Of a DNA stretch of 64,000 bases, positions 1-64,000 are shown piece after piece. This DNA is from Bifidobacterium pseudolongum subsp. pseudolongum DSM 20099. Lineage in GTDB: Bacteria; Actinomycetota; Actinomycetes; Actinomycetales; Bifidobacteriaceae. Under the pieces are notes generated by a model. It was given only the letters and a program-made list of their open reading frames with translations. It did not search any database and was not told where the DNA came from. The stretch is taken from contig NZ_JDTZ01000003.1 of the NCBI RefSeq assembly GCF_000771225.1, positions 62,001 through 126,000 on the forward strand. The letters are read 5' to 3'. Made by a program: the position numbers and the translations under genes. Within the stretch, counting starts at the first letter, position 1. The number at the start of each line of letters is the position of its first letter.

Positions 1-11
1 GATGGGCTGTT

Positions 12-1349
12 ATGGATAAGCAGCAAGAGTTCGCGCTCCGTACCGTTGAGGAGCGCGACGTACGTTTTATTCGCCTGTGGTTCACCGACGTGCTGGGCAC
101 CTTGAAATCAGTGGCGATTGCGCCTGCGGAGCTGGAGGCGGCGTTCGAGGAGGGCATCGGGTTCGACGGCTCGGCCATCGAGGGCATGACGCGCGTCTCC
201 GAAGACGACATGATCGTCAAGCCCGACCCGAGCACATTCCAGATCCTGCCGTGGCGCGGAGGCCCGCAAGGCACGGCGCGCATGTTCTGCGACGTGCTCA
301 CGCCCGAAGGCGAACCCTCGCTCGCCGACCCGCGCCATGTGCTCAAGCGCGCGCTGTCCAAGGCGAAGGACAAAGGTTTCACGTTCTATGTGCACCCCGA
401 GATCGAGTTCTACCTGTTCGAGCGCCAGGACGACTATTCGCAGCCGCCCGTGCCGATCGACCAAGGCGGCTATTTCGACCATGTGCCGCGCAGTCCCGGC
501 ATGGATTTCCGCCGCGCGACCGTCAACATGCTCGAACAGATGGGCATCTCGGTCGAATACTCGCACCATGAGGCGGGGCCCGGCCAGAACGAGATCGACC
601 TGCGGTACGCCGATGCACTGACGATCGCCGACAACATCATGACGTTCCGCACGGTGGTCAAGGAGATCTCGCTCGAACGCGGCATCCATGCGAGCTTTAT
701 GCCCAAGCCGCTCGCCAACGAGCCGGGCTCCGGCATGCACACGCATCTGAGCCTGTTCGAAGGCGATGCGAACGCGTTCTACGAGGCAGGCCAGGAATTC
801 AACATGTCGATCACCGCGCGCCAGTTCGCCGCCGGCATCCTGCACCATGCCGCCGAGATCTGCGCGATCACCGACCAGTTCGTCAACTCGTACAAGCGCC
901 TGTGGGGCGGCAACGAGGCGCCGAGCTACATCTGCTGGGGGCACAACAACCGTTCCGCGCTGCTGCGCATCCCGCAGTACAAGCCGGGCAAGGGCAATTC
1001 CGCACGCATCGAGTTCCGTGCGCTCGACCCGGGCGCCAACCCGTACCTCGCCTATTCGGTGCTGCTCGCAGCCGGCCTTGACGGCATCGAACAGAAGATG
1101 CAGCTGGGCGAACCGACGAGCGACGACGTGTGGGAGCTCACCGACGCCGAACGTCAGGCCATGGGCATCCAGCCGCTTCCCGAATCGCTCGACGAGGCGC
1201 TGCGCATCATGGAGAAGTCCGATTTCGTGGCCGATGTGCTCGGCGAGCACGTCTTCGAGTACTTCATCCGCAACAAGCGCAAGGAGTGGGAGGAGTACCG
1301 CGGACAGGTCACCCCCTTCGAGCTCAAGGAATACCTCGCCAAGCTCTGA
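12..1349 (+). CDS. glnA: Glutamine synthetase, type I
   Basis: Catalyses ATP-dependent amidation of glutamate to glutamine in the cytosol. The 445-residue length fits GS-I-alpha/GlnA2-type enzymes. Visible signatures are GPGQNEID near residue 188 (metal-binding Glu), KPLANEPGSGMHTH near 233, and NSYKRLWGGNEAP near 290-303 (ATP and glutamate binding). The region where adenylylated enzymes carry the NLYDLP tyrosine loop reads SDDVWELTDAERQ (about 368-380), so adenylylation control is unlikely. That last point is inference. The ATG at 12 is the first start in the window; little upstream sequence is available, so a promoter cannot be assessed. Confidence 0.95.
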   Translation: MDKQQEFALRTVEERDVRFIRLWFTDVLGTLKSVAIAPAELEAAFEEGIGFDGSAIEGMTRVSEDDMIVKPDPSTFQILPWRGGPQGTARMFCDVLTPEGEPSLADPRHVLKRALSKAKDKGFTFYVHPEIEFYLFERQDDYSQPPVPIDQGGYFDHVPRSPGMDFRRATVNMLEQMGISVEYSHHEAGPGQNEIDLRYADALTIADNIMTFRTVVKEISLERGIHASFMPKPLANEPGSGMHTHLSLFEGDANAFYEAGQEFNMSITARQFAAGILHHAAEICAITDQFVNSYKRLWGGNEAPSYICWGHNNRSALLRIPQYKPGKGNSARIEFRALDPGANPYLAYSVLLAAGLDGIEQKMQLGEPTSDDVWELTDAERQAMGIQPLPESLDEALRIMEKSDFVADVLGEHVFEYFIRNKRKEWEEYRGQVTPFELKEYLAKL

Positions 1350-1370
1350 GGGTGTTGTAAGCAATCGTGT

Positions 1371-1687
1371 GTGGGTGAGAACGGTGTGCCATTGTCCCGA
1401 AAGACGATCGGAACGTACCGGACGCATATAGGCTGGATGCCACAAGACATTCCCGTGATCCCCGGTTTTACCGTGCATGAGTCGGTGTCGTACCATGCAT
1501 GGCTGGGGAAAGTGCCGGAGCCCCAGATGGATGAGAGCTGTTCGACCATGTCGTGGTATTGCATGAAGGCCGAATGCTGTGGCAGGGTGCTATGGCGGAC
1601 TATCTCGGCATCGCTGGAGGCCCGGCTCCGACCGCGGCATATGACGCCTTCAACGTCATCCTCGACGGGCAGGGGGATGACCGGTGA
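1371..1687 (+). pseudogene. Remnant of an ABC-transporter ATP-binding protein
   Basis: Two pieces of an ABC ATPase can be read in different frames. From 1371 a segment with IGWMPQDIPVIPGFTVHESV resembles the Q-loop region that follows Walker A. From 1535 to the TGA at 1685-1687, another frame reads ELFDHVVVLHEGRMLWQG and then a typical ABC-ATPase tail ending GQGDDR. Walker A, the signature motif and Walker B are all missing, so there is an N-terminal truncation plus an internal deletion and frame change. The stop overlaps a GTG at 1684, the usual coupling of ATPase and permease genes, which supports a former operon. Confidence 0.75.
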
Positions 1688-2170
1688 ATGGCCTCGCGAA
1701 CGATCCCGCACGCCTGCATGTGCAAAGCCGCTTGGGACCTGTCGGCGGTGCGAAAAGGGCAGGTGTTCCAATACCCCAACGCCCATTCGCATTGGGGCAT
1801 CGGGCGCGAGCTGCTGCCGACAATGGTATGGGGGATGGCCTGCATGGCCGTCATGCAAGGCCTCTGCGCGCGGTATGCGCCCCGGTGCTCACGTATACCG
1901 CGTTGGCGGTGCTGTGCATCGCGGTGTTGGAGGTGGCGCATGTTATTGGACGCCTATACCGATTTCGCGCCGACCGAGATCGATGGATGCGGCATAACGG
2001 AGACCTTGCCGGCCTACCAATGGGCTGTCGGGGCGCTGGACAGGCGGCTGAGCACAGTAGAGGAGGGCGCTGGTCCCGCGTTCGCTCCCCAAGACGCAGC
2101 GCGCATTTCACGCGCGATCAGCGACGCGCGCGCGGAATGCCGGGCGCAAGCCATGAAGCGGGGGGACTGA
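1684..2170 (+). pseudogene. Decayed membrane-protein gene, probably an ABC permease
   Basis: No single frame gives a convincing protein. One frame reads IGRELLPTMVWGMACMAVMQGLC (hydrophobic, given by position about 1799-1867), another gives LTYTALAVLCIAVLEVAHVI (about 1888-1947), and a third stretch (about 1940-2167) gives a soluble-looking tail ending AQAMKRGD. The alternation of plausible hydrophobic segments between frames suggests several frameshifts in a permease that accompanied the ATPase remnant. I infer the family from context only. No intact product is expected. Confidence 0.5.
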
Positions 2171-2388
2171 TGGCGTTATGGTGCAAGGCGCATCATGCCT
2201 GGTTCGCAGGCATCGCGCTGCTTGCGGCGGTGACCGCCGAGCTATGTTTTGGGGGACTACTCATCGGCAGGGCAGTCCCCGTTGGCGGTCCCCCCGACCT
2301 TGCCGCAACTGCTCGTGGTGCTCGCATTGGTCATCGTCATGGTATGGACGCCGGCACATCCCGAGCGCCGCATCGCATGACCACGTAG
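2170..2388 (+). pseudogene. Decayed small membrane-protein gene of the same former operon
   Basis: An ATG at 2170 overlaps the stop of the preceding remnant. It begins MALWCKAHHAWFAGIALLAA, a hydrophobic segment, and then loses coding character. Another frame continues with LPQLLVVLALVIVMVW and ends ERRIA at a TGA just before 2388. A single frameshift near 2250-2280 would join two transmembrane helices. It is probably the last gene of the broken ABC operon; its family is not recognised. Confidence 0.5.
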
Positions 2389-2392
2389 GCTG

Positions 2393-3334
2393 CTAGGCAC
2401 GCGGGTCGCCGAACCATCCCGAATAGATGATCGAGAAATTGCGGTTGCCGTAGGTGGAACACGCGTCGCCTTCGCCGGCGCCCGCTTCGAGCGCGGCGAG
2501 GTTGGGTTGGTATGGCGTATAGATGTACAGCAAGGCGGTGGCCGTGTTCTCGATGTAGACCTCCGAGCCGCCGCATGAGGCATCCGGGTTGAACCGCACA
2601 TAGTTGAGCGCGCCCGCATGGAACCCGTATTCGTCCTCGTGCCGCACGTAATACTGATAGCGTTCCGCCGAACCGAAGACCTGACGGAAGAACCCGGCAT
2701 ACTCCGGGTCGCAGCTGTCGTCGTCCGGGCAGCTCAACCCCATGGCGGCCTTGAACCGGAACTCGTTCGGGGCCTGCGTGGCGGTGACGAGCTGCTGTTC
2801 CTTCTGCAGCATCGTCAGGAGCACTTTCGGCGAGACGTTGCAGGCCACGGCGGCGTCGGCGATGATCGCGGACGCCTGCTGTTTGGACGATCCCTTGTAC
2901 TCGGCGCAGTAGTCACTCGCCGCACGTGGCTCGGTGCTGAACGCCGCGTTGCGCAGGCAGCCGCGTTCGGTGCACTCGGCGCCCTTCTCGTCAAGGAACG
3001 CCTGGATCTCCTTCTGGTTCATCGCGGAACCGTTGAAGAACTGCGTGTTCGAGATGATGTTGCCGGGGTTGAAATCGAACCGCTCCACCAGCTGCTGCTG
3101 TTCGGCGCGCGCCTGATGGACCTCGACGCGCCAGGAGACGAAGCGCACGAGGCTGATGACGAGCGCGAGCGCCGCAATCGAGGCGAGCAGCCCGATCGTG
3201 GCCAATGCCGTGCGCTGCCGCACGTTGCCATGTTTCCATGCACGAGTCACGGCCTTGGTCGTGGACCGTATGCGCTGGATGGGGTGGTGGCGCGTATGCG
3301 TGCCTTTGGATGGGGTGGTGTTGTTCGAAGCCAT
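2393..3334 (-). CDS. Membrane-anchored wall-associated protein, lysozyme/hemagglutinin-like
   Basis: The 313-residue protein has a basic N-terminus, one transmembrane helix at about residues 42-63, and an extracytoplasmic remainder. The motif FNPGNIISNTQFFNGSAMN (about 88-106) is typical of actinobacterial secreted proteins annotated as hemagglutinin or transglycosylase-like. A helix with LLTMLQKEQQLV (about 173-184) places Glu179 where lysozyme-like folds have the catalytic acid. Four or more cysteines (C120, C126, C143, C165) suggest disulphides. Muralytic activity is an inference, not shown. The ATG at 3334 was chosen because an upstream open extension lacks membrane-protein character and overlaps hrpA. 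Confidence 0.65.
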   Translation of the reverse strand: MASNNTTPSKGTHTRHHPIQRIRSTTKAVTRAWKHGNVRQRTALATIGLLASIAALALVISLVRFVSWRVEVHQARAEQQQLVERFDFNPGNIISNTQFFNGSAMNQKEIQAFLDEKGAECTERGCLRNAAFSTEPRAASDYCAEYKGSSKQQASAIIADAAVACNVSPKVLLTMLQKEQQLVTATQAPNEFRFKAAMGLSCPDDDSCDPEYAGFFRQVFGSAERYQYYVRHEDEYGFHAGALNYVRFNPDASCGGSEVYIENTATALLYIYTPYQPNLAALEAGAGEGDACSTYGNRNFSIIYSGWFGDPRA

Positions 3335-3371
3335 GGGGCCGTCCTTGGGAACCTTGTGGATTGCGCGTGGC

Positions 3372-6300
3372 TCAGCGCAGTGCCTTGGTGATGCGCTGCA
3401 CGCTGACCGGCTGGTTGGTGCCGAGTTCCTGCGCCCACAGTGAGACGTAGAACTCCTCGAGCATCCACCGTGCGCGGCTGGCCTTGGCCATTGACTCGTC
3501 GCGCGCGGAACCAGCCGGCAACGCCTTGGCACGTTCGAGCGCGGCATCCACGAGCTGTTTCGCCTCGTCGGCCTGCCATGCCCAGCGCACATCGCGGTTC
3601 TTGTCGGTCTTCGCTTTGCCCAGGCGCATCAGGTCGGCGCGCAGGTATACGGGGATGCGCGGCAGGGCGAGCGGGGGTGTGCGTCCGATGAACCCGGGGT
3701 TCACGAGCGTGGCGGCGTGTTCGCGCACCGATTGCAGCACCGAGAGCATCGGCAGGTCGGCCACTCCGGAGACGGCCTTTTCCACCTGCGCGTACTGTGT
3801 GAGGATCTCCACCACGTCTTTGGCCACGGCGTAGACAGTGTCTTCGTACACCTGCTCCACGCCGGCCACGGCCTGGTCGAGCGCGTCGTCGGAGTCGACC
3901 TTGTCGATGTCGGGCAGCAGACGTTTGACGGCGGCGAGCTGCAGGTCGTCGACGAGCGCGGCGGTGGACTTGTACGGCGCGGCGGCCAGGCGCAGCGTCT
4001 CGGCGCCGAGCCAGCGTGATGAGATGCGTTCGCCGGGCAGCTTGAGCCGGTCGAGCGCCGCATGCCATAGCAGATCGGCGCGTGATTGCGTGGTGGCGCC
4101 GGCCTTGTGCAGCAGGTTCGCCTGCGTGACGGCCTTGCCCTCGTCGGCCGCGCGCTCGGCCTGCTTGCGCACCACGGTGCGGGCCGAAGCCTGCGCTTGG
4201 CTTGCGAACCGGCGCTGCAGGTCCTCAAGCGTTTTGCCGCTCGCCACGCGTTTGACCGCATTCGGCGCATTCCGCCGGCCACGCTCGCGTTTGGGGCGTG
4301 GCGCGGGCTGCTCGATCACGAATGTCATGCGTAGGTACGGCGGCAGTTTGGGCATCAGCCCGTCGAGCACCTCGGGGTGGATTTGCGCGCCGACTACACT
4401 GATCGCGGCCTGCGTGAACACATGCGCGAAATCGGGCCAGGGGCCGCCGTCCGGCGTCTCGGCCGGCTGTTCGCGCGTGCCCGAACCCGGGTCGGCAGGG
4501 TAATGTGCGTCGATCCAATCCTCGATTTTGGCGGCCGTGTCGGGCGCCGGCACGAACTGCACGCGCAGCTGCTTCGGCAGCGCCTTGATCATCGCCACAA
4601 TGAGCTCATTGCGCAAGCCCGGCACGTTCCAGCTGAACTGCGCGGCGCTGATGCGCGAGAGCGCGGTCATCGGGATGTGCACGCTCACGCCGTCGTCCGG
4701 ATCCGCCGTGTCGTAGATATAGCTCAAGCGCAGCGACAGCACGGTCCCATCCGATCCGACGGTGGTCCAATGGTCGGGGAAGTCGTCCAGGCTCACCGAT
4801 TCGACGTCGTTGAGGCGTTCCACCTCCTCGGGGTCGAAATCGAGCAGGGTGGGGTGTTCTCCGTGCTCCGTCTTCCACCAGCGAGCCAGCTCGGCCACGT
4901 TCGTCACGTCTTGCGGCACGACACGCTGGTAGAAGTCGTAGAGGTCCTCGTCGCTCACCGTCTGGGCGATCTGGCGTGTACGGCTCGCGTCGTCCTGCGC
5001 GTCTTCGACGATCGCACGGTTGCGCGCGATGAACCCGTCGTGGGGGAAGCGCTGCTGGATGTCGCCTTCCACAAGGCCCTGCCTCAGCAGGAAATCACGG
5101 GCTTCCAGCGGATTGATGCGCCCCCACTGCACATGCTTGCCGCGCACGATCGGCAGGCCATACAGCAGCACCGTGGCTTCGGCGACCGCGCTGCCGCGCG
5201 AAGCGGACCAGTGCGGGTTCGCATACGTGGTGCGCGTGAGGTCCTTGGCGAGCGGTTCGGCCCATGCCGGGTCGATCTGCGCGCAGTATCGCGCCCACAG
5301 GCGTCCCGTCTCCACGAGTTCGGTCGTCATGATCCACGGCGGTGTCGAAGAGGAGGTCGCGGAAGCGGGGAAAATCGCGAAATGCGTGCCGCGTGCGCCC
5401 TGATAGTCGTTCTTTGCCATCTTCTGGGCGCGTTTGAGCGCACGGGCGCGGGCGGCTCCCTTGAGATTCGCGTAAGCCGAGGCCTTCGGCTCGCGCACCA
5501 CCTGCATGCCGAGCATCGACAGTAGGCCGGCGAGCATCGACGTGTGGATGCCCTGCGCGTCCCACGAACAGCACAGCGAGTGTGCGGCCTGCTGGTTGAT
5601 CGGCAGCGCGCGGATCCGCTCGTCAGGGCGGCTGACGGGAATGGGCTCGCCCACGGTGAACTTGAGCTCGCGGCACAGCGACCGCAGTTGCGAGACGAGG
5701 TCCTTCCACTGGCGCATGCGCAGGAAGTGCAGATATTCGGTTTTGCACAGCCGGCGCAACGCGTTGTTGCTCAGTTCGCCGTCGGCGCCGTACGCGCGGT
5801 CCCACAGATTGAGCGCTGTCAGGAAATCGCTCATGGTGTCCGCGTAGCGGTTGTGCAGGCGGTCCGCTTCATCGCGTTTGTCTTCGGGACGTTCGCGTGG
5901 ATCCTGCAGGCTCAGGAACGCCACGATCACGATCAGCGCGGCAAGCGTGTTCGGGGTCGTGGCATGTGCCGCCTCGATGAGCATACGGCCCAAGCGCACG
6001 TCGATCGGGATGCGCGCGAGCTGTCGGCCGATATGCGTGAGGCGGATCTGCCCGCGCTTGCGCGAGATCGCACGCAGTTCGGTGAGCTCGTTGAAACCGT
6101 CGGAGACCGCCTTCATGTCCGGCGGGTCGATGAACCCGAATCCGGTGATGTCCTCGGCCGTCCTCGCCACGCCGACCGACAGCATGTGGAGCACCACGGC
6201 GCCGAGCGACGTGCGCAGGATCTCCGGTTCGGTGAACCGCGGGCGGCTCTCATAATCCTCGGCCGAATACAGGCGGATCGCGATGCCGTCGGCGATACGG

Positions 6301-7421
6301 CCGCAACGGCCCGCGCGCTGGTCCGCGCTCGCCTGCGAAATCGGCTCGATCGGCAGGCGCTGCACCTTGGCCGTCTTCGAATACCGTGAGATGCGCGCCG
6401 TGCCCGGATCCACCACATACCGGATGCCCGGCACGGTGAGCGATGTCTCCGCCACATTGGTGGCAATCACAATGCGCTGGTGCCGGTGCGACTCGAACAC
6501 GCGGTGCTGGTCCTTCGCGCTCAGACGCGCGAACAGCGGCATGATCTCTATCGCGTCAGGCCTGCGCATGTCCGCGCACCGCGGGCCGAAGGCATGGCGG
6601 ATCGACTGTTCGAAATCGCGGATGTCGCGCTCGCCGGACGCGAAGACGAGGATGTCGCGCGGGCCTTGGTCGTGCGCCGAGATGGTCACGAGTTCGACGC
6701 ATGCACGCGCCACGGCCGTGGGCATGTCCATCGCCTCGGTGTCCGGATTGCCGGCGTCTGTGCCGGACGCGCGGTCGGCGAACCCCGGCACATGGCTCAT
6801 CAGCGTGGGCAGGCCACCGAGGGGCTCATAGCAGATCGTGACGGGGTAGGTGCGCCCCGAGACCTCGATGACCGGCACGGGCTTGCGCAGCGCGTCTTCG
6901 AAGTGCTTTTGGAACTTGACCGAGTCGATCGTGGCCGAAGTCACGATGAGCTTGAGATCGGGCCGTTTTGGCAGCAGCGCGGTGAGATAGCCGAGCAGGA
7001 AGTCGATGTTGAGCGTGCGCTCATGTGCCTCGTCAATCACGATCGTGTCGTAGCGGCTCAGGTTCGGGTCGCGTTGGATCTGCGCGAGCAGGATGCCGTC
7101 GGTCACCACGCGCAGGCGCGTCTTCGGTGAGCTTTCATCGGTGAAACGCACCTGATAGCCCACTTCGTCGCCCAGCCGCACGCCGAGTTCGCTCGCGATG
7201 CGTTCGGCCACGGTACGCGCGGCGAGCCTGCGCGGCTGCGTGTGCACAATCTGGTGGCCGTGCGTGCCGCGGCCGAGTTCGAGCAGGATTTTCGGCAGCT
7301 GTGTCGTCTTGCCGGAGCCGGTCTGGCCCGAGACGATGACGACCTGTGACGACTGCACCGCCTCGCGGATCGCCTGACGTGCGCCGCTGACCGGCAGTTC
7401 TTCTGGATATTCGAATTTCAT
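3372..7421 (-). CDS. hrpA: ATP-dependent RNA helicase HrpA (DEAH box)
   Basis: A 1349-residue superfamily 2 helicase close to the usual length of about 1300 for HrpA. Walker A GQTGSGKTTQL lies at about 32-42 and the Walker B DEAHER near 130. Motif VI QRAGRCGR follows in the second RecA domain, then the helicase-associated HA2/OB regions and the long HrpA-specific C-terminal domain (DUF3418-like). E. coli HrpA acts on stalled ribosomes and mRNA processing; a similar role here is by homology. It starts at the ATG at 7421 and is followed, 37 bp downstream on the same strand, by the wall-associated protein gene. Confidence 0.95.
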   Translation of the reverse strand: MKFEYPEELPVSGARQAIREAVQSSQVVIVSGQTGSGKTTQLPKILLELGRGTHGHQIVHTQPRRLAARTVAERIASELGVRLGDEVGYQVRFTDESSPKTRLRVVTDGILLAQIQRDPNLSRYDTIVIDEAHERTLNIDFLLGYLTALLPKRPDLKLIVTSATIDSVKFQKHFEDALRKPVPVIEVSGRTYPVTICYEPLGGLPTLMSHVPGFADRASGTDAGNPDTEAMDMPTAVARACVELVTISAHDQGPRDILVFASGERDIRDFEQSIRHAFGPRCADMRRPDAIEIMPLFARLSAKDQHRVFESHRHQRIVIATNVAETSLTVPGIRYVVDPGTARISRYSKTAKVQRLPIEPISQASADQRAGRCGRIADGIAIRLYSAEDYESRPRFTEPEILRTSLGAVVLHMLSVGVARTAEDITGFGFIDPPDMKAVSDGFNELTELRAISRKRGQIRLTHIGRQLARIPIDVRLGRMLIEAAHATTPNTLAALIVIVAFLSLQDPRERPEDKRDEADRLHNRYADTMSDFLTALNLWDRAYGADGELSNNALRRLCKTEYLHFLRMRQWKDLVSQLRSLCRELKFTVGEPIPVSRPDERIRALPINQQAAHSLCCSWDAQGIHTSMLAGLLSMLGMQVVREPKASAYANLKGAARARALKRAQKMAKNDYQGARGTHFAIFPASATSSSTPPWIMTTELVETGRLWARYCAQIDPAWAEPLAKDLTRTTYANPHWSASRGSAVAEATVLLYGLPIVRGKHVQWGRINPLEARDFLLRQGLVEGDIQQRFPHDGFIARNRAIVEDAQDDASRTRQIAQTVSDEDLYDFYQRVVPQDVTNVAELARWWKTEHGEHPTLLDFDPEEVERLNDVESVSLDDFPDHWTTVGSDGTVLSLRLSYIYDTADPDDGVSVHIPMTALSRISAAQFSWNVPGLRNELIVAMIKALPKQLRVQFVPAPDTAAKIEDWIDAHYPADPGSGTREQPAETPDGGPWPDFAHVFTQAAISVVGAQIHPEVLDGLMPKLPPYLRMTFVIEQPAPRPKRERGRRNAPNAVKRVASGKTLEDLQRRFASQAQASARTVVRKQAERAADEGKAVTQANLLHKAGATTQSRADLLWHAALDRLKLPGERISSRWLGAETLRLAAAPYKSTAALVDDLQLAAVKRLLPDIDKVDSDDALDQAVAGVEQVYEDTVYAVAKDVVEILTQYAQVEKAVSGVADLPMLSVLQSVREHAATLVNPGFIGRTPPLALPRIPVYLRADLMRLGKAKTDKNRDVRWAWQADEAKQLVDAALERAKALPAGSARDESMAKASRARWMLEEFYVSLWAQELGTNQPVSVQRITKALR

Positions 7422-7485
7422 GAGGGGAAACGGTCACTCTTTCAATGGGAAGCCATGGGAAGCAATCGGTCGGATTGGCGGTGGC

Positions 7486-8118
7486 TCACGGCAGGCGGTG
7501 GACTTCGATGACGCGGTAGCCTTTCGAACTCGCGTGCTTGGCCACCGTGAACGTGCCGGGAAGGGCTTGCCCCAGCCAACGCATCAGCGAATCGGACCCG
7601 AGGTTTTTCTGGACCACGAGATACGCGTATCCGTCGGGAGCGAGCCGCGGCAGCCATGTCATAAGCAGCGTGTGCAGCTCCTGCTTGCCGATGCGGATCG
7701 GTGGGTTCGACCAGATGAGCTCGAACTCGAGTCCCTCGGGCACATCAGCGGCCTCACCGGCGTGGATGTTCGTGCAGCCGTTGAGCGCCGCGTTGCGTTC
7801 GGTCAGCTCGATCGCGCGTTCATTGACATCAATCGCGTAGACGTCGGCTTCGGGGGATTCGAGCGCGAGCGCGAGGCTGATGGCGCCCCAGCCGCAGCCG
7901 ATGTCGAGGAAATCGCCGTGCGCGGGCGGCGTCGGCGCATGACGGAGCAGCACGGACGTGCCGAGGTCCACGCGGCCGCCCGAAAAGACGCCGTTCGATG
8001 TCTCCACGTCGGCCTCGTGGCCGCGCAGCGTCACATGCTTTTCATGCCGCACGTCCGCCGACGAAGGCGACGCGGTGAAATACTGTTCCGCCTGCTTGTG
8101 TGGGTCCTGTGCGTTCAT
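7486..8118 (-). CDS. Class I SAM-dependent methyltransferase, RsmC/RlmG-like
   Basis: A 210-residue protein with the small-methyltransferase fold: SAM-binding LDIGCGWG at 71-78 and the N6-adenine/N2-guanine-type motif SNPPIR at about 137-142. This matches the C-terminal catalytic half of RsmC and RlmG, which make m2G in rRNA; the N-terminal pseudo-methyltransferase half of E. coli RsmC is absent, as is common in Gram-positives. The exact rRNA target cannot be read from sequence. The start at 8118 (MNAQDP) was preferred over an upstream extension that runs through the hflX promoter on the opposite strand. Confidence 0.8.
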   Translation of the reverse strand: MNAQDPHKQAEQYFTASPSSADVRHEKHVTLRGHEADVETSNGVFSGGRVDLGTSVLLRHAPTPPAHGDFLDIGCGWGAISLALALESPEADVYAIDVNERAIELTERNAALNGCTNIHAGEAADVPEGLEFELIWSNPPIRIGKQELHTLLMTWLPRLAPDGYAYLVVQKNLGSDSLMRWLGQALPGTFTVAKHASSKGYRVIEVHRLP

Positions 8119-8146
8119 GGCGCCTCGTTTCGGTTCTGGTGTATAC

Positions 8147-8175
8147 TTGCGTGTCTGCTGCTTTTCGATGATAGT
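8147..8175 (+). promoter_or_regulatory. Candidate sigma-70-type promoter for hflX
   Basis: TTGCGT (8147-8152) and GATAGT (8170-8175) are separated by 17 bases and lie 40 bases before the TTG start of hflX, between the divergent methyltransferase gene and hflX. Pattern match only. Confidence 0.45.
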
Positions 8176-8214
8176 AAGGCAGACGTAAGTTTTCACGAAC
8201 AGTGTGAGGTGTCT

Positions 8215-9732
8215 TTGACCGAATCGACCCAACCATGGCAGGGTGACCAGAAATTGATGGACCGGGATGCACAGGGCGCGCATGGCCTGCTCGCCGACCA
8301 ATCCGACGTGCTGCTCGACGACGACGGCATGGGTGCGCAGGCGGACGACGAGATCTGGCGTGAGCGCGAATCACGCAACCAGCTCAAGCATGTGGTGGGC
8401 TTGGGCGAGCTCGAGGACGTCACCGAAGTCGAATACCGCAAGGTGCGCCTTGAGCGCGTGGTGCTCGTGGGGGTCTGGTCGTCACGCAACGGGTCGCAGC
8501 GCGAGGCCGAGGAATCCTTGCGCGAGCTCGCCGCGCTCGCCGGGACGGCAGGCGCGCAGGTATGCGACGCCGTGTTGCAGCACCGGTACCGCCCTGATTC
8601 CTCCACGTATGTGGGGGCGGGCAAGGCGAAGGAAATCGCGCAGATCGTGGCGGCGAACGACGCCGATACGATCATCGTGGACGACGACCTGCCGCCCAGC
8701 CAACGCCGTGCGCTCGAAGACGCCACGAAGGTGAAGGTCGTGGACCGCACCGCGGTGATCCTCGACATCTTCGCGCAGCACGCCACGTCGCGCGAAGGCA
8801 AGGCGCAGGTCGAGCTCGCGCAGCTGCAGTACATGCTGCCCCGCCTGCGTGGTTGGGGCGCGGCGCTGTCCCGGCAGGCGGGCGGCCGCGCCGCCGGCGC
8901 CGATGGTGGCATCGGCTCGCGTGGTCCCGGCGAGACGAAGATCGAGATGGACCGGCGTGTCATCCGCACGCGCATCGCACGCCTGCGCAGGCAGATCGCG
9001 CAGATGGCGCCGGCGCGCGAGGTCAAGCGCGGCTCGCGCAAGCGGTATGCGCTGCCCACGATTTCGGTCGTCGGGTATACGAACGCGGGCAAATCGTCGC
9101 TGACGAACCGGCTCACCGGTTCGGATGAGCTCGTGGAGAACGCGCTGTTCGCCACGCTCGACACCGCCGTGCGACGTGCGCGCGCGAAGGACGGCCGGTT
9201 CTACGCCTATGTGGACACGGTCGGGTTTGTGCGCCGGCTGCCCACGCAGCTCATCGAGGCGTTCAAGTCGACGCTCGAGGAGATTGGCGAATCGGACGTG
9301 ATGGTGCACGTCGTGGACGCCTCGCACCCAGATCCGTTCGGGCAGATCGACGCGGTGAACGAAGTCCTCAAGACCATCGACGGCGTGGACCGGCTGCCCG
9401 TCGTCACCGTGTTCAACAAGGTCGATCTGATCGATGCCGTGACGCGCGAGCGCCTCGAACAGCTTGCTCCGGGCGCGTTCTTCGTCTCCTCGGTCACCGG
9501 CGAGGGCGTCGACGCGCTGCGCGCGCAGATCGAGGGGATGCTGCCGGCGCCGGGCGTGCATGTGGAGGCGCTGCTGCCCTACACGGCCGGTTCGCTCGTC
9601 TCGCAGATCCGCGAATACGGCAATGTGGACGCGGTGGAATACCGCGACACCGGCATCCTTCTGCAGGCGGACGTGGACGAGCGGCTCGCCGCGCGGATCA
9701 TGGACCAAGCGCTCGAGGATCCTGTGGACTGA
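8215..9732 (+). CDS. hflX: Ribosome-associated GTPase HflX
   Basis: A GTPase of about 505 residues with the HflX N-terminal domain (including the YVGAGKAKEI region and the glycine-rich GGIGSRGPGETKIEMDRR linker), then the G domain: G1 GYTNAGKSSL near 286, G3 DTVGFV near 334 and G4 NKVD near 401. HflX splits stalled or hibernating 70S ribosomes. The TTG at 8215 is preferred because GTGAGG lies about six bases upstream; the alternative is the ATG at 8257, 14 codons later, with a more distant purine stretch. The reading frame stays open far upstream but is antisense to the methyltransferase there. Confidence 0.92.
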   Translation: MTESTQPWQGDQKLMDRDAQGAHGLLADQSDVLLDDDGMGAQADDEIWRERESRNQLKHVVGLGELEDVTEVEYRKVRLERVVLVGVWSSRNGSQREAEESLRELAALAGTAGAQVCDAVLQHRYRPDSSTYVGAGKAKEIAQIVAANDADTIIVDDDLPPSQRRALEDATKVKVVDRTAVILDIFAQHATSREGKAQVELAQLQYMLPRLRGWGAALSRQAGGRAAGADGGIGSRGPGETKIEMDRRVIRTRIARLRRQIAQMAPAREVKRGSRKRYALPTISVVGYTNAGKSSLTNRLTGSDELVENALFATLDTAVRRARAKDGRFYAYVDTVGFVRRLPTQLIEAFKSTLEEIGESDVMVHVVDASHPDPFGQIDAVNEVLKTIDGVDRLPVVTVFNKVDLIDAVTRERLEQLAPGAFFVSSVTGEGVDALRAQIEGMLPAPGVHVEALLPYTAGSLVSQIREYGNVDAVEYRDTGILLQADVDERLAARIMDQALEDPVD

Positions 9733-9790
9733 TGCGGCGCCGGCCGTGGCCTACACCGCCGCGGCCGGCACACGCCGCCCCTTTATCGCA

Positions 9791-9818
9791 TTGTGAACAA
9801 ATTGTGGTCTGCTACAGT
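9791..9818 (+). promoter_or_regulatory. Candidate promoter for ldh
   Basis: TTGTGA (9791-9796), a 16-base gap and TACAGT (9813-9818), 62 bases before the ldh ATG. It is the only AT-rich promoter-like sequence in the gap after hflX. Pattern match only. Confidence 0.4.
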
Positions 9819-9856
9819 GAAGATGAATGAACCATGGTTCCGTCACAAGCGGATAA

Positions 9857-10843
<987 letters not shown>

Positions 10844-10871
10844 TTTTCACAGACACAACCAGATGCGTTCA

Positions 10872-10900
10872 GGGAGGTCGGGCGAGCCCGGCCTCCTTTT
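10872..10900 (+). terminator. Rho-independent terminator after ldh
   Basis: GGAGGTCGGGC and GCCCGGCCTCC form an 11-bp stem with one G-U pair, a three-base loop and a TTTT tail, 29 bases after the ldh stop. Confidence 0.85.
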
Positions 10901-10934
10901 GCGTTATGGCACCGTATGGGGGAGAGACGACTCA

Positions 10935-11867
10935 ATGGCACATCAACATGGGGCGGGGGCGGGCGCGCATGCAGCCGGCCACTATCAGCGCCTGCTGACC
11001 ACCTTGGTGCTCACCGGCACCATTTTCGTGGCGGAGGTGATCGGGGCGGCGGTCACCGGATCGCTTGCGTTGCTTGTGGATGCGGGGCATATGCTCACCG
11101 ATGTCTCGGTGCTCGCGGCCTCCACCGTCACCGCGTTCATGATGCGGCGCAAACCCACGAAGTCACGCACATGGGGTTGGGCGAGGCTTGAGGTGATCAC
11201 CGCGGCGGCCGGTGGCATGCTGCTGCTGTTCGTGGGGTTCTATGCGCTTGTGGAGGCGGTCATGCGCCTCGCCGGGCAGGAGGCCGACGGCATCAAGGAC
11301 ATACGCCTGCTGCTGTTCTTCGGCATTCTGGGCCTTGCCGCCAACATCGGGTCGATTGTGGTGCTGCGTGCGCAGTCGGGCGACAACATGAATATGCGCG
11401 CCGCGTTCTTTGAGGTGGTCAACGATGCGCTCGGCTCGGTGGCGGTGGTCGTCTCGGCCGTGGTGATGATGGCCACCGGCTGGGACGGCTTCGATGCGGT
11501 GGCCGGCGGTGTGATCGCGCTGATGATGATTCCGCGGGCATACGTGTTGGTGCGCGACGCGATGCGCGTGCTGTTGGAAGAGACGCCGAGCGGATTGGAT
11601 CTGGACGAGGTGCGCGCCCATCTGGAGGGTGTGGGCCATGTGATCGCGGTGCATGACCTGCATGCGAGCACGGTGGCTTCGGGCATGCCGATCCTGACCG
11701 CGCATGTGGTTGTGGACAAGCGGATGACGATGGAGGAGGCCGGCCACGTGCTCGAACAGCTGCAGCTGTGCCTGTGCGAGCACTTCCCGGTATCGGTGCC
11801 GCACACCACGTTCCAATTGGAGCCGGAAGGCTACAAGGGGCCGGGGTCGGCGCAGATCCACGCGTGA
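10935..11867 (+). CDS. Cation diffusion facilitator (CDF) metal/proton antiporter
   Basis: A 310-residue membrane protein with six predicted transmembrane helices and a cytosolic C-terminal domain (about 215-310). The transport-site motif in helix 2 reads DAGHMLTDVS (about 45-54) and the helix 5 counterpart is NDALGS near 160, giving the His/Asp set typical of zinc-exporting CzcD/ZitB members. A short His-containing N-terminus (MAHQHG) may bind metal. Export of Zn2+ or a similar divalent ion is inferred from the family. The ATG at 10935 was chosen over an upstream in-frame start that would overlap ldh and its terminator. It is convergent with lexA, with only three bases between stops. Confidence 0.9.
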   Translation: MAHQHGAGAGAHAAGHYQRLLTTLVLTGTIFVAEVIGAAVTGSLALLVDAGHMLTDVSVLAASTVTAFMMRRKPTKSRTWGWARLEVITAAAGGMLLLFVGFYALVEAVMRLAGQEADGIKDIRLLLFFGILGLAANIGSIVVLRAQSGDNMNMRAAFFEVVNDALGSVAVVVSAVVMMATGWDGFDAVAGGVIALMMIPRAYVLVRDAMRVLLEETPSGLDLDEVRAHLEGVGHVIAVHDLHASTVASGMPILTAHVVVDKRMTMEEAGHVLEQLQLCLCEHFPVSVPHTTFQLEPEGYKGPGSAQIHA

Positions 11868-11870
11868 CTG

Positions 11871-12560
11871 TCACATCTTGCGCAATACCGTGACGACTTT
11901 GCCCATGATCTGGGCATGGGTGCCGTCGATCGGCGCATAGTTGGGGTTGTGGGGGATGAGCCAGATATGGCCGTTCTCGTTGCGGAAGGTCTTCACGGTG
12001 GCCTCATCGTCGAGCAGGGCCGCCACGATGTCGCCGTTCTCGGCGGTCTGCTGCTCGCGCACCACCACGAAGTCGCCGTTGCAGATGGCGGCGTCGATCA
12101 TCGAATCGCCATGCACTTCGAGCATGAAGAGCCTGCCGGTGCCCGTCAACCGCACGGGCAGGCGCATGACGTCCTCGACATGCTGCTCGGCGGTGATCGG
12201 CGCGCCGGCGGCGATCGCGCCCACAAGCGGCACATCGGTGGACGCCAGGAACGACGCCGATTGGGCGTCGGGGAAGGGACTGACAGGTACAGCGGTGGGG
12301 GAATCATCCACGACTTCGATGGCGCGGCCCTTGTTCGGATCCCTGCGGATGCACCCCTTGGACTCCAGCACGTTGAGCTGATGCTGCACCGACGATGTGC
12401 TCTTCAATCCGCACGCCTCGCCGATCTCGCGCAATGACGGGGCGAAACCGTGTGCGGCGTGCAGTGCGCGGATCGCGGCCATGATGCGCTGCTGGCGCTC
12501 CGTCAGGTCGGGTGCGCGGCGCTCCGCGGCCGCGTTCGGGTCGTGTTCGATGCTGCTCAT
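11871..12560 (-). CDS. lexA: LexA, SOS transcriptional repressor and autoprotease
   Basis: A 229-residue repressor. The N-terminal winged helix-turn-helix (about 18-80) includes APSLREIGEACGLKSTSSV. The self-cleavage site is Ala118-Gly119 in AIAAGAPI, the catalytic serine is Ser153 in HGDSMIDA, and the general-base lysine is Lys190 in ATVKTF. RecA filaments trigger cleavage after DNA damage. The gene is divergent from the LysM gene at 12703, and the 142-bp gap holds three SOS boxes, so lexA is probably autoregulated. An upstream extension of the frame runs through this operator region and was rejected. Confidence 0.97.
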   Translation of the reverse strand: MSSIEHDPNAAAERRAPDLTERQQRIMAAIRALHAAHGFAPSLREIGEACGLKSTSSVQHQLNVLESKGCIRRDPNKGRAIEVVDDSPTAVPVSPFPDAQSASFLASTDVPLVGAIAAGAPITAEQHVEDVMRLPVRLTGTGRLFMLEVHGDSMIDAAICNGDFVVVREQQTAENGDIVAALLDDEATVKTFRNENGHIWLIPHNPNYAPIDGTHAQIMGKVVTVLRKM

Positions 12561-12609
12561 GGTGGGTCCTTTCGTTATGGCACAACAGTACCGTGCCGCA
12601 CGGAGAAAA

Positions 12610-12690
12610 TCAAACAGATGTTCGAACGCAGGCTTGACAAGTTCGAACATCTGTGCGAATATCGAAACCGCAATTAGAACAAACGTTCGA
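12610..12690 (+). promoter_or_regulatory. SOS operator region with three LexA boxes and a promoter
   Basis: Compared with the actinobacterial SOS box TCGAAC-N4-GTTCGA, three sites match 11 of 12 fixed bases: 12610-12625 (TCAAAC/GTTCGA), 12643-12658 (TCGAAC/GTGCGA) and 12675-12690 (TAGAAC/GTTCGA). Their spacing is 33 and 32 bases, about three helical turns, so bound LexA dimers would face the same side. A promoter reading toward the LysM gene is TTGACA at 12634-12639, 17 bases, GAATAT at 12657-12662; box 2 fills its spacer. Boxes 1 and 2 also form a perfect 13-base inverted repeat (12615-12627 and 12641-12653). Confidence 0.88.
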
Positions 12691-12702
12691 AAGAAGGTTT
12701 CG

Positions 12703-13044
12703 ATGAGCGCGTTGGCATCACATATCTCACGGTCATCCGGTGCAGTGCAGGCGGCGGGGGCCAAGGCCCATGTGCGCATGTGGCTCATCGTGCTGGCGGT
12801 GTTGGTGTGCCTTGGGGTCGCCCTCGCGTCCCACATGCCCGGCATCGGCGAGCAGGCGGCGTATGCGGGGTATGAGTCGACGGAAGTCGTGCATTACACC
12901 GTGCGGCCCGGCGATACGTTGTGGTCGATCGCCGACCGGTTCACCGATGCGCCTGCGGCGCAGGTGGTGGAGTGCCTCAAAGCCGTCAACGGCCTCGATG
13001 ACAGCCGCATCGTGGCCGGCCAGCATCTGATCATCCCCGTCTGA
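12703..13044 (+). CDS. SOS-regulated LysM membrane protein, probable division inhibitor
   Basis: A 113-residue protein with a cytosolic N-terminus, one transmembrane helix (about 26-43) and a C-terminal LysM peptidoglycan-binding domain (about 64-113, starting HYTVRPGDTLWSIADRF). It is divergent from lexA and sits directly behind SOS boxes. YneA of Bacillus, ChiZ (Rv2719c) of Mycobacterium and DivS of Corynebacterium occupy the same place and stop division after DNA damage; the first two carry LysM domains. A matching role here is a strong inference from domain and position. The ATG at 12703 follows AGAAGG; the longer open frame overlaps lexA on the other strand. Confidence 0.85.
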   Translation: MSALASHISRSSGAVQAAGAKAHVRMWLIVLAVLVCLGVALASHMPGIGEQAAYAGYESTEVVHYTVRPGDTLWSIADRFTDAPAAQVVECLKAVNGLDDSRIVAGQHLIIPV

Positions 13045-13137
13045 GTGGCCATGGGCCCGGGGTTGGCGGTGCGCGGCGAGCGGAACAGGGGTGCACCCGT
13101 TGAACAAAAGGCCGAACGTCAGGCTATTGTGGGTGGT

Positions 13138-13590
13138 ATGCATTGCCCATTTTGCCAGAATCCCGACACCAAGGTGATCGATACCCGTATCAGTGACGAC
13201 GGCCATTCCATTCGCCGGCGCCGCGAATGCCCCAAATGCGGGGGCCGTTTCAGCACGATGGAGACTGCCATGCTGCTGGTGCGGAAACGCTCGGGCAATG
13301 TGGAGCAATTCGACCGCAACAAGGTGATTTCCGGCGTGCGCAAAGCATGCCAAGGCAGGCCGATCGACGAGGAAAGCCTCAAGCACCTCGGCCAGCAGGT
13401 CGAGGAGAGCCTGCGTGCGCAAGGCATCGCACAAGTGCCGTCGGAAGAGATCGGCAGGGCCATCCTCAAACCGTTGCGTGAACTCGACGAAGTGGCCTAT
13501 CTACGCTTCGCCAGCGTCTACCAGAACTTCGAGGGACTTGAGGACTTCCAGCGCGCGATTGACGAGTTGCGCGTCGAAGACCGCGCGTGA
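13138..13590 (+). CDS. nrdR: NrdR, ribonucleotide reductase repressor
   Basis: A 150-residue protein beginning MHCPFC. The zinc ribbon uses C3, C6, C31 and C34 (CPKCGG), followed by an ATP-cone domain (about 46-136) that senses ATP/dATP. NrdR represses nrd operons by binding paired NrdR boxes. It lies behind the LysM gene, 93 bases away, and may be cotranscribed; lexA-nrdR proximity is common in actinobacteria. Its stop codon is the first triplet of a 23-bp perfect terminator stem. Confidence 0.96.
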
Positions 13591-13641
13591 GGTATGGCAA
13601 AGGCCCGGAGATTTCAAGCTCCGGGCCTTTGCCATACCTCA
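13588..13641. terminator. Bidirectional terminator between nrdR and serA
   Basis: A perfect 23-bp inverted repeat (arms 13588-13610 and 13619-13641, loop of 8 bases) whose inner stem is AAAGGCCCGGAG/CTCCGGGCCTTT. It serves convergent nrdR (+) and serA (-) and includes the nrdR TGA. Confidence 0.9.
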
Positions 13642-13645
13642 TGGC

Positions 13646-14845
13646 CTATTCGATGACGCGCATGCGTATTGTGCCCGTCAGCGACGCCAATGCCTCGAGC
13701 GTACGCTCGTCCGGCTTGTTGGCCACATCGGTCACCACATACCCCAGGTCGCCTTCGGTGCCGAGCGCCTGCGCCGAGATGTTGATGCCCTGCTCGCCGA
13801 GCACCTGGTTGACCGAGGCGAGGATGCCCGGCAGGTTGGCGTGCAGGTGGGCGATGCGTGCGGCCCCGCGGTAGTCGCTCAAGGTGATCTGCGGCAGATT
13901 CACGCTGAGCATCGTGGAGCCCTTGAGCCAGTAGTCCTCAAGACGCTGCGAGACGAACTGGGCGATGGCCTCCTGCGCTTCGAGCGTGGAGCCGCCGATG
14001 TGCGGGGTGAGGATCATGTTGTCCTCGTCGGCGAGCGGCGTGACGATGGGGTCGCCGCTCTTCTTCGGTTCGACCGGGAACACGTCCACGGCGGCGCCGG
14101 AAAGGTGCCCGCTGTCGAGGTGGCGCTTGAGCGCGTCGAGGTCCGCCACGAATCCGCGTGAGCAGTTGATGAAGATCGCATCCTGCTTCATGTGCGCGAA
14201 CTCGTCTTCGCCGAAGAACCCTGTGTTGGATTTGCGGCCGTCCACATGGATCGTCACGGCGTCGGACTGCTCGAGCAATTCATTGAGCGTGTCGCAGCGC
14301 TGGGCGTTGCCCATCGCGAGCTTTTCGTCGAGGTCGTAGAACACCACGCGCATGCCGAGCGCCTCGGCGAGCACCGAAAGCTGCGAGCCGATGTTGCCGT
14401 AGCCGATGATACCGAGCGTCTTGCCACGCACTTCGTGTGAGCCGGACGCCGATTTGTCCCACAGCCCGTGCTTGAGGTGGTGCGTATGCGCCGGGATGCG
14501 GCGCATCAGGCAGATGATGTCGCAGATCACCAATTCCACCACGGACCGCGTGTTGGAATACGGCGCGTTGAACACCGCCACGCCACGGCGGCCAGCATGG
14601 TTGAGGTCGACCTGGTTGGTGCCGATGCAGAAGCAGCCGATCGCGGTGAGCGTGGGGCGTGCGTCGAGCACCCTGGCGGTCACAGCCGTCTTCGAGCGGA
14701 TGCCGAGCAGGTCCACGCCTTCGAGGGCCTCGATGAGCTCATCCTCGGCAAGCGCGCCCTTCATCGTCTCGACTTCGAACCCGTGGTCGCGCAGGGATTG
14801 GGCGGCCAGGGGATGGATGTTTTCAAGTAATAGAGCTTTCGGCAT
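13646..14845 (-). CDS. serA: D-3-phosphoglycerate dehydrogenase
   Basis: A 399-residue NAD-dependent enzyme of the first step of serine synthesis. It has the 2-hydroxyacid dehydrogenase fold with IIGYGNIGSQ near 145-154 and the catalytic His region LTPHIGGST near 287, then a C-terminal ACT domain (about 325-399) that binds the feedback effector serine. The length matches the E. coli-type short SerA, not the long mycobacterial form. The ATG at 14845 is preceded by AAGGTGG at five bases; the upstream GTG at 14854 would sit inside that ribosome site. Confidence 0.94.
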   Translation of the reverse strand: MPKALLLENIHPLAAQSLRDHGFEVETMKGALAEDELIEALEGVDLLGIRSKTAVTARVLDARPTLTAIGCFCIGTNQVDLNHAGRRGVAVFNAPYSNTRSVVELVICDIICLMRRIPAHTHHLKHGLWDKSASGSHEVRGKTLGIIGYGNIGSQLSVLAEALGMRVVFYDLDEKLAMGNAQRCDTLNELLEQSDAVTIHVDGRKSNTGFFGEDEFAHMKQDAIFINCSRGFVADLDALKRHLDSGHLSGAAVDVFPVEPKKSGDPIVTPLADEDNMILTPHIGGSTLEAQEAIAQFVSQRLEDYWLKGSTMLSVNLPQITLSDYRGAARIAHLHANLPGILASVNQVLGEQGINISAQALGTEGDLGYVVTDVANKPDERTLEALASLTGTIRMRVIE

Positions 14846-14855
14846 ATGCACCACC

Positions 14856-17117
14856 TTACAAATCGAGCAGCGTTTCGTCTGCTTGTGTCCGGACTATAAG
14901 CAGACGCTGCGTGGGGCGGGTGAGCGCCACATACAGGTCGGAGGCCGCGGAGAGCCGCGTGGGCGCCTCCTGCTCGATGAGTCCTGGTTCCACAACCATA
15001 ACCGCATCGTATTCAAGGCCTTTTACCGATTGCGCGCCGCACACCATGATCTGCTCTTCGAACCGGACGCCACTGCGCGCGAGCGTGCTGTGCGCCACGG
15101 CTTCGTGCACGGCGGCCCGTACGGCATCGCGCAGTGCGTCGGGGACGATGACGGCCACGCGGCCTGTGCCGTCGCCCACAAGGTACGACCCGGCCAGATC
15201 AAGGGTCTGCTCGGCGACCTCGGCGTACAGCGACGCACGGTCCGCCACGCTCACGCGCTGCACCGAATCGGGCACCGAACGGATCGCCTTGACGGTGGAG
15301 ATGTAGAGCCCTTCGCCTTCAGCGAAACGCGCGGCGAGGTCGGAGACCTCACGCGGGTTGCGGTAGTTGATCGTCAGCTCGTTGAGGCTCCAGTTGCGGG
15401 GGCCGAACAGCGCGTTCATCGACGTGCGCCAGTCACGCGTGCCGCCGAGTGCCGAAGTCTGCGCCACGTCGCCCACAATCGTGAACGAGCGCGATGGGCA
15501 GCGGCGGATGAGCATGCGCCAATCCATGGCGGTCAGTTCCTGCGCCTCGTCGACGACGATGTGCCCATAGGTCCATTCGCGGTCCGCGGCGGCGCGCTGT
15601 GCGACCAGCTCCGACGAGTCACCGCGCATGTGGTCGGCGAGCATCTTCGATGAGACGATGCCCGACCCGATGCCCGCCTGCGCGAGCGTCTCCTGGGCGT
15701 AGCGCTCCTCTTCGGCGCGCTGCGCGTCGCGCAGCGCTTGGCGCGCCTGTTCGTGCGGGTCGGGACCCAGCAGTTCGAGCGCTTCGTCGAGCAGTGGAAT
15801 GTCGGACAGCGTGAGAGGGGCGCCCTTGGGCCGGGTGAGCATGCTGACCTGCGCGTCGCTGAGCCACGGTGCGAACCGGCGCAACTGCGCGGGCTTCGAG
15901 AACAGCTGGTCGAGCAGCCAGCGGCCGTCCATCGGCAGCCACGCCAGGTTGAGCGTGACGCGCAGTTTGTCGTTCATGCGCAGCTGCGCCATGATGTCGT
16001 TGAGTTCGGCCTGCTCGGGCGTGTAGTCGAGCTCTTCGACGACGCGCGTGCGCACCATCGACAGCATCGACGAGACGAAGGTCTCGCGGGCCTTGTTGTG
16101 CGGCTGCCGCGTGCGGCGCGCATCGGCGATCGCCGTCTCGAAGTCGGAGGCGCGCAAGGGCACCGACACTCCATTGACCGTGATCGCGGGCAACTGCGAG
16201 GGCACGCGTTCGCGCGCGGCCACCGCATTCGCGATCGCCTTGGCCATGCGCCGTTCGCCCTTGAGCTGGGCCACGTGCGGTTCGTCGACGCGCTGTGTGA
16301 CGACGCCGGGGATCAGCTCGCCGATCGTGCGGCTCACCACGCCGGTCTCGCCGAGGGAGGGGAGCACTTGGTCGATGTAGTGCAGGAAGTCCTCGCTCGG
16401 GCCCACCACAAGCACGCCGGAGCGTTCGAGTCGGTGGCGGTGCGTGTACAGCAGGTAGGCGGCGCGGTGCAGCGCCACGGCCGTCTTGCCGGTGCCGGGG
16501 CCTCCCTGCACCACAAGGGCGCCGGCGAGATCGGTGCGGATGATCCGGTCCTGCTCGGCCTGGATCGTGGCCACGATGTCGGTCATCTTGCCGGTGCGTC
16601 GCGAGCCCAGCGATGCCAGCAGCGCGCCTTCGCCGGTCAGCGTGCCCTGCTCGCTCGCCGTGTTCACATGCGCCGAATGCACGTCGAGCACCTCATCCTC
16701 GATGCCAGCCACGGTACGGAAGTGCAGGGTGATGTGCCGGCGCATCACGATGTCGCCGTGGTGCGACGGCGTGGCCTCATAGAACGGGCGTGCGGCCTCG
16801 GCGCGCCAGTCGGTGAGGATCGGCTCGTGTCGTTCGTCGGAAAGGCCGATGCGCCCGATGTACCGCCGTTCGCCCGCGGTGTTGTCGATCCTGCCGAACA
16901 CGAGGCGGTCCTCGACGGCGCGCAATTGCGCCAGACGGTCCTCGTACATCGTGGCGAAGGAGTCACGCTCGGTGCGCTGCGTGGGCGAACCGTGCGACCC
17001 AGCGGCACGCACGTCGCTCAACCGCTCCCTTGCCTGCGCACGCAGCGCGTCAAGGCGCGCGTATGCGCGGTCCGTCATGCGCTGCTCTTCCTGCAACTGT
17101 GCTGAATACTGTGACAT
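14856..17117 (-). CDS. HelD-like RNA polymerase-recycling ATPase (UvrD/Rep superfamily 1)
   Basis: A 753-residue SF1 ATPase. It has an N-terminal coiled-coil arm rich in Glu and Arg (about 1-60), then Walker A GGPGTGKTAVALH near 205-217 and Walker B VDEAQELT in the second half, with a large insertion between them. This layout fits the HelD/HelR family, which removes RNA polymerase from DNA and in actinobacteria can confer rifamycin tolerance. A UvrD-type DNA repair helicase is the alternative; the N-terminal arm favours HelD. The ATG at 17117 (MSQYSAQ) is chosen over an upstream extension. Its stop is 10 bases before the serA start on the same strand. Confidence 0.82.
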   Translation of the reverse strand: MSQYSAQLQEEQRMTDRAYARLDALRAQARERLSDVRAAGSHGSPTQRTERDSFATMYEDRLAQLRAVEDRLVFGRIDNTAGERRYIGRIGLSDERHEPILTDWRAEAARPFYEATPSHHGDIVMRRHITLHFRTVAGIEDEVLDVHSAHVNTASEQGTLTGEGALLASLGSRRTGKMTDIVATIQAEQDRIIRTDLAGALVVQGGPGTGKTAVALHRAAYLLYTHRHRLERSGVLVVGPSEDFLHYIDQVLPSLGETGVVSRTIGELIPGVVTQRVDEPHVAQLKGERRMAKAIANAVAARERVPSQLPAITVNGVSVPLRASDFETAIADARRTRQPHNKARETFVSSMLSMVRTRVVEELDYTPEQAELNDIMAQLRMNDKLRVTLNLAWLPMDGRWLLDQLFSKPAQLRRFAPWLSDAQVSMLTRPKGAPLTLSDIPLLDEALELLGPDPHEQARQALRDAQRAEEERYAQETLAQAGIGSGIVSSKMLADHMRGDSSELVAQRAAADREWTYGHIVVDEAQELTAMDWRMLIRRCPSRSFTIVGDVAQTSALGGTRDWRTSMNALFGPRNWSLNELTINYRNPREVSDLAARFAEGEGLYISTVKAIRSVPDSVQRVSVADRASLYAEVAEQTLDLAGSYLVGDGTGRVAVIVPDALRDAVRAAVHEAVAHSTLARSGVRFEEQIMVCGAQSVKGLEYDAVMVVEPGLIEQEAPTRLSAASDLYVALTRPTQRLLIVRTQADETLLDL

Positions 17118-17239
17118 TTGAACGTTGGTCCCCTGTCTGAAACTTGAGCCACACAAGCGTAGCAAACGGCGGCTACGAGCGCCACATCGTGTGGAAACGG
17201 TGCATGGTGGTCACGCCGACGGCGTGTTTTGGCGGCGGG

Positions 17240-17274
17240 TGGGGATTTTAGGTGAGCGGTGGGGTAAAGTGGGT
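17240..17274 (+). promoter_or_regulatory. Candidate MraZ operator (TGGG repeats) upstream of mraZ
   Basis: TGGGG at 17240, TGGGG at 17260 and TGGGT at 17270 lie on a 10-base grid, with a degenerate copy at 17250. MraZ is known to bind TGGGN repeats separated by five bases in front of its own operon. The last repeat ends 49 bases before the mraZ ATG, so autoregulation of the whole dcw cluster is likely. Confidence 0.7.
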
Positions 17275-17322
17275 ACCTGAAGGCAGATGCGGACATATTG
17301 AGGTGCGGTTCGGAGGTGACTG

Positions 17323-17835
17323 ATGGCAAGCCTGACCGATGCGCAGTTGCCATCGACTGACGAGCCCGCCCCCGATCCGATGTCGCTGGAGATGCCACCG
17401 ATGCTTTTGGGCACATACACCCCCAAGATCGACGCCAAAGGGCGTGTGGCGTTGCCGGCAAAAATGCGTGCGCAGCTGGGCCGCGGCATGGTCATGGCCC
17501 GCGGCCAGGAGCGCTGCGTGTACGTCTTGCCCCAACGGGAGTTCCGGCGCATCGCCATGCAGATGCAGAAGACGTCGATGGGCAGCAGGGCCGCACGAGA
17601 ATACCTGCGCATGTTCCTGTCGGGCGCGGTTGACCAGGACCCCGACAAGCAGGGACGCGTGCTGATTCCGCAGATGCTGCGCGACTATGCCGGCCTTGGC
17701 GACGAGATCGTCATCATCGGCGTTGGCACACGGGCCGAGATTTGGAACAAGCAGGCGTGGGAGGATTATCTGACCGCACATGAACAGGGTTATGCGGACA
17801 TCACATCCGACGTATTGCCGGAACTGGAGTGGTAG
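17323..17835 (+). CDS. mraZ: MraZ, transcriptional regulator of the dcw cluster
   Basis: A 170-residue protein with two SpoVT/AbrB-like halves, marked by DAKGRVALPAK (about 37-47) and DKQGRVLIPQ (about 107-116). It forms a ring that binds TGGG repeats upstream of its own gene. The N-terminus is about 25 residues longer than the usual MraZ and is acidic and proline-rich; an internal ATG at about residue 20 or 27 is an alternative start. First gene of the division and cell wall cluster; rsmH starts directly after the stop codon. Confidence 0.95.
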   Translation: MASLTDAQLPSTDEPAPDPMSLEMPPMLLGTYTPKIDAKGRVALPAKMRAQLGRGMVMARGQERCVYVLPQREFRRIAMQMQKTSMGSRAAREYLRMFLSGAVDQDPDKQGRVLIPQMLRDYAGLGDEIVIIGVGTRAEIWNKQAWEDYLTAHEQGYADITSDVLPELEW

Positions 17836-18897
17836 ATGACGGATTACGCGCACATTCATCAGCCCGTGCTGCTCGAGCAGTGCGTGGGCCTCGTCGCGCC
17901 CGCATTGCGCACGCCGGGCGCGCTCGCCGTCGACTGCACGCTTGGACTCGCCGGCCACAGCATCGCGTTCCTCAAAGCCGCCCCACAGGCGCGCCTGATC
18001 GGCATCGACCGCGACATCGAGGCACTGCGTATGGCCACCGCGCGCATTGAGCAGGAGGGGCTGGGCGGCCGGTTCATTCCCGTGCATGCAGCGTTCGATG
18101 ATTTCTCGCGCGTGCTCGAGGAGCGAGGCATCGACACCGTGCAGGCCGTGTTCATGGACCTGGGGCTCTCGAGCCTGCAGATCGACGAGCGCGAGCGCGG
18201 CTTTTCGTACGCACACGACGCCCCGCTCGACATGCGCATGGACGTCTCGCAGCCGCTGACCGCGCAGATGGTGCTCGAACGCTACGACGCCGCTGCGTTG
18301 ACCCGCATCTTCAAAGCGTATGGCGAAGAGCGTTTTGCGCGCCAGATCGCCCACGAGATCGTGCGCTCGCGCGCGGACGAACCGCTCACGAGTTCGCGGC
18401 AGTTGACCGCGCTTGTGGACCGCGTGATCCCGCAGGCCCACCGCGGCAGCGGCAACCCCGCCAAGCGCGTGTTCCAGGCGCTGCGCATCGAGGTGAACGG
18501 CGAACTGGAGAAGCTCGCGCGCACACTGCCGCAGATCGCCAACCGGCTTGCGGTGGGCGGCAGGCTTGTGGTGGAGTCCTACCACTCGCTCGAAGACAAG
18601 ACGGTCAAATCGTTCATGATGCAGGGCACCCGGGTGGATGCGCCTGCCGACATGCCTGTTGTTCCAGACGACATGCAGCCGTTCTTCGCGCCGCTCACCA
18701 AGGGCGCGGTGATGGCCGACGACGAGGAGCGCGAGCGCAATCCGCGTGCCGCTTCGGTGCGTCTTCGCGCCGTCGAATTGGTCCGTCCGGTGCCGCAGCG
18801 TTGGCGCCGGCGGTTTGATCACGAGGCGGACGGTTCCATGCAGCGCGCGGGGGCGCGCCATGGCGTCACTGGGCACCGCCGGGGAAGGAGGGGCTGA
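17836..18897 (+). CDS. rsmH: 16S rRNA (cytosine-1402-N4)-methyltransferase
   Basis: A 353-residue SAM-dependent enzyme that modifies C1402 in the decoding centre together with RsmI. It starts with HQPVLLEQCV, the SAM motif is DCTLGLAGHS near 35, and later signatures are FMDLGLSSLQID (about 105) and NPAKRVFQALRIEVN (about 212). The ATG follows the mraZ TAG without a gap. The C-terminal 25 residues are basic and low in complexity. Confidence 0.96.
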   Translation: MTDYAHIHQPVLLEQCVGLVAPALRTPGALAVDCTLGLAGHSIAFLKAAPQARLIGIDRDIEALRMATARIEQEGLGGRFIPVHAAFDDFSRVLEERGIDTVQAVFMDLGLSSLQIDERERGFSYAHDAPLDMRMDVSQPLTAQMVLERYDAAALTRIFKAYGEERFARQIAHEIVRSRADEPLTSSRQLTALVDRVIPQAHRGSGNPAKRVFQALRIEVNGELEKLARTLPQIANRLAVGGRLVVESYHSLEDKTVKSFMMQGTRVDAPADMPVVPDDMQPFFAPLTKGAVMADDEERERNPRAASVRLRAVELVRPVPQRWRRRFDHEADGSMQRAGARHGVTGHRRGRRG

Positions 18898-18900
18898 TCC

Positions 18901-19353
18901 ATGGGATCCGCAGCACGTTCCACACGTTCGAATGCGGCGCCGGCTGGGCGCCAAAGCCACGAGGCGCGCAGCGCACAGCGTCCGCAACTGCATGTGGTGT
19001 CGAACCGCAGCGCCAGCGGGGCCGCGAAACGCGGGGTGGCGGCGTTCTGGGAGTGGACCAAATCACGGTCCACGCCGCTTGTGCACATTGTGGTGGCGGT
19101 TGTGTTCCTCGGCGCCTGCCTGCTGGGGGCGCTGCTGCTGCGCACACAGATGAGCTCCAACTCGTTCGAGGCTTCGCGCATCGAACAGCACATCACGATG
19201 CTGCAGCAGGATGTGGAAGACGACCAGGCCAAACTCGCGCAATTGGAAGCCACGTTGCCTGAGCGCGCGCAGAAGATGAACATGGAACCCGCCAAGGGTT
19301 CGCTGTCGATTGACCTGCAGGGATACCAGCCCGCCGGGGAAGGGGCACACTGA
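18901..19353 (+). CDS. ftsL: FtsL-like divisome protein
   Basis: A 150-residue bitopic protein: a basic, Ala/Arg/Ser-rich cytosolic N-terminus (about 1-58), one transmembrane helix (about 60-80), and a periplasmic coiled coil (about 88-120). FtsL sequences are poorly conserved; the identification rests on topology and on position between rsmH and ftsI. It forms a complex with FtsQ and FtsB to activate FtsW-FtsI. Its TGA overlaps the ftsI ATG by four bases (ATGA). Confidence 0.85.
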   Translation: MGSAARSTRSNAAPAGRQSHEARSAQRPQLHVVSNRSASGAAKRGVAAFWEWTKSRSTPLVHIVVAVVFLGACLLGALLLRTQMSSNSFEASRIEQHITMLQQDVEDDQAKLAQLEATLPERAQKMNMEPAKGSLSIDLQGYQPAGEGAH

Positions 19354-21149
19354 TGCGTTCATTCTCGTGGTCCCGACTGTCCCGGCGTGTCAGGCAAGCC
19401 TCGGTCATGGGCATCGTCATGTCGCTTGTGGCACTGCTGTGCATCGGGCAATTGGTGCGCATCCAATTGATCGACGGCGCGAGCACCGCCCAGGCCGCCA
19501 CGCAGAACCGCACAGTCAAAGCATCGCTGAGCGCCAAGCGCGGCAAGATCACCGATACGAACGGTGCGGTGCTCGCGCAAAGCGTGGAGCGCTACACAAT
19601 CGTCGGCAATCCACAGGCGGCACAGGATTTCGAACCCACCACCTGCACCACGCGCACAAGAGACTACTGCCACGCGCTCGATGGCAAGCCGCTGCAGACA
19701 ACCGGCGCGGCCGCTGTGGCGCAATTGCTCGCACCGGTGCTCGGCATGAACGCGGCCGAGCTCGGTGGCAGGCTTTCGGGCACTGGCCAGTACGCGATTC
19801 TCAAAAAAGACGTGACCCCCGAAGTCAAGCGTAAAATCGCCGACCTGCATCTCGGCGGCATTGTGTACGGCGAACTGAGCAACGAGCGCATCTACACGAA
19901 CGGCACGCTCATGGGTGCGCTGCTCGGCGGTGTGGACGACGAAGGCAAGGGCGTGGCCGGCATCGAGCAAATCGAGGACAAGACGCTGACCGGCACCGAC
20001 GGCTACCAGATCTACCAGCAGGGCAACGGAGGCGAAGAGATCCCCGGCACGATGACCGATTCGAAAGCGGCAGTGGACGGCGCGGACGTACAGCTGACGA
20101 TCGACCGCGACATCCAGTGGCGTGTGGAACAGATCCTCAAGGACAGCCAAGCGAAATACAAGGCGGCGTGGGGCATCGCCGTGGTGCAGGACGTGCAGAG
20201 CGGGCAGATCCTGGCGCTCGCCGACACCGACCAGATCGAAGCCGGCAGCGACGACGCCAAACTCAATGTGGCGCGCTCGGTGAGCCAGACCTTCGAACCG
20301 GGTTCCGTGGGCAAGGTCTTCACCATGTCGGGGCTCGTGCAGGAACATCTGCACCAGATGTCCGACAAATTCACTGTGCCCGATTCACTGACGCTCGACG
20401 GGCAGACCTACAAGGATTCGTTCAACCACGGTGCAGAGCATTGGACACTCGCCGGCGTGCTCGAACAATCCTCGAACATCGGCACAATCCTCGCCTCTGA
20501 CTCGTTTTCGGACCAGAAACGCTACGAGTACCTGACCAAGTTCGGCATCGGCCAGCCAAGTGGCCTCAATCTGCCGGGCGAATCGCAGGGCCTGCTCACC
20601 CAGCCGCAGACATGGGACGGCCGTACGCGCAACACCGTGCTCTTCGGGCAGGGGTACACCGTCAATGCGCTGCAGATGACGAACGCGATTGCGGTCATCG
20701 CCAACCAAGGCGTGCTCAAGCCGCAGTCGATCATCAAAGCCATCACCACCCCCGACGGCAAAAGCGCCACGCCCGAACAGAAGGAATCCACGCGTGTGAT
20801 TGACGAAGAGGCCTCCAAGCAGATCCTCAACGCCATGGAATCCGTGTCCGAACACTATTCCTCGCAAGGATTCGCCGGAGTGAAGGGCTACCGTGTGGCC
20901 TCCAAGTCCGGTACCGCCGAAGTGGCCGGCCCCGACGGCAAGCTAAGTTCGCTCATCAGCGATTACTCCGCGATCATCCCCGCCGACAACCCCCGCTTCG
21001 TGGTGACGGTGGTGCTCAAGGACCCAGAAGGCAGCTATGGTGGTCTGACGGCGGGCCCGGTGTTCGCGCAGATCGGCGAATTCCTGATGCAGAAATACGA
21101 AGTGCCGAACTCCCCACAACGCAAGAACGCGATTCCGGTGGAATGGTGA
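19353..21149 (+). CDS. ftsI: FtsI, septal peptidoglycan transpeptidase (PBP3)
   Basis: A 598-residue class B penicillin-binding protein. A transmembrane helix (about 19-40) is followed by a pedestal domain and the transpeptidase domain with all three catalytic motifs: SVGK near 317, SSN near 373 and KSG near 517. It cross-links septal peptidoglycan with FtsW. Two cysteines in the pedestal (TTCTTRTRDYC, about 93-103) may form a disulphide. It is translationally coupled to ftsL by overlap. Confidence 0.95.
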   Translation: MRSFSWSRLSRRVRQASVMGIVMSLVALLCIGQLVRIQLIDGASTAQAATQNRTVKASLSAKRGKITDTNGAVLAQSVERYTIVGNPQAAQDFEPTTCTTRTRDYCHALDGKPLQTTGAAAVAQLLAPVLGMNAAELGGRLSGTGQYAILKKDVTPEVKRKIADLHLGGIVYGELSNERIYTNGTLMGALLGGVDDEGKGVAGIEQIEDKTLTGTDGYQIYQQGNGGEEIPGTMTDSKAAVDGADVQLTIDRDIQWRVEQILKDSQAKYKAAWGIAVVQDVQSGQILALADTDQIEAGSDDAKLNVARSVSQTFEPGSVGKVFTMSGLVQEHLHQMSDKFTVPDSLTLDGQTYKDSFNHGAEHWTLAGVLEQSSNIGTILASDSFSDQKRYEYLTKFGIGQPSGLNLPGESQGLLTQPQTWDGRTRNTVLFGQGYTVNALQMTNAIAVIANQGVLKPQSIIKAITTPDGKSATPEQKESTRVIDEEASKQILNAMESVSEHYSSQGFAGVKGYRVASKSGTAEVAGPDGKLSSLISDYSAIIPADNPRFVVTVVLKDPEGSYGGLTAGPVFAQIGEFLMQKYEVPNSPQRKNAIPVEW

Positions 21150-21189
21150 ACGAACAGCAGACGACGACTATCCGACAAGAGGAGCAACG

Positions 21190-22071
21190 ATGAGCGCAAT
21201 CAGTGAAACGACGGCACAGCGGCTGACGCTGGGCATGCTCGAGGACCGTTACGGATTCTCTCTCGTGCCCGGCTTCGCGCGTGATGTGACCGTGACGTCG
21301 CTCGCCAACGACGTGGACTCGGTGACGCCCGGCGCGCTGTTCATCCCCGGTGAGCGCATCGAGAAAGCGCGCGTGGCGCTCGCCGTGCAACGCGGCGCCT
21401 ACGCGATGCTGCTGCCCACATCCATGCGCAATGCGATCGACGACCAGCAGATCCCGATCCTGTTCGCCGATCCCACGCCGCGGCAGATCGGTGAACTCGC
21501 CGCGAGCATCGCCGGTATGCCTTCGGAATCGATCGCCGTCTTCGCGGTCGCAGGCGCCGGCAACGAGCGTCTGCGCGAAGACGTGGATGCGATCGCGCAG
21601 TTCCTGCATATGCTCGGCAACCCGGTGGGCACCGTCTGCAAAGGCGATTCGCAGTCGCTCGAACGGTTCCTCGACCTGACCTACCCGGTCGACGCCTTTT
21701 CGGTGCAGCGCGTACTGTCGGTGTGTGTGGAAGACGGTGTGGCAGCGGTCATCATCGCGCTCGACGACGAGACACTCGCCTCCGGTTCGCTCGAAAGCGT
21801 GGGGGTCGACGTGATCGGCGTCGACGGCGAGGAGGCTGACGCGGATATCGAGCAGGCGCTCGCACAGGTGCGCGAACGGTACGGCTGCGTGATGGACGAC
21901 AACACGCATGTGGCCGTGCGCACCGATGAGACCGATATGATGGCGATCCAGGCCGACTTGGGCACCGGCCCATCACGCCCGCTTTCACTCGCCATCGCGA
22001 TGGTGCTCGCGGCCGGCATCCGCAAAAGCAGCATCCGCAGCGCGTTGCGCGTGTCGAGAGAACTGAACTGA
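21190..22071 (+). CDS. MurE-like pseudoenzyme in the dcw cluster
   Basis: A 293-residue protein with the N-terminal UDP-MurNAc-binding-like domain of MurE (SLANDVDSVTPGALFIPG, about 38-55) and a shortened central region. Where Mur ligases have the P-loop G-T-N-G-K-T-T, this protein reads AGAGNERL (about 121-128), so the ATP-binding lysine and threonines are gone. The length is about 60% of MurE, and the C-terminal ligase domain is absent or vestigial. It occupies the usual murE position between ftsI and murF. A complete MurE is encoded at 51285-52817. A structural or regulatory role is possible, but function is unknown. The ATG at 21190 has AAGAGGAG upstream. Confidence 0.8.
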   Translation: MSAISETTAQRLTLGMLEDRYGFSLVPGFARDVTVTSLANDVDSVTPGALFIPGERIEKARVALAVQRGAYAMLLPTSMRNAIDDQQIPILFADPTPRQIGELAASIAGMPSESIAVFAVAGAGNERLREDVDAIAQFLHMLGNPVGTVCKGDSQSLERFLDLTYPVDAFSVQRVLSVCVEDGVAAVIIALDDETLASGSLESVGVDVIGVDGEEADADIEQALAQVRERYGCVMDDNTHVAVRTDETDMMAIQADLGTGPSRPLSLAIAMVLAAGIRKSSIRSALRVSRELN

Positions 22072-22110
22072 ACCGGCGGTTCCATACCGCGCAGTGCAAG
22101 GAGAATACAT

Positions 22111-23589
22111 ATGATGAAGATGACGTTGCGGCAGGTCATGGCCAGTGTGGACGGCCATGCAGCGCCCGGTGCCGTCATGGACGAAGGGACTGAAGTCACC
22201 TCGGCCGTAACCGATTCGCGTCTCGCGCAGTCCGGCTCGCTGTTCGTGGCGATCGCAGGCGAGCACGTGGACGGCCATGATTACGTGGACGCGGCCGCGC
22301 GCAACGGCGCTGTGGCCGCGCTCGTACAGCACGCCGTGCCGGACGCGGGCATCGCGCAGATCATCGTGGAAGACGGTGTGGCCGCGTTGGGTGAGCTCGC
22401 CAAGGCGAACCTGCGGATGCGCCGCAATGGGGCCGCCCCCTTCACGATCATCGGCATCACCGGTTCGGTGGGCAAGACGACGACGAAGGACCTGTTGAAG
22501 GCGCTGCTCTCCACGCTTGGCGAGACCGTGGCGCCGGTCGGTTCGTTCAACAACGAGATCGGGCTACCGCTCACCGCGCTTGAAGTGGGGGAAGGCACCC
22601 GCTATCTGGTGGCGGAGATGGGCGCCAACCACCTTGGGGAGATCGCTCATCTGACCACAATCGCGCCGCCCGACATCGCGATCGTGCTGAAGGTGGGCGT
22701 GGCTCATCTGGGTGAATTCGGATCGGTCGAGCATATCGCACAGGCGAAAAGCGAGATTGTGCGCGGGTTGCTCAACGACGGCGTGACGGTGCTCAACGCC
22801 GACGACGCCCGCGTGGCCCGCATGCAAGACATCGCGCCGGGCAAAGTGGTGTGGTTCGGCATCGAGCATGCGCAGGCGCATGAATGCGACAGCTATGTGG
22901 CCGCGGACGACATCAGCCTCGACGATCTGGGGCACCCGGTGTTCACGCTCGTCAGCGAAGCCGGTGTGGAACAGCGTGTGAAACTCGGCATCACGGGACG
23001 GCACAACATCATGAATGCCCTCGCCGCCGCAAGTGTGGCGCGCTTGGAGGGCATGCCACTCGAGCACATCGCCGCCGTGCTCAATTCGGTGCATGCCATC
23101 AGCGCGCACCGCATGGCCGTAAGCGTGGTGCAGGAAGGCGATGTGCGGTTCACGCTCATCGACGATTCGTTCAACGCGAACCCTGATTCGATGCGAGCCG
23201 GCATCGACGGCATGATGTCCTGGCATGCCGGCGACGCCACGCAACCCACCCGTGTGGCGGTGCTCGGCGCCATGCTCGAACTCGGCGGTGACGAGACGCG
23301 GGCCCACCATGACATCGGCATCTACGCCGCCCAGAGTGGCGCCGACGTGGTCATCGCGGTAGGTGGGGGGAATGACCCGCACCTCAATGCACTGGCCCGC
23401 GACCTCGCCGACGGCGCGCGCACCGCGATGGACGCAGACGCCGTGTTCTGCGTGGACACCACCGACGAGGCCGACGGCATCGTGCGCGACCTGGGCCGCA
23501 CGCATGCGGACATGGTCGTGCTGCTCAAAGGGTCGCATGCCTCGGGCCTGAGCTCACTTGCCACCCGATGGAACGAGGAACGCGCGTAA
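22111..23589 (+). CDS. murF: UDP-N-acetylmuramoyl-tripeptide--D-alanyl-D-alanine ligase
   Basis: A 492-residue Mur ligase that adds D-Ala-D-Ala to UDP-MurNAc-tripeptide. The P-loop GITGSVGKTTTKD is near 114-126, MGANHLGEI near 170 is the MurF-type carbamate-lysine region, and IDDSFNANPDSMRAG near 350 is the C-terminal domain signature. The start is at 22111 or 22114 (two adjacent ATGs) behind AAGGAG. No ddl gene is present in the cluster, so D-Ala-D-Ala must come from an unlinked gene. Confidence 0.95.
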   Translation: MMKMTLRQVMASVDGHAAPGAVMDEGTEVTSAVTDSRLAQSGSLFVAIAGEHVDGHDYVDAAARNGAVAALVQHAVPDAGIAQIIVEDGVAALGELAKANLRMRRNGAAPFTIIGITGSVGKTTTKDLLKALLSTLGETVAPVGSFNNEIGLPLTALEVGEGTRYLVAEMGANHLGEIAHLTTIAPPDIAIVLKVGVAHLGEFGSVEHIAQAKSEIVRGLLNDGVTVLNADDARVARMQDIAPGKVVWFGIEHAQAHECDSYVAADDISLDDLGHPVFTLVSEAGVEQRVKLGITGRHNIMNALAAASVARLEGMPLEHIAAVLNSVHAISAHRMAVSVVQEGDVRFTLIDDSFNANPDSMRAGIDGMMSWHAGDATQPTRVAVLGAMLELGGDETRAHHDIGIYAAQSGADVVIAVGGGNDPHLNALARDLADGARTAMDADAVFCVDTTDEADGIVRDLGRTHADMVVLLKGSHASGLSSLATRWNEERA

Positions 23590-23646
23590 GGCGCGCGATG
23601 CGGCGTGCACGCTCCGCGCGCCCACAACGAATAGGAGAACCGTAAG

Positions 23647-24744
23647 GTGATAGCGCTCATCATTGGAATAGTGGTTTCCCTCGTCATCACGATGATCGGA
23701 ACACCAACGCTCATTCGCGTGGTGCACAAACTGCACTACGGCCAGTACATCCGGCAGGACGGCCCGCAGTCCCATCAGGTCAAGCGCGGCACACCGACGC
23801 TCGGCGGCGTCGTCATTGTGCTCGCCGTCCTGCTCGGCTGGGGCGCCAGCGCGTTGTACCGGTATTGCACCCAGCACATCGTGCCGTCGTGGTCCGCGGT
23901 CCTCACCCTGTTCGCCATGGCCTCGATGGGACTGCTCGGCTTCATCGACGACTTCGCGAAAGTGCGCAAGAAACAGAACGAGGGACTCACCGTCAAAGGC
24001 AAGTTCATCGGCCAGTTCATCCTGGCCACGATCTATGCGGTGCTCGCGCTCATGCTGCCTACCAAATCGGGGTTCCCTAGCGCGCAGGCTGGCATGAGCT
24101 TCATCGAAACACCATTCCTGAGCTTTGATTTCGCGGGGCGGTTCCTCGCCATCGTGTTGTTCGTGATCTGGGTGAACTTCCTGATGGCGGCATGGACGAA
24201 CGCCGTCAACCTGACCGACGGCCTCGACGGCCTGTGCGCAGGGTCGTCGATGGTCGCGTTCGCTGGATACGGCATCATCGCGTTCTGGGAAAGCTACCAC
24301 CTGCGTGGATCGGGCCATCCCGGCTTCACCTATGCGGTGTCCGACCCCTTCGATCTGACCATCATCGCATGCTGCGCGGCCGTGGCATGCCTGGGATTCC
24401 TGTGGTACAACTGCAACCCGGCGTCGATCTTCATGGGCGACACCGGTTCGCTCGCCCTCGGCGGCCTGTTCGCGGCCATGTCGATCGCCACGCACACCGA
24501 ATTCCTCGCCATCATCCTCGGTGGCCTCTTCGTGATCGAGACGCTCAGCGACATCATTCAGGTCGGGTACTTCAAGATGACACACAAGCGCGTGTTCAAA
24601 ATGGCGCCGATCCACCACCATTTCGAATTGTGCGGGTGGACGGAAGGCAAGGTCGTCGTGCGGTTCTGGATGGTGGAACTCCTGTTCGTGATCATCGGCC
24701 TCATGATCTTCTACGCGGACTGGGTCGTGCGCTCGGGGCTGTGA
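23647..24744 (+). CDS. mraY: Phospho-N-acetylmuramoyl-pentapeptide transferase
   Basis: A 365-residue polytopic enzyme (about ten transmembrane helices) that transfers phospho-MurNAc-pentapeptide to undecaprenyl phosphate, making lipid I. Catalytic signatures are GFIDDFAKV (about 98-106), NLTDGLDGL (about 188-196) and the HHHFE loop (about 319-323). It starts with GTG at 23647 after AGGAGAACC. It sits between murF and murD as usual. Confidence 0.95.
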
Positions 24745-24797
24745 CCGCGGCGGCGCGACCATACGTGGCATCGGTAACGTCAGGGAAAGGACGAGAC

Positions 24798-26228
24798 ATG
24801 GATCTCAACAGCAGCACAGTCGTAGTGGCGGGCCTGGGCATCTCCGGGCAGAGCATGGTGGATATTCTGCGTGATCGCGCGGCGCGAGTGATCAGCGTCG
24901 ACGAGCGCAAGGAAGACGCCGACTTGCACTCCTTCGACGACATCGTGTGGGACGACGTGGACCTCGTGTGCACGTCGCCGGTCTTCACGCCGCGCACGCC
25001 GTTCATCGTCGAAGCGCGCAAGCGTGGCATCCCGGTGATCAGCGAAGTCGAACTCGCGTGGCTGCTGCGCGTGGCCAACACGCGCACGGGCGAGCCGGCA
25101 CCATGGCTCGGTATCACCGGCACGAACGGCAAGACCTCCACCACGGAGATGGTCTCGGTCATGCTCACGGCCTGCGGGTTGCAGGCGCCGGCCGTCGGCA
25201 ACATCGGCAAAGCGGTCTCGCAGGCCGCGCTCGACCCCGCGAACGACGTGCTGTGCGTGGAGTTGAGCTCGTTCCAGTTGCATTTCACCTATTCGCTCGC
25301 CCTGACCGGGGCTGCGATCACGAACATCGGCGCCGACCATCTCGATTGGCATGGCGGCCTTGAGCGCTACGCCGAAGACAAATCGAAGGTCTTCGACGGC
25401 GCGCGCCGCGTCATCGCCTACAACGCGCAGGACGCGCGTGTCACCGAACTCGCTTCCGAAGCACGCACCGCCGAAGGCTGCGTGCATGTGGGGTTCACCC
25501 TCGCCGAACCGCAGGCCGGGCAGATCGGCGTGCGCGACGGGTGGATTGTGGATATGAGCGGCATCGCCGGCGGCGAAGTGGGTGAGGAGACCCGCATCGC
25601 GCGCGTCGCCGACTTTGCGCACCTGACTGAGCCGGACGGCACGGTCTACCCGCACCTGCTCGCCGACGCGCTGACCGCGCTGATCCTGGTGTATGCGATG
25701 GATGTGGACCATGCCACGGCGGTGAAGGCGTTGCAGGGCTTCAAGCCTGGGGGCCACCGCATCGAGGAGGTCGCGCGGTTGACGACCGACGGCGCGCCGG
25801 TGCGTTTCGTGGATGATTCCAAGGCCACGAACGCGCTCGCCGCGCAGGCCTCGCTCAAGAGCTTCGCCCCCTCAATCGTGGTGTGGATCGCCGGCGGACT
25901 CGCCAAGGGCGGGCGCTTTGAAGAACTGGTGGCGCAGGAACGCGACCGCATGAAGGCCGCCGTGATCATCGGCGTGGATCAGGAGCCGATGCTTGAGGCA
26001 TTCCGCGCTTGTGCCCCCGATGTGCCGCTCACCGTGATCGACCCCGCCGACGCCGGGTCGGTTATGAGGCGCGCAGTGGAAGCGGCGGCCGCCCTCGCTG
26101 ACCCGGGCGATGTGGTGTTGCTCGCGCCGGCATGTGCCTCGATGGACCAGTTCGTCTCGTACGCCGACCGCGGGAACCAATTCGCCAGCGAATCGCGGCG
26201 TTGGGTGGATGAGCATGCCGCAGCCTGA
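24798..26228 (+). CDS. murD: UDP-N-acetylmuramoylalanine--D-glutamate ligase
   Basis: A 476-residue Mur ligase that adds D-Glu to UDP-MurNAc-L-Ala. It has the N-terminal Rossmann-like domain ([12 protein letters not shown], 8-19), the P-loop [13 protein letters not shown] (about 105-117) and the C-terminal signature FVDDSKATN (about 338-346). The ATG at 24798 follows GGGAAAGGACGAG. The frame is open far upstream but antisense to nothing functional and overlapping mraY, so the upstream part is rejected. It ends overlapping the start of ftsW. Confidence 0.95.
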
Positions 26229-27534
26229 GCGCAAGGCGCGCTCCGCTTCCTCGCGGGGCGTCAGCACGACACCCCGGCAATACACGGTACGCACCAGGGC
26301 GAGCCAGAGCACCGCCGCGCATGAGACGCCGTCGGCGCATACCACCCGTGCCCAAGGGCATGCCGCTGATTTTTCGGCCTACCGTGGCTGGCGCATGCTG
26401 CTCAACCCGATCTGGTGCTACCACGGGTTTGCCATCAGCGTGTTCATGCTCATGGTGTTCGGCCTGATCATGGTGTTTTCAAGCTCCTCGGTGAGCATGG
26501 TGGCGGTGGGCGCCACGCCATGGAGCCAGGCCTTGGACCAAGCGAAATACTGCATCATTGGCCTTGTGGCCTTCATGATCACCTTGGCGCTGCCGTACCG
26601 TGTGTATGCCAAGGTCTGCATGCCGCTCGTGGGCGTGGCGGCCTTCATGCAGATGCTCACGCATACCCCATTGGGCGTGGAGGTCAATGGCAACAAGGGG
26701 TGGATCAACCTTGGCGTCGCCACGTTCCAGCCCGCGGAGCTGGTCAAGTTCGTGCTGTGCATCACACTGCCCAAACTGCTTGTCGAAGTCGGCAAACGCC
26801 ATGAGCGGGGCGCTCCGGTGCGCATCAAGGATTATCTGCCGGTGTTCGGCATATACGGCTTGCTGCTCGTGCTGGTGCTTTCAGGCAAGGACCTTGGCAC
26901 GACGATGATCCTGGTGTTCATTGGCCTTGTGGCGTTCTGCTTCAGCGATTTTCCGCGCAAATGGCTCGGCATGCTTGCCGTGGGCCTGGCCGGGGCCTGC
27001 GTGCTGTTCGCGGTCATGAGCCCCAACCGCATGCGCCGCATTCTGGCCACGTACCAAGGATGTTCGGCGAGCGATATGCAGGACGCCTGCTATCAGGCCA
27101 TACACGCCAAATACGCGTTGGCCTCCGGCGGGTTCCTGGGTGTGGGCCTAGGCAATTCACGTGAGAAGTGGAACTACCTGCCCGAAGCGCACAACGACTT
27201 CATCTACGCGATCATCGGCGAAGAGACCGGGTTTGTGGGCGCCGTGCTGGTACTGATGCTGTTCGCGGTGATCGCATGGTGCATGATCGTCGTGGCGTTG
27301 CGCACGCCGAACCGTTACACGTCCATGGCGCTGTTGTGTTTCACGGTGTGGATCGTGGGGCAGGCGCTCGTGAACATAGCCGTGGTCGTGGGCATCCTGC
27401 CGGTCATGGGCGTGCCGTTGCCGTTCGTGTCGGCGGGTGGTTCATCGCTTATCCTATGTTTGGCGGCGGCAGGCGCGTCGATGAGCATGATGCGCTCACA
27501 ACCGCAGATCGCGGCCGAACGGCAACGGTCGTAA
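26215..27534 (+). CDS. ftsW: FtsW, septal peptidoglycan polymerase (SEDS family)
   Basis: A 439-residue SEDS glycosyltransferase with about ten transmembrane helices, a basic N-terminal tail (about 1-65), and the conserved [14 protein letters not shown] loop near 158-171 plus PAELVKF. The late signature [12 protein letters not shown] is near 402-413. It polymerises lipid II together with FtsI. The ATG at 26215 has GGGTGG at suitable spacing; the ATG at 26209 is directly against that sequence. Both lie within the end of murD, so the genes overlap by 14-20 bases. Confidence 0.93.
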
Positions 27535-27570
27535 CGCATTCGGAACCGTAGGCGTATGCAAAGGAACACC

Positions 27571-28755
27571 ATGAAGACAGAAGCAAAGCACATCCTGCTC
27601 GCCGGTGGCGGCACGGCGGGTCACGTGAACCCATTGCTCGCCGTGGCCGACGCGATCGCCGCGCGCGATCCGGAGGACACGTCGATCATCGCCTTGGGCA
27701 CCGCGGTGGGACTTGAGGCCGATCTGGTGCCGCAAGCCGGCTACCGGCTCGAAACGATTGAGAAGGTGCCGTTTCCGCGGCGCCCCAACAAAGCCGCTTT
27801 GCAGTTCCCTTTCAAATGGAAACGTGAAACCGGCAAAGTCAGGAAGCTCATCGAGGATGAACATATCGATGTGGTGGTGGGCTTCGGTGGCTATGCTTCG
27901 GCTCCGGCATATGCGGCCGCGCACCGCATGGGTGTGCCGATCGTGATCCACGAGCAGAACGCGCGCGCGGGCATGGCCAACAAACTTGGCGCCAAATGGG
28001 CCACATTCATCGGCACCGCATACGACGGCACCGGCCTCAAGGCCGGCGGTGAGGGTGAGGTGGAGCGCGTCGGGTTGCCATTGCGCCCCGCAATCGCGCA
28101 ACTGGCCGCACGGTTGCAATCCGACCGCGCACAGGTGCGCCGCGACAGCGCCCGCGAACTCGGACTCGACCCAGACAGGCCAATCATTGTGGTGACCGGC
28201 GGCTCGCTCGGCGCGGTCAGCCTCAACCGGGCGGTGGCCCAAGCCTCGGGAACGCTTGTGCGCGACGCGCAGATTGTGCATCTGACCGGCAGGGGCAAGA
28301 TCGACGAAGTGCGCGAACTCGTGGCACAGCATGCGGGCGAACAGGTGCTGACCGGTCTCGGCGACGACGCACAGCCGGGCTGCGACTACCATGTGGCGCA
28401 ATACCTTGAACGCATCGACAAGGCCTTCGGCTGCGCCGATCTGGTCATCTGCCGTTCGGGCGCCGGTTCAGTGAGCGAACTGGCGGCACTCGGCCTGCCC
28501 GCCGTCTACGTGCCGCTGCCAATCGGCAACGGCGAACAGCGGTTCAACGCACAACCGGTGGTCCAGGCGGGCGGCGGCCTGCTCGTGGACGACCGCGATT
28601 TCACCGCATCATGGGTCGAAACCCATGTACCGCAGTTGCTCGCGGACCCGCAGACCCTGCAGGACTATGGGCGCAACGCGTGGCAATACGGCATCCGCGA
28701 CGCCGCCGACCGCATGGCGCAGCGCATTCTCGCCATCGCGGGAGCCGCACACTGA
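27571..28755 (+). CDS. murG: UDP-GlcNAc:lipid I N-acetylglucosaminyltransferase
   Basis: A 394-residue GT28 glycosyltransferase that converts lipid I to lipid II on the inner membrane face. The N-terminal motif GGTAGHVNP is at 13-21, [14 protein letters not shown] near 106-119, and the UDP-binding C-terminal motif reads [25 protein letters not shown] near its residues 293-317. The start ATG at 27571 follows AAAGGA; an in-frame ATG at 27556 has no ribosome site. Confidence 0.95.
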
Positions 28756-28840
28756 CGCCGGCGAACGCCCACCGCACGCCACAGGCAATACAACAGCAAG
28801 ACCGGCACAAGACACCAGACACAATATTTGAGGAGTTCAC

Positions 28841-30382
28841 GTGAGCAGCACGCATGACGCACAGACGGTGACGCTTGACCCCACCATCGCGCAGTTCGAC
28901 GACCAACAGACCGTGGCCGACCTGGGCCGCACCCATTTCATCGGCATCGGGGGAGCGGGCATGAGCGTGCTCGCCGAAATGCTGCACCAGCACCATGTGG
29001 CCGTCGATGGTTCCGACAGCCAGCGCGGCCCGAAAACCGACCGACTCGAATCACTCGGCATCCCCGTCGAAATCGGGCAGCGTGCTGGCAATGTGCAAGA
29101 CGCGCGCGTCGTCGTCTACTCGAGCGCCATCAAGCCCAGCAATCCCGAAATCGTGGAGGCGCAGGCACAGGGCGCGCACATCGTGCACCGCAGTGACATC
29201 CTTGCACTGCTCATGCACGGCACACGCGCCGTCACCGTGGCCGGTGCGCACGGCAAGACCACCACGAGCTCGATGCTCGCGCACATCCTGCTCCACGGGG
29301 GCGAAGGTGCGCTCGCCGACCCGAGCTACGCGATCGGCGGGTCGATCCAAGGCCCGGACGGCACCGTACTTGACGGCGGCCATGCCGGCACAGGCGACGT
29401 GCTCGTGGCTGAGGCGGACGAATCCGACGGCAGCTTCGGCAAATACCGCCCCACCATCGCCATCGTGACGAACGCCGAAGCCGATCATCTCGACCACTAC
29501 GGAGATGAGGCACATTACCGGCGCGCGTTCGCCGAGCACATGAGCCACGCCTTGGACCATGTGATCGTGTGCGCCGACGACAGCAGTGCGCTCGCCGTGC
29601 TGCGCGCGCTCGACCCGGCGGACGGCGCGCGCGCCATCGCCTACGGCACGAGCGAACGCAGCGCATTGGGTGATCTGAACGGCGCGCAATACGTGCACAT
29701 CACTGCCGAACAGGAACATGCGGGCAGTGGCAGTGAGCAGTTCACGCTCGACATCCCGGCCGCAGTGGCGGGCGAAGACCTGGCACTGCCGGTCACGCTC
29801 GCCGTGCCGGGTCTGCACAACGCGCGCAATGCTACGGCGGCGATTCTCGCGGCGGTCGAGCTGGGCATGCCCGCGCAAGACGCCGCGCGCGCCGTGTCGA
29901 CGTTCCTGGGCGCGGCACGCCGGTTCCAGATCCGCGGCAGCGTGGGCGGCGTCACAGTCGTCGACGATTACGCACACCATCCGACCGAAATCGGCGCACT
30001 GCTCGATGCCGCGCGCCGGCGTTACCCCGACGCCACCATCCATGTGCTGTTCCAGCCGCACCTGTTTTCGCGCACCAAGTTCTTCGCGCCGCAATTCGCG
30101 CAGGCGCTCTCGAAAGCGGACGATGTGATTGTGACGGGCGTTTTCCCCGCACGTGAACGGCAGGAGGATTTTCCGGGCGTCGATGCGCACACCATCGCCG
30201 ATGCCGCCACGGGCGGCGAGGCGCAGATCGACGTGGTGGAAGACATGGCCACGGCGGCGCAGATGATGGCGATGCGCGCCAAGTCGGGCGACGTCATCTT
30301 GACCGTCGGCGCCGGCGACATCACCACGATGGGTCCGGTCATTGTGCACGTGCTCGAAGCGCACCACGGCAAGGATGCATGA
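28841..30382 (+). CDS. murC: UDP-N-acetylmuramate--L-alanine ligase
   Basis: A 513-residue Mur ligase for the first amino acid of the stem peptide. It has the Rossmann motif GIGGAGMSVLAE (about 34-45), P-loop VAGAHGKTTTSS (about 131-142) and C-terminal VVDDYAHHPTEI (about 375-386). It starts with GTG at 28841 behind GAGGAG. The 85-base gap after murG is the largest in this half of the cluster. It overlaps ftsQ by four bases (ATGA). Confidence 0.96.
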   Translation: MSSTHDAQTVTLDPTIAQFDDQQTVADLGRTHFIGIGGAGMSVLAEMLHQHHVAVDGSDSQRGPKTDRLESLGIPVEIGQRAGNVQDARVVVYSSAIKPSNPEIVEAQAQGAHIVHRSDILALLMHGTRAVTVAGAHGKTTTSSMLAHILLHGGEGALADPSYAIGGSIQGPDGTVLDGGHAGTGDVLVAEADESDGSFGKYRPTIAIVTNAEADHLDHYGDEAHYRRAFAEHMSHALDHVIVCADDSSALAVLRALDPADGARAIAYGTSERSALGDLNGAQYVHITAEQEHAGSGSEQFTLDIPAAVAGEDLALPVTLAVPGLHNARNATAAILAAVELGMPAQDAARAVSTFLGAARRFQIRGSVGGVTVVDDYAHHPTEIGALLDAARRRYPDATIHVLFQPHLFSRTKFFAPQFAQALSKADDVIVTGVFPARERQEDFPGVDAHTIADAATGGEAQIDVVEDMATAAQMMAMRAKSGDVILTVGAGDITTMGPVIVHVLEAHHGKDA

Positions 30383-31647
30383 TGGCCGGCCGTTCCGTCA
30401 GCTCCACACCGTCTGGTGAGACCCCCGACAAGCCGACGCGCTCCATGCGCTCGGGCCATGCCGCGCCCGCCAAACGCGTCGCACGGTCGGCGAGTTCGGG
30501 CGCCGGTGCACAAGCCGAGAGCCACAGGGTGGCCCGCAGCGCGTCATCAGGGGTGCGCGCCGCGCATGGGCCCGGGTGCACCGCCAAGTCGGTGGCTTCC
30601 GGCGGTGGCGCGGCCAACCACTCGGCACGGGCATCGGCGACATCCAAACTCCGGAAGAAGCGAGCATCCGTACGCTCGGTGTTCGCCGCGGCAGGCAATG
30701 CCGTAGCGCGCCGGCGGTCGGCGAAGCAGGCGCGCACACAGGTCAAAAAACCGCGCATCGTCGAGGAACGCATCGGTGCGACGAGCCCGGGCGCGTTCGT
30801 GGACGCGAACAACCTGCCGAGCGAGGATATGGTGGCGAAGACGCTGCAGGAGACGGCGGGTACAATCGGCGTGGCCACACGGCCCAAGGTCGTGGATTTC
30901 GCGGCGCGTCAGAAGGAGCAGCGGAAGGCCGACACGCGACGCATCGCCGCACGTGTGGCTGTGGTGTGTGCCGCGATGGCCGCGGTGATTGCGCTTGTCT
31001 GGCTGCTCTTCTTTTCGCCGGTATTGCGGTTGGAACCCAACAACATCAGCGCGTCGGGCGCGAACGAATGGGTGAGCAACGAGCAGATCATGGCGATTGC
31101 CAAGCGGCAGGCGGGCAAATCATTGCTTGTGGTCTCCGACAGCGCGGTCGAGCAGAAGCTTTCGCAGATTCCAGGCGTCTCGTCGGCCACTGCCGAGAAG
31201 AAATTCCCCAACGGCCTGCATGTTTCGGTCACCGCGCAACGGCCGGCCGCCATGCTCAAGGAGCCGTCGGGAAGCACCATGACGGCGGTCGACAGCAAGG
31301 CGCGCAAACTCAACGCGGTCAACGGGGCAGCACAATCCGTGCAGGGCATTCCGGTCATCGAAGTGGACGATGTCGGCAAGGCGCTCAGCCGGCGCGCGGT
31401 GCAGTCGGCGCTCGTGATTCTCGACGCATTGCCCGAATCCATGCGCAACGCCATCGTCAAGGTGCAGGCGAACACGCAGGATTCGATCACAACGCAGCTC
31501 GACAACGGCATCAGCATCGTGTGGGGCGACGATTCGGATCTGAAGCTCAAGATGGCCATCGTCGACAAGATCATGAACGACCCGAACGTGATCGGCGACA
31601 AGAAGCAGATCAACGTCTCCGCCACGGCGCGCCCGATCATCAAATGA
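30379..31647 (+). CDS. ftsQ: FtsQ divisome protein
   Basis: A 422-residue bitopic protein with an unusually long, basic, Ser/Ala/Arg-rich cytosolic part (about 1-190), one transmembrane helix (about 194-216), an extracytoplasmic POTRA domain (about 220-292, starting RLEPNNISASGANEWV) and the FtsQ beta domain. It scaffolds FtsL and FtsB. The cytosolic part is nearly half of the protein, long even for an actinobacterium, and may carry extra regulation. It is the last gene of the cluster: ftsZ does not follow, and the next gene is the lactose permease on the opposite strand. Confidence 0.9.
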   Translation: MMAGRSVSSTPSGETPDKPTRSMRSGHAAPAKRVARSASSGAGAQAESHRVARSASSGVRAAHGPGCTAKSVASGGGAANHSARASATSKLRKKRASVRSVFAAAGNAVARRRSAKQARTQVKKPRIVEERIGATSPGAFVDANNLPSEDMVAKTLQETAGTIGVATRPKVVDFAARQKEQRKADTRRIAARVAVVCAAMAAVIALVWLLFFSPVLRLEPNNISASGANEWVSNEQIMAIAKRQAGKSLLVVSDSAVEQKLSQIPGVSSATAEKKFPNGLHVSVTAQRPAAMLKEPSGSTMTAVDSKARKLNAVNGAAQSVQGIPVIEVDDVGKALSRRAVQSALVILDALPESMRNAIVKVQANTQDSITTQLDNGISIVWGDDSDLKLKMAIVDKIMNDPNVIGDKKQINVSATARPIIK

Positions 31648-31662
31648 TCCTGGGGCCGCCGA

Positions 31663-33138
31663 CTACCGCGTGGTGTCGGCAAGACGCGCCTCGAGTTGCT
31701 CGACAATCTGCGCATGGCGCTTCTCATCGATCCGCACGCGGGCCAGGAACACCACGAGGCTCAACACAATGCCCACGGACGGCACGATGTACGCCCATGT
31801 CGTGAATGTGTGGATGTTGCGCGCGGTCATGTCGGCGGCGGAGGCCGATCCGACCATGCCCGCGGCCACGGCGACGAATCCGACGATGCCGTTCGAGAAC
31901 GCGCCGGCGATCTTGTCAAGCATCGGGCGCACGCTGAGTGTCACGGCCTCGTTGCGCCGCCCTGTCTTGAGCTGGCCATATTCAATCGAGTCGGTCATCG
32001 TCAGAATTGCCGTCATCTGGATCGTCTGCGCGGGCAGATAGAACAGCACGAGCGCGATGAGCACGACCGCGAGATTGCGCGGCGCCGCGATGAACATCGC
32101 ATATCCGGCGATCATGAGGGCCATGCCCGTGGTGAACAGCCACCGCCGTGGAACCACGCGGTTGAGCAGCGGGTAGAGCGGGGTCGTGAGCAGACCGGTG
32201 ACCACGGGGACCACGCCGGCGAGCGCGAACTGCTCGGGCATGCCGAGCACGTAGGTGAACTGGTAGAACAGCACGCCGGTCGTCGCCACGTTCGACACGG
32301 CGTACAGCAGGTAGCTCAACGCCATCCACAGCAGCTGGTCGTTGCGGCCAATCGCCTTGAATGCGTCCAGCGGCTTGCAGTGTTCGTCGCCGCCGCGCAG
32401 TTCGTTGTGCTGTTCGCGTGTGCCGAACGCCACGGTCCATGCGGTGAGCAGGCCGAACAGTGCGATGATGAGTGCGAACGCGGTCCAGCCGGGCTGCCCT
32501 TGGGCATGCTCGCCGGTGAAGCGGAACGTGAAATAGCTGACAATGGGGATGACGATGACGGTGACGCCGTTGTAGCCGAGCGAGCCGGTGAGCGTGCCGA
32601 GCGACGTGTAGACGCCACGCTCGTGGGAATCGCTCGACAGCGCGGGGATCATGCCCCAATAGGAGATGTCGCGCGCGGAGTAGAACACGTCGAGCAGGAT
32701 GAAGGTGACGACGAAGACGATGATGAACCAGGTCGTGTTCACATTCACGAGGCCGAAGACGCCGGTGAATACGACGACGAGCAGCACGGATGGCACAATG
32801 CCGCCGATGAATTGCCAGACGCGGAACCGGCCCCACCGTGTGCGTGTGTTGTCGACGATGTTGCCGAGCAGGGGGTCAAGGAATATTTCGGCGATGCGGA
32901 TCGCCACGACGAGCGAGGTGATCAAGGCGATCATGCGTGCGGCGACCGCCTTGTCCGACCGTGCGAACAGCGCGGTCGTCGTATAGGTCATGAAGAACGT
33001 GCTCATCGCGTTGTAGAACGCCGCCTGCCCGAGGTTGCCGATCGCGAACGCGATACGTTGCCGTGCCGAGCCCTTGGCCTTGGTTTGCCTTTGGTGTGTG
33101 GCCGACTGCAGTGTTGGGCGAGGTGTTGTTGTGGTCAT
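31663..33138 (-). CDS. GPH-family sugar:cation symporter, probable lactose permease
   Basis: A 491-residue MFS-type transporter with twelve predicted transmembrane helices, of the glycoside-pentoside-hexuronide family (LacS, MelB, XylP relatives). Supporting segments are the YWGMIPALSSD motif (about 160-170) and the TDSIEYGQLKTGRRNEA loop (about 388-404), both diagnostic. It lacks the C-terminal IIA domain of streptococcal LacS. It is divergent from a GH2 beta-galactosidase, and each gene has a similar operator, so lactose or a galactoside is the probable substrate. The start ATG at 33138 follows GGGAGGATG. Confidence 0.88.
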   Translation of the reverse strand: MTTTTPRPTLQSATHQRQTKAKGSARQRIAFAIGNLGQAAFYNAMSTFFMTYTTTALFARSDKAVAARMIALITSLVVAIRIAEIFLDPLLGNIVDNTRTRWGRFRVWQFIGGIVPSVLLVVVFTGVFGLVNVNTTWFIIVFVVTFILLDVFYSARDISYWGMIPALSSDSHERGVYTSLGTLTGSLGYNGVTVIVIPIVSYFTFRFTGEHAQGQPGWTAFALIIALFGLLTAWTVAFGTREQHNELRGGDEHCKPLDAFKAIGRNDQLLWMALSYLLYAVSNVATTGVLFYQFTYVLGMPEQFALAGVVPVVTGLLTTPLYPLLNRVVPRRWLFTTGMALMIAGYAMFIAAPRNLAVVLIALVLFYLPAQTIQMTAILTMTDSIEYGQLKTGRRNEAVTLSVRPMLDKIAGAFSNGIVGFVAVAAGMVGSASAADMTARNIHTFTTWAYIVPSVGIVLSLVVFLARVRIDEKRHAQIVEQLEARLADTTR

Positions 33139-33201
33139 GTCATCCTCCCGTGATGGGTGATCCTCATTGATCTGTTGCGGAAGCTTACTTTACTTAGAGT
33201 G

Positions 33202-33215
33202 GTAAACAAGTTTAT
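33202..33215. promoter_or_regulatory. LacI-family operator on the permease side
   Basis: GTAAACAAGTTTAT is a near-perfect palindrome of the LacI type, 64 bases before the permease start. It shares GTAAA-Nx-TTTA with the site on the lacZ side. The neighbouring regulator gene at 36730-37734 is the likely binder. Confidence 0.65.
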
Positions 33216-33356
33216 CGACATGTGATGGAAGGGCAGTGTTTTGTGTGCTTTGCTCGGCGTGTCTATTTATGTTGATATATCGCTATAGTGAGAGGAGATA
33301 ATAGTGGCGATTGGCAATGGTGATTCCTTGCGATTATGGCATATGGTGAATATGTC

Positions 33357-33385
33357 TTGCGTATGTCTGGTAAATAGTTTACTAT
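33357..33385 (+). promoter_or_regulatory. lacZ promoter with embedded LacI-family operator
   Basis: TTGCGT (33357-33362), 17 bases, TACTAT (33380-33385). The operator GTAAATAGTTTAC (33370-33382) lies between and overlaps the -10 element, so a bound repressor would block RNA polymerase. The lacZ start is 67 bases further on. Confidence 0.65.
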
Positions 33386-33452
33386 CGAGAACGCACGCGA
33401 ACCGTGAGCGACGCAGCCCGCGGTCGCACCAACGCTACGATGAGGAGCAGGA

Positions 33453-36400
33453 ATGGCACAGTCGGATACCACCACGCACATGCACACGCCGCGCGGCACG
33501 GCCTCGGATGCCGCTGGGAAAGGCGACATGGCGCCCACGACCGGAGGGGAGCACACGCGGCTTGACCAGCCAAGCGTGCGCTGGCTCGTCGATCCGGCCG
33601 TCTTCGCGGTCAACCGGTTGCCCGCGCACACCGACCACATGACCGTCGACGGCGCGTCCGGCACGTTGCGGCAGTCGCTTGATGGGGTATGGCGCGCGCG
33701 GGTCGTGCCGTCGCACCTCGACCGGTTGCCGATGGAAAGCACGGACGAGCACTGTCGGACCGCGCACATCCCGCCGGCGTTCGCCTCGTCGCGTTTCGAC
33801 GACGCGGGATATGCGGATGTGAACGTGCCCGGCTGCCTGGAGACGCAGGGACTCATGCGCCCGCAATACGTGAACATCCAGTACCCGTGGGACGGGCATG
33901 AACAACCACAGGCGCCACATGTGCCCAACAGCAATCTCGTGGCACTCTACCGCCGGACGTTCGACGCCGATCCACGCGTGCGGCAGGCGTTGCGCGCCGG
34001 CGAGCGCGTCTCGCTGACGTTCGACGGCGCGGCGACCGCGATCTACGTGTGGCTCAATGGCGCATTCGTCGGATATGCGGAGGATGCATACACACCGAGC
34101 GAATTCGATGTGACCGACGCGCTGGGCGAGGAGGGCAATACGCTCGCCGTCGCGTGCTTCCAGTACTCGAGCGCGAGTTGGCTGGAAGACCAGGACTGCT
34201 GGCGCTTCCATGGACTGTTCCGCGGCGTGCGCCTCGACGTGCGCCCGCGCGTGCATGTGCGCGACATGCAGGCGACCGCCGACTGGGATGTCGCGGCGCA
34301 GTGTGGTGTGCTCGACCTGCGGCTTGCGCTCGAAGGCGACGCCGCCGCACACAGCGCCGATGTGCGTGTGTGCGCGGTGGACGACGGGACGGGCATGCCG
34401 TTGTGGGAAACGACGCTGGACGTGGATCGGCAGGCGGCGTCGGCCGATGACGCGGTGCTGCGCGGGCGCGCCGCGATCGCCGACGTGCGCGCATGGAGCG
34501 CCGAGGAGCCGAACCGGTACCGCGTCGACGTGCTGGTGCGCGATGCCGAGGGGCGGCTGGTCGAGACCTCAAGCGCGGTGGTTGGATTCCGCCATGTCGA
34601 GATCGAGCATGGCATCTTCACCGTCAACGGCGAGCGGATCGTGCTGCGCGGGGTCAACCGCCACGAATTCGACGCACGGCTCGGCCGCAGCGTCACCGAA
34701 GAGGACATGCTGTGGGATGTGCGCTTCATGAAACGGCACAACATCAACGCGGTGCGCACCTCGCACTACCCGAACCAGACCCGTTGGCTCGAACTGTGCG
34801 ACGAATACGGCATCTACATGATCGACGAAGCCAATCTGGAGACGCACGGCAGTTGGAATCTGCCCGGCGACGTGACGGATGGCAGGTCAATCCCCGGGGA
34901 CGACGACATATGGCTCGCCGCCTGTGTGGACCGCGCACGCAGCATGGTGGACCGCGACCGCAACCATGCGTGCGTGATCGCGTGGTCGCTCGGCAACGAG
35001 TCGTACGCCGGCACTGTGATCGAACGGATGGGACAGGCCGTGCGCGCGATGGATCCGACACGCCCGGTGCATTACGAAGGCGTGCAGTGGAACCGTAAAT
35101 ACGACACCATATCCGATTTCGAATCGCGCATGTACGCCAAGCCGGACGACATCCGCGACTATCTGGAACATGATCCCGCCAAACCGTACATCTCGTGCGA
35201 ATACATGCACGCGATGGGCAATTCCCTCGGCGGGCTGAGTGAATACACCGCCCTCGAACGGTATCCGCACTACCAAGGCGGCTTCATCTGGGACTTCATC
35301 GACCAGGCGCTGTGGCAGCGGCTGGACGACGGCACGGAGCGGCTCGCGTACGGCGGCGACTTCGGCGACCGGCCGAGCGACCTGAACTTCAGCGGCGACG
35401 GCATCGTGTTCGCCGACCGCACGCCGTCGGCGAAAGCGCAGGAAGTGAAAGCGCAGTATGCACCTGTGCGCATCAGCGTCGAGCCCGAACGCGTGCTCGT
35501 GCACAACGGCAACGTGTTCGCAGGCACGGGCGACAGCATGTTCGTGGCGCGCATGCTGATCGACGGGCGGGAAGTGTGGAGCACCGCGTGCACGCTCGAC
35601 GTGCCCGCTGGAGAGACGCGCGTGCTCGACCTGGCGTTTCCGCCGGTCGAGGACGTGCTGCCGGCCGGCGGCGACAGCGCACTGCGCGCGCACGAGGTGG
35701 TCTACGAAGTGAGCCAACGGCTCGCGCGCGCCACCGCATGGGCTGAGGCCGGCCATGAGCTCGCCTGGGGGCAGTGCTCCCGGCCGCTCGACGCGCGTGC
35801 GCTCGCCGCATGGCGCACCCCGGCCGCGGTGGAATCCGGCGCACATGTCGCGCTGGGGCGTTGGAACGGCGGCATGCGGCTGGGGTCGCGTGAGATGCTA
35901 TTGTCGCGCACACAGGGTGGCATTGTCTCGATGCGCGACGGCGAACGTGAGATGGTGTCTCGCGTGCCTCGCCTGATCACGTTCCGCCCGCTGACCGACA
36001 ACGACCGCGGCGCGAGCAGCGGCTTCGACCGCGCGCAATGGTTCGGCGCAGGGCGCTATGCACGCGTGGTCACCGGCATCGGGCAGGTGGAATGGGATCC
36101 GGACCGTGGCGAGCTCACCGGCGAATACTGGTATGAGCTCGCGGACGGCGCGCGCACCACTGTGCCGGTGCGTTACAGCATCGATAGCGCGATGCAGCTG
36201 CACGTCGAAGCCACGTGGCCGGGCGAGGTGAACGCTCCAAGCCTGCCCCTCTTCGGCCTCGAATGGGTGTTGCCCGTACGCTATTCGCAGCTGGAATTCT
36301 ATGGCCCCGGCCCGTGGGAGACCTACACCGACCGCGACCGCGCGAAAGTCGGCGCATGGCGTACGACCGCATTCGACGACATGCAGCCCTACCTCGTGCC

Positions 36401-36710
36401 GCAGGAGACCGGCAATCATGCGCATGTGCGCTGGGCGCGCGTCACCGACGAAGACGGCCATGGCCTGCTCATCGAATCCGCGCGCCCCGGCACGGATCTC
36501 GCGCTGAGCCTGCTGCCGTACGACACGCTGACCATAGAGGCGGCGACGCATCAGGATGAGCTGCCGAAGCCACGGCACATGTTCCTGCGCCTGCTCGCCG
36601 GGCAGATGGGCGTCGGCGGCGACGATTCATGGGGTGCGCCGGTGCACGACCGCTATCTGCTCGACGCCGCGCATGAACGGACGCTCGATGTGACGATGCG
36701 CCTCGTGTGA
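33453..36710 (+). CDS. lacZ: Beta-galactosidase, GH2 family (LacZ type)
   Basis: A 1085-residue cytosolic enzyme that hydrolyses lactose and related beta-galactosides. It has the full five-domain LacZ layout: N-terminal jelly-roll, immunoglobulin-like domain, TIM barrel, second Ig-like domain and C-terminal beta-sandwich (Bgal small chain, about 790-1080). The acid/base is Glu516 in SLGNES, the nucleophile Glu583 in SCEYMHAMGNSLGG, and NRHEFDARLGRSV lies near 405. The start ATG at 33453 follows GAGGAGCAGGA. The first 40 residues are Thr/Gly/Ala-rich and not part of the usual fold. Confidence 0.95.
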   Translation: MAQSDTTTHMHTPRGTASDAAGKGDMAPTTGGEHTRLDQPSVRWLVDPAVFAVNRLPAHTDHMTVDGASGTLRQSLDGVWRARVVPSHLDRLPMESTDEHCRTAHIPPAFASSRFDDAGYADVNVPGCLETQGLMRPQYVNIQYPWDGHEQPQAPHVPNSNLVALYRRTFDADPRVRQALRAGERVSLTFDGAATAIYVWLNGAFVGYAEDAYTPSEFDVTDALGEEGNTLAVACFQYSSASWLEDQDCWRFHGLFRGVRLDVRPRVHVRDMQATADWDVAAQCGVLDLRLALEGDAAAHSADVRVCAVDDGTGMPLWETTLDVDRQAASADDAVLRGRAAIADVRAWSAEEPNRYRVDVLVRDAEGRLVETSSAVVGFRHVEIEHGIFTVNGERIVLRGVNRHEFDARLGRSVTEEDMLWDVRFMKRHNINAVRTSHYPNQTRWLELCDEYGIYMIDEANLETHGSWNLPGDVTDGRSIPGDDDIWLAACVDRARSMVDRDRNHACVIAWSLGNESYAGTVIERMGQAVRAMDPTRPVHYEGVQWNRKYDTISDFESRMYAKPDDIRDYLEHDPAKPYISCEYMHAMGNSLGGLSEYTALERYPHYQGGFIWDFIDQALWQRLDDGTERLAYGGDFGDRPSDLNFSGDGIVFADRTPSAKAQEVKAQYAPVRISVEPERVLVHNGNVFAGTGDSMFVARMLIDGREVWSTACTLDVPAGETRVLDLAFPPVEDVLPAGGDSALRAHEVVYEVSQRLARATAWAEAGHELAWGQCSRPLDARALAAWRTPAAVESGAHVALGRWNGGMRLGSREMLLSRTQGGIVSMRDGEREMVSRVPRLITFRPLTDNDRGASSGFDRAQWFGAGRYARVVTGIGQVEWDPDRGELTGEYWYELADGARTTVPVRYSIDSAMQLHVEATWPGEVNAPSLPLFGLEWVLPVRYSQLEFYGPGPWETYTDRDRAKVGAWRTTAFDDMQPYLVPQETGNHAHVRWARVTDEDGHGLLIESARPGTDLALSLLPYDTLTIEAATHQDELPKPRHMFLRLLAGQMGVGGDDSWGAPVHDRYLLDAAHERTLDVTMRLV

Positions 36711-36729
36711 ATCAGGCGCGCAAGCTCGC

Positions 36730-37734
36730 TCACTGCGGTTGCGGCGGCTGGAAGCTCGCGCGGCATATCAGCTTCGTTGAGATGAGGATGTGCCGGCACG
36801 TGCCCCGGTCGCGCGCAATCGCGTCGGTGAGTGTTTCGAGCGCGGTGTACACGAGTTCATGCCGGTCGATGTCAAACGAGCTCAATGCAGGTGCGGTGTA
36901 TTGGCAGATCGGCAGATTGTCGACGCTCACCACGGCGATGTCGTGCGGAACGCGCACGCTGGCCGCGGCAAGTGCCTGCAGCACGCCAACGGCCATCGGG
37001 TCGGACGCCACCACAAGCGCATCGGGCAGTGCGTCGGGGGAGTGCTGTGCGAGCATGCGCTCGGCGAGCGCGCGGCCATTGTCAACAGTGAACGGTCCGC
37101 TGGCGTAGATCAGCGCGTCGTTGTCCAGGTGCAGGCGCCGACTCCAGTCGGTGAATGCAAGCGTGCGGATGTCCTCGGGTTGGTTGTGCAGGCCCATGAT
37201 CGCGCCGATGCCGCCGATGAAGCCGATGCGCGTGTGGCCGGCGCCCTGCAGTGCGTCGAGCGCGTCGAGCATGGTCTGGCTCAGGTCGGGGCGCACCGAG
37301 TCGAACCAGTCGGGGGCCGGGTTCGTGTCGATGAACGTGCCGTACGGCAACGCGCGGCGCAACTGACCAAGCTGTTCGCGTGTGAACGTGGCGGGGCCGA
37401 TCGCGATGAATCCGTCGTAGTCGTCGGCGGCGTCGATCAGTTCGTCGATCGATGCGAAGAACGCGAGCGTGGACCCCTGCTCTTCTGCGGCGGTGCGCAG
37501 TTCCTCGCGCAACGACTGGAAGTAGGCGTCCTGCAGTTCATCGATCTCCGGCGGGGCATTGAGCACGGCGATCATACGGCTCGTGAACGCGGTGTAGCCG
37601 AGTTGGGCGGCTGCGCGCATGATCCGGCGGCGTGTCTGCGCGGTGATGCGCAGCTTGGCGTCGCCATTGAGCAGACGCGAGACGGTCGCCTGCGAAACCC
37701 CTGCGAGTTCCGCGATCTGTTTGCGTGTGGCCAT
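36730..37734 (-). CDS. LacI-family transcriptional regulator
   Basis: A 334-residue regulator with the N-terminal DNA-binding domain (TRKQIAELAGVSQATVSRLLNGD, at about 3-25) and a periplasmic-binding-protein-like effector domain (about 55-330). It lies directly after lacZ in convergent orientation, with 19 bases between stop codons, and probably represses the permease and lacZ through the two GTAAA-TTTA(C/T) palindromes. Effector unknown, presumably lactose or a galactoside derivative. The ATG at 37734 gives the canonical MATRKQIAE start. Confidence 0.9.
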   Translation of the reverse strand: MATRKQIAELAGVSQATVSRLLNGDAKLRITAQTRRRIMRAAAQLGYTAFTSRMIAVLNAPPEIDELQDAYFQSLREELRTAAEEQGSTLAFFASIDELIDAADDYDGFIAIGPATFTREQLGQLRRALPYGTFIDTNPAPDWFDSVRPDLSQTMLDALDALQGAGHTRIGFIGGIGAIMGLHNQPEDIRTLAFTDWSRRLHLDNDALIYASGPFTVDNGRALAERMLAQHSPDALPDALVVASDPMAVGVLQALAAASVRVPHDIAVVSVDNLPICQYTAPALSSFDIDRHELVYTALETLTDAIARDRGTCRHILISTKLICRASFQPPQPQ

Positions 37735-37829
37735 GCCGCTCTTCCCGCCTTCCTGTGTGCATATGTGTGGAACCGACTTTATTCGTACCTGCACCCAGTG
37801 GGGTGAGGGTGTCTGTCATGCGGTGCGTC

Positions 37830-37858
37830 TTGCGTGTGCTGGTGGGGTGTGCTATATT
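37830..37858 (+). promoter_or_regulatory. ssrA promoter
   Basis: TTGCGT (37830-37835), 17 bases and TATATT (37853-37858), 41 bases before the mature tmRNA 5' end. The short leader carries a GC hairpin and would be removed by processing. Confidence 0.6.
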
Positions 37859-37899
37859 GAAAAGTCCGGCTTTGCGCCGGCGAGTTTGATAATTCAAAA

Positions 37900-38296
37900 G
37901 GGGCCGATCGGTTTCGACGGTGATCTGTTCGCTTCGGTGAAGCGTGCCGAGAATGCAGAGTCCGCTCGTGATGTTCTCTGTGAACAAAATAAGTGCTAAA
38001 TCTAACCGCACTGAGTTCGCTCTCGCTGCCTGATTTTTTCGTCAGGACTTAACCAGCGAGCAGCTGCTCCGTTCACTCTCCCGTGTCTTCGGGGAGATGC
38101 TGAGCGTCGTTAAGAAGACTTGCCTGTGTCATTGCACTGCAGGATGACACAGGGACTTGTACTGTAGCTAGGCTCGCCATCTGTTGTCTGCGATATTGAT
38201 GGGAGCCGAAAAACCGCCCTCTGTGGCCAGCAGACTACGCACGTAGAAGAACGAGGGTACGGTCACCGGACCGGGGTTCAATTCCCCGCGGCTCCA
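37900..38296 (+). ncRNA. ssrA: Transfer-messenger RNA (tmRNA)
   Basis: The 5' end GGGGCCGATCGGTTTCGACGG and the 3' end GGGGTTCAATTCCCCGCGGCTCCA form the tRNA-like acceptor: seven pairs between GGGGCCG and CGGCTCC, plus a T-arm. The 3' CCA is not encoded and must be added. The tag reading frame at 37995-38033 is GCT AAA TCT AAC CGC ACT GAG TTC and onward, giving AKSNRTEFALAA and a stop, the tag known from bifidobacteria. It rescues stalled ribosomes with SmpB. Pseudoknot regions are present but not drawn here. Confidence 0.97.
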
Positions 38297-38303
38297 CTTT
38301 TTC

Positions 38304-38329
38304 AAACCCGCCAGAAATGGCGGGTTTTC
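38304..38329 (+). terminator. Terminator of ssrA
   Basis: AAACCCGCC (38304-38312), a six-base loop and GGCGGGTTT (38319-38327) followed by TT, directly behind the tmRNA. Confidence 0.9.
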
Positions 38330-38524
38330 TTGTATTTCCAACGGTTTTCAGGCTTCCTCGTTTTCGCTCGTGCGCCCCGAAAAACGCCCTGATTCCTCAT
38401 GAAGCGTGGGCAAAATGTGGGGAAAATGAGGGAGGGGGGAGGACCAACAAGTGTGTCGGGTTGGTCGCCCCATGTCGTGCCGGTGTGGAGGGCAGGATCT
38501 GGCTGGTGCCGGTGCCCAATGGCG

Positions 38525-38732
38525 GCTGTCGGTGGCTGAGGCCAGACGCGGTATGCTGTCGGAGTCGCGTGAGACAGCTGTTGGTGGCTGAGGCCAGACA
38601 CGGTCGGCTGTCGGAGTCTCTTGAGACGGCTGTCGGTGGCTGGGTCTAGCCATGAGGGGCTATTGATTGCGCTTTGTATGGCTGTTGGTGTCTGGGTATC
38701 GGCGCCGACGGTCATGGCGATGACCTGAACGG
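38525..38732. repeat. 52-bp tandem repeat array, cluster A
   Basis: Four units start at 38525, 38577, 38629 and 38681, an exact 52-base period, each beginning GCTGTYGGTG. Units 1 and 2 are close copies, with GGTGGCTGAGGCCAGACRCGG as the palindromic core and a second GCTGTCGGAG thirty bases into the unit; units 3 and 4 are diverged after the first 20 bases. The same core and period recur at 48.7 kb and 50.0 kb. Not a CRISPR: the units differ too much to be direct repeats with unique spacers. Confidence 0.75.
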
Positions 38733-38761
38733 CGAATTCGTCATGTACCTATCCATACTTC

Positions 38762-38901
38762 CGCTACGGGTAGTGCCTGTCGGATTACCCTTTCCCTACA
38801 ATGTGCCATTTTCCAACGATTGTCAGCAGATTTTGTCTGCAAAGGCGCTAACCGTAGCGAAGAGGGCGCTAACCGTAGCGCAGAGGACACTACCCGTAGC
38901 G
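38762..38901. repeat. 21-bp triple direct repeat with an upstream inverted copy
   Basis: GGCGCTAACCGTAGCG at 38844 and 38865 and GACACTACCCGTAGCG at 38886 repeat with a 21-base period. CGCTACGGGTAGTGCC at 38762-38777 is the reverse complement of the third-type unit. Each 16-mer is partly self-complementary (CGCTA/TAGCG). Function unknown. Confidence 0.75.
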
Positions 38902-39049
38902 AGAAGGTAAACGCCGTTTCAGTTGGCGGTCGCCACACGCGGCGGTAAGAGATGGCAAGGATTGGGGCGCTTTTTTCTGGCTGGCACCACTCTCAACCAC
39001 CAGCCGGTGGCACCCTCAAACCACCATAGGTGCGCCGGCACGCGAGCGC

Positions 39050-39253
39050 TCACTTTGCGTTGATCCGCTGGCGGTTCGCCAAGGCAAGCTCGCCCAGATA
39101 ACGGTAGATTGGGACGATGTCGAACTTGCTGGGGAACTCAAGCTTCCCCTCGCCGAACGATTCGCTCTCATGTATGTGGCGCGTCGGTGGGATGTCACCG
39201 TGGAAAGATATTACGCTAAGAGCAAAACACCTAGATGGCCGGCAATGGTGCAC
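39050..39253 (-). pseudogene. Possible C-terminal gene remnant of unknown family
   Basis: A minus-strand frame ends KFDIVPIYRYLGELALANRQ and RINAK and has protein-like composition from about SFHGDIPPTRHIHESESFG on, unlike the other frames here. There is no ribosome site or full domain, so it is probably the tail of a decayed gene. Family not recognised. Confidence 0.3.
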
Positions 39254-39329
39254 GCCGTAGGTGCTGGCGCCGTTTGCTCCATTCCTGCCGTTGTGGATGC
39301 CGTTGCGGCCATATGGTGAGGCGTAGTGG

Positions 39330-39809
39330 TCACACTCCCAGTTCGTCGCTGTCGAACAGGATCGTCACCGGTCCGTCGTTGGTCAGTGACACACGCATAT
39401 GCGCGCCGAATCTGCCAGTGTGCACGGGCAGCTCTTCGGCGCGCAACGCGTCGTTGAACCGCAGCCACTGTTCGCGTGCGCGCGCCGGATCCATCGCGCC
39501 GGTGAAACTCGGGCGGTTGCCATGCCGCACCTGCGCGTAGAGCGTGAACTGCGGGATGGACAGCACGGCGCCCCCAACGTCGCGAATCGAGCGGTTCATT
39601 TTGCCATCTGCATCCGCGAAGACGCGCAGTTTGGCGATTTTTGAGGCGAGCCAAGCCAGGTTCGGTTGCTCGTCGTGTTCGCCGAACCCGACGAGCAGCA
39701 CGAACCCGCATCCGATGGACTGCGGGGCGAACGAAGTGTCGCGTTCGCCCGTCCGCTCATCAACGACGTCCACACTGGCTCGGCTGACTTTCTGCAATAC
39801 GATCCTCAT
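39330..39809 (-). CDS. dtd: D-aminoacyl-tRNA deacylase
   Basis: A 159-residue homodimeric editing enzyme that removes D-amino acids (and Gly from tRNA-Ala) from mischarged tRNA. The SQFTL-type motif is IPQFTLYAQ (about 89-97) and the Gly-cisPro motif lies in TNDGPVTILFDS (about 143-154). A short insertion after residue 15 (DERTGERDTSFAPQSIG) lengthens the first loop, where Asp/Gly usually follow directly. Single gene on the minus strand. Confidence 0.93.
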   Translation of the reverse strand: MRIVLQKVSRASVDVVDERTGERDTSFAPQSIGCGFVLLVGFGEHDEQPNLAWLASKIAKLRVFADADGKMNRSIRDVGGAVLSIPQFTLYAQVRHGNRPSFTGAMDPARAREQWLRFNDALRAEELPVHTGRFGAHMRVSLTNDGPVTILFDSDELGV

Positions 39810-39833
39810 GACCCCAATCGTAGGGCCAGAGCG

Positions 39834-40730
39834 TCACATTCCGGCTTCGGTGAGGTAATCGGGCATCTGGTCCGGGTAGGTGGGCCATGCGCCGGTCTGC
39901 GTGCACACGAACGCGGCGGTGTTCACGGCGGCGCGGTGGGCCAGTCCCAGCGAGTCGCCGCACAGCAGACGGCCGGTAAACGTGCCGGAGAACGAGTCGC
40001 CAGCGCCCACGGTATCGACGACCTTGACGTGCGGGGTGTTCAGTGTGGAGATCTCGCCGTCGTTCGACATGATCGTGGAGAACGTGGCGCCGCCCGTCAA
40101 GATCAGGTAACGTAGGTCGTACTGCTCGATGAACCAGCGGCACGCTTCGTCGTCCGAGGTGTTTTCGATGCCGAACATGCCGCGCAGGAGCAGCAGTTCC
40201 TCGTCGTTGATCTTGAACACGTTGGCATAGCCGAGCATCTCTTCGATGAGTTCCTTCGAATACATGTCCCCGCGCAGGTTGATGTCGAAGAAGCGCAGCG
40301 CCTCGGGCTTGGTGTGCTTGAGCAGCTCGATGATCGTCTCATGCGATTCGGGGGAGCGCAGAGCGAGCGTGCCGAAGCTCACGGCGTCTGCCTGCTGCAC
40401 GATGTCGATGAGCTGGTGCGTGTAGGAGATATGGTCCCACGCCACGTTCGGCATGATCGTATATTCCGGGATGCCGTTGCGCAGCGCGACCTCCACGGTG
40501 CCGGTGGGCCATGCATTGCGCTGCAGCACCGTGTGGATGCCGGCTTTCTCGGTGGCCATCGCGAGTTCGTCGCCGAGCTCATCTTCGCCCACGGCGCTGA
40601 TCGAGTAGCTTTCGGCGCCGTTCATCATCGAATGGTAGGCGAAGTTGACGGGGGCGCCGCCTGCGCGCTTTCCGGAGGGGAGCATGTCCCATAGGAGTTC
40701 TCCGAGCGAGACGACGATTGGCTTGGTCAT
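39834..40730 (-). CDS. PfkB-family sugar kinase, probable fructokinase
   Basis: A 298-residue ribokinase-fold enzyme: N-terminal SLGELLWDMLPSG (about 8-20), sugar-binding GGAPVNFAYH (about 24-33), and the C-terminal PfkB signature DTVGAGDSFSGTFTG (about 240-254) with catalytic Asp in GAGD. It phosphorylates a hexose, most probably fructose to fructose 6-phosphate, which enters the F6PPK shunt. The ATG at 40730 has AAGG at seven to eight bases, a site that lies inside the end of the upstream ROK regulator gene, so the two genes form an operon. A GTG at 40739 is less likely. Confidence 0.87.
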   Translation of the reverse strand: MTKPIVVSLGELLWDMLPSGKRAGGAPVNFAYHSMMNGAESYSISAVGEDELGDELAMATEKAGIHTVLQRNAWPTGTVEVALRNGIPEYTIMPNVAWDHISYTHQLIDIVQQADAVSFGTLALRSPESHETIIELLKHTKPEALRFFDINLRGDMYSKELIEEMLGYANVFKINDEELLLLRGMFGIENTSDDEACRWFIEQYDLRYLILTGGATFSTIMSNDGEISTLNTPHVKVVDTVGAGDSFSGTFTGRLLCGDSLGLAHRAAVNTAAFVCTQTGAWPTYPDQMPDYLTEAGM

Positions 40731-40735
40731 GGTGG

Positions 40736-41983
40736 TCACCTTTCTTGATGGTTGTTGTTGGTTGTTGCGTTGTGCGCAGTCTGTGGGGTGAAGAACCGCG
40801 AGGGGTGGTCCAGGATATGCATGATCGCCACGGCGGCGGCGCCTGTCACCGCGGCGTCGGTCGGCAGGTTCGACAGCTCGATCGCGGTCGACTCCACGAG
40901 CTCCGGCAGCACCCGTTCGGTCACGACCTCACGGACGCGGTCGAGCAGCGGTCCGCCCGCTTCGGCCACGATGTCGCCGATGACGATGCGCGAGGGGTTG
41001 AACGCGTTGCAGATCGTCACGCAGCCGTAGCCCACATAGGTGCCAATGTGTCTGACGAGTTCCCGCGCGCGCCCGTCACCGTGCTCGGCGAGCCGGAATA
41101 GCGCGATGCAGGCTTCGTGGTGGGTGAGTGAGGGCGCATCGGGCACGATTGTGCCGTCTTCGTTGAGCAGGTCGTGGATCGCGACGGCCGAACAGTACCG
41201 TTCCAGGCAGCCGACATTGCCGCAGTCGCACGGAATGCCATGCACATCGACGCTCACATGGCCGATTTCGGTGGCCGTGCCGAGCGCGCCGTTGATCACG
41301 GACCCATGGTCGATCACGCCGAGTCCGATGCCCTCGCCGAGCAGATAGTAGGCGAGGTTCTCGTTGTGCGGCTGTGGGTCGAAGAGGTATTGGGCCAAGG
41401 CGCCGGCGCGCGCGTCCTGCTCGATGATCACCGGAATATCGAATGCTTGTTCGAATTCGGCTTTGAAATTGACTTCGCGCCACTGCCGCATCGACGAGAC
41501 GACCGCGGTATGGCCAACGCTGCGCAAGTACGGCCCGGGCACGGCCATGCCGATCGCCACGATGTTGGTGAACTGCCGCATGATCGCGCGGATGTGCTGC
41601 TTCACCGCTTCAATCGCCTCGGCCGGGGTGGGGTAATCGGTCGCCTGGTCCACCCAGACGGCCTGTGCGCTGCCGGCCAGGTCGAACAGGCCGATCTGGA
41701 TGAGGCTGCGTGCGAATTTGACGCCGAGCACACGGTATTGCCCGGTATTGACTGCCAATCCGATTGATCGGCGGTTGCCTTTGCCTTCGAGTGGCCCGGT
41801 TTCGATGATCGCGCCGCTGGAGAGCAGGTGGTTGCTGATCTTGCTCAATGCGGCGGGGGTGAGGTGCAGCGCCTGCGCGATCTGCGCGCGTGAGGCGATG
41901 CCATGGTGGTACAGGTATTGCAGCGTGCGCGAACGGTTGTATTCCGAAAGGTTCTGCTGGTCGCCTGCGGTCTGCGTGGTCAT
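40736..41983 (-). CDS. ROK-family transcriptional regulator
   Basis: A 415-residue NagC/Mlc-type regulator: an N-terminal winged helix-turn-helix (about 15-75, with SRAQIAQALHLTPAALSKI), then the ROK sugar-binding domain with the zinc site CDCGNVGCLE near 253-262. The ATP-site region is weak, as expected for a repressor. It starts at the ATG at 41983 behind a strong GGAGG. Being first in an operon with the sugar kinase, it probably responds to the sugar or its phosphate and controls its own operon. Confidence 0.9.
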   Translation of the reverse strand: MTTQTAGDQQNLSEYNRSRTLQYLYHHGIASRAQIAQALHLTPAALSKISNHLLSSGAIIETGPLEGKGNRRSIGLAVNTGQYRVLGVKFARSLIQIGLFDLAGSAQAVWVDQATDYPTPAEAIEAVKQHIRAIMRQFTNIVAIGMAVPGPYLRSVGHTAVVSSMRQWREVNFKAEFEQAFDIPVIIEQDARAGALAQYLFDPQPHNENLAYYLLGEGIGLGVIDHGSVINGALGTATEIGHVSVDVHGIPCDCGNVGCLERYCSAVAIHDLLNEDGTIVPDAPSLTHHEACIALFRLAEHGDGRARELVRHIGTYVGYGCVTICNAFNPSRIVIGDIVAEAGGPLLDRVREVVTERVLPELVESTAIELSNLPTDAAVTGAAAVAIMHILDHPSRFFTPQTAHNATTNNNHQER

Positions 41984-42019
41984 GGCACCTCCTTCGGTGG
42001 CTCCGTGCACATCTCTGTG

Positions 42020-42050
42020 TTAACGATGTTTATATATTAACGCTGTTAAT
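42020..42050. promoter_or_regulatory. Candidate operator of the ROK-kinase operon
   Basis: TTAACGATGTTTAT (42020-42033) and TTAACGCTGTTAAT (42037-42050) are two similar AT-rich sites 17 bases apart, 37-67 bases before the regulator start. The second is itself nearly palindromic (TTAACGCTGTTAA). Spacing of about 1.5 helical turns fits a dimeric repressor. Inference only. Confidence 0.45.
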
Positions 42051-42082
42051 CAATGATGCAACACGACACGCCGTTGCGCCAC

Positions 42083-42121
42083 GCAAAACGGGGTACAACG
42101 CAAAGCCGTACCCCGTTGCGG
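42083..42121 (-). terminator. Stem-loop near the ROK and NmrA-like genes
   Basis: AACGGGGTAC (42087-42096) pairs with GTACCCCGTT (42108-42117); the flanks GCAA/TTGC can extend it. Downstream of the NmrA-like gene on the minus strand and upstream of the ROK operon promoter. No strong T-run. Confidence 0.6.
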
Positions 42122-42145
42122 AATCCTGAATTCAGGAGTCTTCGA

Positions 42146-42835
42146 TCACTCCGAAAGATGCTCGGTGGAGGCGGAACGGTACCACTCCGGCTTGTCGCCA
42201 TCGGTGCCGGGCTTGTCGAGGCCGATCGAAGCGCGCATTTCCTCATCCGGGTTGAGCAGCAGCTCCACCACTTCGCTCGCCACGGACTTGCGTGAGACCT
42301 CGGTGCCGCGGAAGAGCTCTCCCTTCTCGGTGATCTCGAAGTCCACCTCGTCCTTGTCGGTGAGCCACGCCGGGCGGATGATCGTGTAGTCGAGATCGCT
42401 CGCCTCGATCACGTCCGCCGCTTTGCGGTAGTTCACCAGATAGTCGCCCAGGATGTTCGCGTTCCATGCGCCGAACTCACCGGGGACCTCGTTGTAGATG
42501 CCGAGCGACGAAATCCAGACCAGACGCTTGATGCCGGCCTTGTCCATCATGTCCACCACGGCCTTGGCCATCGGGATGATGTCGGCGCTGCCGCGTTGTG
42601 TGGCCGCCAGATTGGCGTACACCTCGTCGGCGCCGTTGATTGCGTTGAGCACGTCGTCCGCGTTCTTCGCGTCACCCTTGACGATGGTCACGCGCGGGTT
42701 GTCCTTGATGTCCGCGCCGAGTTCGTCCTCGCTGTGGATGAACAGTGTCAGTTCAATATCGTCATGGTCGAGCAGCATGCCTTCGGCAATGCGGGCGATG
42801 CGGCCGTTTGCTCCAAGTACGGCGATTGTGGTCAT
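42146..42835 (-). CDS. NAD(P)-binding NmrA/SDR-like oxidoreductase
   Basis: A 229-residue atypical short-chain dehydrogenase. The dinucleotide motif is VLGANGRIAR (6-15); the usual catalytic YxxxK is replaced by NYRKAADVIE (about 140-149), as in NmrA/YwnB-type proteins. IIRPAWLTD near 158 is a family hallmark. Substrate unknown; often a quinone reductase or redox sensor. The start ATG at 42835 follows AGAGGTGA. It is a single gene with terminators on both sides. Confidence 0.8.
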   Translation of the reverse strand: MTTIAVLGANGRIARIAEGMLLDHDDIELTLFIHSEDELGADIKDNPRVTIVKGDAKNADDVLNAINGADEVYANLAATQRGSADIIPMAKAVVDMMDKAGIKRLVWISSLGIYNEVPGEFGAWNANILGDYLVNYRKAADVIEASDLDYTIIRPAWLTDKDEVDFEITEKGELFRGTEVSRKSVASEVVELLLNPDEEMRASIGLDKPGTDGDKPEWYRSASTEHLSE

Positions 42836-42957
42836 AGTCACCTCTGATCGTTCACGCATGCAATGCGTGTGGCGGTGTCTCCGCCGATCCGAGGCCCATC
42901 TTAAGCGCGCGCAGCCGCGCATTGGCCAAACCAGCCCCTGGCAAACATGGGAATTGA

Positions 42958-42994
42958 CTGTGCGCGCATCGTCCATCAGTCGATGCGCGCACAG
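42958..42994 (-). terminator. Stem-loop after the NUDIX gene
   Basis: CTGTGCGCGCATCG (42958-42971) and CGATGCGCGCACAG (42981-42994) are perfect 14-base arms with a nine-base loop, 10 bases beyond the NUDIX stop on the minus strand. Confidence 0.75.
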
Positions 42995-43003
42995 CAGGGC
43001 GGG

Positions 43004-43531
43004 TCACAGATGCTCGATGACGTCGCGGAACGCGAACTGCGCGTGCGCGCTGCCTTCCGCGCGGTGCTTCAGGAACTGTTGCACGTAGCCGATGCGTTCG
43101 CGCGAGCTTGCCGCGAGTGGCTCGGGAAGCGCGTCAAGTGAGAACCAGCCGACGGACATGCTTTCGTCGTCGCCTACGACCGGCTCGCTGTTACCGTCCG
43201 GCGCCACTTCGCACAGGAACAGATGGTCCATGTACCATGTCTGGTCGCCGTTGGGATAGGTCATGATCTCGTGGCCCGATTTGACGCTCACCAAATCGGT
43301 GACGATGACGTCGACGCCCGTCTCCTCCTTCGCTTCGCGCGCGACGGTGTCCGCGGGCTCCTCGCCGGGTTCGTTGATGCCGGTGACGAGCGTCCACTTG
43401 CCGTTGTCGGCGCGCTGTTCGAGCAGGATCAGACCGTCATCGCGGCGCACGTAGCCGGTGACACCGATGAGCCACAGCGGCATGTTCCCGATGCGCTCGC
43501 GAAGCTCGAGGATGAATCGCGGCGTGCTCAT
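43004..43531 (-). CDS. NUDIX hydrolase
   Basis: A 175-residue protein with a canonical Nudix box from Gly51 to Val73: GINEPGE, then REAKEETGV, with the metal-binding glutamates 66, 69 and 70. Substrate is a nucleoside diphosphate derivative that cannot be named from sequence; the WYMDHLFLCEV segment resembles MutT-like sanitising enzymes in actinobacteria. Its ATG overlaps the stop of the upstream aminopeptidase by four bases (ATGA on the minus strand), so translation is coupled. Confidence 0.9.
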   Translation of the reverse strand: MSTPRFILELRERIGNMPLWLIGVTGYVRRDDGLILLEQRADNGKWTLVTGINEPGEEPADTVAREAKEETGVDVIVTDLVSVKSGHEIMTYPNGDQTWYMDHLFLCEVAPDGNSEPVVGDDESMSVGWFSLDALPEPLAASSRERIGYVQQFLKHRAEGSAHAQFAFRDVIEHL

Positions 43532-45111
43532 CGCGCGTCCTTTGTGCCCTCGGCGGCCATTTGCGCCATCCACGCCTCGACGTCGTCGATCTGCTTCGGG
43601 ATGCCCGCCGAGATCCATTCGGGGCCATCCTCGGTCATCAGCACGTCGTCCTCGATGCGGATGCCGATGCCGCGGTACTCCGGCGGGATCATCAGGTCGT
43701 CCTCGCGGAAGTAGAGGCCCGGTTCGATCGTGAACACCATGCCCGGTGTGATTTTCGCCCCCTGATACGACTCGTAGCGGGCCTGCGCGCAGTCGTGCAC
43801 GTCGAGTCCCAGATGATGCGCGACGCCGCATGCGAGCCAACGGCGGTGCTGCTGGCCTTCGGGCGAGAGGCTCTCCTCGACGTCGACCGGCAGAATGCCC
43901 CAGTCGTGCAGCCGTTCGGCGATCACACGCATGCACGCGTGATGGATGTCGGAATAGGTCGCGCCCGGCTTGGCCGCATCAAAACCCGCCTGCTGCGAGT
44001 CGAGCACCGCCTGGTACAGCTTTTTCTGGAAGTCGGTGAACTTGCCGTTTGTCGGGAATGTGCGCGTGATGTCCGCGGTGTACAGTGAATCGACTTCCAC
44101 ACCGGCGTCGATGAGCAGCAGTTCGCCCGCGTTCACTGTGCCGGTGTTGCGGATCCAGTGCAGGATCGGCGCGTGTGCACCGGACGCGATGATTGTGTCG
44201 TAGCCGACCTCGTTGCCTTCTTCGCGGGAAATCGCGTTGAACGCGCCTTCGAGGATGCGTTCGGAACGCGGCTTGCCAAGCGCGCCCGGCAGTTTGCGCA
44301 GAATATTGTCGAAGCCATGCTTCGTCGCGTCGACGGCGCGGCGAATCTCGCGCACCTCGAAGTCGTCTTTCTCCATGCGCGCTTCCGATGCGAACTCGTG
44401 CAGCTTGTCGTCGCGCACCGTGTTGCCGGCTTCATCGGGGAAGCCATGCTCCTCGCGCAGCTCATTCACCGTCGCGGTGACCTGCGGGTCGGTTTCGCGG
44501 ATCACACGCAACTGCACGGCGCCGGCTTCGGTGCCGACGTTCTTGCCGAGCATGTCGGCGAGCTGGGCGATGTCATGCGTCTCGATGCCGGTCATCGCCT
44601 CGAGCTCCTTCAGTCCCGCGCGCGGGCCCACCCAATATTCGCCGTAATGCGGGTCCTTGAAGAAGTCCTGCGTGTAGTGGTCGGCGCGCGGGGCCACGAA
44701 CAGCATTGGCGTGTGCGTGCCGTCCGCGTTCGGGTCGAGCACGAGCACGGCGCCCGCCTCGTAGTCCTGCCCAAGGCCGGTGTAATACGAGAATGCGGAA
44801 TCCGGGCGGAACGCATAGTCGCAGTCGTTGTTGCGCACCTTCGGCTGGCCGGCGGGGATCACGAGACGCTCGCCCGGGAACGCCTCGCTCAGCGACTGCA
44901 GGCGCGCGGGGGTGAAGCCCGCGGACTCCAAGCGCGCGGTCTCAGGTTCGTTGTCGTCCCAACCGCTGCTCATGAAGTCCACGAACGCATCGGAACGCGG
45001 GCGCAGCGAGCGGTTGTTCACGCGGTCACCCATCGGCTGCTCGTCCCCGGGGGCCGCCGCCTCTTCGCGCGCCTCGTATTCCTTGTCCTGTTCGGTGATC
45101 ACGTCGTTCAT
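43528..45111 (-). CDS. pepP: Xaa-Pro aminopeptidase (M24B, PepP-type)
   Basis: A 527-residue cytosolic metallopeptidase that releases the N-terminal residue before proline. It has an N-terminal creatinase-like domain and a C-terminal pita-bread domain with all five dinuclear metal ligands: Asp in LLIDAGVEVDS, Asp in TADITRTFP, His in HHLGLDVHD, Glu in TIEPGLYF and Glu in IRIEDDVLM. The ATG at 45111 is chosen with AAGGGCAGGA upstream. First gene of a two-gene operon with the NUDIX hydrolase. Confidence 0.93.
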   Translation of the reverse strand: MNDVITEQDKEYEAREEAAAPGDEQPMGDRVNNRSLRPRSDAFVDFMSSGWDDNEPETARLESAGFTPARLQSLSEAFPGERLVIPAGQPKVRNNDCDYAFRPDSAFSYYTGLGQDYEAGAVLVLDPNADGTHTPMLFVAPRADHYTQDFFKDPHYGEYWVGPRAGLKELEAMTGIETHDIAQLADMLGKNVGTEAGAVQLRVIRETDPQVTATVNELREEHGFPDEAGNTVRDDKLHEFASEARMEKDDFEVREIRRAVDATKHGFDNILRKLPGALGKPRSERILEGAFNAISREEGNEVGYDTIIASGAHAPILHWIRNTGTVNAGELLLIDAGVEVDSLYTADITRTFPTNGKFTDFQKKLYQAVLDSQQAGFDAAKPGATYSDIHHACMRVIAERLHDWGILPVDVEESLSPEGQQHRRWLACGVAHHLGLDVHDCAQARYESYQGAKITPGMVFTIEPGLYFREDDLMIPPEYRGIGIRIEDDVLMTEDGPEWISAGIPKQIDDVEAWMAQMAAEGTKDAR

Positions 45112-45278
45112 TCCTGCCCTTTCTTCGATGCTTGTGAATATGCAGTACCTGTCATTCAACATCGTAGTAACCATAGGGAATGTGTTCGCGGAACGTAGAG
45201 GAGGATATAACTCTGTCAACGCGGAGGGAGCATTGGAGAGGTCTTTGCGCGTCGCGTGCCAAAGGCTAGGATTGAGAT

Positions 45279-45845
45279 ATGAGTATCTATGACAGCTGCC
45301 CGGAATTGTGTGACGACGCCTACCGCATCCGGTTGATCGACCCCAAAGACGCCGACGATCTGCTCGTCGTGTATGGCGACAGGCTCGCGCTCCCGTTCTT
45401 CAACAGCGACAATTGCCACGGCGCGAATTTCTACTGCCGCACATTGCACGACGTACAGGAGAACATCAAGTATTGGCTCATCGAATACCATGAGAACCGC
45501 GCGTTCGTCCGTTTCGCAGTGGAATCCGTGGAAACCGGCGATGTGATCGGCACACTGGAAATATTCAAGCGCGAAGCCGACGATTACTACGACGACTGCG
45601 GTATCCTGCGCATCGACCTGGGCACGAAGTACGAGCAGGCCGAGGCCATCGAAGACATCCTCAATCTCGTCTCGGTGCCGTTCATGACATGGTTCGGCTG
45701 CTCGAAGATCGCGACGAAGGCGCCCATCTACGCGGTCGAACGCCGCGCGGCGCTCGCGAACGCCGGGTATGTCGCAAAGCACCACCCGCTTATCGGCCAC
45801 GACGGCACGTGTTATTACGACTATTGGGTGATGATGCGCGACTGA
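45279..45845 (+). CDS. GNAT-family N-acetyltransferase
   Basis: A 188-residue protein with the order expected for GNAT: YRIRLIDPKDADDL (beta1-alpha1), central VIGTLEIF strand and ILRIDLGTKYEQ, ending RRAALANAGYVA, where acetyltransferases have the acetyl-CoA-proximal helix and Tyr. The Q/RxxGxG pyrophosphate motif is degenerate. Substrate unknown. Single gene at the edge of a decayed region. AGGATT at good spacing supports the ATG. Confidence 0.75.
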   Translation: MSIYDSCPELCDDAYRIRLIDPKDADDLLVVYGDRLALPFFNSDNCHGANFYCRTLHDVQENIKYWLIEYHENRAFVRFAVESVETGDVIGTLEIFKREADDYYDDCGILRIDLGTKYEQAEAIEDILNLVSVPFMTWFGCSKIATKAPIYAVERRAALANAGYVAKHHPLIGHDGTCYYDYWVMMRD

Positions 45846-45879
45846 AGGACGGCATCGCATTGCGCAATGAGGGGGAGAT

Positions 45880-46709
45880 GTGAGCGTGGGGTCCCATGGC
45901 GTGCGTCCACGGCCGCGATTGATAAGAGAGCTCATCATAGTGGACGTTGTTGCTGTGGTTATGGTGGGCATATGGTGGCGGTGGCCAAACCTGCTCAATA
46001 CATCGCCTGCAAAGGTCAAGATTTCCGCGTCACTGACCATTTGGGGGACAGCTCTGACTGGATTCACAATTCGTATGGCCTACGATGGAATGATAGAGCA
46101 GTGTGGCGCACGGGGGAGGCTCAAGATGTTTTGGCAGAAGCGATTGCGGGCGATTCGCGGATTTGTGGCACGGGCCACGGCAATCGCGGGTGCGTGTTTG
46201 CTTGTCGGTGCGTGTGGCGTACAGAAAACAGAGCCTGCTCGAGTGGATCCGGCAGATGGTGCCGGTTGGTGACATTGGAATGATGGCGATGTATCAGTCG
46301 CCATACTCAGACTCCGAATACAGCACTATGATGCAGACGCAGTGGTTCATGCCATAGCCACGGCAAGTAGTTACAAAGCCCGCGGCATTGCCTGATAATG
46401 ACCGCGGACGGTGATGTCGAGTTCATTGACATGCGCACCTCGAAAATCACCAAGTCCTCGGAATCTCCACAGGTTTTCGATATAGGCACAGCGAGCTACA
46501 GCATCGTGGGGTCCGATGATTATGCATATCTGATCTTCACTCCCCACAGCGGTTCCAAAGACATTGCGAAGATATTCGTATACCGCAAATCCGACTGGAA
46601 ATTCATACGCACAATCACTGCGCAAGGTACGCTCAACGTTTTACTGGGCAACCGCAAGGAGCTCCACCCGACGGCGTTCGCCGCGAATCCGACGATGAGC
46701 TGGGACTGA
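45880..46709 (+). pseudogene. Broken lipoprotein-like gene(s)
   Basis: An ATG at 46126 behind GGGAGG opens a classic lipoprotein signal (basic start, hydrophobic run, lipobox LVGAC with Cys about residue 31), but it stops at 46272. Beyond that stop, frames change: one continues to a stop near 46393, and another from 46398 to 46709 (MTADGDVEFIDMRTSK start) looks like a beta-propeller-type tail. The upstream 45880-46125 part has a transmembrane segment and is open in the lipoprotein frame. Disruption by an in-frame stop and a frameshift best explains this; real small proteins are the alternative. Confidence 0.55.
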
Positions 46710-47107
46710 TGCCACGCTGTAGGATCCGGGCAAGTGCGATGGATGATTTGTTGGTGAGTTTTGAGTTCTGAAATCGTTTGACTAGCTGCTTCTTGCGCAT
46801 ATGTTTATCAGACTCGAACAGATTCGAAAATTGACCATTTGGGGGATAGGGCTAGCTAGACATGATATTTATTTCCTGGATTGCTCCAGTCCACCGATGC
46901 ATATGATGGATCCCGTGAGTCAGACGGCTCTATATCCAGTTGTTGCGTACGCACGCCACAATCGCCTCGGCCATGCGCGCCGTCGTACATCGTCGTTGCC
47001 CCCCCTTTTCTCCTTCGACCTCCACTATAGTTTGCGCGGGCGGCGAGCAGTCGAATGTGCGCATAGAATGGACACGGTTCACGTATTTCGAACAAACCGA
47101 GGTTTTC
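46710..47107. other. Gap between lipoprotein remnants and folC
   Basis: No gene supported. Positions 46832-46846 repeat 15 bases of 46034-46048 (TGACCATTTGGGGGA), and the local translations LTIWGIGL and LTIWGTAL match, so a second copy of the same lost gene began here. A TATAGT at 47026-47031 could be the folC -10, without a convincing -35. Confidence 0.5.
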
Positions 47108-48655
47108 ATGGCAGATGCACAACCCACCATCCACGACGTCGAACGCGACATCATGGGTCGTCCGAGCGAACGGAACACGACGAATCTGGATCTCAAGCGC
47201 ATGAAGATGATCCTTGATCTGCTCGGCGATCCGCAGGATTCGTTCCGCATCATCCACATCACCGGCACGAACGGCAAAGGGTCGACGGCGCGCATGGCCG
47301 AGGCGATCTGCCGCGCGTACGGCATGCGTACAGGGCTCTACACGTCGCCTCACCTCGAACATGTCAACGAGCGCATCGCGATCGACGGGCAGCGCCTGTC
47401 CGACGACGATTTTGTGGAACTGTGGAATCAGGTGAAGGACTTCGTCGCGCTCGTCGACGCGAAGATGGACGCGGAAGGCGCGCCGCGCATGAGCTTCTTC
47501 GAGGTGCTCACCGCGATGGCGATCTGGAAGTTCGCCGATGCTCCCGTCGACGTCGCGATTGTCGAAGTCGGTATGGGTGGCCGCTGGGACGCGACGAACG
47601 TGCTTGACGCGGACGCGGCGGTCATCGGGCCGATTGACATGGACCATATGGCGTGGCTCGGCGACACGGTCGAGCAGATCGCCGCGGAGAAAGTGGGCAT
47701 CATCAAGCCGGGATGCACTGCGGTCATCGGCCCCCAACCGCATGAGGATGAGGTCATGCCGATCATCGAGCAGGCGGCCGCGGAGAACCATGCGACGCTC
47801 GTACGCGATGGCGTGGAGGCTGAGGTCGTCGCGCGAATGCCGGCTGTGGGTGGGCAGATGGTCACGTTGCGCACGCCGAACGGCACCTACGCGGATGTGC
47901 CGCTCGACAAATTCGGCGAGCATCAGGCACACAACGCGCTCGCCGCACTATGCGCGGCGGAGGTCGTCATTCCGGTGACCGGCGCGCTCGACGGCGATCT
48001 CGTCGGTGAGGCATTGAGCTCGGTGAAGATCCCTGGACGCATCGAACAGGTGAGGAACTCGCCGACGATCATCATCGACGGCGGCCATAACGTCAACGCG
48101 GCCGAGGCGTTGCGCGCGGCGATCGAGGAGAATTACGACTTCACGCAGCTCGTCGCCGTCGTCGCGATGATGGAAGACAAGCAGGTCGAGGAGTATCTGG
48201 GCGTGCTCGAGCCGATCGTGTCCGAGATCATCGTCACCGAGAACTCGTGGAAGGACCGCGTGATGCCGGCGGAGCAGCTGGTGGACATCGCGCGTGACGT
48301 GTTCGGCCCGGAGCGTGTGACATGCATTCCGGACCTACCCGAGGCGATCCAGGAGGCGGTGAACCGTGTGGACGCCGAGGATGAGCTCGGCGTGGGCTAT
48401 GGGCACGGTGTGCTGATCTGCGGTAGTTTCGTAACCGCAGGCGACGCGCGCATGCTGCTCAAGGAATCCATTCACCCCGATCTGAAGCTCTCCAAGTCGG
48501 AACGTGTGCATCAGCCGGCGGTGACGCCGGAGACGCGCGTTGATGCTGCCGTGGAGGACGCGGCTGAGCGCGAGTACGAATCGGATGCGGACACTGATTT
48601 CGATGTCTTCGACGTCAAAGGCATCCTCGGCGCCGATGACGACGCCGCTGAGTAG
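47108..48655 (+). CDS. folC: Folylpolyglutamate synthase / dihydrofolate synthase
   Basis: A 515-residue Mur-ligase-related enzyme that adds glutamate to (dihydro)folates. P-loop IIHITGTNGKGSTARM near 47-62, VGMGGRWDATNV near 155 (FolC signature) and DGGHNVNAAEAL near 320. The C-terminal 60 residues are acidic and appear disordered, beyond the usual family end. The ATG at 47108 follows GAGG; the open frame upstream belongs to the non-coding gap. Confidence 0.95.
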   Translation: MADAQPTIHDVERDIMGRPSERNTTNLDLKRMKMILDLLGDPQDSFRIIHITGTNGKGSTARMAEAICRAYGMRTGLYTSPHLEHVNERIAIDGQRLSDDDFVELWNQVKDFVALVDAKMDAEGAPRMSFFEVLTAMAIWKFADAPVDVAIVEVGMGGRWDATNVLDADAAVIGPIDMDHMAWLGDTVEQIAAEKVGIIKPGCTAVIGPQPHEDEVMPIIEQAAAENHATLVRDGVEAEVVARMPAVGGQMVTLRTPNGTYADVPLDKFGEHQAHNALAALCAAEVVIPVTGALDGDLVGEALSSVKIPGRIEQVRNSPTIIIDGGHNVNAAEALRAAIEENYDFTQLVAVVAMMEDKQVEEYLGVLEPIVSEIIVTENSWKDRVMPAEQLVDIARDVFGPERVTCIPDLPEAIQEAVNRVDAEDELGVGYGHGVLICGSFVTAGDARMLLKESIHPDLKLSKSERVHQPAVTPETRVDAAVEDAAEREYESDADTDFDVFDVKGILGADDDAAE

Positions 48656-48881
48656 TCGATAGCGGTGTGCCGCGGCTAGCCACTAGACGCCAACTACCAG
48701 CTGCATACCCATGTTCGACAGTTGGTGTCTGAGGCTAGTCACGGACAGCCTTTTTTGGGCGCAATGCTGGTAGTTGGTGTCTAGCGACCAGACACAGGAA
48801 GTCGCCATAGCGATGATGGGTGGTTGTTGGTGTCTAAGCGCAGACACCAACAACCACTAAAAAGACATATGTCATGCATAG
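48656..48881. repeat. 52-53-bp palindromic repeat array, cluster B
   Basis: GTTGGTGTCT occurs with GTGTCT at 48725, 48777 and 48830 (spacing 52 and 53). Each is followed by a partner: AGTCAC, AGACAC and AGACACCAACAACC. The third unit is a perfect 14-base inverted repeat (48822-48835 and 48842-48855, six-base loop). An earlier reversed half-unit (TAGACGCCAACTA) lies near 48683-48695. It fills the convergent gap between folC and the nuclease-like gene, and the last palindrome may also terminate transcription. Confidence 0.75.
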
Positions 48882-49838
48882 TCAATGCATGCGTGGAATG
48901 CCCGCATCATCAAGTTTTCTGTACAGCAGTTCGCGGTGAATGACGTCGTCGAAGCTGAAGTGCACAATCGTCGTGACGCCATGTTTCCGAAGATAATCGT
49001 CGCGTTTGCACTGTTTGTTTACGTGTGTGTTCACCTCGGTCCATGTGTTCCCGTATTTTGCCATGCCATCGTATTCACCCACGACCGTGACGTCTCCCGG
49101 AAGAAACCAGATGAAGTCGACGCGCAGGGGAAATTCAGGATTGTCCATATTGGGGAATTGGTATTGCAGGTGAGGCAGCATATACCCACCGGCAATCATC
49201 ACGGCGCGTGCGCGTGATTCGCCACCATTGTCGCTCAGTGGGTCGGCATAGGTGAGAATACTGGCGATTTTGTTTGCCTCATCGAAGCGCGAGGTCGGAA
49301 ACTGTGTCAATGACGCCATATCGACGCCGGACTTGGCCGCGGAATCGGCGATAGGGAGCATGCATTCGAAAGGCAGCAGTCTCGCACAATCAAAGAGCGT
49401 ACGTGTGAGTGAAGTGACACGCACCCCGTTGAGAGTCACCGGCTGCATGTTGGGAACATACAACGTGCGTTTGGTGAATCCGGTCTTCGAAAAGACGCGT
49501 ATGCCGCTGCGTGATGGCGAGGCTACCGTCAGTTCGTTGTCGGGGTGGATGTCGTATGGCTGTTCAAGATCGAACATGCACACCGCGCTTTCCGCGGCAA
49601 ACACCCTATCGGGGTAGAGGCGTGCGAGCGTCCTCACCATGGTGCGTTTACGCTTGATGGGATTGAGCCCTTCCCACATTCCCCTCCGGATATACAGACG
49701 TGGATGTGGATTGGTGAGCTCACCGCACAAGACGCGACGTGCGAGTTTGCGTCGTTGATTGTCATCTGCCGCTGTTACGCACAGACCGTGCCGTTCGGCT
49801 TCGTCAAGAAGACGTTCGATGTCTGAATCCCTGTTCAT
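48882..49838 (-). CDS. Uncharacterised protein with AbiEi-like N-terminus and PD-(D/E)XK-like C-terminus
   Basis: A 318-residue protein. The N-terminal part (about 1-60) looks like the short winged-helix region of AbiEi-type antitoxins (DNQRRKLARRVLCGE, then NPHPRLYIRRGMWEGL). The C-terminal domain has the spacing of a Vsr/DUF559-like PD-(D/E)XK nuclease: Glu207, Asp241 in RVDFIW, Glu255, Asp257 and Lys261 in VVGEYDGMAKYG, then a conserved KRDDYLRKHGVTTIVHFSFDD region. A nuclease or DNA-binding role is an inference from these residues. It is flanked on both sides by repeat clusters B and C. The ATG at 49838 was used; a TTG at 49859 is possible. No partner toxin gene is adjacent. Confidence 0.65.
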   Translation of the reverse strand: MNRDSDIERLLDEAERHGLCVTAADDNQRRKLARRVLCGELTNPHPRLYIRRGMWEGLNPIKRKRTMVRTLARLYPDRVFAAESAVCMFDLEQPYDIHPDNELTVASPSRSGIRVFSKTGFTKRTLYVPNMQPVTLNGVRVTSLTRTLFDCARLLPFECMLPIADSAAKSGVDMASLTQFPTSRFDEANKIASILTYADPLSDNGGESRARAVMIAGGYMLPHLQYQFPNMDNPEFPLRVDFIWFLPGDVTVVGEYDGMAKYGNTWTEVNTHVNKQCKRDDYLRKHGVTTIVHFSFDDVIHRELLYRKLDDAGIPRMH

Positions 49839-50199
49839 GCATGCGACGATAGGGATCAATGGCCGCTAGACGCAATCCGCACGGGACTATGTGTACGGAA
49901 GGGTGTGTCGCGCTTGGAAAATGGCCGTTTATGCCTGTGTGCCGTACATCAGCATCCGCTATGACCGTGATTGATGTACGTTCGTGTCTACCAGATAGAT
50001 ATGGGCAGCCACTTGATTGATGGTTGGCGGCTGTGGGTGGTGAGCTACCAGACACGGACGGCTACCGATAGTGAGGTATATGGCTGTCGGTGTCTGGTAG
50101 GTAGATATGAACGGATGGTATAAGGCTATCTGGCGGCTGACCGTGTCTGGTGGCTAGACACGGTCAGCCATGCCGCAACTGCGGAATGACACAGAGTGG
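49839..50199. repeat. 53-bp palindromic repeat array, cluster C
   Basis: Four units start at 49976, 50029, 50082 and 50135, an exact 53-base period. The unit pattern is GGCTGTSGGTGTCTGGTAGCTAGACACGG followed by variable sequence, given here as a description of the four and not one copy. The last unit contains a perfect 14-base inverted repeat with a seven-base loop (50135-50148 and 50156-50169). The array lies between femX (which ends at 50200) and the start of the nuclease-like gene. The remaining 49839-49975 holds nothing recognisable except presumably the promoter of that gene. Confidence 0.75.
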
Positions 50200-51267
50200 T
50201 TACTTGGCAGGGTCCGCCGGCTGCTGTTTGGTAGGAGACGGCTTGGCCGGGGCGGCCTTCGTCTTTTTCTTCGGCTTGAGCGCATGGCGTACGTTCTGCA
50301 GCATGCGCAACATGGCGTAGAACGCCTTCTTGATAGGGATATCGCGGCCTGCGGCGATCGTCACGGTGTCGGGGGCGAACTTTGTCTTGAAGTCGTTGAG
50401 CGATTTGAGGGAAGGCGCGAAATCGTTGCCGATGCCCATGAGGTCAAGCTTCTCGTACCCCTCCTGGCCCAAGGTGCAGGCCGCGAAGTAGAGCAGTTTG
50501 TCCGGCACATGCTGGCGGCGCACCGAGGTGAGCATGGACGCGTAGTAGTATACGGCGCTCTTGCCGTGGGTCGTCATGATGGTCCATGCCACGACCTTGC
50601 CGTCGATGCGCGCGGCGAACACGCGGCAATGATCCGGCCCAAGCGCCTTGATCATGTCGGTGTAATCGCTCATGGGTGCGGGTGTGAAGCCGTCGCGCTT
50701 GGCGGTCTCGACCATCACCGCGTAGTAATCGGTGAAGTCCTGTGTTGCTTGCGTGGTCTCATCCGCGACCTCGGCCGGGCTCTCACGCAGCGCTTTGCGC
50801 ACATCGCGCCTGCCTCGCTTCTTCATGCGCGCAAGCAGTGCCTCATCGCCGCCGGTGATGTCAAGCACCACGGTCTCGTTGTACGGCACGGTGGAGAGCA
50901 CGGGGGAGGTGCCCTTGTCCGTCCACGTATCGATGCGCAGGAACGCCACATGCTTGTCGTGCAGTTTCACAAAGTCGGCGAGCGCCTGGATCACCGCCTG
51001 CTCCTGTGCCTCGCTCGGCTTGGTCTTCCATGCCGGGCCGTGCACGGAGCGCAGGTAATGGTAGCCGTGTGTCTCCATGTCGATCAGCGAAATGACCGCC
51101 ACAAGCGTGTCGTTGTCTCGGATGAGCAGGCTGCCCCACGGTGCGCGCCCGGCCACGCCGGATTGGAAATCAGCCCATACGGCGGTCTGTTCAATCGGCA
51201 GGTCGATGCCGTTGGCCGCCGCTTCCTTTTCCAGCGTCTGCGGCGTCACGCGTTCGATCGTAATCAT
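50200..51267 (-). CDS. FemABX-family lipid II aminoacyltransferase
   Basis: A 355-residue tRNA-dependent transferase with two GNAT-like halves. Signatures: PIEQTAVWADFQSG (about 26-39), the SVHGPAW motif (about 79-85) and YYYASMLTSVRR with LMGIGNDF (about 225-270). FemABX enzymes attach cross-bridge amino acids to the lysine or ornithine side chain of lipid II. It is next to murE and overlaps or abuts its stop, so both act on the third residue of the stem. The start at 51267 has GGAAGGA; ATGs at 51270 and 51288 (the latter overlapping the murE stop) are alternatives. The tail is Lys/Pro/Ala-rich. Confidence 0.88.
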   Translation of the reverse strand: MITIERVTPQTLEKEAAANGIDLPIEQTAVWADFQSGVAGRAPWGSLLIRDNDTLVAVISLIDMETHGYHYLRSVHGPAWKTKPSEAQEQAVIQALADFVKLHDKHVAFLRIDTWTDKGTSPVLSTVPYNETVVLDITGGDEALLARMKKRGRRDVRKALRESPAEVADETTQATQDFTDYYAVMVETAKRDGFTPAPMSDYTDMIKALGPDHCRVFAARIDGKVVAWTIMTTHGKSAVYYYASMLTSVRRQHVPDKLLYFAACTLGQEGYEKLDLMGIGNDFAPSLKSLNDFKTKFAPDTVTIAAGRDIPIKKAFYAMLRMLQNVRHALKPKKKTKAAPAKPSPTKQQPADPAK

Positions 51268-51284
51268 CATGTTCCTTCCGGTTG

Positions 51285-52817
51285 TCATGCGAAGAGTCGG
51301 CGGATGATCTGTTCATCGCCTTCATACGGCACGTGTTTGTTGAGCACTTTGATCCATTGTTCGTCGCCTTTGCCGATGATCAGCAGCACGTCGAATCCTT
51401 CGCGCGCCCTTGCCGCGTCGACCGCCATCTGTAAGGCGGTGGGGCGGTCGAGCTCGATGATGCGCTCCACATGCGGGTCGGTCACGTAGTTGTACATCTG
51501 CGCGCAGATGTCTTCGAACGGTTCGGTGTCGGAGTCCTCCTGCGTGAGGATGATCGTCTGCACGCGGTGTTGCGCGGCGTCGATGATTTCTTTGCGCCGG
51601 TCGATCGCCTTGTTGCCGGCCGATCCGGTGATGAGCGTGATGTGCGGATGCTGGTCGCCGTACCGCTGCTCCACATAGTCGAGCAGCGCGTTCACCGAGG
51701 CGTAGTTGTGTGCGTAATCGACGATCGCGAGGGTGTTCGACTGTGAGTCGTGCGTCTCCTCCATACGTCCTGAGATGCGCACATCGCGCATGGAGTCGAG
51801 CACGCGCGGGTCGGAGACATCGACGCCCACGGCGTGTGCGAGCGCGATCGCGGCGGCGGCGTTCGCGTAGTTGAAGTCGCCGTTGATCGCGAGCGAAAGA
51901 TCGCCGAGCGGCTGGCCGCCTGCGCGCATGGCGAACGCAGTGTGCTGCGCGTTCGCCGGCGTGGCGGTGACGTCGGCGGCTGGGTCGGTCAGTGAGAATG
52001 TGGTGACGGGGATCTGCGCGAGTGCGGCGTCCTGTTCGATGAGCGGCGCGAAGTCGCCAGGCACGCCGAGCACGAGCGCGTCGGCGTTGGCGACGATCCG
52101 GCGTTTGCAATACAGGTAATCCTCGAATGTGGGGTGTTCGATGGGGCTGATGTGGTCGGGGGAGATGTTGAGGAACGCTGCGGCGTCGAAGTTGAGGCCG
52201 TAGACGCGGTTGACTTTGTACGCCTGCGACGAGACCTCCATCACCAGGTACTGCATGCCGTACGAGACCGCTTTGCGCATCATGCGGATCGCGTCGAGCG
52301 ATTCCGGGGTGGTCAGGTCGGACTCGTGGTAGTGCTCGCCGTCGAGGCAGTTGTCGACCGAAGAGAACAGCGCCGCCTTGCCGCCCGAGACGGCGTTGAG
52401 GATGGCGTGCGTCAGGTAGGCGGTCGTGGTCTTGCCTTTCGTGCCGGTGATGCCGATGAGCGTGAGCTCGTCCTGCGGATAGTCGTAGAAGGCCTGGGCG
52501 AGCAGGCTCAGCGCCTGGCTCGCGTTGTTGACAATCAGTCCGGGGGCCTGCGTGTAGTCACTGTAATCGTGCTCGGCCACGTAGGCGGCCATGCCCAGCT
52601 CGTCGGCGTGCTTGAGGTATTCGGGTTTGAACCGGCCCTTGCAGCACATGATCGCACCGTTGACGATGTGCTGGGTGCTGTAGGTGATCGCGGTGAACTC
52701 CTTGCCGGAGCCCTCCACGGTGACAGGATTCATCGTCCATTGGTCCGGGGTGATGATCTCCCTGAGCAGATGGTGCTCGTTCAGCAGTATTGCGGCCGAT
52801 TGCAATGTCAACGTCAT
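51285..52817 (-). CDS. murE: UDP-MurNAc-L-Ala-D-Glu ligase for the third residue (MurE, Lys/Orn type)
   Basis: A 510-residue complete Mur ligase: N-terminal domain, P-loop GITGTKGKTTTAY (about 121-133), MEVSSQAYKVNRV (about 195-207) and C-terminal domain with DYAHNYAS (about 370). The amino-acid specificity loop, DNPR in diaminopimelate-adding enzymes, here reads EDSDTEPF (about 445), which points to a basic amino acid such as L-Lys or L-Orn, not meso-diaminopimelate. It compensates for the inactive MurE-like protein in the dcw cluster. It lies in an operon with femX; the start is at 52817. Confidence 0.93.
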   Translation of the reverse strand: MTLTLQSAAILLNEHHLLREIITPDQWTMNPVTVEGSGKEFTAITYSTQHIVNGAIMCCKGRFKPEYLKHADELGMAAYVAEHDYSDYTQAPGLIVNNASQALSLLAQAFYDYPQDELTLIGITGTKGKTTTAYLTHAILNAVSGGKAALFSSVDNCLDGEHYHESDLTTPESLDAIRMMRKAVSYGMQYLVMEVSSQAYKVNRVYGLNFDAAAFLNISPDHISPIEHPTFEDYLYCKRRIVANADALVLGVPGDFAPLIEQDAALAQIPVTTFSLTDPAADVTATPANAQHTAFAMRAGGQPLGDLSLAINGDFNYANAAAAIALAHAVGVDVSDPRVLDSMRDVRISGRMEETHDSQSNTLAIVDYAHNYASVNALLDYVEQRYGDQHPHITLITGSAGNKAIDRRKEIIDAAQHRVQTIILTQEDSDTEPFEDICAQMYNYVTDPHVERIIELDRPTALQMAVDAARAREGFDVLLIIGKGDEQWIKVLNKHVPYEGDEQIIRRLFA

Positions 52818-52934
52818 GCCATGATCTCCTTGGATTTCCGTAGCGTATGCATTCTAACGCGTGGCAATGAAGTACCCGGCGGCGCTCCACGCTCGCCGTG
52901 ATGCCGCGGGCGGATCGCGCAGCGGTGCCGTAGA

Positions 52935-53624
52935 ATGGGCAGCGTGAGCGAACAAGACAGCAAAGCCGAAACCATGGAAGAGAAGCGGGCCCGCTTCGAG
53001 AAGCTGGCGATGCCCGCGGTGAATGCGCTGTACCGGCAGGCGATGAAATTCACCAACAACCCCGAAGACGCGCAGGACTTGGTGCAAGACACGTTCGAGC
53101 GTGGGTTCAAGGCGTTCGACACGTTCAAGCCGGGGTCGAATTTCGAGGCGTGGATGACCACGATCGAACGCAACGCGTTCTTCAACCAATACGCCAAGGC
53201 CAAACGCCGGCCGAAACGCGCCAACGATTCGACGGGGGAGTACGACGATTGGGACATCTATGCGGCGTCCGAGCATGCGTCGCAAGGTCTGCGCTCCGCC
53301 GAGCAGGAGTATCTCGAGGCCTTCGCCCCCGAAGAGATCATGGCCGCGCTCAACAAGCTGCCCGAGGAACGCCGGCAGGTGTTCATCGACGCCGCGATCG
53401 ACGGCAAATCGTACCAACAGGTGGCCGATGAGCAGGGCATCAAGATCGGCACGGTGATGAGCCGCCTCAACCGCGCGCGCAACCAGCTCAAGCAGGAGCT
53501 CGCGGAGTACGCCGCAGCCCGCGGGTATGGCAAAACGGCACGTGGAAATAAAACCACCGGCAAATCCGTTGAATCTCATAGTGACCGTGAATTGGTCGGT
53601 GCTTCGGGAAAGGCGGCGCAATGA
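52935..53624 (+). CDS. ECF sigma factor, SigR/SigH-like
   Basis: A 229-residue group 4 sigma-70 factor. Region 2 contains NALYRQAMKFTNNPEDAQDLVQDTFERG (about 30-57; named by position) with the DAEDLVQ-like core, and region 4 contains GKSYQQVADEQGIKIGTVMSRLNRAR (about 155-180). It resembles the actinobacterial oxidative-stress SigR/SigH group. Its ATGA overlap with the downstream small Cys-rich gene, a candidate anti-sigma factor, supports that. The ATG at 52935 was used; a GTG at 52944 is possible, and neither has a strong ribosome site. The C-terminal 35 residues extend beyond region 4. Confidence 0.9.
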   Translation: MGSVSEQDSKAETMEEKRARFEKLAMPAVNALYRQAMKFTNNPEDAQDLVQDTFERGFKAFDTFKPGSNFEAWMTTIERNAFFNQYAKAKRRPKRANDSTGEYDDWDIYAASEHASQGLRSAEQEYLEAFAPEEIMAALNKLPEERRQVFIDAAIDGKSYQQVADEQGIKIGTVMSRLNRARNQLKQELAEYAAARGYGKTARGNKTTGKSVESHSDRELVGASGKAAQ

Positions 53625-53905
53625 GCACGCAACAGCATGGGTTCCCGGACGGCGACATGGATACCGAAAGCGAAGAGATGACCACTGCAAACCATGAGGC
53701 GGAAGACGCACAGGATCAGGAGTGTTTCGACCCGCGCACATGTTGCGATGAGCGTGAGAGGCTCATGATCGAGGCGATGCGCGCGTACCTGCGCCCGCAG
53801 CAGGCCCCTGAATGCCTGTATGAACGGCTGCGCGTGACGCTTGACGAATGCTGTGGGTCGGCGATCATCCACCATACGGTGATCCACCGCCACAGCGACG
53901 CGTGA
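53621..53905 (+). CDS. Putative anti-sigma factor with degenerate zinc motif
   Basis: A 94-residue Cys-rich soluble protein immediately behind, and overlapping, the ECF sigma gene. The second half (about 50-80: YLRPQQAPECLYERLRVTLDECC) resembles the C-terminal part of mycobacterial RshA/RsrA anti-sigma factors. The zinc-binding H-x3-C-x2-C motif of redox-sensing anti-sigma factors is not intact; cysteines appear as ECFDPRTCC and LDECC. It may bind metal differently or have lost redox control. The N-terminal 30 residues are acidic and polar. Confidence 0.65.
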   Translation: MSTQQHGFPDGDMDTESEEMTTANHEAEDAQDQECFDPRTCCDERERLMIEAMRAYLRPQQAPECLYERLRVTLDECCGSAIIHHTVIHRHSDA

Positions 53906-53924
53906 GCACACCGCGCCGAAGCAT

Positions 53925-53983
53925 GCGAGCAATGTGAAGGCCCCGCAATCATCCGATGATTGCGGGGCCTTCACATTGCTCGC
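53925..53983. terminator. 59-bp near-perfect palindrome, bidirectional terminator
   Basis: 29-base arms (53925-53953 and 53955-53983) are exact reverse complements around one base; the inner part is GGCCCCGCAATCATC and its complement. It lies between the convergent anti-sigma and bS22 genes, 20-24 bases from each stop codon. AAGG/CCTT flanks give T-rich sequence on both sides. Confidence 0.85.
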
Positions 53984-54006
53984 GGCAAGGCGTTGCCGCC
54001 CACGGA

Positions 54007-54081
54007 TCAGGCGTTTGGACGCTTGCCGTGATTCGCAGCCTTTTTACGACGAGCCTTACGCTTACGTCCGCGCATACCCAT
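54007..54081 (-). CDS. Ribosomal protein bS22 (AURKAIP1/COX24-type, 24 residues)
   Basis: A 24-residue basic peptide, MGMRGRKRKARRKKAANHGK then RPNA, that matches the small subunit protein bS22 seen in actinobacterial ribosomes. AAAGGAG lies about eight bases before the ATG at 54081. It is too short for ordinary gene finders. It is convergent with the anti-sigma gene across the 59-bp palindrome. Confidence 0.92.
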   Translation of the reverse strand: MGMRGRKRKARRKKAANHGKRPNA

Positions 54082-54163
54082 AATGGACTCCTTTTGTAGA
54101 ACGGTTCTAGCCAATATGCCTACAGGATTATCGCATAGCGCCCAGACGTGCCGCCACGCGCGT

Positions 54164-55114
54164 TCAGCGCACGACCCCGATGAGCATGTTGGTCGTGGAC
54201 GATTCGCCCGGCGCGATCGCGATCAGATCGATGCCCGTGTTGAAGGCGTTCGCATACGCCGTCTGCGGTTCAATCGCCACGCCGCACGGGTGGATCGGCT
54301 CGGGGAAGCCGCTCGCGTCGCACACTTGGTACGACGTGATCGATTCGTCACCGGTGATGCGCACGCGGATGCCGTCGATACGGGTGAACACGGCGGTGAC
54401 CGTGCCGCCGGCGTCATGTTCCAGATCGGTCCACGCGTCGTCGATCGGCTGTGCGCTGAGGGCCTTGGGTTCGCGGTAGTCGTATGCGGTGCCGTCCACC
54501 GGTTCGGTGCCGGTGGGGATCAGGTTCTGGTTGATCGTCACATGCGTGCGTGCGGGCAGTTCGAGCGTGCACTGCGCGTTGAGCTCGTCGATCGCGTCTC
54601 CGTACGCGTCGCCTCCGTTGGCGACCCACGGGTGGATCGCCAACGCCCACGGCGCGTCCTCGCCGCCATGGTTCTGCGCATGCACCTGCACATGCAGGCC
54701 GTCCTCATCGAGTTCGTAGGTCACGTGCACAAGCACGTCGAACGGGTAGCCCGCGAGGTTCGGCGTGCGCCAGCAGAGCGTCACGGCCGACGTGGTGAGC
54801 CGCTCGAGGGTCCAGAAGTGGCGGTAGCCGTAGCCGTGGATCGCGTTGTTGCGTTCGTGCTCGTCGATCGGCAGCTCGTAGGTCTGCCCTTCGAAGGTGT
54901 ATTCGCCGCCTTCGATGCGGTTGGGGAACGGCACGAGCAGCTGGCCGCGCATGCAGGTGGGCACGTCGTCGGCGTCGAAAGGCACCACCACGTCGTTGCC
55001 TTGCCACGTCAGGCGGCGCAATCCTGCGCCCTGCTGGGTGATGACGGCGGTGTAATCACCGAAAGCGATGGTATATTGTTGGCCCGTGCGGGGGGGAAGC
55101 TGGGTGACAGCCAT
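54164..55114 (-). CDS. galM: Aldose 1-epimerase (galactose mutarotase family)
   Basis: A 316-residue beta-sandwich enzyme that interconverts alpha and beta anomers of hexoses. Residues expected in the active site: Asn-His in ERNNAIHGYGYRHF (about 89-102), the His in AIHPWVAN (about 166) and a C-terminal Glu in GVAIEPQTA (about 287). It works beside beta-galactosidase in galactose use, though unlinked here. The ATG at 55114 has GGAG at nine bases; upstream ATG 55129 lacks a ribosome site. Confidence 0.88.
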   Translation of the reverse strand: MAVTQLPPRTGQQYTIAFGDYTAVITQQGAGLRRLTWQGNDVVVPFDADDVPTCMRGQLLVPFPNRIEGGEYTFEGQTYELPIDEHERNNAIHGYGYRHFWTLERLTTSAVTLCWRTPNLAGYPFDVLVHVTYELDEDGLHVQVHAQNHGGEDAPWALAIHPWVANGGDAYGDAIDELNAQCTLELPARTHVTINQNLIPTGTEPVDGTAYDYREPKALSAQPIDDAWTDLEHDAGGTVTAVFTRIDGIRVRITGDESITSYQVCDASGFPEPIHPCGVAIEPQTAYANAFNTGIDLIAIAPGESSTTNMLIGVVR

Positions 55115-55325
55115 AGATGCATACTCCATTGTCGGTAAGGTGTGTGTGCCGGTGCTGCGCGCCACAACAATGCGCACAGCGCACATCTCCCTATCTTAGC
55201 CGCTCATGTGACCGTTCACATGCGATGCGTGTAGGTGGACGGGTCTGTGCGCAACATCACAGGGCACCGCTGGCGCATGACGAGCGCCGTGGTCTACTAT
55301 TGGGTGCGAACTGCGAAAGGACATC

Positions 55326-56300
55326 ATGACGAAACGCATTGTGTTGGCGAATCCACGCGGATTCTGCGCCGGCGTGGACCGCGCCATCCAGACGGTCGAC
55401 ACGATTCTGCGCACTGCCGGGCCCCGTGCGGATGGCCTGCCGCCGGTGTATGTGCGCCGGCAGATCGTGCACAACAAGCATGTCGTCGAACAGCTCGCCG
55501 GCCGTGGCGCTGTGTTCGTCGAGGAGCTCGCCGAGATTCCGGACGCCGCCGCCGAAGCCGGCATTCCGGTCGTGTTCTCCGCGCACGGCGTGTCCCCCGC
55601 GGTGCAGCGTGAGGCCGACGCACGCGGATTGAGCATCGTGGACGCGACATGCCCGCTGGTGGGCAAAGTGCACCGCGAAGTATTGCGTTTTGTGCGCGAA
55701 GGGTACGAAATCGTCTACATCGGGCACAACGGCCACGACGAGGCCGTCGGCGTGGTGGGGGAGTCACCCGAGCATGTGCACCTGATCGAACACGCCGCCG
55801 ACGTCGAGCGGCTCGATTTTTCCACAGATACCAAGCTCGTGCTGCTGTCGCAGACGACGCTCAGCGTCGATGAGACGGCGGATGTGATCGCCGCGCTGCA
55901 GCGGCGGTTCCCATGGATCGAACTGCCGCCGAGCTCGGACATCTGCTATGCCACGTCGAACCGGCAGGAAGCCGTCAAACTCGTCGCGCAGCAGGCGGAT
56001 TGCATGGTCGTCGTCGGTTCGGCGAACTCGTCGAACTCGGTGCGCCTGATGGAAGTCGCGAACGAGGCGCTCGGCGCGCGCGGCGAGGCGCACCGCGTCG
56101 ACGACGCAGCCGAAATGGACCCGGCATGGTTCGCCGGCGTGAGCACGGTGGGCGTGTCTTCGGGCGCCTCCGTGCCCGACGAACTCGTCGCCGGCGTCGT
56201 CGAACGGCTGCGGGGACTCGGATTCCACGACGTCAGCACAGTCGAGACGATTCAGGAGAACATGCACTTCGTACTGCCGAAGTCGTTGCGCTCAGTATGA
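55326..56300 (+). CDS. ispH: 4-hydroxy-3-methylbut-2-enyl diphosphate reductase
   Basis: A 324-residue iron-sulphur enzyme of the last step of the MEP isoprenoid pathway, also called LytB. The cluster cysteines are Cys14 in NPRGFCAGVDRA, Cys near 104 in VDATCPLV and Cys at about 200 in SSDICYATSNRQ. His in YIGHNGHDE and the SANSSNS phosphate site follow. AAAGGACATC precedes the ATG. It is convergent with ybaK; the two coding regions overlap by nine bases. Confidence 0.95.
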   Translation: MTKRIVLANPRGFCAGVDRAIQTVDTILRTAGPRADGLPPVYVRRQIVHNKHVVEQLAGRGAVFVEELAEIPDAAAEAGIPVVFSAHGVSPAVQREADARGLSIVDATCPLVGKVHREVLRFVREGYEIVYIGHNGHDEAVGVVGESPEHVHLIEHAADVERLDFSTDTKLVLLSQTTLSVDETADVIAALQRRFPWIELPPSSDICYATSNRQEAVKLVAQQADCMVVVGSANSSNSVRLMEVANEALGARGEAHRVDDAAEMDPAWFAGVSTVGVSSGASVPDELVAGVVERLRGLGFHDVSTVETIQENMHFVLPKSLRSV

Positions 56301-56801
56301 TTTCTTCGTCGTGCCGATTGGTGCGACGACTGCGTCGAGCACCTGCACCAGATCGCGCGGATTGACGCCGAGGCTCAGGCCGCGTTTGCCGCCCGACACG
56401 AGGATCTCGCTGAACTCCATCGCCGACTCGTCGAGCACGGTCTTATGCTTGGTGCGCTGCCCGAGCGGGGAGATGCCGCCGACGACATAGCCGCTTTCGC
56501 GCATCGCGACCTTCGGGTCGGCCATCTCCGCCTTCTTCGCGCCCGCGGCGTGCGCGAGCTCCTTGAGGCTCATATGCCCGTTGACCGGCACGACGCCGAT
56601 GACGCGTTCGTCGCCGGTGTCCGCCATCAGGGTCTTGAACACCTGCCGCTCGTCATAGCCGAGCTTGCGCGCGGCTTCGAGGCCGTACCCTTCCGTGTCG
56701 TCGTTGCTGTGTTCGTATTCGTGGATGATGAACGTGACGCCCGCCTGCTCAAGCTGTGCGATGGCCGGTGTGGCGGCGGCCCTCTGTTTCTTTTTGCCCA
56801 T
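56292..56801 (-). CDS. ybaK: YbaK/EbsC-type aminoacyl-tRNA deacylase
   Basis: A 169-residue editing protein that hydrolyses Cys-tRNA-Pro (E. coli YbaK) or related mischarged tRNA. The catalytic-lysine region VFKTLMAD is near 55-62, and ISPLGQRTKHKTVLDES (about 119-135) carries the GxSPxG family motif. The Lys-rich start MGKKKQRAAA is typical. The ATG at 56801 was used. Its last codons overlap ispH on the other strand. Confidence 0.9.
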   Translation of the reverse strand: MGKKKQRAAATPAIAQLEQAGVTFIIHEYEHSNDDTEGYGLEAARKLGYDERQVFKTLMADTGDERVIGVVPVNGHMSLKELAHAAGAKKAEMADPKVAMRESGYVVGGISPLGQRTKHKTVLDESAMEFSEILVSGGKRGLSLGVNPRDLVQVLDAVVAPIGTTKKSY

Positions 56802-56836
56802 GTGTACCAGTGTAGGGCTGCCGTATGGCAACAAAA

Positions 56837-56864
56837 CAGGGCTTCCGCGTGAGCGAAAGCCCTG
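56837..56864 (-). terminator. Terminator after gap
   Basis: CAGGGCTT (56837-56844) and AAGCCCTG (56857-56864) form the stem, extended by CGC/GCG; on the minus strand it is followed by TTTTGTT. It lies 36 bases beyond the gap stop and before ybaK. Confidence 0.8.
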
Positions 56865-56899
56865 AAGGGTCAGTGATGGCGCGCGCTAGGCGCGGTCAA

Positions 56900-57958
56900 T
56901 CACTCGGAGATCTCGGCGAAGTACTCGAGCGTGCGCACCATGTTCGAGGTGAAGCCGTACTCGTTGTCGTAGAAGGCAACGGTGCGGACCATGGTCACGC
57001 CGTCCACTTCGTTGACGTCGGTCTGCGTCGGATCGAAGACGCCACCGTGGGTGTCGCCGACGATGTCGCCGGAGACGATCTCGTCATCGTTGTAGCCGTA
57101 GTAGGCGCAATCCTCGAAGGCATCCTTGAACGCGGCGTTGATCTCGTCGACAGTCGCTTCCTTGTCGAGCACGGTGAAGAGCTCGGTGATCGATCCGTCC
57201 GGAACCTGCACGCGCTGGGCGTGGCCCTGCAGCTTGCCGTTGACTTCCGGCACGACCTTGCCGATGGCCTTGGCGGCACCGGTCGAATGTGGGATCGTGT
57301 TGACGGCAGCGGCGCGCAGTGCACGGCCGCTCTTGTTGCCACGCGGGCCGTCCAGGATCATCTGGGTGCCGGTGTAGGCGTGGATCGTGGTCATGAAGCC
57401 GGCCTTGATGCCCCACTTGTCGTTGAGCAGCTTGACCATGGCGGCCATCGAGTTGGTGGTGCAGGAGCCTGCGGAGACGATGTTGTCGGCCTTCTTCAGG
57501 ATGTCGTGGTTCACGCCGAACACGACGGTCGGGGTGGTCTCGTCCTTGGCCGGGGCGGAGATGAGGACCTTCTTGGCGCCGGCGTCCAGATGGGCCTGGG
57601 ACTTCTCGGCGGAGGTGTAGAAGCCGGTGCACTCGAGCACGAACTCAACGCCGTCGTTCGCAACCCACTTGAGGTCACGGGCGTCACGCTCGGCGTAGAC
57701 CGGGTATTCCTTGCCGTCAACGACGATGGCGGAATCGGTGGCCTTGACATCGACCGGGGTGCCGTCGACGTGCTTGAAGACGCCGTGCGTGCTGTCGTAC
57801 TTGAGCAGGTATGCAAGCGCCTGCGGGGAGGTCAGGTCGTTGATCGCGGTGACCTCGATGTCAGCAGCTTCGCCGCCCTTTTCCTGCAGCTCGAAAATAC
57901 GACGGAATGCGAGACGACCGATACGACCGAAGCCGTTGATACCAATCTTCACTGTCAT
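56900..57958 (-). CDS. gap: Glyceraldehyde-3-phosphate dehydrogenase
   Basis: A 352-residue glycolytic enzyme. The NAD motif is [14 protein letters not shown] (7-20), the catalytic cysteine lies in SAGSCTTN (about 162-169) with the partner His in TIHAYTGTQ, and [10 protein letters not shown] and YDNEYGFTS follow. The ATG at 57958 gives the canonical MTVKIGING start and has GGGAGT upstream. Codon choice is strongly biased to the preferred set, as expected of a highly expressed gene. Single gene with its own terminator. Confidence 0.97.
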
Positions 57959-58154
57959 GTAATTACTCCCTTGGGGAACAGCCGACGGCCAATGAACGCC
58001 CGCCGGCATGGTTAACCAACGTGCCCCATTCTAGTGGCGTTGCTTGACCAAGGCAGCCTCCCTGCGCGTCGAAAAACCGTTGGAATTGGCTGCGAACGGT
58101 TGCATTGGATGGTCCGCGTCCCACGCCGTCGGCGGTCATGCGCTGTGAGCGCAA

Positions 58155-58910
58155 CTATCCGCGGGCTGCGAGCGCCGCACTCACGTGGGTGGAGGGCGCG
58201 CCGAGCGTATCCGCGGCGGGGGGCGCGCCCACGAGTGTGGGCAGCGGTGCGGCCGCGTCGAACACGACGGTAAGGAGTCCCTCGCGCACACGTATTTCGG
58301 CGCTGAGCCCGTCCACGAATTCATTGCTCAGGCCATTGACCTGCAGGTTCGTCATCGTCGCGTCGCGCAGTTCATACGCGAGCCCGCGCTCATCCACGCC
58401 GCGCGCCTCGTCGCTGTGTGCGAACACGGAGATGTATTGCGTGCCGTGCACCGGGTGCGCGGGGAACGCGAGCGCGGCGTCGCATACGGCGGTCACGATC
58501 TGCTCCGCGCCATGCAGGAACGCGATGCCACCGTGCGCGGCGACGAACGCGAGCTGCTGGACGTTGGATATCGTGTGGTCGATACGGCCGCCCAATCCGC
58601 CGTAAATGTGGAACGTGCGTCCGCCGTGCGCCCACCCGATCTTCAGCGCGCTCAGCAGGTCGGGGTCGTCCTTCTGCGGCGGCAGCGCCACGGTCTCGGC
58701 GCCGATCGCGCTGCGCGCGCTGTGCACCGAGTCGAAGTCGCCGACCACGGCGTCCACCTGCACGTCGAGCTCGCGCGCGTGGTCGTAGCCGCCGTCCGCG
58801 GCGACGACGAATGCGCCGGGCGGCACGTCGATCGGCTCGTGGTAGTACTCGCCGGCCGCGAATACCACGCAGGTGGGCAGGGGTGTGCGCGCCGTCCGTA
58901 TCGGTGCCAT
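58155..58910 (-). CDS. Thiamine pyrophosphokinase
   Basis: A 251-residue enzyme that makes thiamine diphosphate from thiamine and ATP. The N-terminal catalytic domain has VVAADGGYDHA (about 35-45), VVGDFDSV (about 55-62) and KDDPDLLSAL near 80; GGLGGRIDHTISNVQQL (about 104-120) is diagnostic. A C-terminal thiamine-binding beta domain follows, ending in an Ala/Pro/Gly-rich tail. Thiamine diphosphate is the cofactor of phosphoketolase, central to bifidobacteria. It starts with ATG at 58910 behind AAGGAGCGGCC. Confidence 0.92.
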   Translation of the reverse strand: MAPIRTARTPLPTCVVFAAGEYYHEPIDVPPGAFVVAADGGYDHARELDVQVDAVVGDFDSVHSARSAIGAETVALPPQKDDPDLLSALKIGWAHGGRTFHIYGGLGGRIDHTISNVQQLAFVAAHGGIAFLHGAEQIVTAVCDAALAFPAHPVHGTQYISVFAHSDEARGVDERGLAYELRDATMTNLQVNGLSNEFVDGLSAEIRVREGLLTVVFDAAAPLPTLVGAPPAADTLGAPSTHVSAALAARG

Positions 58911-59295
58911 GGCCGCTCCTTAGGGTTGTGTGTTGGCTTGCGCGGTGCATGCTGTGTATTGCGTAAGCCACCGTACCGTATATCCATCTCCATATGGTGC
59001 GACGGCGCGCGGCATGTGTGATGACACGCGGCCGGCTGTTGTCGGGGGCTGTGCTATACTCAACAAGGCTTGAGCAATCAAGAAAGTGGGAAACCCACCT
59101 GGAAGCCCATTGTGGTTTCGGGTTCAAGGCAACGCCTCCAGCGTGCATGAGGCACGCACCGCATACGGTTCCAGCCGCTGTGCATACGGGCGTCATGCCG
59201 TCGCGTGTTGAGCATGCGCACGGTTGCTTGTTGAATCCGATCACGGTGTGCGCCAAGGGAACCGCGCATACAACCATATGAGGATTGGAGTCATC
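58911..59295. promoter_or_regulatory. infC leader and intergenic region
   Basis: This 385-base gap between divergent thiamine pyrophosphokinase and infC has no gene. TATACT at 59055-59060 is a clear -10 element without a good -35. The presumed leader (about 59067-59295) is long for a simple 5' end, has a small GTGGG-AAA-CCCAC hairpin near 59085-59098 and further GC-rich pairing, and ends with GGAG at 59287-59290. It may carry translational control of infC by IF3 or L20, which cannot be decided from sequence. Confidence 0.5.
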
Positions 59296-59976
59296 ATTAG
59301 CGACGAACCACGCATTAACGACGAGATTCGCGTCTCACAGGTGCGTCTTATTGGACCGAACGGCGAACAGGTCGGCGTCATCGCCACCTCGGTGGCCTTG
59401 AACCTGGCGAAGGAAGCGAACCTCGATCTCGTCGAGGTGGCACCGAACGCAAAACCTCCGGTCGCCAAGCTCATCGATTACGGTAAGTTCAAGTACAACG
59501 AAAAGGTCAAGCAGCGTGAGGCGCGCCGCAACCAAAGCACGGCCGAGATCAAGGAGATCCGCTTCCGCCTGAAGATCGACGACCATGACTTCGAGGTCAA
59601 GAAGGGCCATGTGGAGCGCTTCCTCAACGGCGGAGACAAGGTCAAGGTCACGATCATGCTGCGCGGCCGCGAACAATCCCGCCCGATCGGCGGCGTGGAG
59701 CTCCTGCAGCGACTCGCCGACGAGGTCGCTCAGTCGGGTTCGATCGAATCCGCGCCGAAGCAAGAGGGGCGCAACATCATCATGACGTTGGCGCCGAAGG
59801 GAAAGAAGGTCCACACGCAGTCCGAGCAGCGCCGCCGCGGTGCGGAATCCCGCGCCGAACGCCAGGCGCGTCAGGCCGCCCGCCTCGCCGCGAAGCAAGA
59901 GGCCAAGGCACAGGAGGCCGAAGCGGCGAAGGCCGTGGTCGCCGAAGCCACCGAGACTTCCGAAACGAAGAAATAA
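59296..59976 (+). CDS. infC: Translation initiation factor IF-3
   Basis: A 226-residue factor if started at ATT 59296 ([12 protein letters not shown]). GGAG sits five bases before this ATT, whereas the in-frame ATG at 59278 has no ribosome site at usual distance. AUU/AUC starts are the known autoregulatory feature of infC in many bacteria. The N-domain and C-domain are complete ([42 protein letters not shown]). About 45 extra residues at the C-terminus, rich in Ala, Glu, Lys and Arg, extend beyond the E. coli end. First gene of the infC-rpmI-rplT operon. Confidence 0.93.
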
Positions 59977-59990
59977 CAAGGAGGGCAGCA

Positions 59991-60185
59991 ATGCCGAAGA
60001 TGAAGACAAAGACCGCAGCAGCCAAGCGTGTGCGCATCACCGGTTCCGGCAAGGTGATGCATGCCGGCAGCGCCATGCGCCACAACCTCGAGCACAAGTC
60101 TGCTCGCAAGCGTCGTGCGCTCAAGCATGACGACGTCCTGTCGACGCCACAGGCAAAGAAGATGAAGGGCCTGCTGGGTCGCTGA
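59991..60185 (+). CDS. rpmI: 50S ribosomal protein L35
   Basis: A 64-residue basic protein starting [20 protein letters not shown], the standard bL35 N-terminus. It starts 14 bases after infC behind GGAGGG and is the second gene of the operon. Confidence 0.97.
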
Positions 60186-60232
60186 ACCGCACCGCAGACA
60201 TTGGTAATACGTTAGAAAGCTGAGGAAATCAA

Positions 60233-60616
60233 ATGGCACGTGTCAAGCGCGCAGTGAACGCACACAAGAAGCGTCGTACCGTACTCGAAAGGGCTTCGGG
60301 CTACCGCGGCCAGCGCTCCCGCCTGTACCGCAAGGCGAAGGAACAGCTGCTCCACTCGTTCAACTACAACTACCGCGACCGCAAGGCCCGCAAGGGTGAC
60401 TTCCGCAAGCTGTGGATCCAGCGCATCAACATCGCCGTCCGCAACGAAGGCATCACCTACAACCGCTTCATCCAGGGCCTGCGCCTCGCCGGCATCGAAC
60501 TGGACCGCCGCGCCCTCGCCGAGCTGGCCGTGTCCGATCCCGACACGTTCAAGGCCATCGTCGAGCAGGCCAAGGCCGCGCTGCCTGAGGACGTCAACGC
60601 TCCGGTTGCCGCCTGA
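60233..60616 (+). CDS. rplT: 50S ribosomal protein L20
   Basis: A 127-residue rRNA-binding protein, starting [20 protein letters not shown], with the long N-terminal basic helix and C-terminal globular domain. It is the last gene of the infC-rpmI-rplT operon, which bL20 autoregulates in some bacteria. Confidence 0.97.
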
Positions 60617-60642
60617 GTCGACTGCACAACACTGATCGCAAC

Positions 60643-60678
60643 GAGCCGAACCCAGCCATGCGCGGGTTCGGCTCTTGC
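60643..60678 (+). terminator. Terminator after rplT
   Basis: GAGCCGAACCC (60643-60653) and GGGTTCGGCTC (60664-60674) form a perfect 11-bp stem with a ten-base loop, followed by TTGCT. It separates the ribosomal operon from xerD. Confidence 0.88.
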
Positions 60679-60718
60679 TATTGACGGCCGCACATTGAAC
60701 ACAGCAAAAGGAGCGCGG

Positions 60719-61642
60719 ATGGCACACGGACTGCAGGCGGTGGAATCGCGGTTCCTCACCTACGTCGACGTGGAACGGGGGCTCGCCCATGCGACGGTCG
60801 ACGCCTATCGGCGCGACCTCGACCGCTACATCAGGTGGCTCGGTGACCATGGCATCGACGACGCGCAACAGATCACCACGCTCCATGTGGAAGCGTTCAT
60901 GCAGGCTCTGGCCCTCGCGGGGCAAAGCGGTACAAGCCGCGCCCGGCATCTCGCGAGCGTGCACATGTTCCACCGCTTCATGCTGGGCGAGCGCGTGGTG
61001 CCGGACGATGTCTCGCAACAGGTGCGCGCCCCGAAGACCGGGTCCAAGTTGCCCGATGTGCTCGACGTGGACGAGGTGACCGCCCTGCTGCAGGCCGCGC
61101 AGACCTCCGATCCGCAGGATGCCGCGGGATTGCGCGACAGCGCGCTGTTGGAGTTCATGTACGCCACGGGGTGCCGTGTGAGCGAGGCTGTGGCGGTGAA
61201 TCTCGACGACGTCGATTTTGACGAATGCGTGGTGCGCCTCATGGGCAAGGGCGGCAAACAGCGGCTTGTGCCGTTTGGTGATTACGCGCGCCGTGCACTG
61301 GGGGAGTATCTGCACCACGGCCGGCCGGCCCTTGCGGCCAAGGCGAAAGACGAGCGGGAGATGCGCGCCATGTTCCTCAATTTGCGTGGCAAGCGCCTGT
61401 CGCGCCAATCGGTGTGGGAGGTGATCCGTCGCGCCGGCGAACGCGCGCACATCGACCGCCCGCTCCACCCGCACACCTTGCGCCATTCGTTCGCCACGCA
61501 CCTGATCCAGGGGGGCGCCGATGTGCGCACGGTGCAGGAGCTGTTGGGGCATGCCTCGGTCAAGACGACGCAGATCTACACGCATATCAGCCCCGACAAG
61601 CTCATCGAGACCTATATCACCGCTCACCCACGCGCCAAATAG
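60719..61642 (+). CDS. xerD: Tyrosine recombinase XerD
   Basis: A 307-residue recombinase that resolves chromosome dimers at dif with XerC. It has an N-terminal SAM-like core-binding domain (about 10-95) and a catalytic domain with Arg in TGCRVSEAV, Lys in GKGGKQR, His-x-x-Arg in HPHTLRHSFATH, the third His in LLGHASVKTTQ and the Tyr nucleophile in QIYTH. The ATG at 60719 follows AAAGGAG. It is not part of a mobile element: neighbours are housekeeping genes and no att sites are seen. Confidence 0.93.
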   Translation: MAHGLQAVESRFLTYVDVERGLAHATVDAYRRDLDRYIRWLGDHGIDDAQQITTLHVEAFMQALALAGQSGTSRARHLASVHMFHRFMLGERVVPDDVSQQVRAPKTGSKLPDVLDVDEVTALLQAAQTSDPQDAAGLRDSALLEFMYATGCRVSEAVAVNLDDVDFDECVVRLMGKGGKQRLVPFGDYARRALGEYLHHGRPALAAKAKDEREMRAMFLNLRGKRLSRQSVWEVIRRAGERAHIDRPLHPHTLRHSFATHLIQGGADVRTVQELLGHASVKTTQIYTHISPDKLIETYITAHPRAK

Positions 61643-61785
61643 GCGACGCGCTGTGCGGATGAAGCGGTACACTGGAGAACCAATAAGGAAACGGCGCCCC
61701 CTCGGTCATCCCGCGGTGCGCATCCGGCGCGCGGCGCGGGTGGGGGCGCCTCAAGGATGTGCACGGACTGATCAAAGAGAGCTGT

Positions 61786-62625
61786 ATGCCTACGGATTTG
61801 CTTGGACGAGAATACGAGACCTTTCCGGTGCCTGAGCCTTTGCGGCAGCATGGGCCGGCGCGGGTCATCGCCATGTGCAACCAAAAGGGCGGCGTAGGCA
61901 AGACGACGAGCTCGATCAACATAGCAGGCGCGTTGGCCCAATATGGCCGCCGTGTGCTCATCGTGGACTTCGACCCGCAGGGCGCCGCGACCGTGGGGCT
62001 CGGCATCAACGCGAACGCGCTCGAGAACACGATCTACACCGCGCTGTTCAACCCCCGCATCGACGTGCATGAGATCATCCAGCACACCAAATTCGACGGG
62101 CTCGACATCATCCCCGCGAACATCGACCTGTCCGCGGCGGAAGTGCAGCTCGTCACGGAAGTGGGGCGCGAACAGATCCTCGCAAGCGTGCTGCGGCCGA
62201 TCATCAACGAATACGACGCGATTTTCATCGACTGCCAGCCGTCCCTTGGCCTGCTCACAGTGAACGCGCTCGCCGCGGCCGATGGCGTGGTCATTCCCGT
62301 GGCCGCGGAGTTCTTCGCGTTGCGTGGCGTGGCATTGCTCATGCAGTCCATCGAAAAGGTGCAGTCGCGCATCAACCCCAGCCTTGAGGTGTACGGCGTG
62401 CTCGTGACGATGTACACGCACACGCTGCACTGTGACGAAGTGATGCAGCGCATCTACGAGGCGTTCGGAGATAAGGTGTTCCACTCGGTGATCTCGCGTT
62501 CGATCAAACTGCCCGACGCCAATGTGGCGGCCGCGCCGATCACGTACTATGCGCACAACCACAAGACCGCGCGCGAATACCGCGAGGTCGCGCGCGAACT
62601 CATCGCGAAGGGCATCGTCGCCTGA
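61786..62625 (+). CDS. ParA/Soj-family ATPase
   Basis: A 279-residue deviant-Walker ATPase: CNQKGGVGKTTSS (about 28-40), switch DFDPQGAAT (about 62-70) and DCQPSLGLLTVNAL (about 150-163). It lacks a helix-turn-helix N-terminus, as in chromosomal Soj. No parB follows; this ParA gene downstream of xerD is a common actinobacterial arrangement near scpAB, but scpAB is absent here. Partner unknown. The ATG at 61786 has AAAGAGAG upstream; GTG 61759 is an alternative. Confidence 0.88.
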   Translation: MPTDLLGREYETFPVPEPLRQHGPARVIAMCNQKGGVGKTTSSINIAGALAQYGRRVLIVDFDPQGAATVGLGINANALENTIYTALFNPRIDVHEIIQHTKFDGLDIIPANIDLSAAEVQLVTEVGREQILASVLRPIINEYDAIFIDCQPSLGLLTVNALAAADGVVIPVAAEFFALRGVALLMQSIEKVQSRINPSLEVYGVLVTMYTHTLHCDEVMQRIYEAFGDKVFHSVISRSIKLPDANVAAAPITYYAHNHKTAREYREVARELIAKGIVA

Positions 62626-62681
62626 GCCATCGCGAGCCTGCGCCACCGCATTTCACTATGCGTCCACAATGCGGCCATGAC

Positions 62682-62702
62682 TTATAGTCATATTGACTAT
62701 AA
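62682..62702. promoter_or_regulatory. Palindromic operator upstream of nrtR
   Basis: TTATAGTCA, TAT, TGACTATAA is a perfect 21-base palindrome 51 bases before the NrtR start. It is a good candidate for the NrtR binding site controlling nrtR and the following transporter. Confidence 0.7.
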
Positions 62703-62753
62703 TTGATAGGCTCGCTGTGGAAGCAAGAGTTCAGCATATGTCAAGGAGCCATC

Positions 62754-63563
62754 ATGAACCGGGGCAACGTCAGCGAACGGCGGTGCGATCCGCCGCAAGT
62801 AGGCGTGACCTCGGTCATCCTGGCGTTGGAACCGGCGCGCGGGCATGGGCGGCGGCGCCTATGGCTGCCGCTCGTGCGCCGCGTGCGCGAGCCGTTCCTC
62901 GGGCAGTGGGCGCTTCCGGGTGGTCCGTTGCGCGCCGACCGGTCGCTCGAACAGTCGGCATACGAGACGCTCGCCTCGACGACCGACCTGCGCCCGCGCT
63001 ATCTGGAACAGCTGTACACTTTCGGCGACCCCGTGCGCTCGCGTGGGGGAGTGCCGATGGTCTCGGTGTGCTACTGGGCGCTCGTGGGCCAGGCGGATGT
63101 GGCGCAGCTTGAACCGCGGCACAACGTGCAGTGGTTCGCCGACGACGACCTGCCGCCGCTCGCGTTCGACCACCGCACGATTGTGGACTATGCGCTGTGG
63201 CGCCTGCGCCACCGCATGGACAGCCCACGCGTGGTGCGACAGCTCGTCGGTGAACCGTTCACACTGCGCCAGTTGCACGCGCTGACCGAGGCGATCCGCG
63301 GCGAGCGCATCGACGTGGCGAACTACCGGCGCCGCATGCTCGCGTCCGGTTTGCTCGAAGAGACCGGGGGAGTGTCGCGTGAAGGGCGGCAGCGCCCGGC
63401 CGCGCTCTACCGGTTCCGGCAGGGCACGCTGGACGATGACGGCACGTCGTGGGTCCCCGCAGGCTGTGAGGGCGAGCGGCTCGAGCGCATAAGCGCCGCG
63501 CCCGCAAACGCTCCTGCCGATGATGCGCTCAGCTCACTGACCACCGCTCTGCTTCACGACTGA
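62754..63563 (+). CDS. nrtR: NrtR, NUDIX-related regulator of NAD metabolism
   Basis: A 269-residue protein with an N-terminal Nudix-like domain (about 14-130; the box is degenerate: PGGPLRADRSLEQSAYETLASTTDL at about 60-84, lacking the REUxEE core) and a C-terminal winged helix (about 155-230, FTLRQLHALTEAIRGERIDVANYRRRM region). NrtR proteins bind ADP-ribose and repress NAD-salvage or niacin-uptake genes. The downstream transporter supports niacin control. The ATG at 62754 follows AAGGAG. A 21-base palindrome sits upstream. Confidence 0.85.
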   Translation: MNRGNVSERRCDPPQVGVTSVILALEPARGHGRRRLWLPLVRRVREPFLGQWALPGGPLRADRSLEQSAYETLASTTDLRPRYLEQLYTFGDPVRSRGGVPMVSVCYWALVGQADVAQLEPRHNVQWFADDDLPPLAFDHRTIVDYALWRLRHRMDSPRVVRQLVGEPFTLRQLHALTEAIRGERIDVANYRRRMLASGLLEETGGVSREGRQRPAALYRFRQGTLDDDGTSWVPAGCEGERLERISAAPANAPADDALSSLTTALLHD

Positions 63564-63595
63564 CATTCACCCGCCGTTTCCCCTTGGAGGTTATG

Positions 63596-64000
63596 ATGAC
63601 GACTGCCGAAATCCCCGCCGGAACCGTTGCCGGCGCACCGTCCCCACGTGTAGAACCGGAAACCTGTGACCGGGAGGGAGCCCCGCTCACACGCAACGAG
63701 CGTCTGGACCGCCTGCCCTTCAACAAAGCGCACCGCCGCCTGCTTGTCGCCTCCGGTGTGGGCTGGGCGTTCGACGCGATGGATGTGGGCCTTGTCTCGT
63801 TTGTGGTGACGGCGATCGCCGCCGACCCGCATTTCAATCTGAACGCCACGCAGAAGTCGTGGGTGCTGTCGATCGGCTTCATCGGCATGGCGGTCGGCGC
63901 CGCGCTTGGCGGCTGGTTCGCCGACCGTTGGGGACGCAAGACCGTGTTCACCGCGACGATGATCATCTTCGGCATCGCCAATGGCGCGATGGCGTTCTCG
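63596..64000 (+). CDS. MFS transporter, NiaP-like niacin transporter (cut by window end)
   Basis: At least 135 residues in frame to the window edge. After a 35-residue polar N-terminus, LPFNKAHRRLLVASGVGWAFDAMDVGL matches the start of MFS sugar/niacin porters (given by position about 41-67), with DxMD in helix 1, and the later GGWFADRWGRKTV is the MFS loop 2-3 signature. It lies 32 bases after nrtR, so niacin uptake (NiaP) is the probable role. ATG 63596 has GGAGG five bases upstream; ATG 63593 is too close. Confidence 0.82.
   Translation, partial: MTTAEIPAGTVAGAPSPRVEPETCDREGAPLTRNERLDRLPFNKAHRRLLVASGVGWAFDAMDVGLVSFVVTAIAADPHFNLNATQKSWVLSIGFIGMAVGAALGGWFADRWGRKTVFTATMIIFGIANGAMAFS

Follow-up and report, generated by a model that had tools for sequence, protein, structure and literature searches.

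In the dcw cluster of Bifidobacterium pseudolongum subsp. pseudolongum DSM 20099, a gene flanked by ftsI and murF encodes a protein, called here pME (pseudo-MurE), which descends from MurE, has lost the ATP-binding, catalytic and C-terminal parts of that enzyme, and is under purifying selection. The explanation we favour, to which as a whole we give a probability of about one half, is that pME is a pseudoenzyme, derived from MurE and strictly retained, whose task is that of a protein-interaction adaptor in the divisome. The window (i.e., the whole stretch of 64,000 nucleotides analysed) also holds, some 30 kb from the dcw slot, a genuine MurE that was overlooked in the preliminary description of this DNA, and its presence makes clear how catalysis could be dispensed with in the dcw copy.

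Table 1. Features of the pME locus, of the pME protein and of the genuine MurE locus (positions are those of the window).
Feature	Position	Strand	Remarks
ftsI (penicillin-binding transpeptidase)	19353..21149	+	upstream neighbour of pME in 110/110 loci
Shine-Dalgarno-like AAGAGGAG	21177..21184	+	5′ of the pME ATG, read in the sequence
pME (pseudo-MurE) gene	21190..22071	+	intact ORF, ATG start, 293 aa
N-domain, MurE-like fold, residues 12-110	21223..21519	+	its uracil-binding loop (residues 54-61) has degenerated
Middle-domain Rossmann-like core, residues 111-212	21520..21825	+	AF2 model, PDB fold match to MurE
Former P-loop AGAGNERL, residues 121-128	21550..21573	+	GxxGK[TS] absent in 110/110 homologues
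FLHMLGNPVG, residues 138-147	21601..21630	+	strongly conserved; face opposite the old active site, by topology
EDG, residues 181-183	21730..21738	+	invariant; same face as FLHMLGNPVG, opposite the old active site, by topology
Hypervariable linker, residues 213-230	21826..21879	+	reaches >100 aa in certain homologues
C-terminal helical part, residues 231-293	21880..22068	+	aligns with the final helices of the MurE middle domain
murF	22111..23589	+	downstream neighbour of pME in 110/110 loci
FemAB/FemX-like protein	50200-51288	-	adjoins the genuine MurE; NCBIfam E 6e-10, 4e-6
Genuine full-length MurE, 510 aa, GITGTKGKTT	51285..52817	-	class unlike actinobacterial dcw MurE

The descent of pME from MurE is established computationally, with hhalign and Foldseek agreeing both on common descent and on the fold of the N and middle domains. 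Aligned to a profile of 20 MurE proteins from other Actinomycetales, the pME profile gives a probability of 99.2 % (E 2.4e-19, 280 columns, 24 % identity), and the alignment covers residues 40-372 of a 533-residue MurE, ending where the ligase C-domain would start. The top PDB match by sequence is Mycobacterium tuberculosis MurE (E 3.9e-8), and the NCBIfam MurE models match the N and early middle region weakly (E 2e-9 to 4e-4). No Pfam model matches pME even at E 10, nor do any match 53 diverse relatives, and PHROGs returned no significant match. The AlphaFold2 model, built from 64 sequences (pLDDT 89.5, pTM 0.87), finds as its top Foldseek matches the structures of MurE (2xja, E 2.2e-15) and of the plant PAP11/MurE-like subunit, and no fold better than MurE was found in the PDB comparison. 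The statement in the preliminary description that pME keeps the MurE N-terminal domain was thus right about that domain and too narrow, as a contracted middle domain, down to its last helix pair, is kept as well. In the homologues L060, L061 and L067, from small genomes of the genus (~1.5-1.7 Mb) that are probably Gardnerella, the linker is of low complexity and exceeds 100 residues.

What has been lost is equally clear. The ATP site, V-T-G-T-N-G-K-T-T in MurE, reads V-A-G-A-G-N-E-R-L in pME (residues 120-128), so that the replacement of the P-loop by AGAGNERL had been read exactly, and is confirmed by the profile alignment; the sole GxxGK[TS] match among 110 homologues (in L029, at residue 243) falls outside the ATP site. 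The ligase C-domain, also correctly described as missing, is absent altogether, the alignment stopping at residue 372 of 533 with no Mur_ligase_C match. The position of the catalytic Glu (MEVSS in MurE) is occupied by Ala or Ser in nearly all pME homologues and never by Glu, the DH of MurE is not kept, and the region of the carbamylated Lys is unaligned. More generally, the columns conserved in MurE that are gone from pME are the uracil-loop His-Gly, the P-loop, the TTP threonines, the MEVSS Glu/Ser, the Arg and the DH, and most of those retained are Gly, Ala, Pro and Leu with a structural role. The uracil loop, which together with the TTP and Arg columns we take, following what is generally known of MurE structures, to make up the UDP-MurNAc-dipeptide-binding residues, is among the most variable stretches of pME. 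Because neither the P-loop nor the catalytic Glu nor the substrate columns are kept, catalysis and ordinary substrate binding by pME appear, judging from its residues, very unlikely.

In spite of these losses, that the protein is both dead and selected is well supported. It is present in all 112 Bifidobacterium genomes and in 161/161 good-quality genomes of the Bifidobacteriaceae (i.e., at least 90 % complete), the order ftsI-pME-murF holds in each of the 110 genus loci read, and none of these has an internal stop in pME; therefore it is no accident of one strain, and a sequence error or a pseudogene is ruled out by the 110 intact homologues. A purine-rich ribosome site precedes the gene at the great majority of these loci (AAGAGGAG here, followed by 293 uninterrupted codons), and 27 residues are invariant across 53 diverse pME sequences. 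The pME of the window matches B. pseudolongum proteins at 94-95 % identity. Over 55 close pairs, which are not independent, the median dN/dS of pME is 0.073, at or below that of most of its neighbours (FtsI 0.0995, MurF 0.1275, RsmH 0.097, MraY 0.036). The preliminary description had pictured a clean gene with a ribosome site between ftsI and murF, and a P-loop-less pseudoenzyme derived from MurE and kept by selection, for which it proposed conservation and dN/dS across bifidobacteria among its checks and frequent frameshifts in close relatives as one refutation; both of these checks bear it out (112/112 genomes; dN/dS 0.07, vs FtsI 0.10 and MurF 0.13), and the 110 loci show no frameshift.

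The working MurE belongs to another class. The genuine enzyme of the window scores 847 bits with NF001129 and, by NCBIfam scores, comes nearer than the outgroup MurEs to the L-lysine ligase model. A MurE of this new class is encoded elsewhere in the genome in all 161 good family genomes, co-occurring with pME in every one (161/161). In outgroup Actinomycetales, on the other hand, the ftsI-murF slot holds a full-length MurE at 17 of the 20 loci read, and those tested score highest with NF001124-type models. In the MurE tree, pME forms one clade (support 100/100) on a stem of 2.1 changes per site, and the new-class MurEs form another, separate from it; the difference in class is shown by the NCBIfam scores together with the tree. 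pME thus arose once, and its long stem fits rapid change after the loss of catalysis followed by constraint. An origin of pME from the new-class MurE is not supported, as pME falls outside that clade, and the tree singles out no MurE group as its nearest. In some deep members of the family (L265, L270, L272, L273 and L274, all incomplete genomes) ftsI abuts murF without pME and MurE lies elsewhere, scoring best with NF001126/TIGR01085. These relatives, which may be the termite-symbiont lineages of PMC11707648, indicate that the role of pME is dispensable in that lineage.

Taking as the active-site side (i.e., the nucleotide/substrate side) the loops that follow the C-terminal ends of the central strands and as the opposite side those at the other ends, loop entropy in pME is 1.79 bits on the old active-site side vs 0.77 on the opposite side, the reverse of MurE (0.91 vs 1.67); the difference of differences has p 1.6e-5, with the faces assigned from strand-loop topology when the conserved motifs were already known. 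Conservation in pME has shifted away from the old active-site face and onto the one across from it. Relative evolutionary rates of 12 genes in 50 genomes single out FtsI as the top partner of pME, the covariation being modest (rho 0.32, p 0.0012, or ~0.013 corrected for 11 partners); the values for MurF, FtsW and MurE are 0.16, 0.00 and -0.04. The method has signal, since the known pairs MurC-MurD, FtsL-FtsI and FtsI-FtsW come out at or near the top. Given how modest the FtsI signal is, and that its gene is adjacent, linked evolution could contribute to it, although murF is equally adjacent. FtsW, which ranked high along with FtsI in a crude mirror-tree comparison, dropped out in the stricter branch-rate analysis, and FtsI alone was kept.

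We infer the following course of events. An ancestral actinobacterial MurE would have sat in the ftsI-murF slot, with pME as its descendant, and in the ancestor of the core Bifidobacteriaceae the ligase reaction would have passed to a MurE of a different class. From the dcw copy the P-loop, the catalytic residues, the substrate loops and the entire C-terminal domain would then have disappeared, and the remainder would have been retained for a non-catalytic role, most probably that of an adaptor in the cytoplasm docking on the machinery of septal wall synthesis, with FtsI as the best candidate partner. Contact would be made by way of the face across from the old active site, so that a role in protein interaction which the ancestral MurE already had would be preserved. 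M. tuberculosis MurE has been reported to interact with FtsZ, FtsW, FtsQ, Wag31 and SepF (PMC3605390; a correction to images in its Fig. 5 followed, PMC10965061), and this, together with the switch of faces and the covariation with FtsI, favours a divisome adaptor over a sensor of metabolites. The scaffold coupling precursor supply to division that had been suggested from the sequence is therefore plausible, and is the half of that suggestion we would keep. It is tempting to go further and see two jobs of MurE, one catalytic and one at the divisome, as split, with the chemistry left to the replacement enzyme and the former dcw copy serving as a dedicated, possibly essential, FtsI-linked adaptor between precursor synthesis and septation, but this extension is tentative and we think it rather doubtful. 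Essential-gene tables have been published for B. breve (PMC5514069).

Alternatively, pME could be a regulatory or stabilising subunit that pairs with either MurF or the new-class MurE as a heterodimer, and tunes the activity of its partner or recruits it to the dcw proteins. Its constant place next to murF and its perfect co-occurrence with the new-class MurE would fit this, as would the Bordetella MurE-MurF fusion and the different activity of MurF as monomer and dimer (PMC6420597). Rates of pME do not covary with those of MurE, however, and do so little with those of MurF, and the Mur ligases of M. tuberculosis showed no mutual interaction in one assay (PMC3605390), so we regard such a subunit as unlikely, if worth keeping in mind. 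A new ligand-binding or enzymatic function on the dead fold, unrelated to cell division, has a small chance of being right: conserved polar residues do remain on the old face (S154, S156, R159, T195) and elsewhere in the protein (H140, N144, E181, D182), whereas the strict dcw slot between ftsI and murF at every genus locus read, and the fact that MurE is still the best fold match, argue against it. The chance is slender that pME is a sensor which binds UDP-MurNAc-dipeptide, the substrate of MurE, and reports precursor supply to division, as also suggested in the preliminary description. Although the folds of the N and middle domains are retained, the sensor is disfavoured because the residues that would hold the substrate are lost (uracil-loop His-Gly, TTP threonines, catalytic Glu/Ser and the UDP-MurNAc-side Arg) and the uracil loop is highly variable. 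Finally, a decaying remnant that merely spaces murF for expression, as its derivation from a lost enzyme and its absence from the deep relatives might suggest, is largely refuted by a dN/dS below those of FtsI and MurF, 110 intact copies out of 110 and the 27 invariant residues.

Several known systems resemble the proposed adaptor in part. The canonical dcw MurE of Actinomycetales (M. tuberculosis MurE, PDB 2wtz/2xja), the top match in the PDB whether sequences or folds are compared, shares with pME the slot upstream of murF and the fold of the N and middle domains, whilst pME is without its P-loop, catalytic and substrate residues and C-terminal domain. PAP11/MurE-like of plant plastids, the second PDB match, is a MurE relative within the plastid RNA polymerase complex and so a precedent for use as a complex subunit (PMC9456514). 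Unlike pME, it is the product of a plant nuclear gene in an unrelated context, its matched chain is 768 aa long, the aligned stretch keeps GTNGKT, and its match to the genuine MurE of the window extends into the C-terminal part. The Bordetella fusion couples MurE and MurF physically and interacts with MurG (PMC6420597), but is enzymatically active in both halves. MurT, of the MurT-GatD isoglutaminyl synthase, is likewise derived from a Mur ligase with a changed role, but keeps its P-loop, has GatD as partner and belongs to a different branch of the superfamily; its gene is present in this genome, on another contig. A search of the open-access literature (subscription papers being outside its scope) found no published account of pME.

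Structural roles of Mur ligases are hard to test because the enzymes are essential. Here evolution has parted catalysis from the dcw position throughout an entire family, which means that deletion of the dead copy would directly test a non-catalytic role. The pME family, which occurs in a widely used probiotic genus and in Gardnerella, has no Pfam model, and its weak similarity to MurE invites misannotation as that enzyme.

As to the surroundings of the working enzyme, the FemAB/FemX-like protein encoded beside it is possibly an interpeptide-bridge enzyme, and the two may form a functional unit. Many Bifidobacterium genomes carry two adjacent copies of the new-class MurE (e.g., G006, C1:716190-717719 and 717802-719346), ~60 % and 51 % identical to that of the window, and others have the second type only; it is possible that the paired copies differ in the amino acid they add as third residue.
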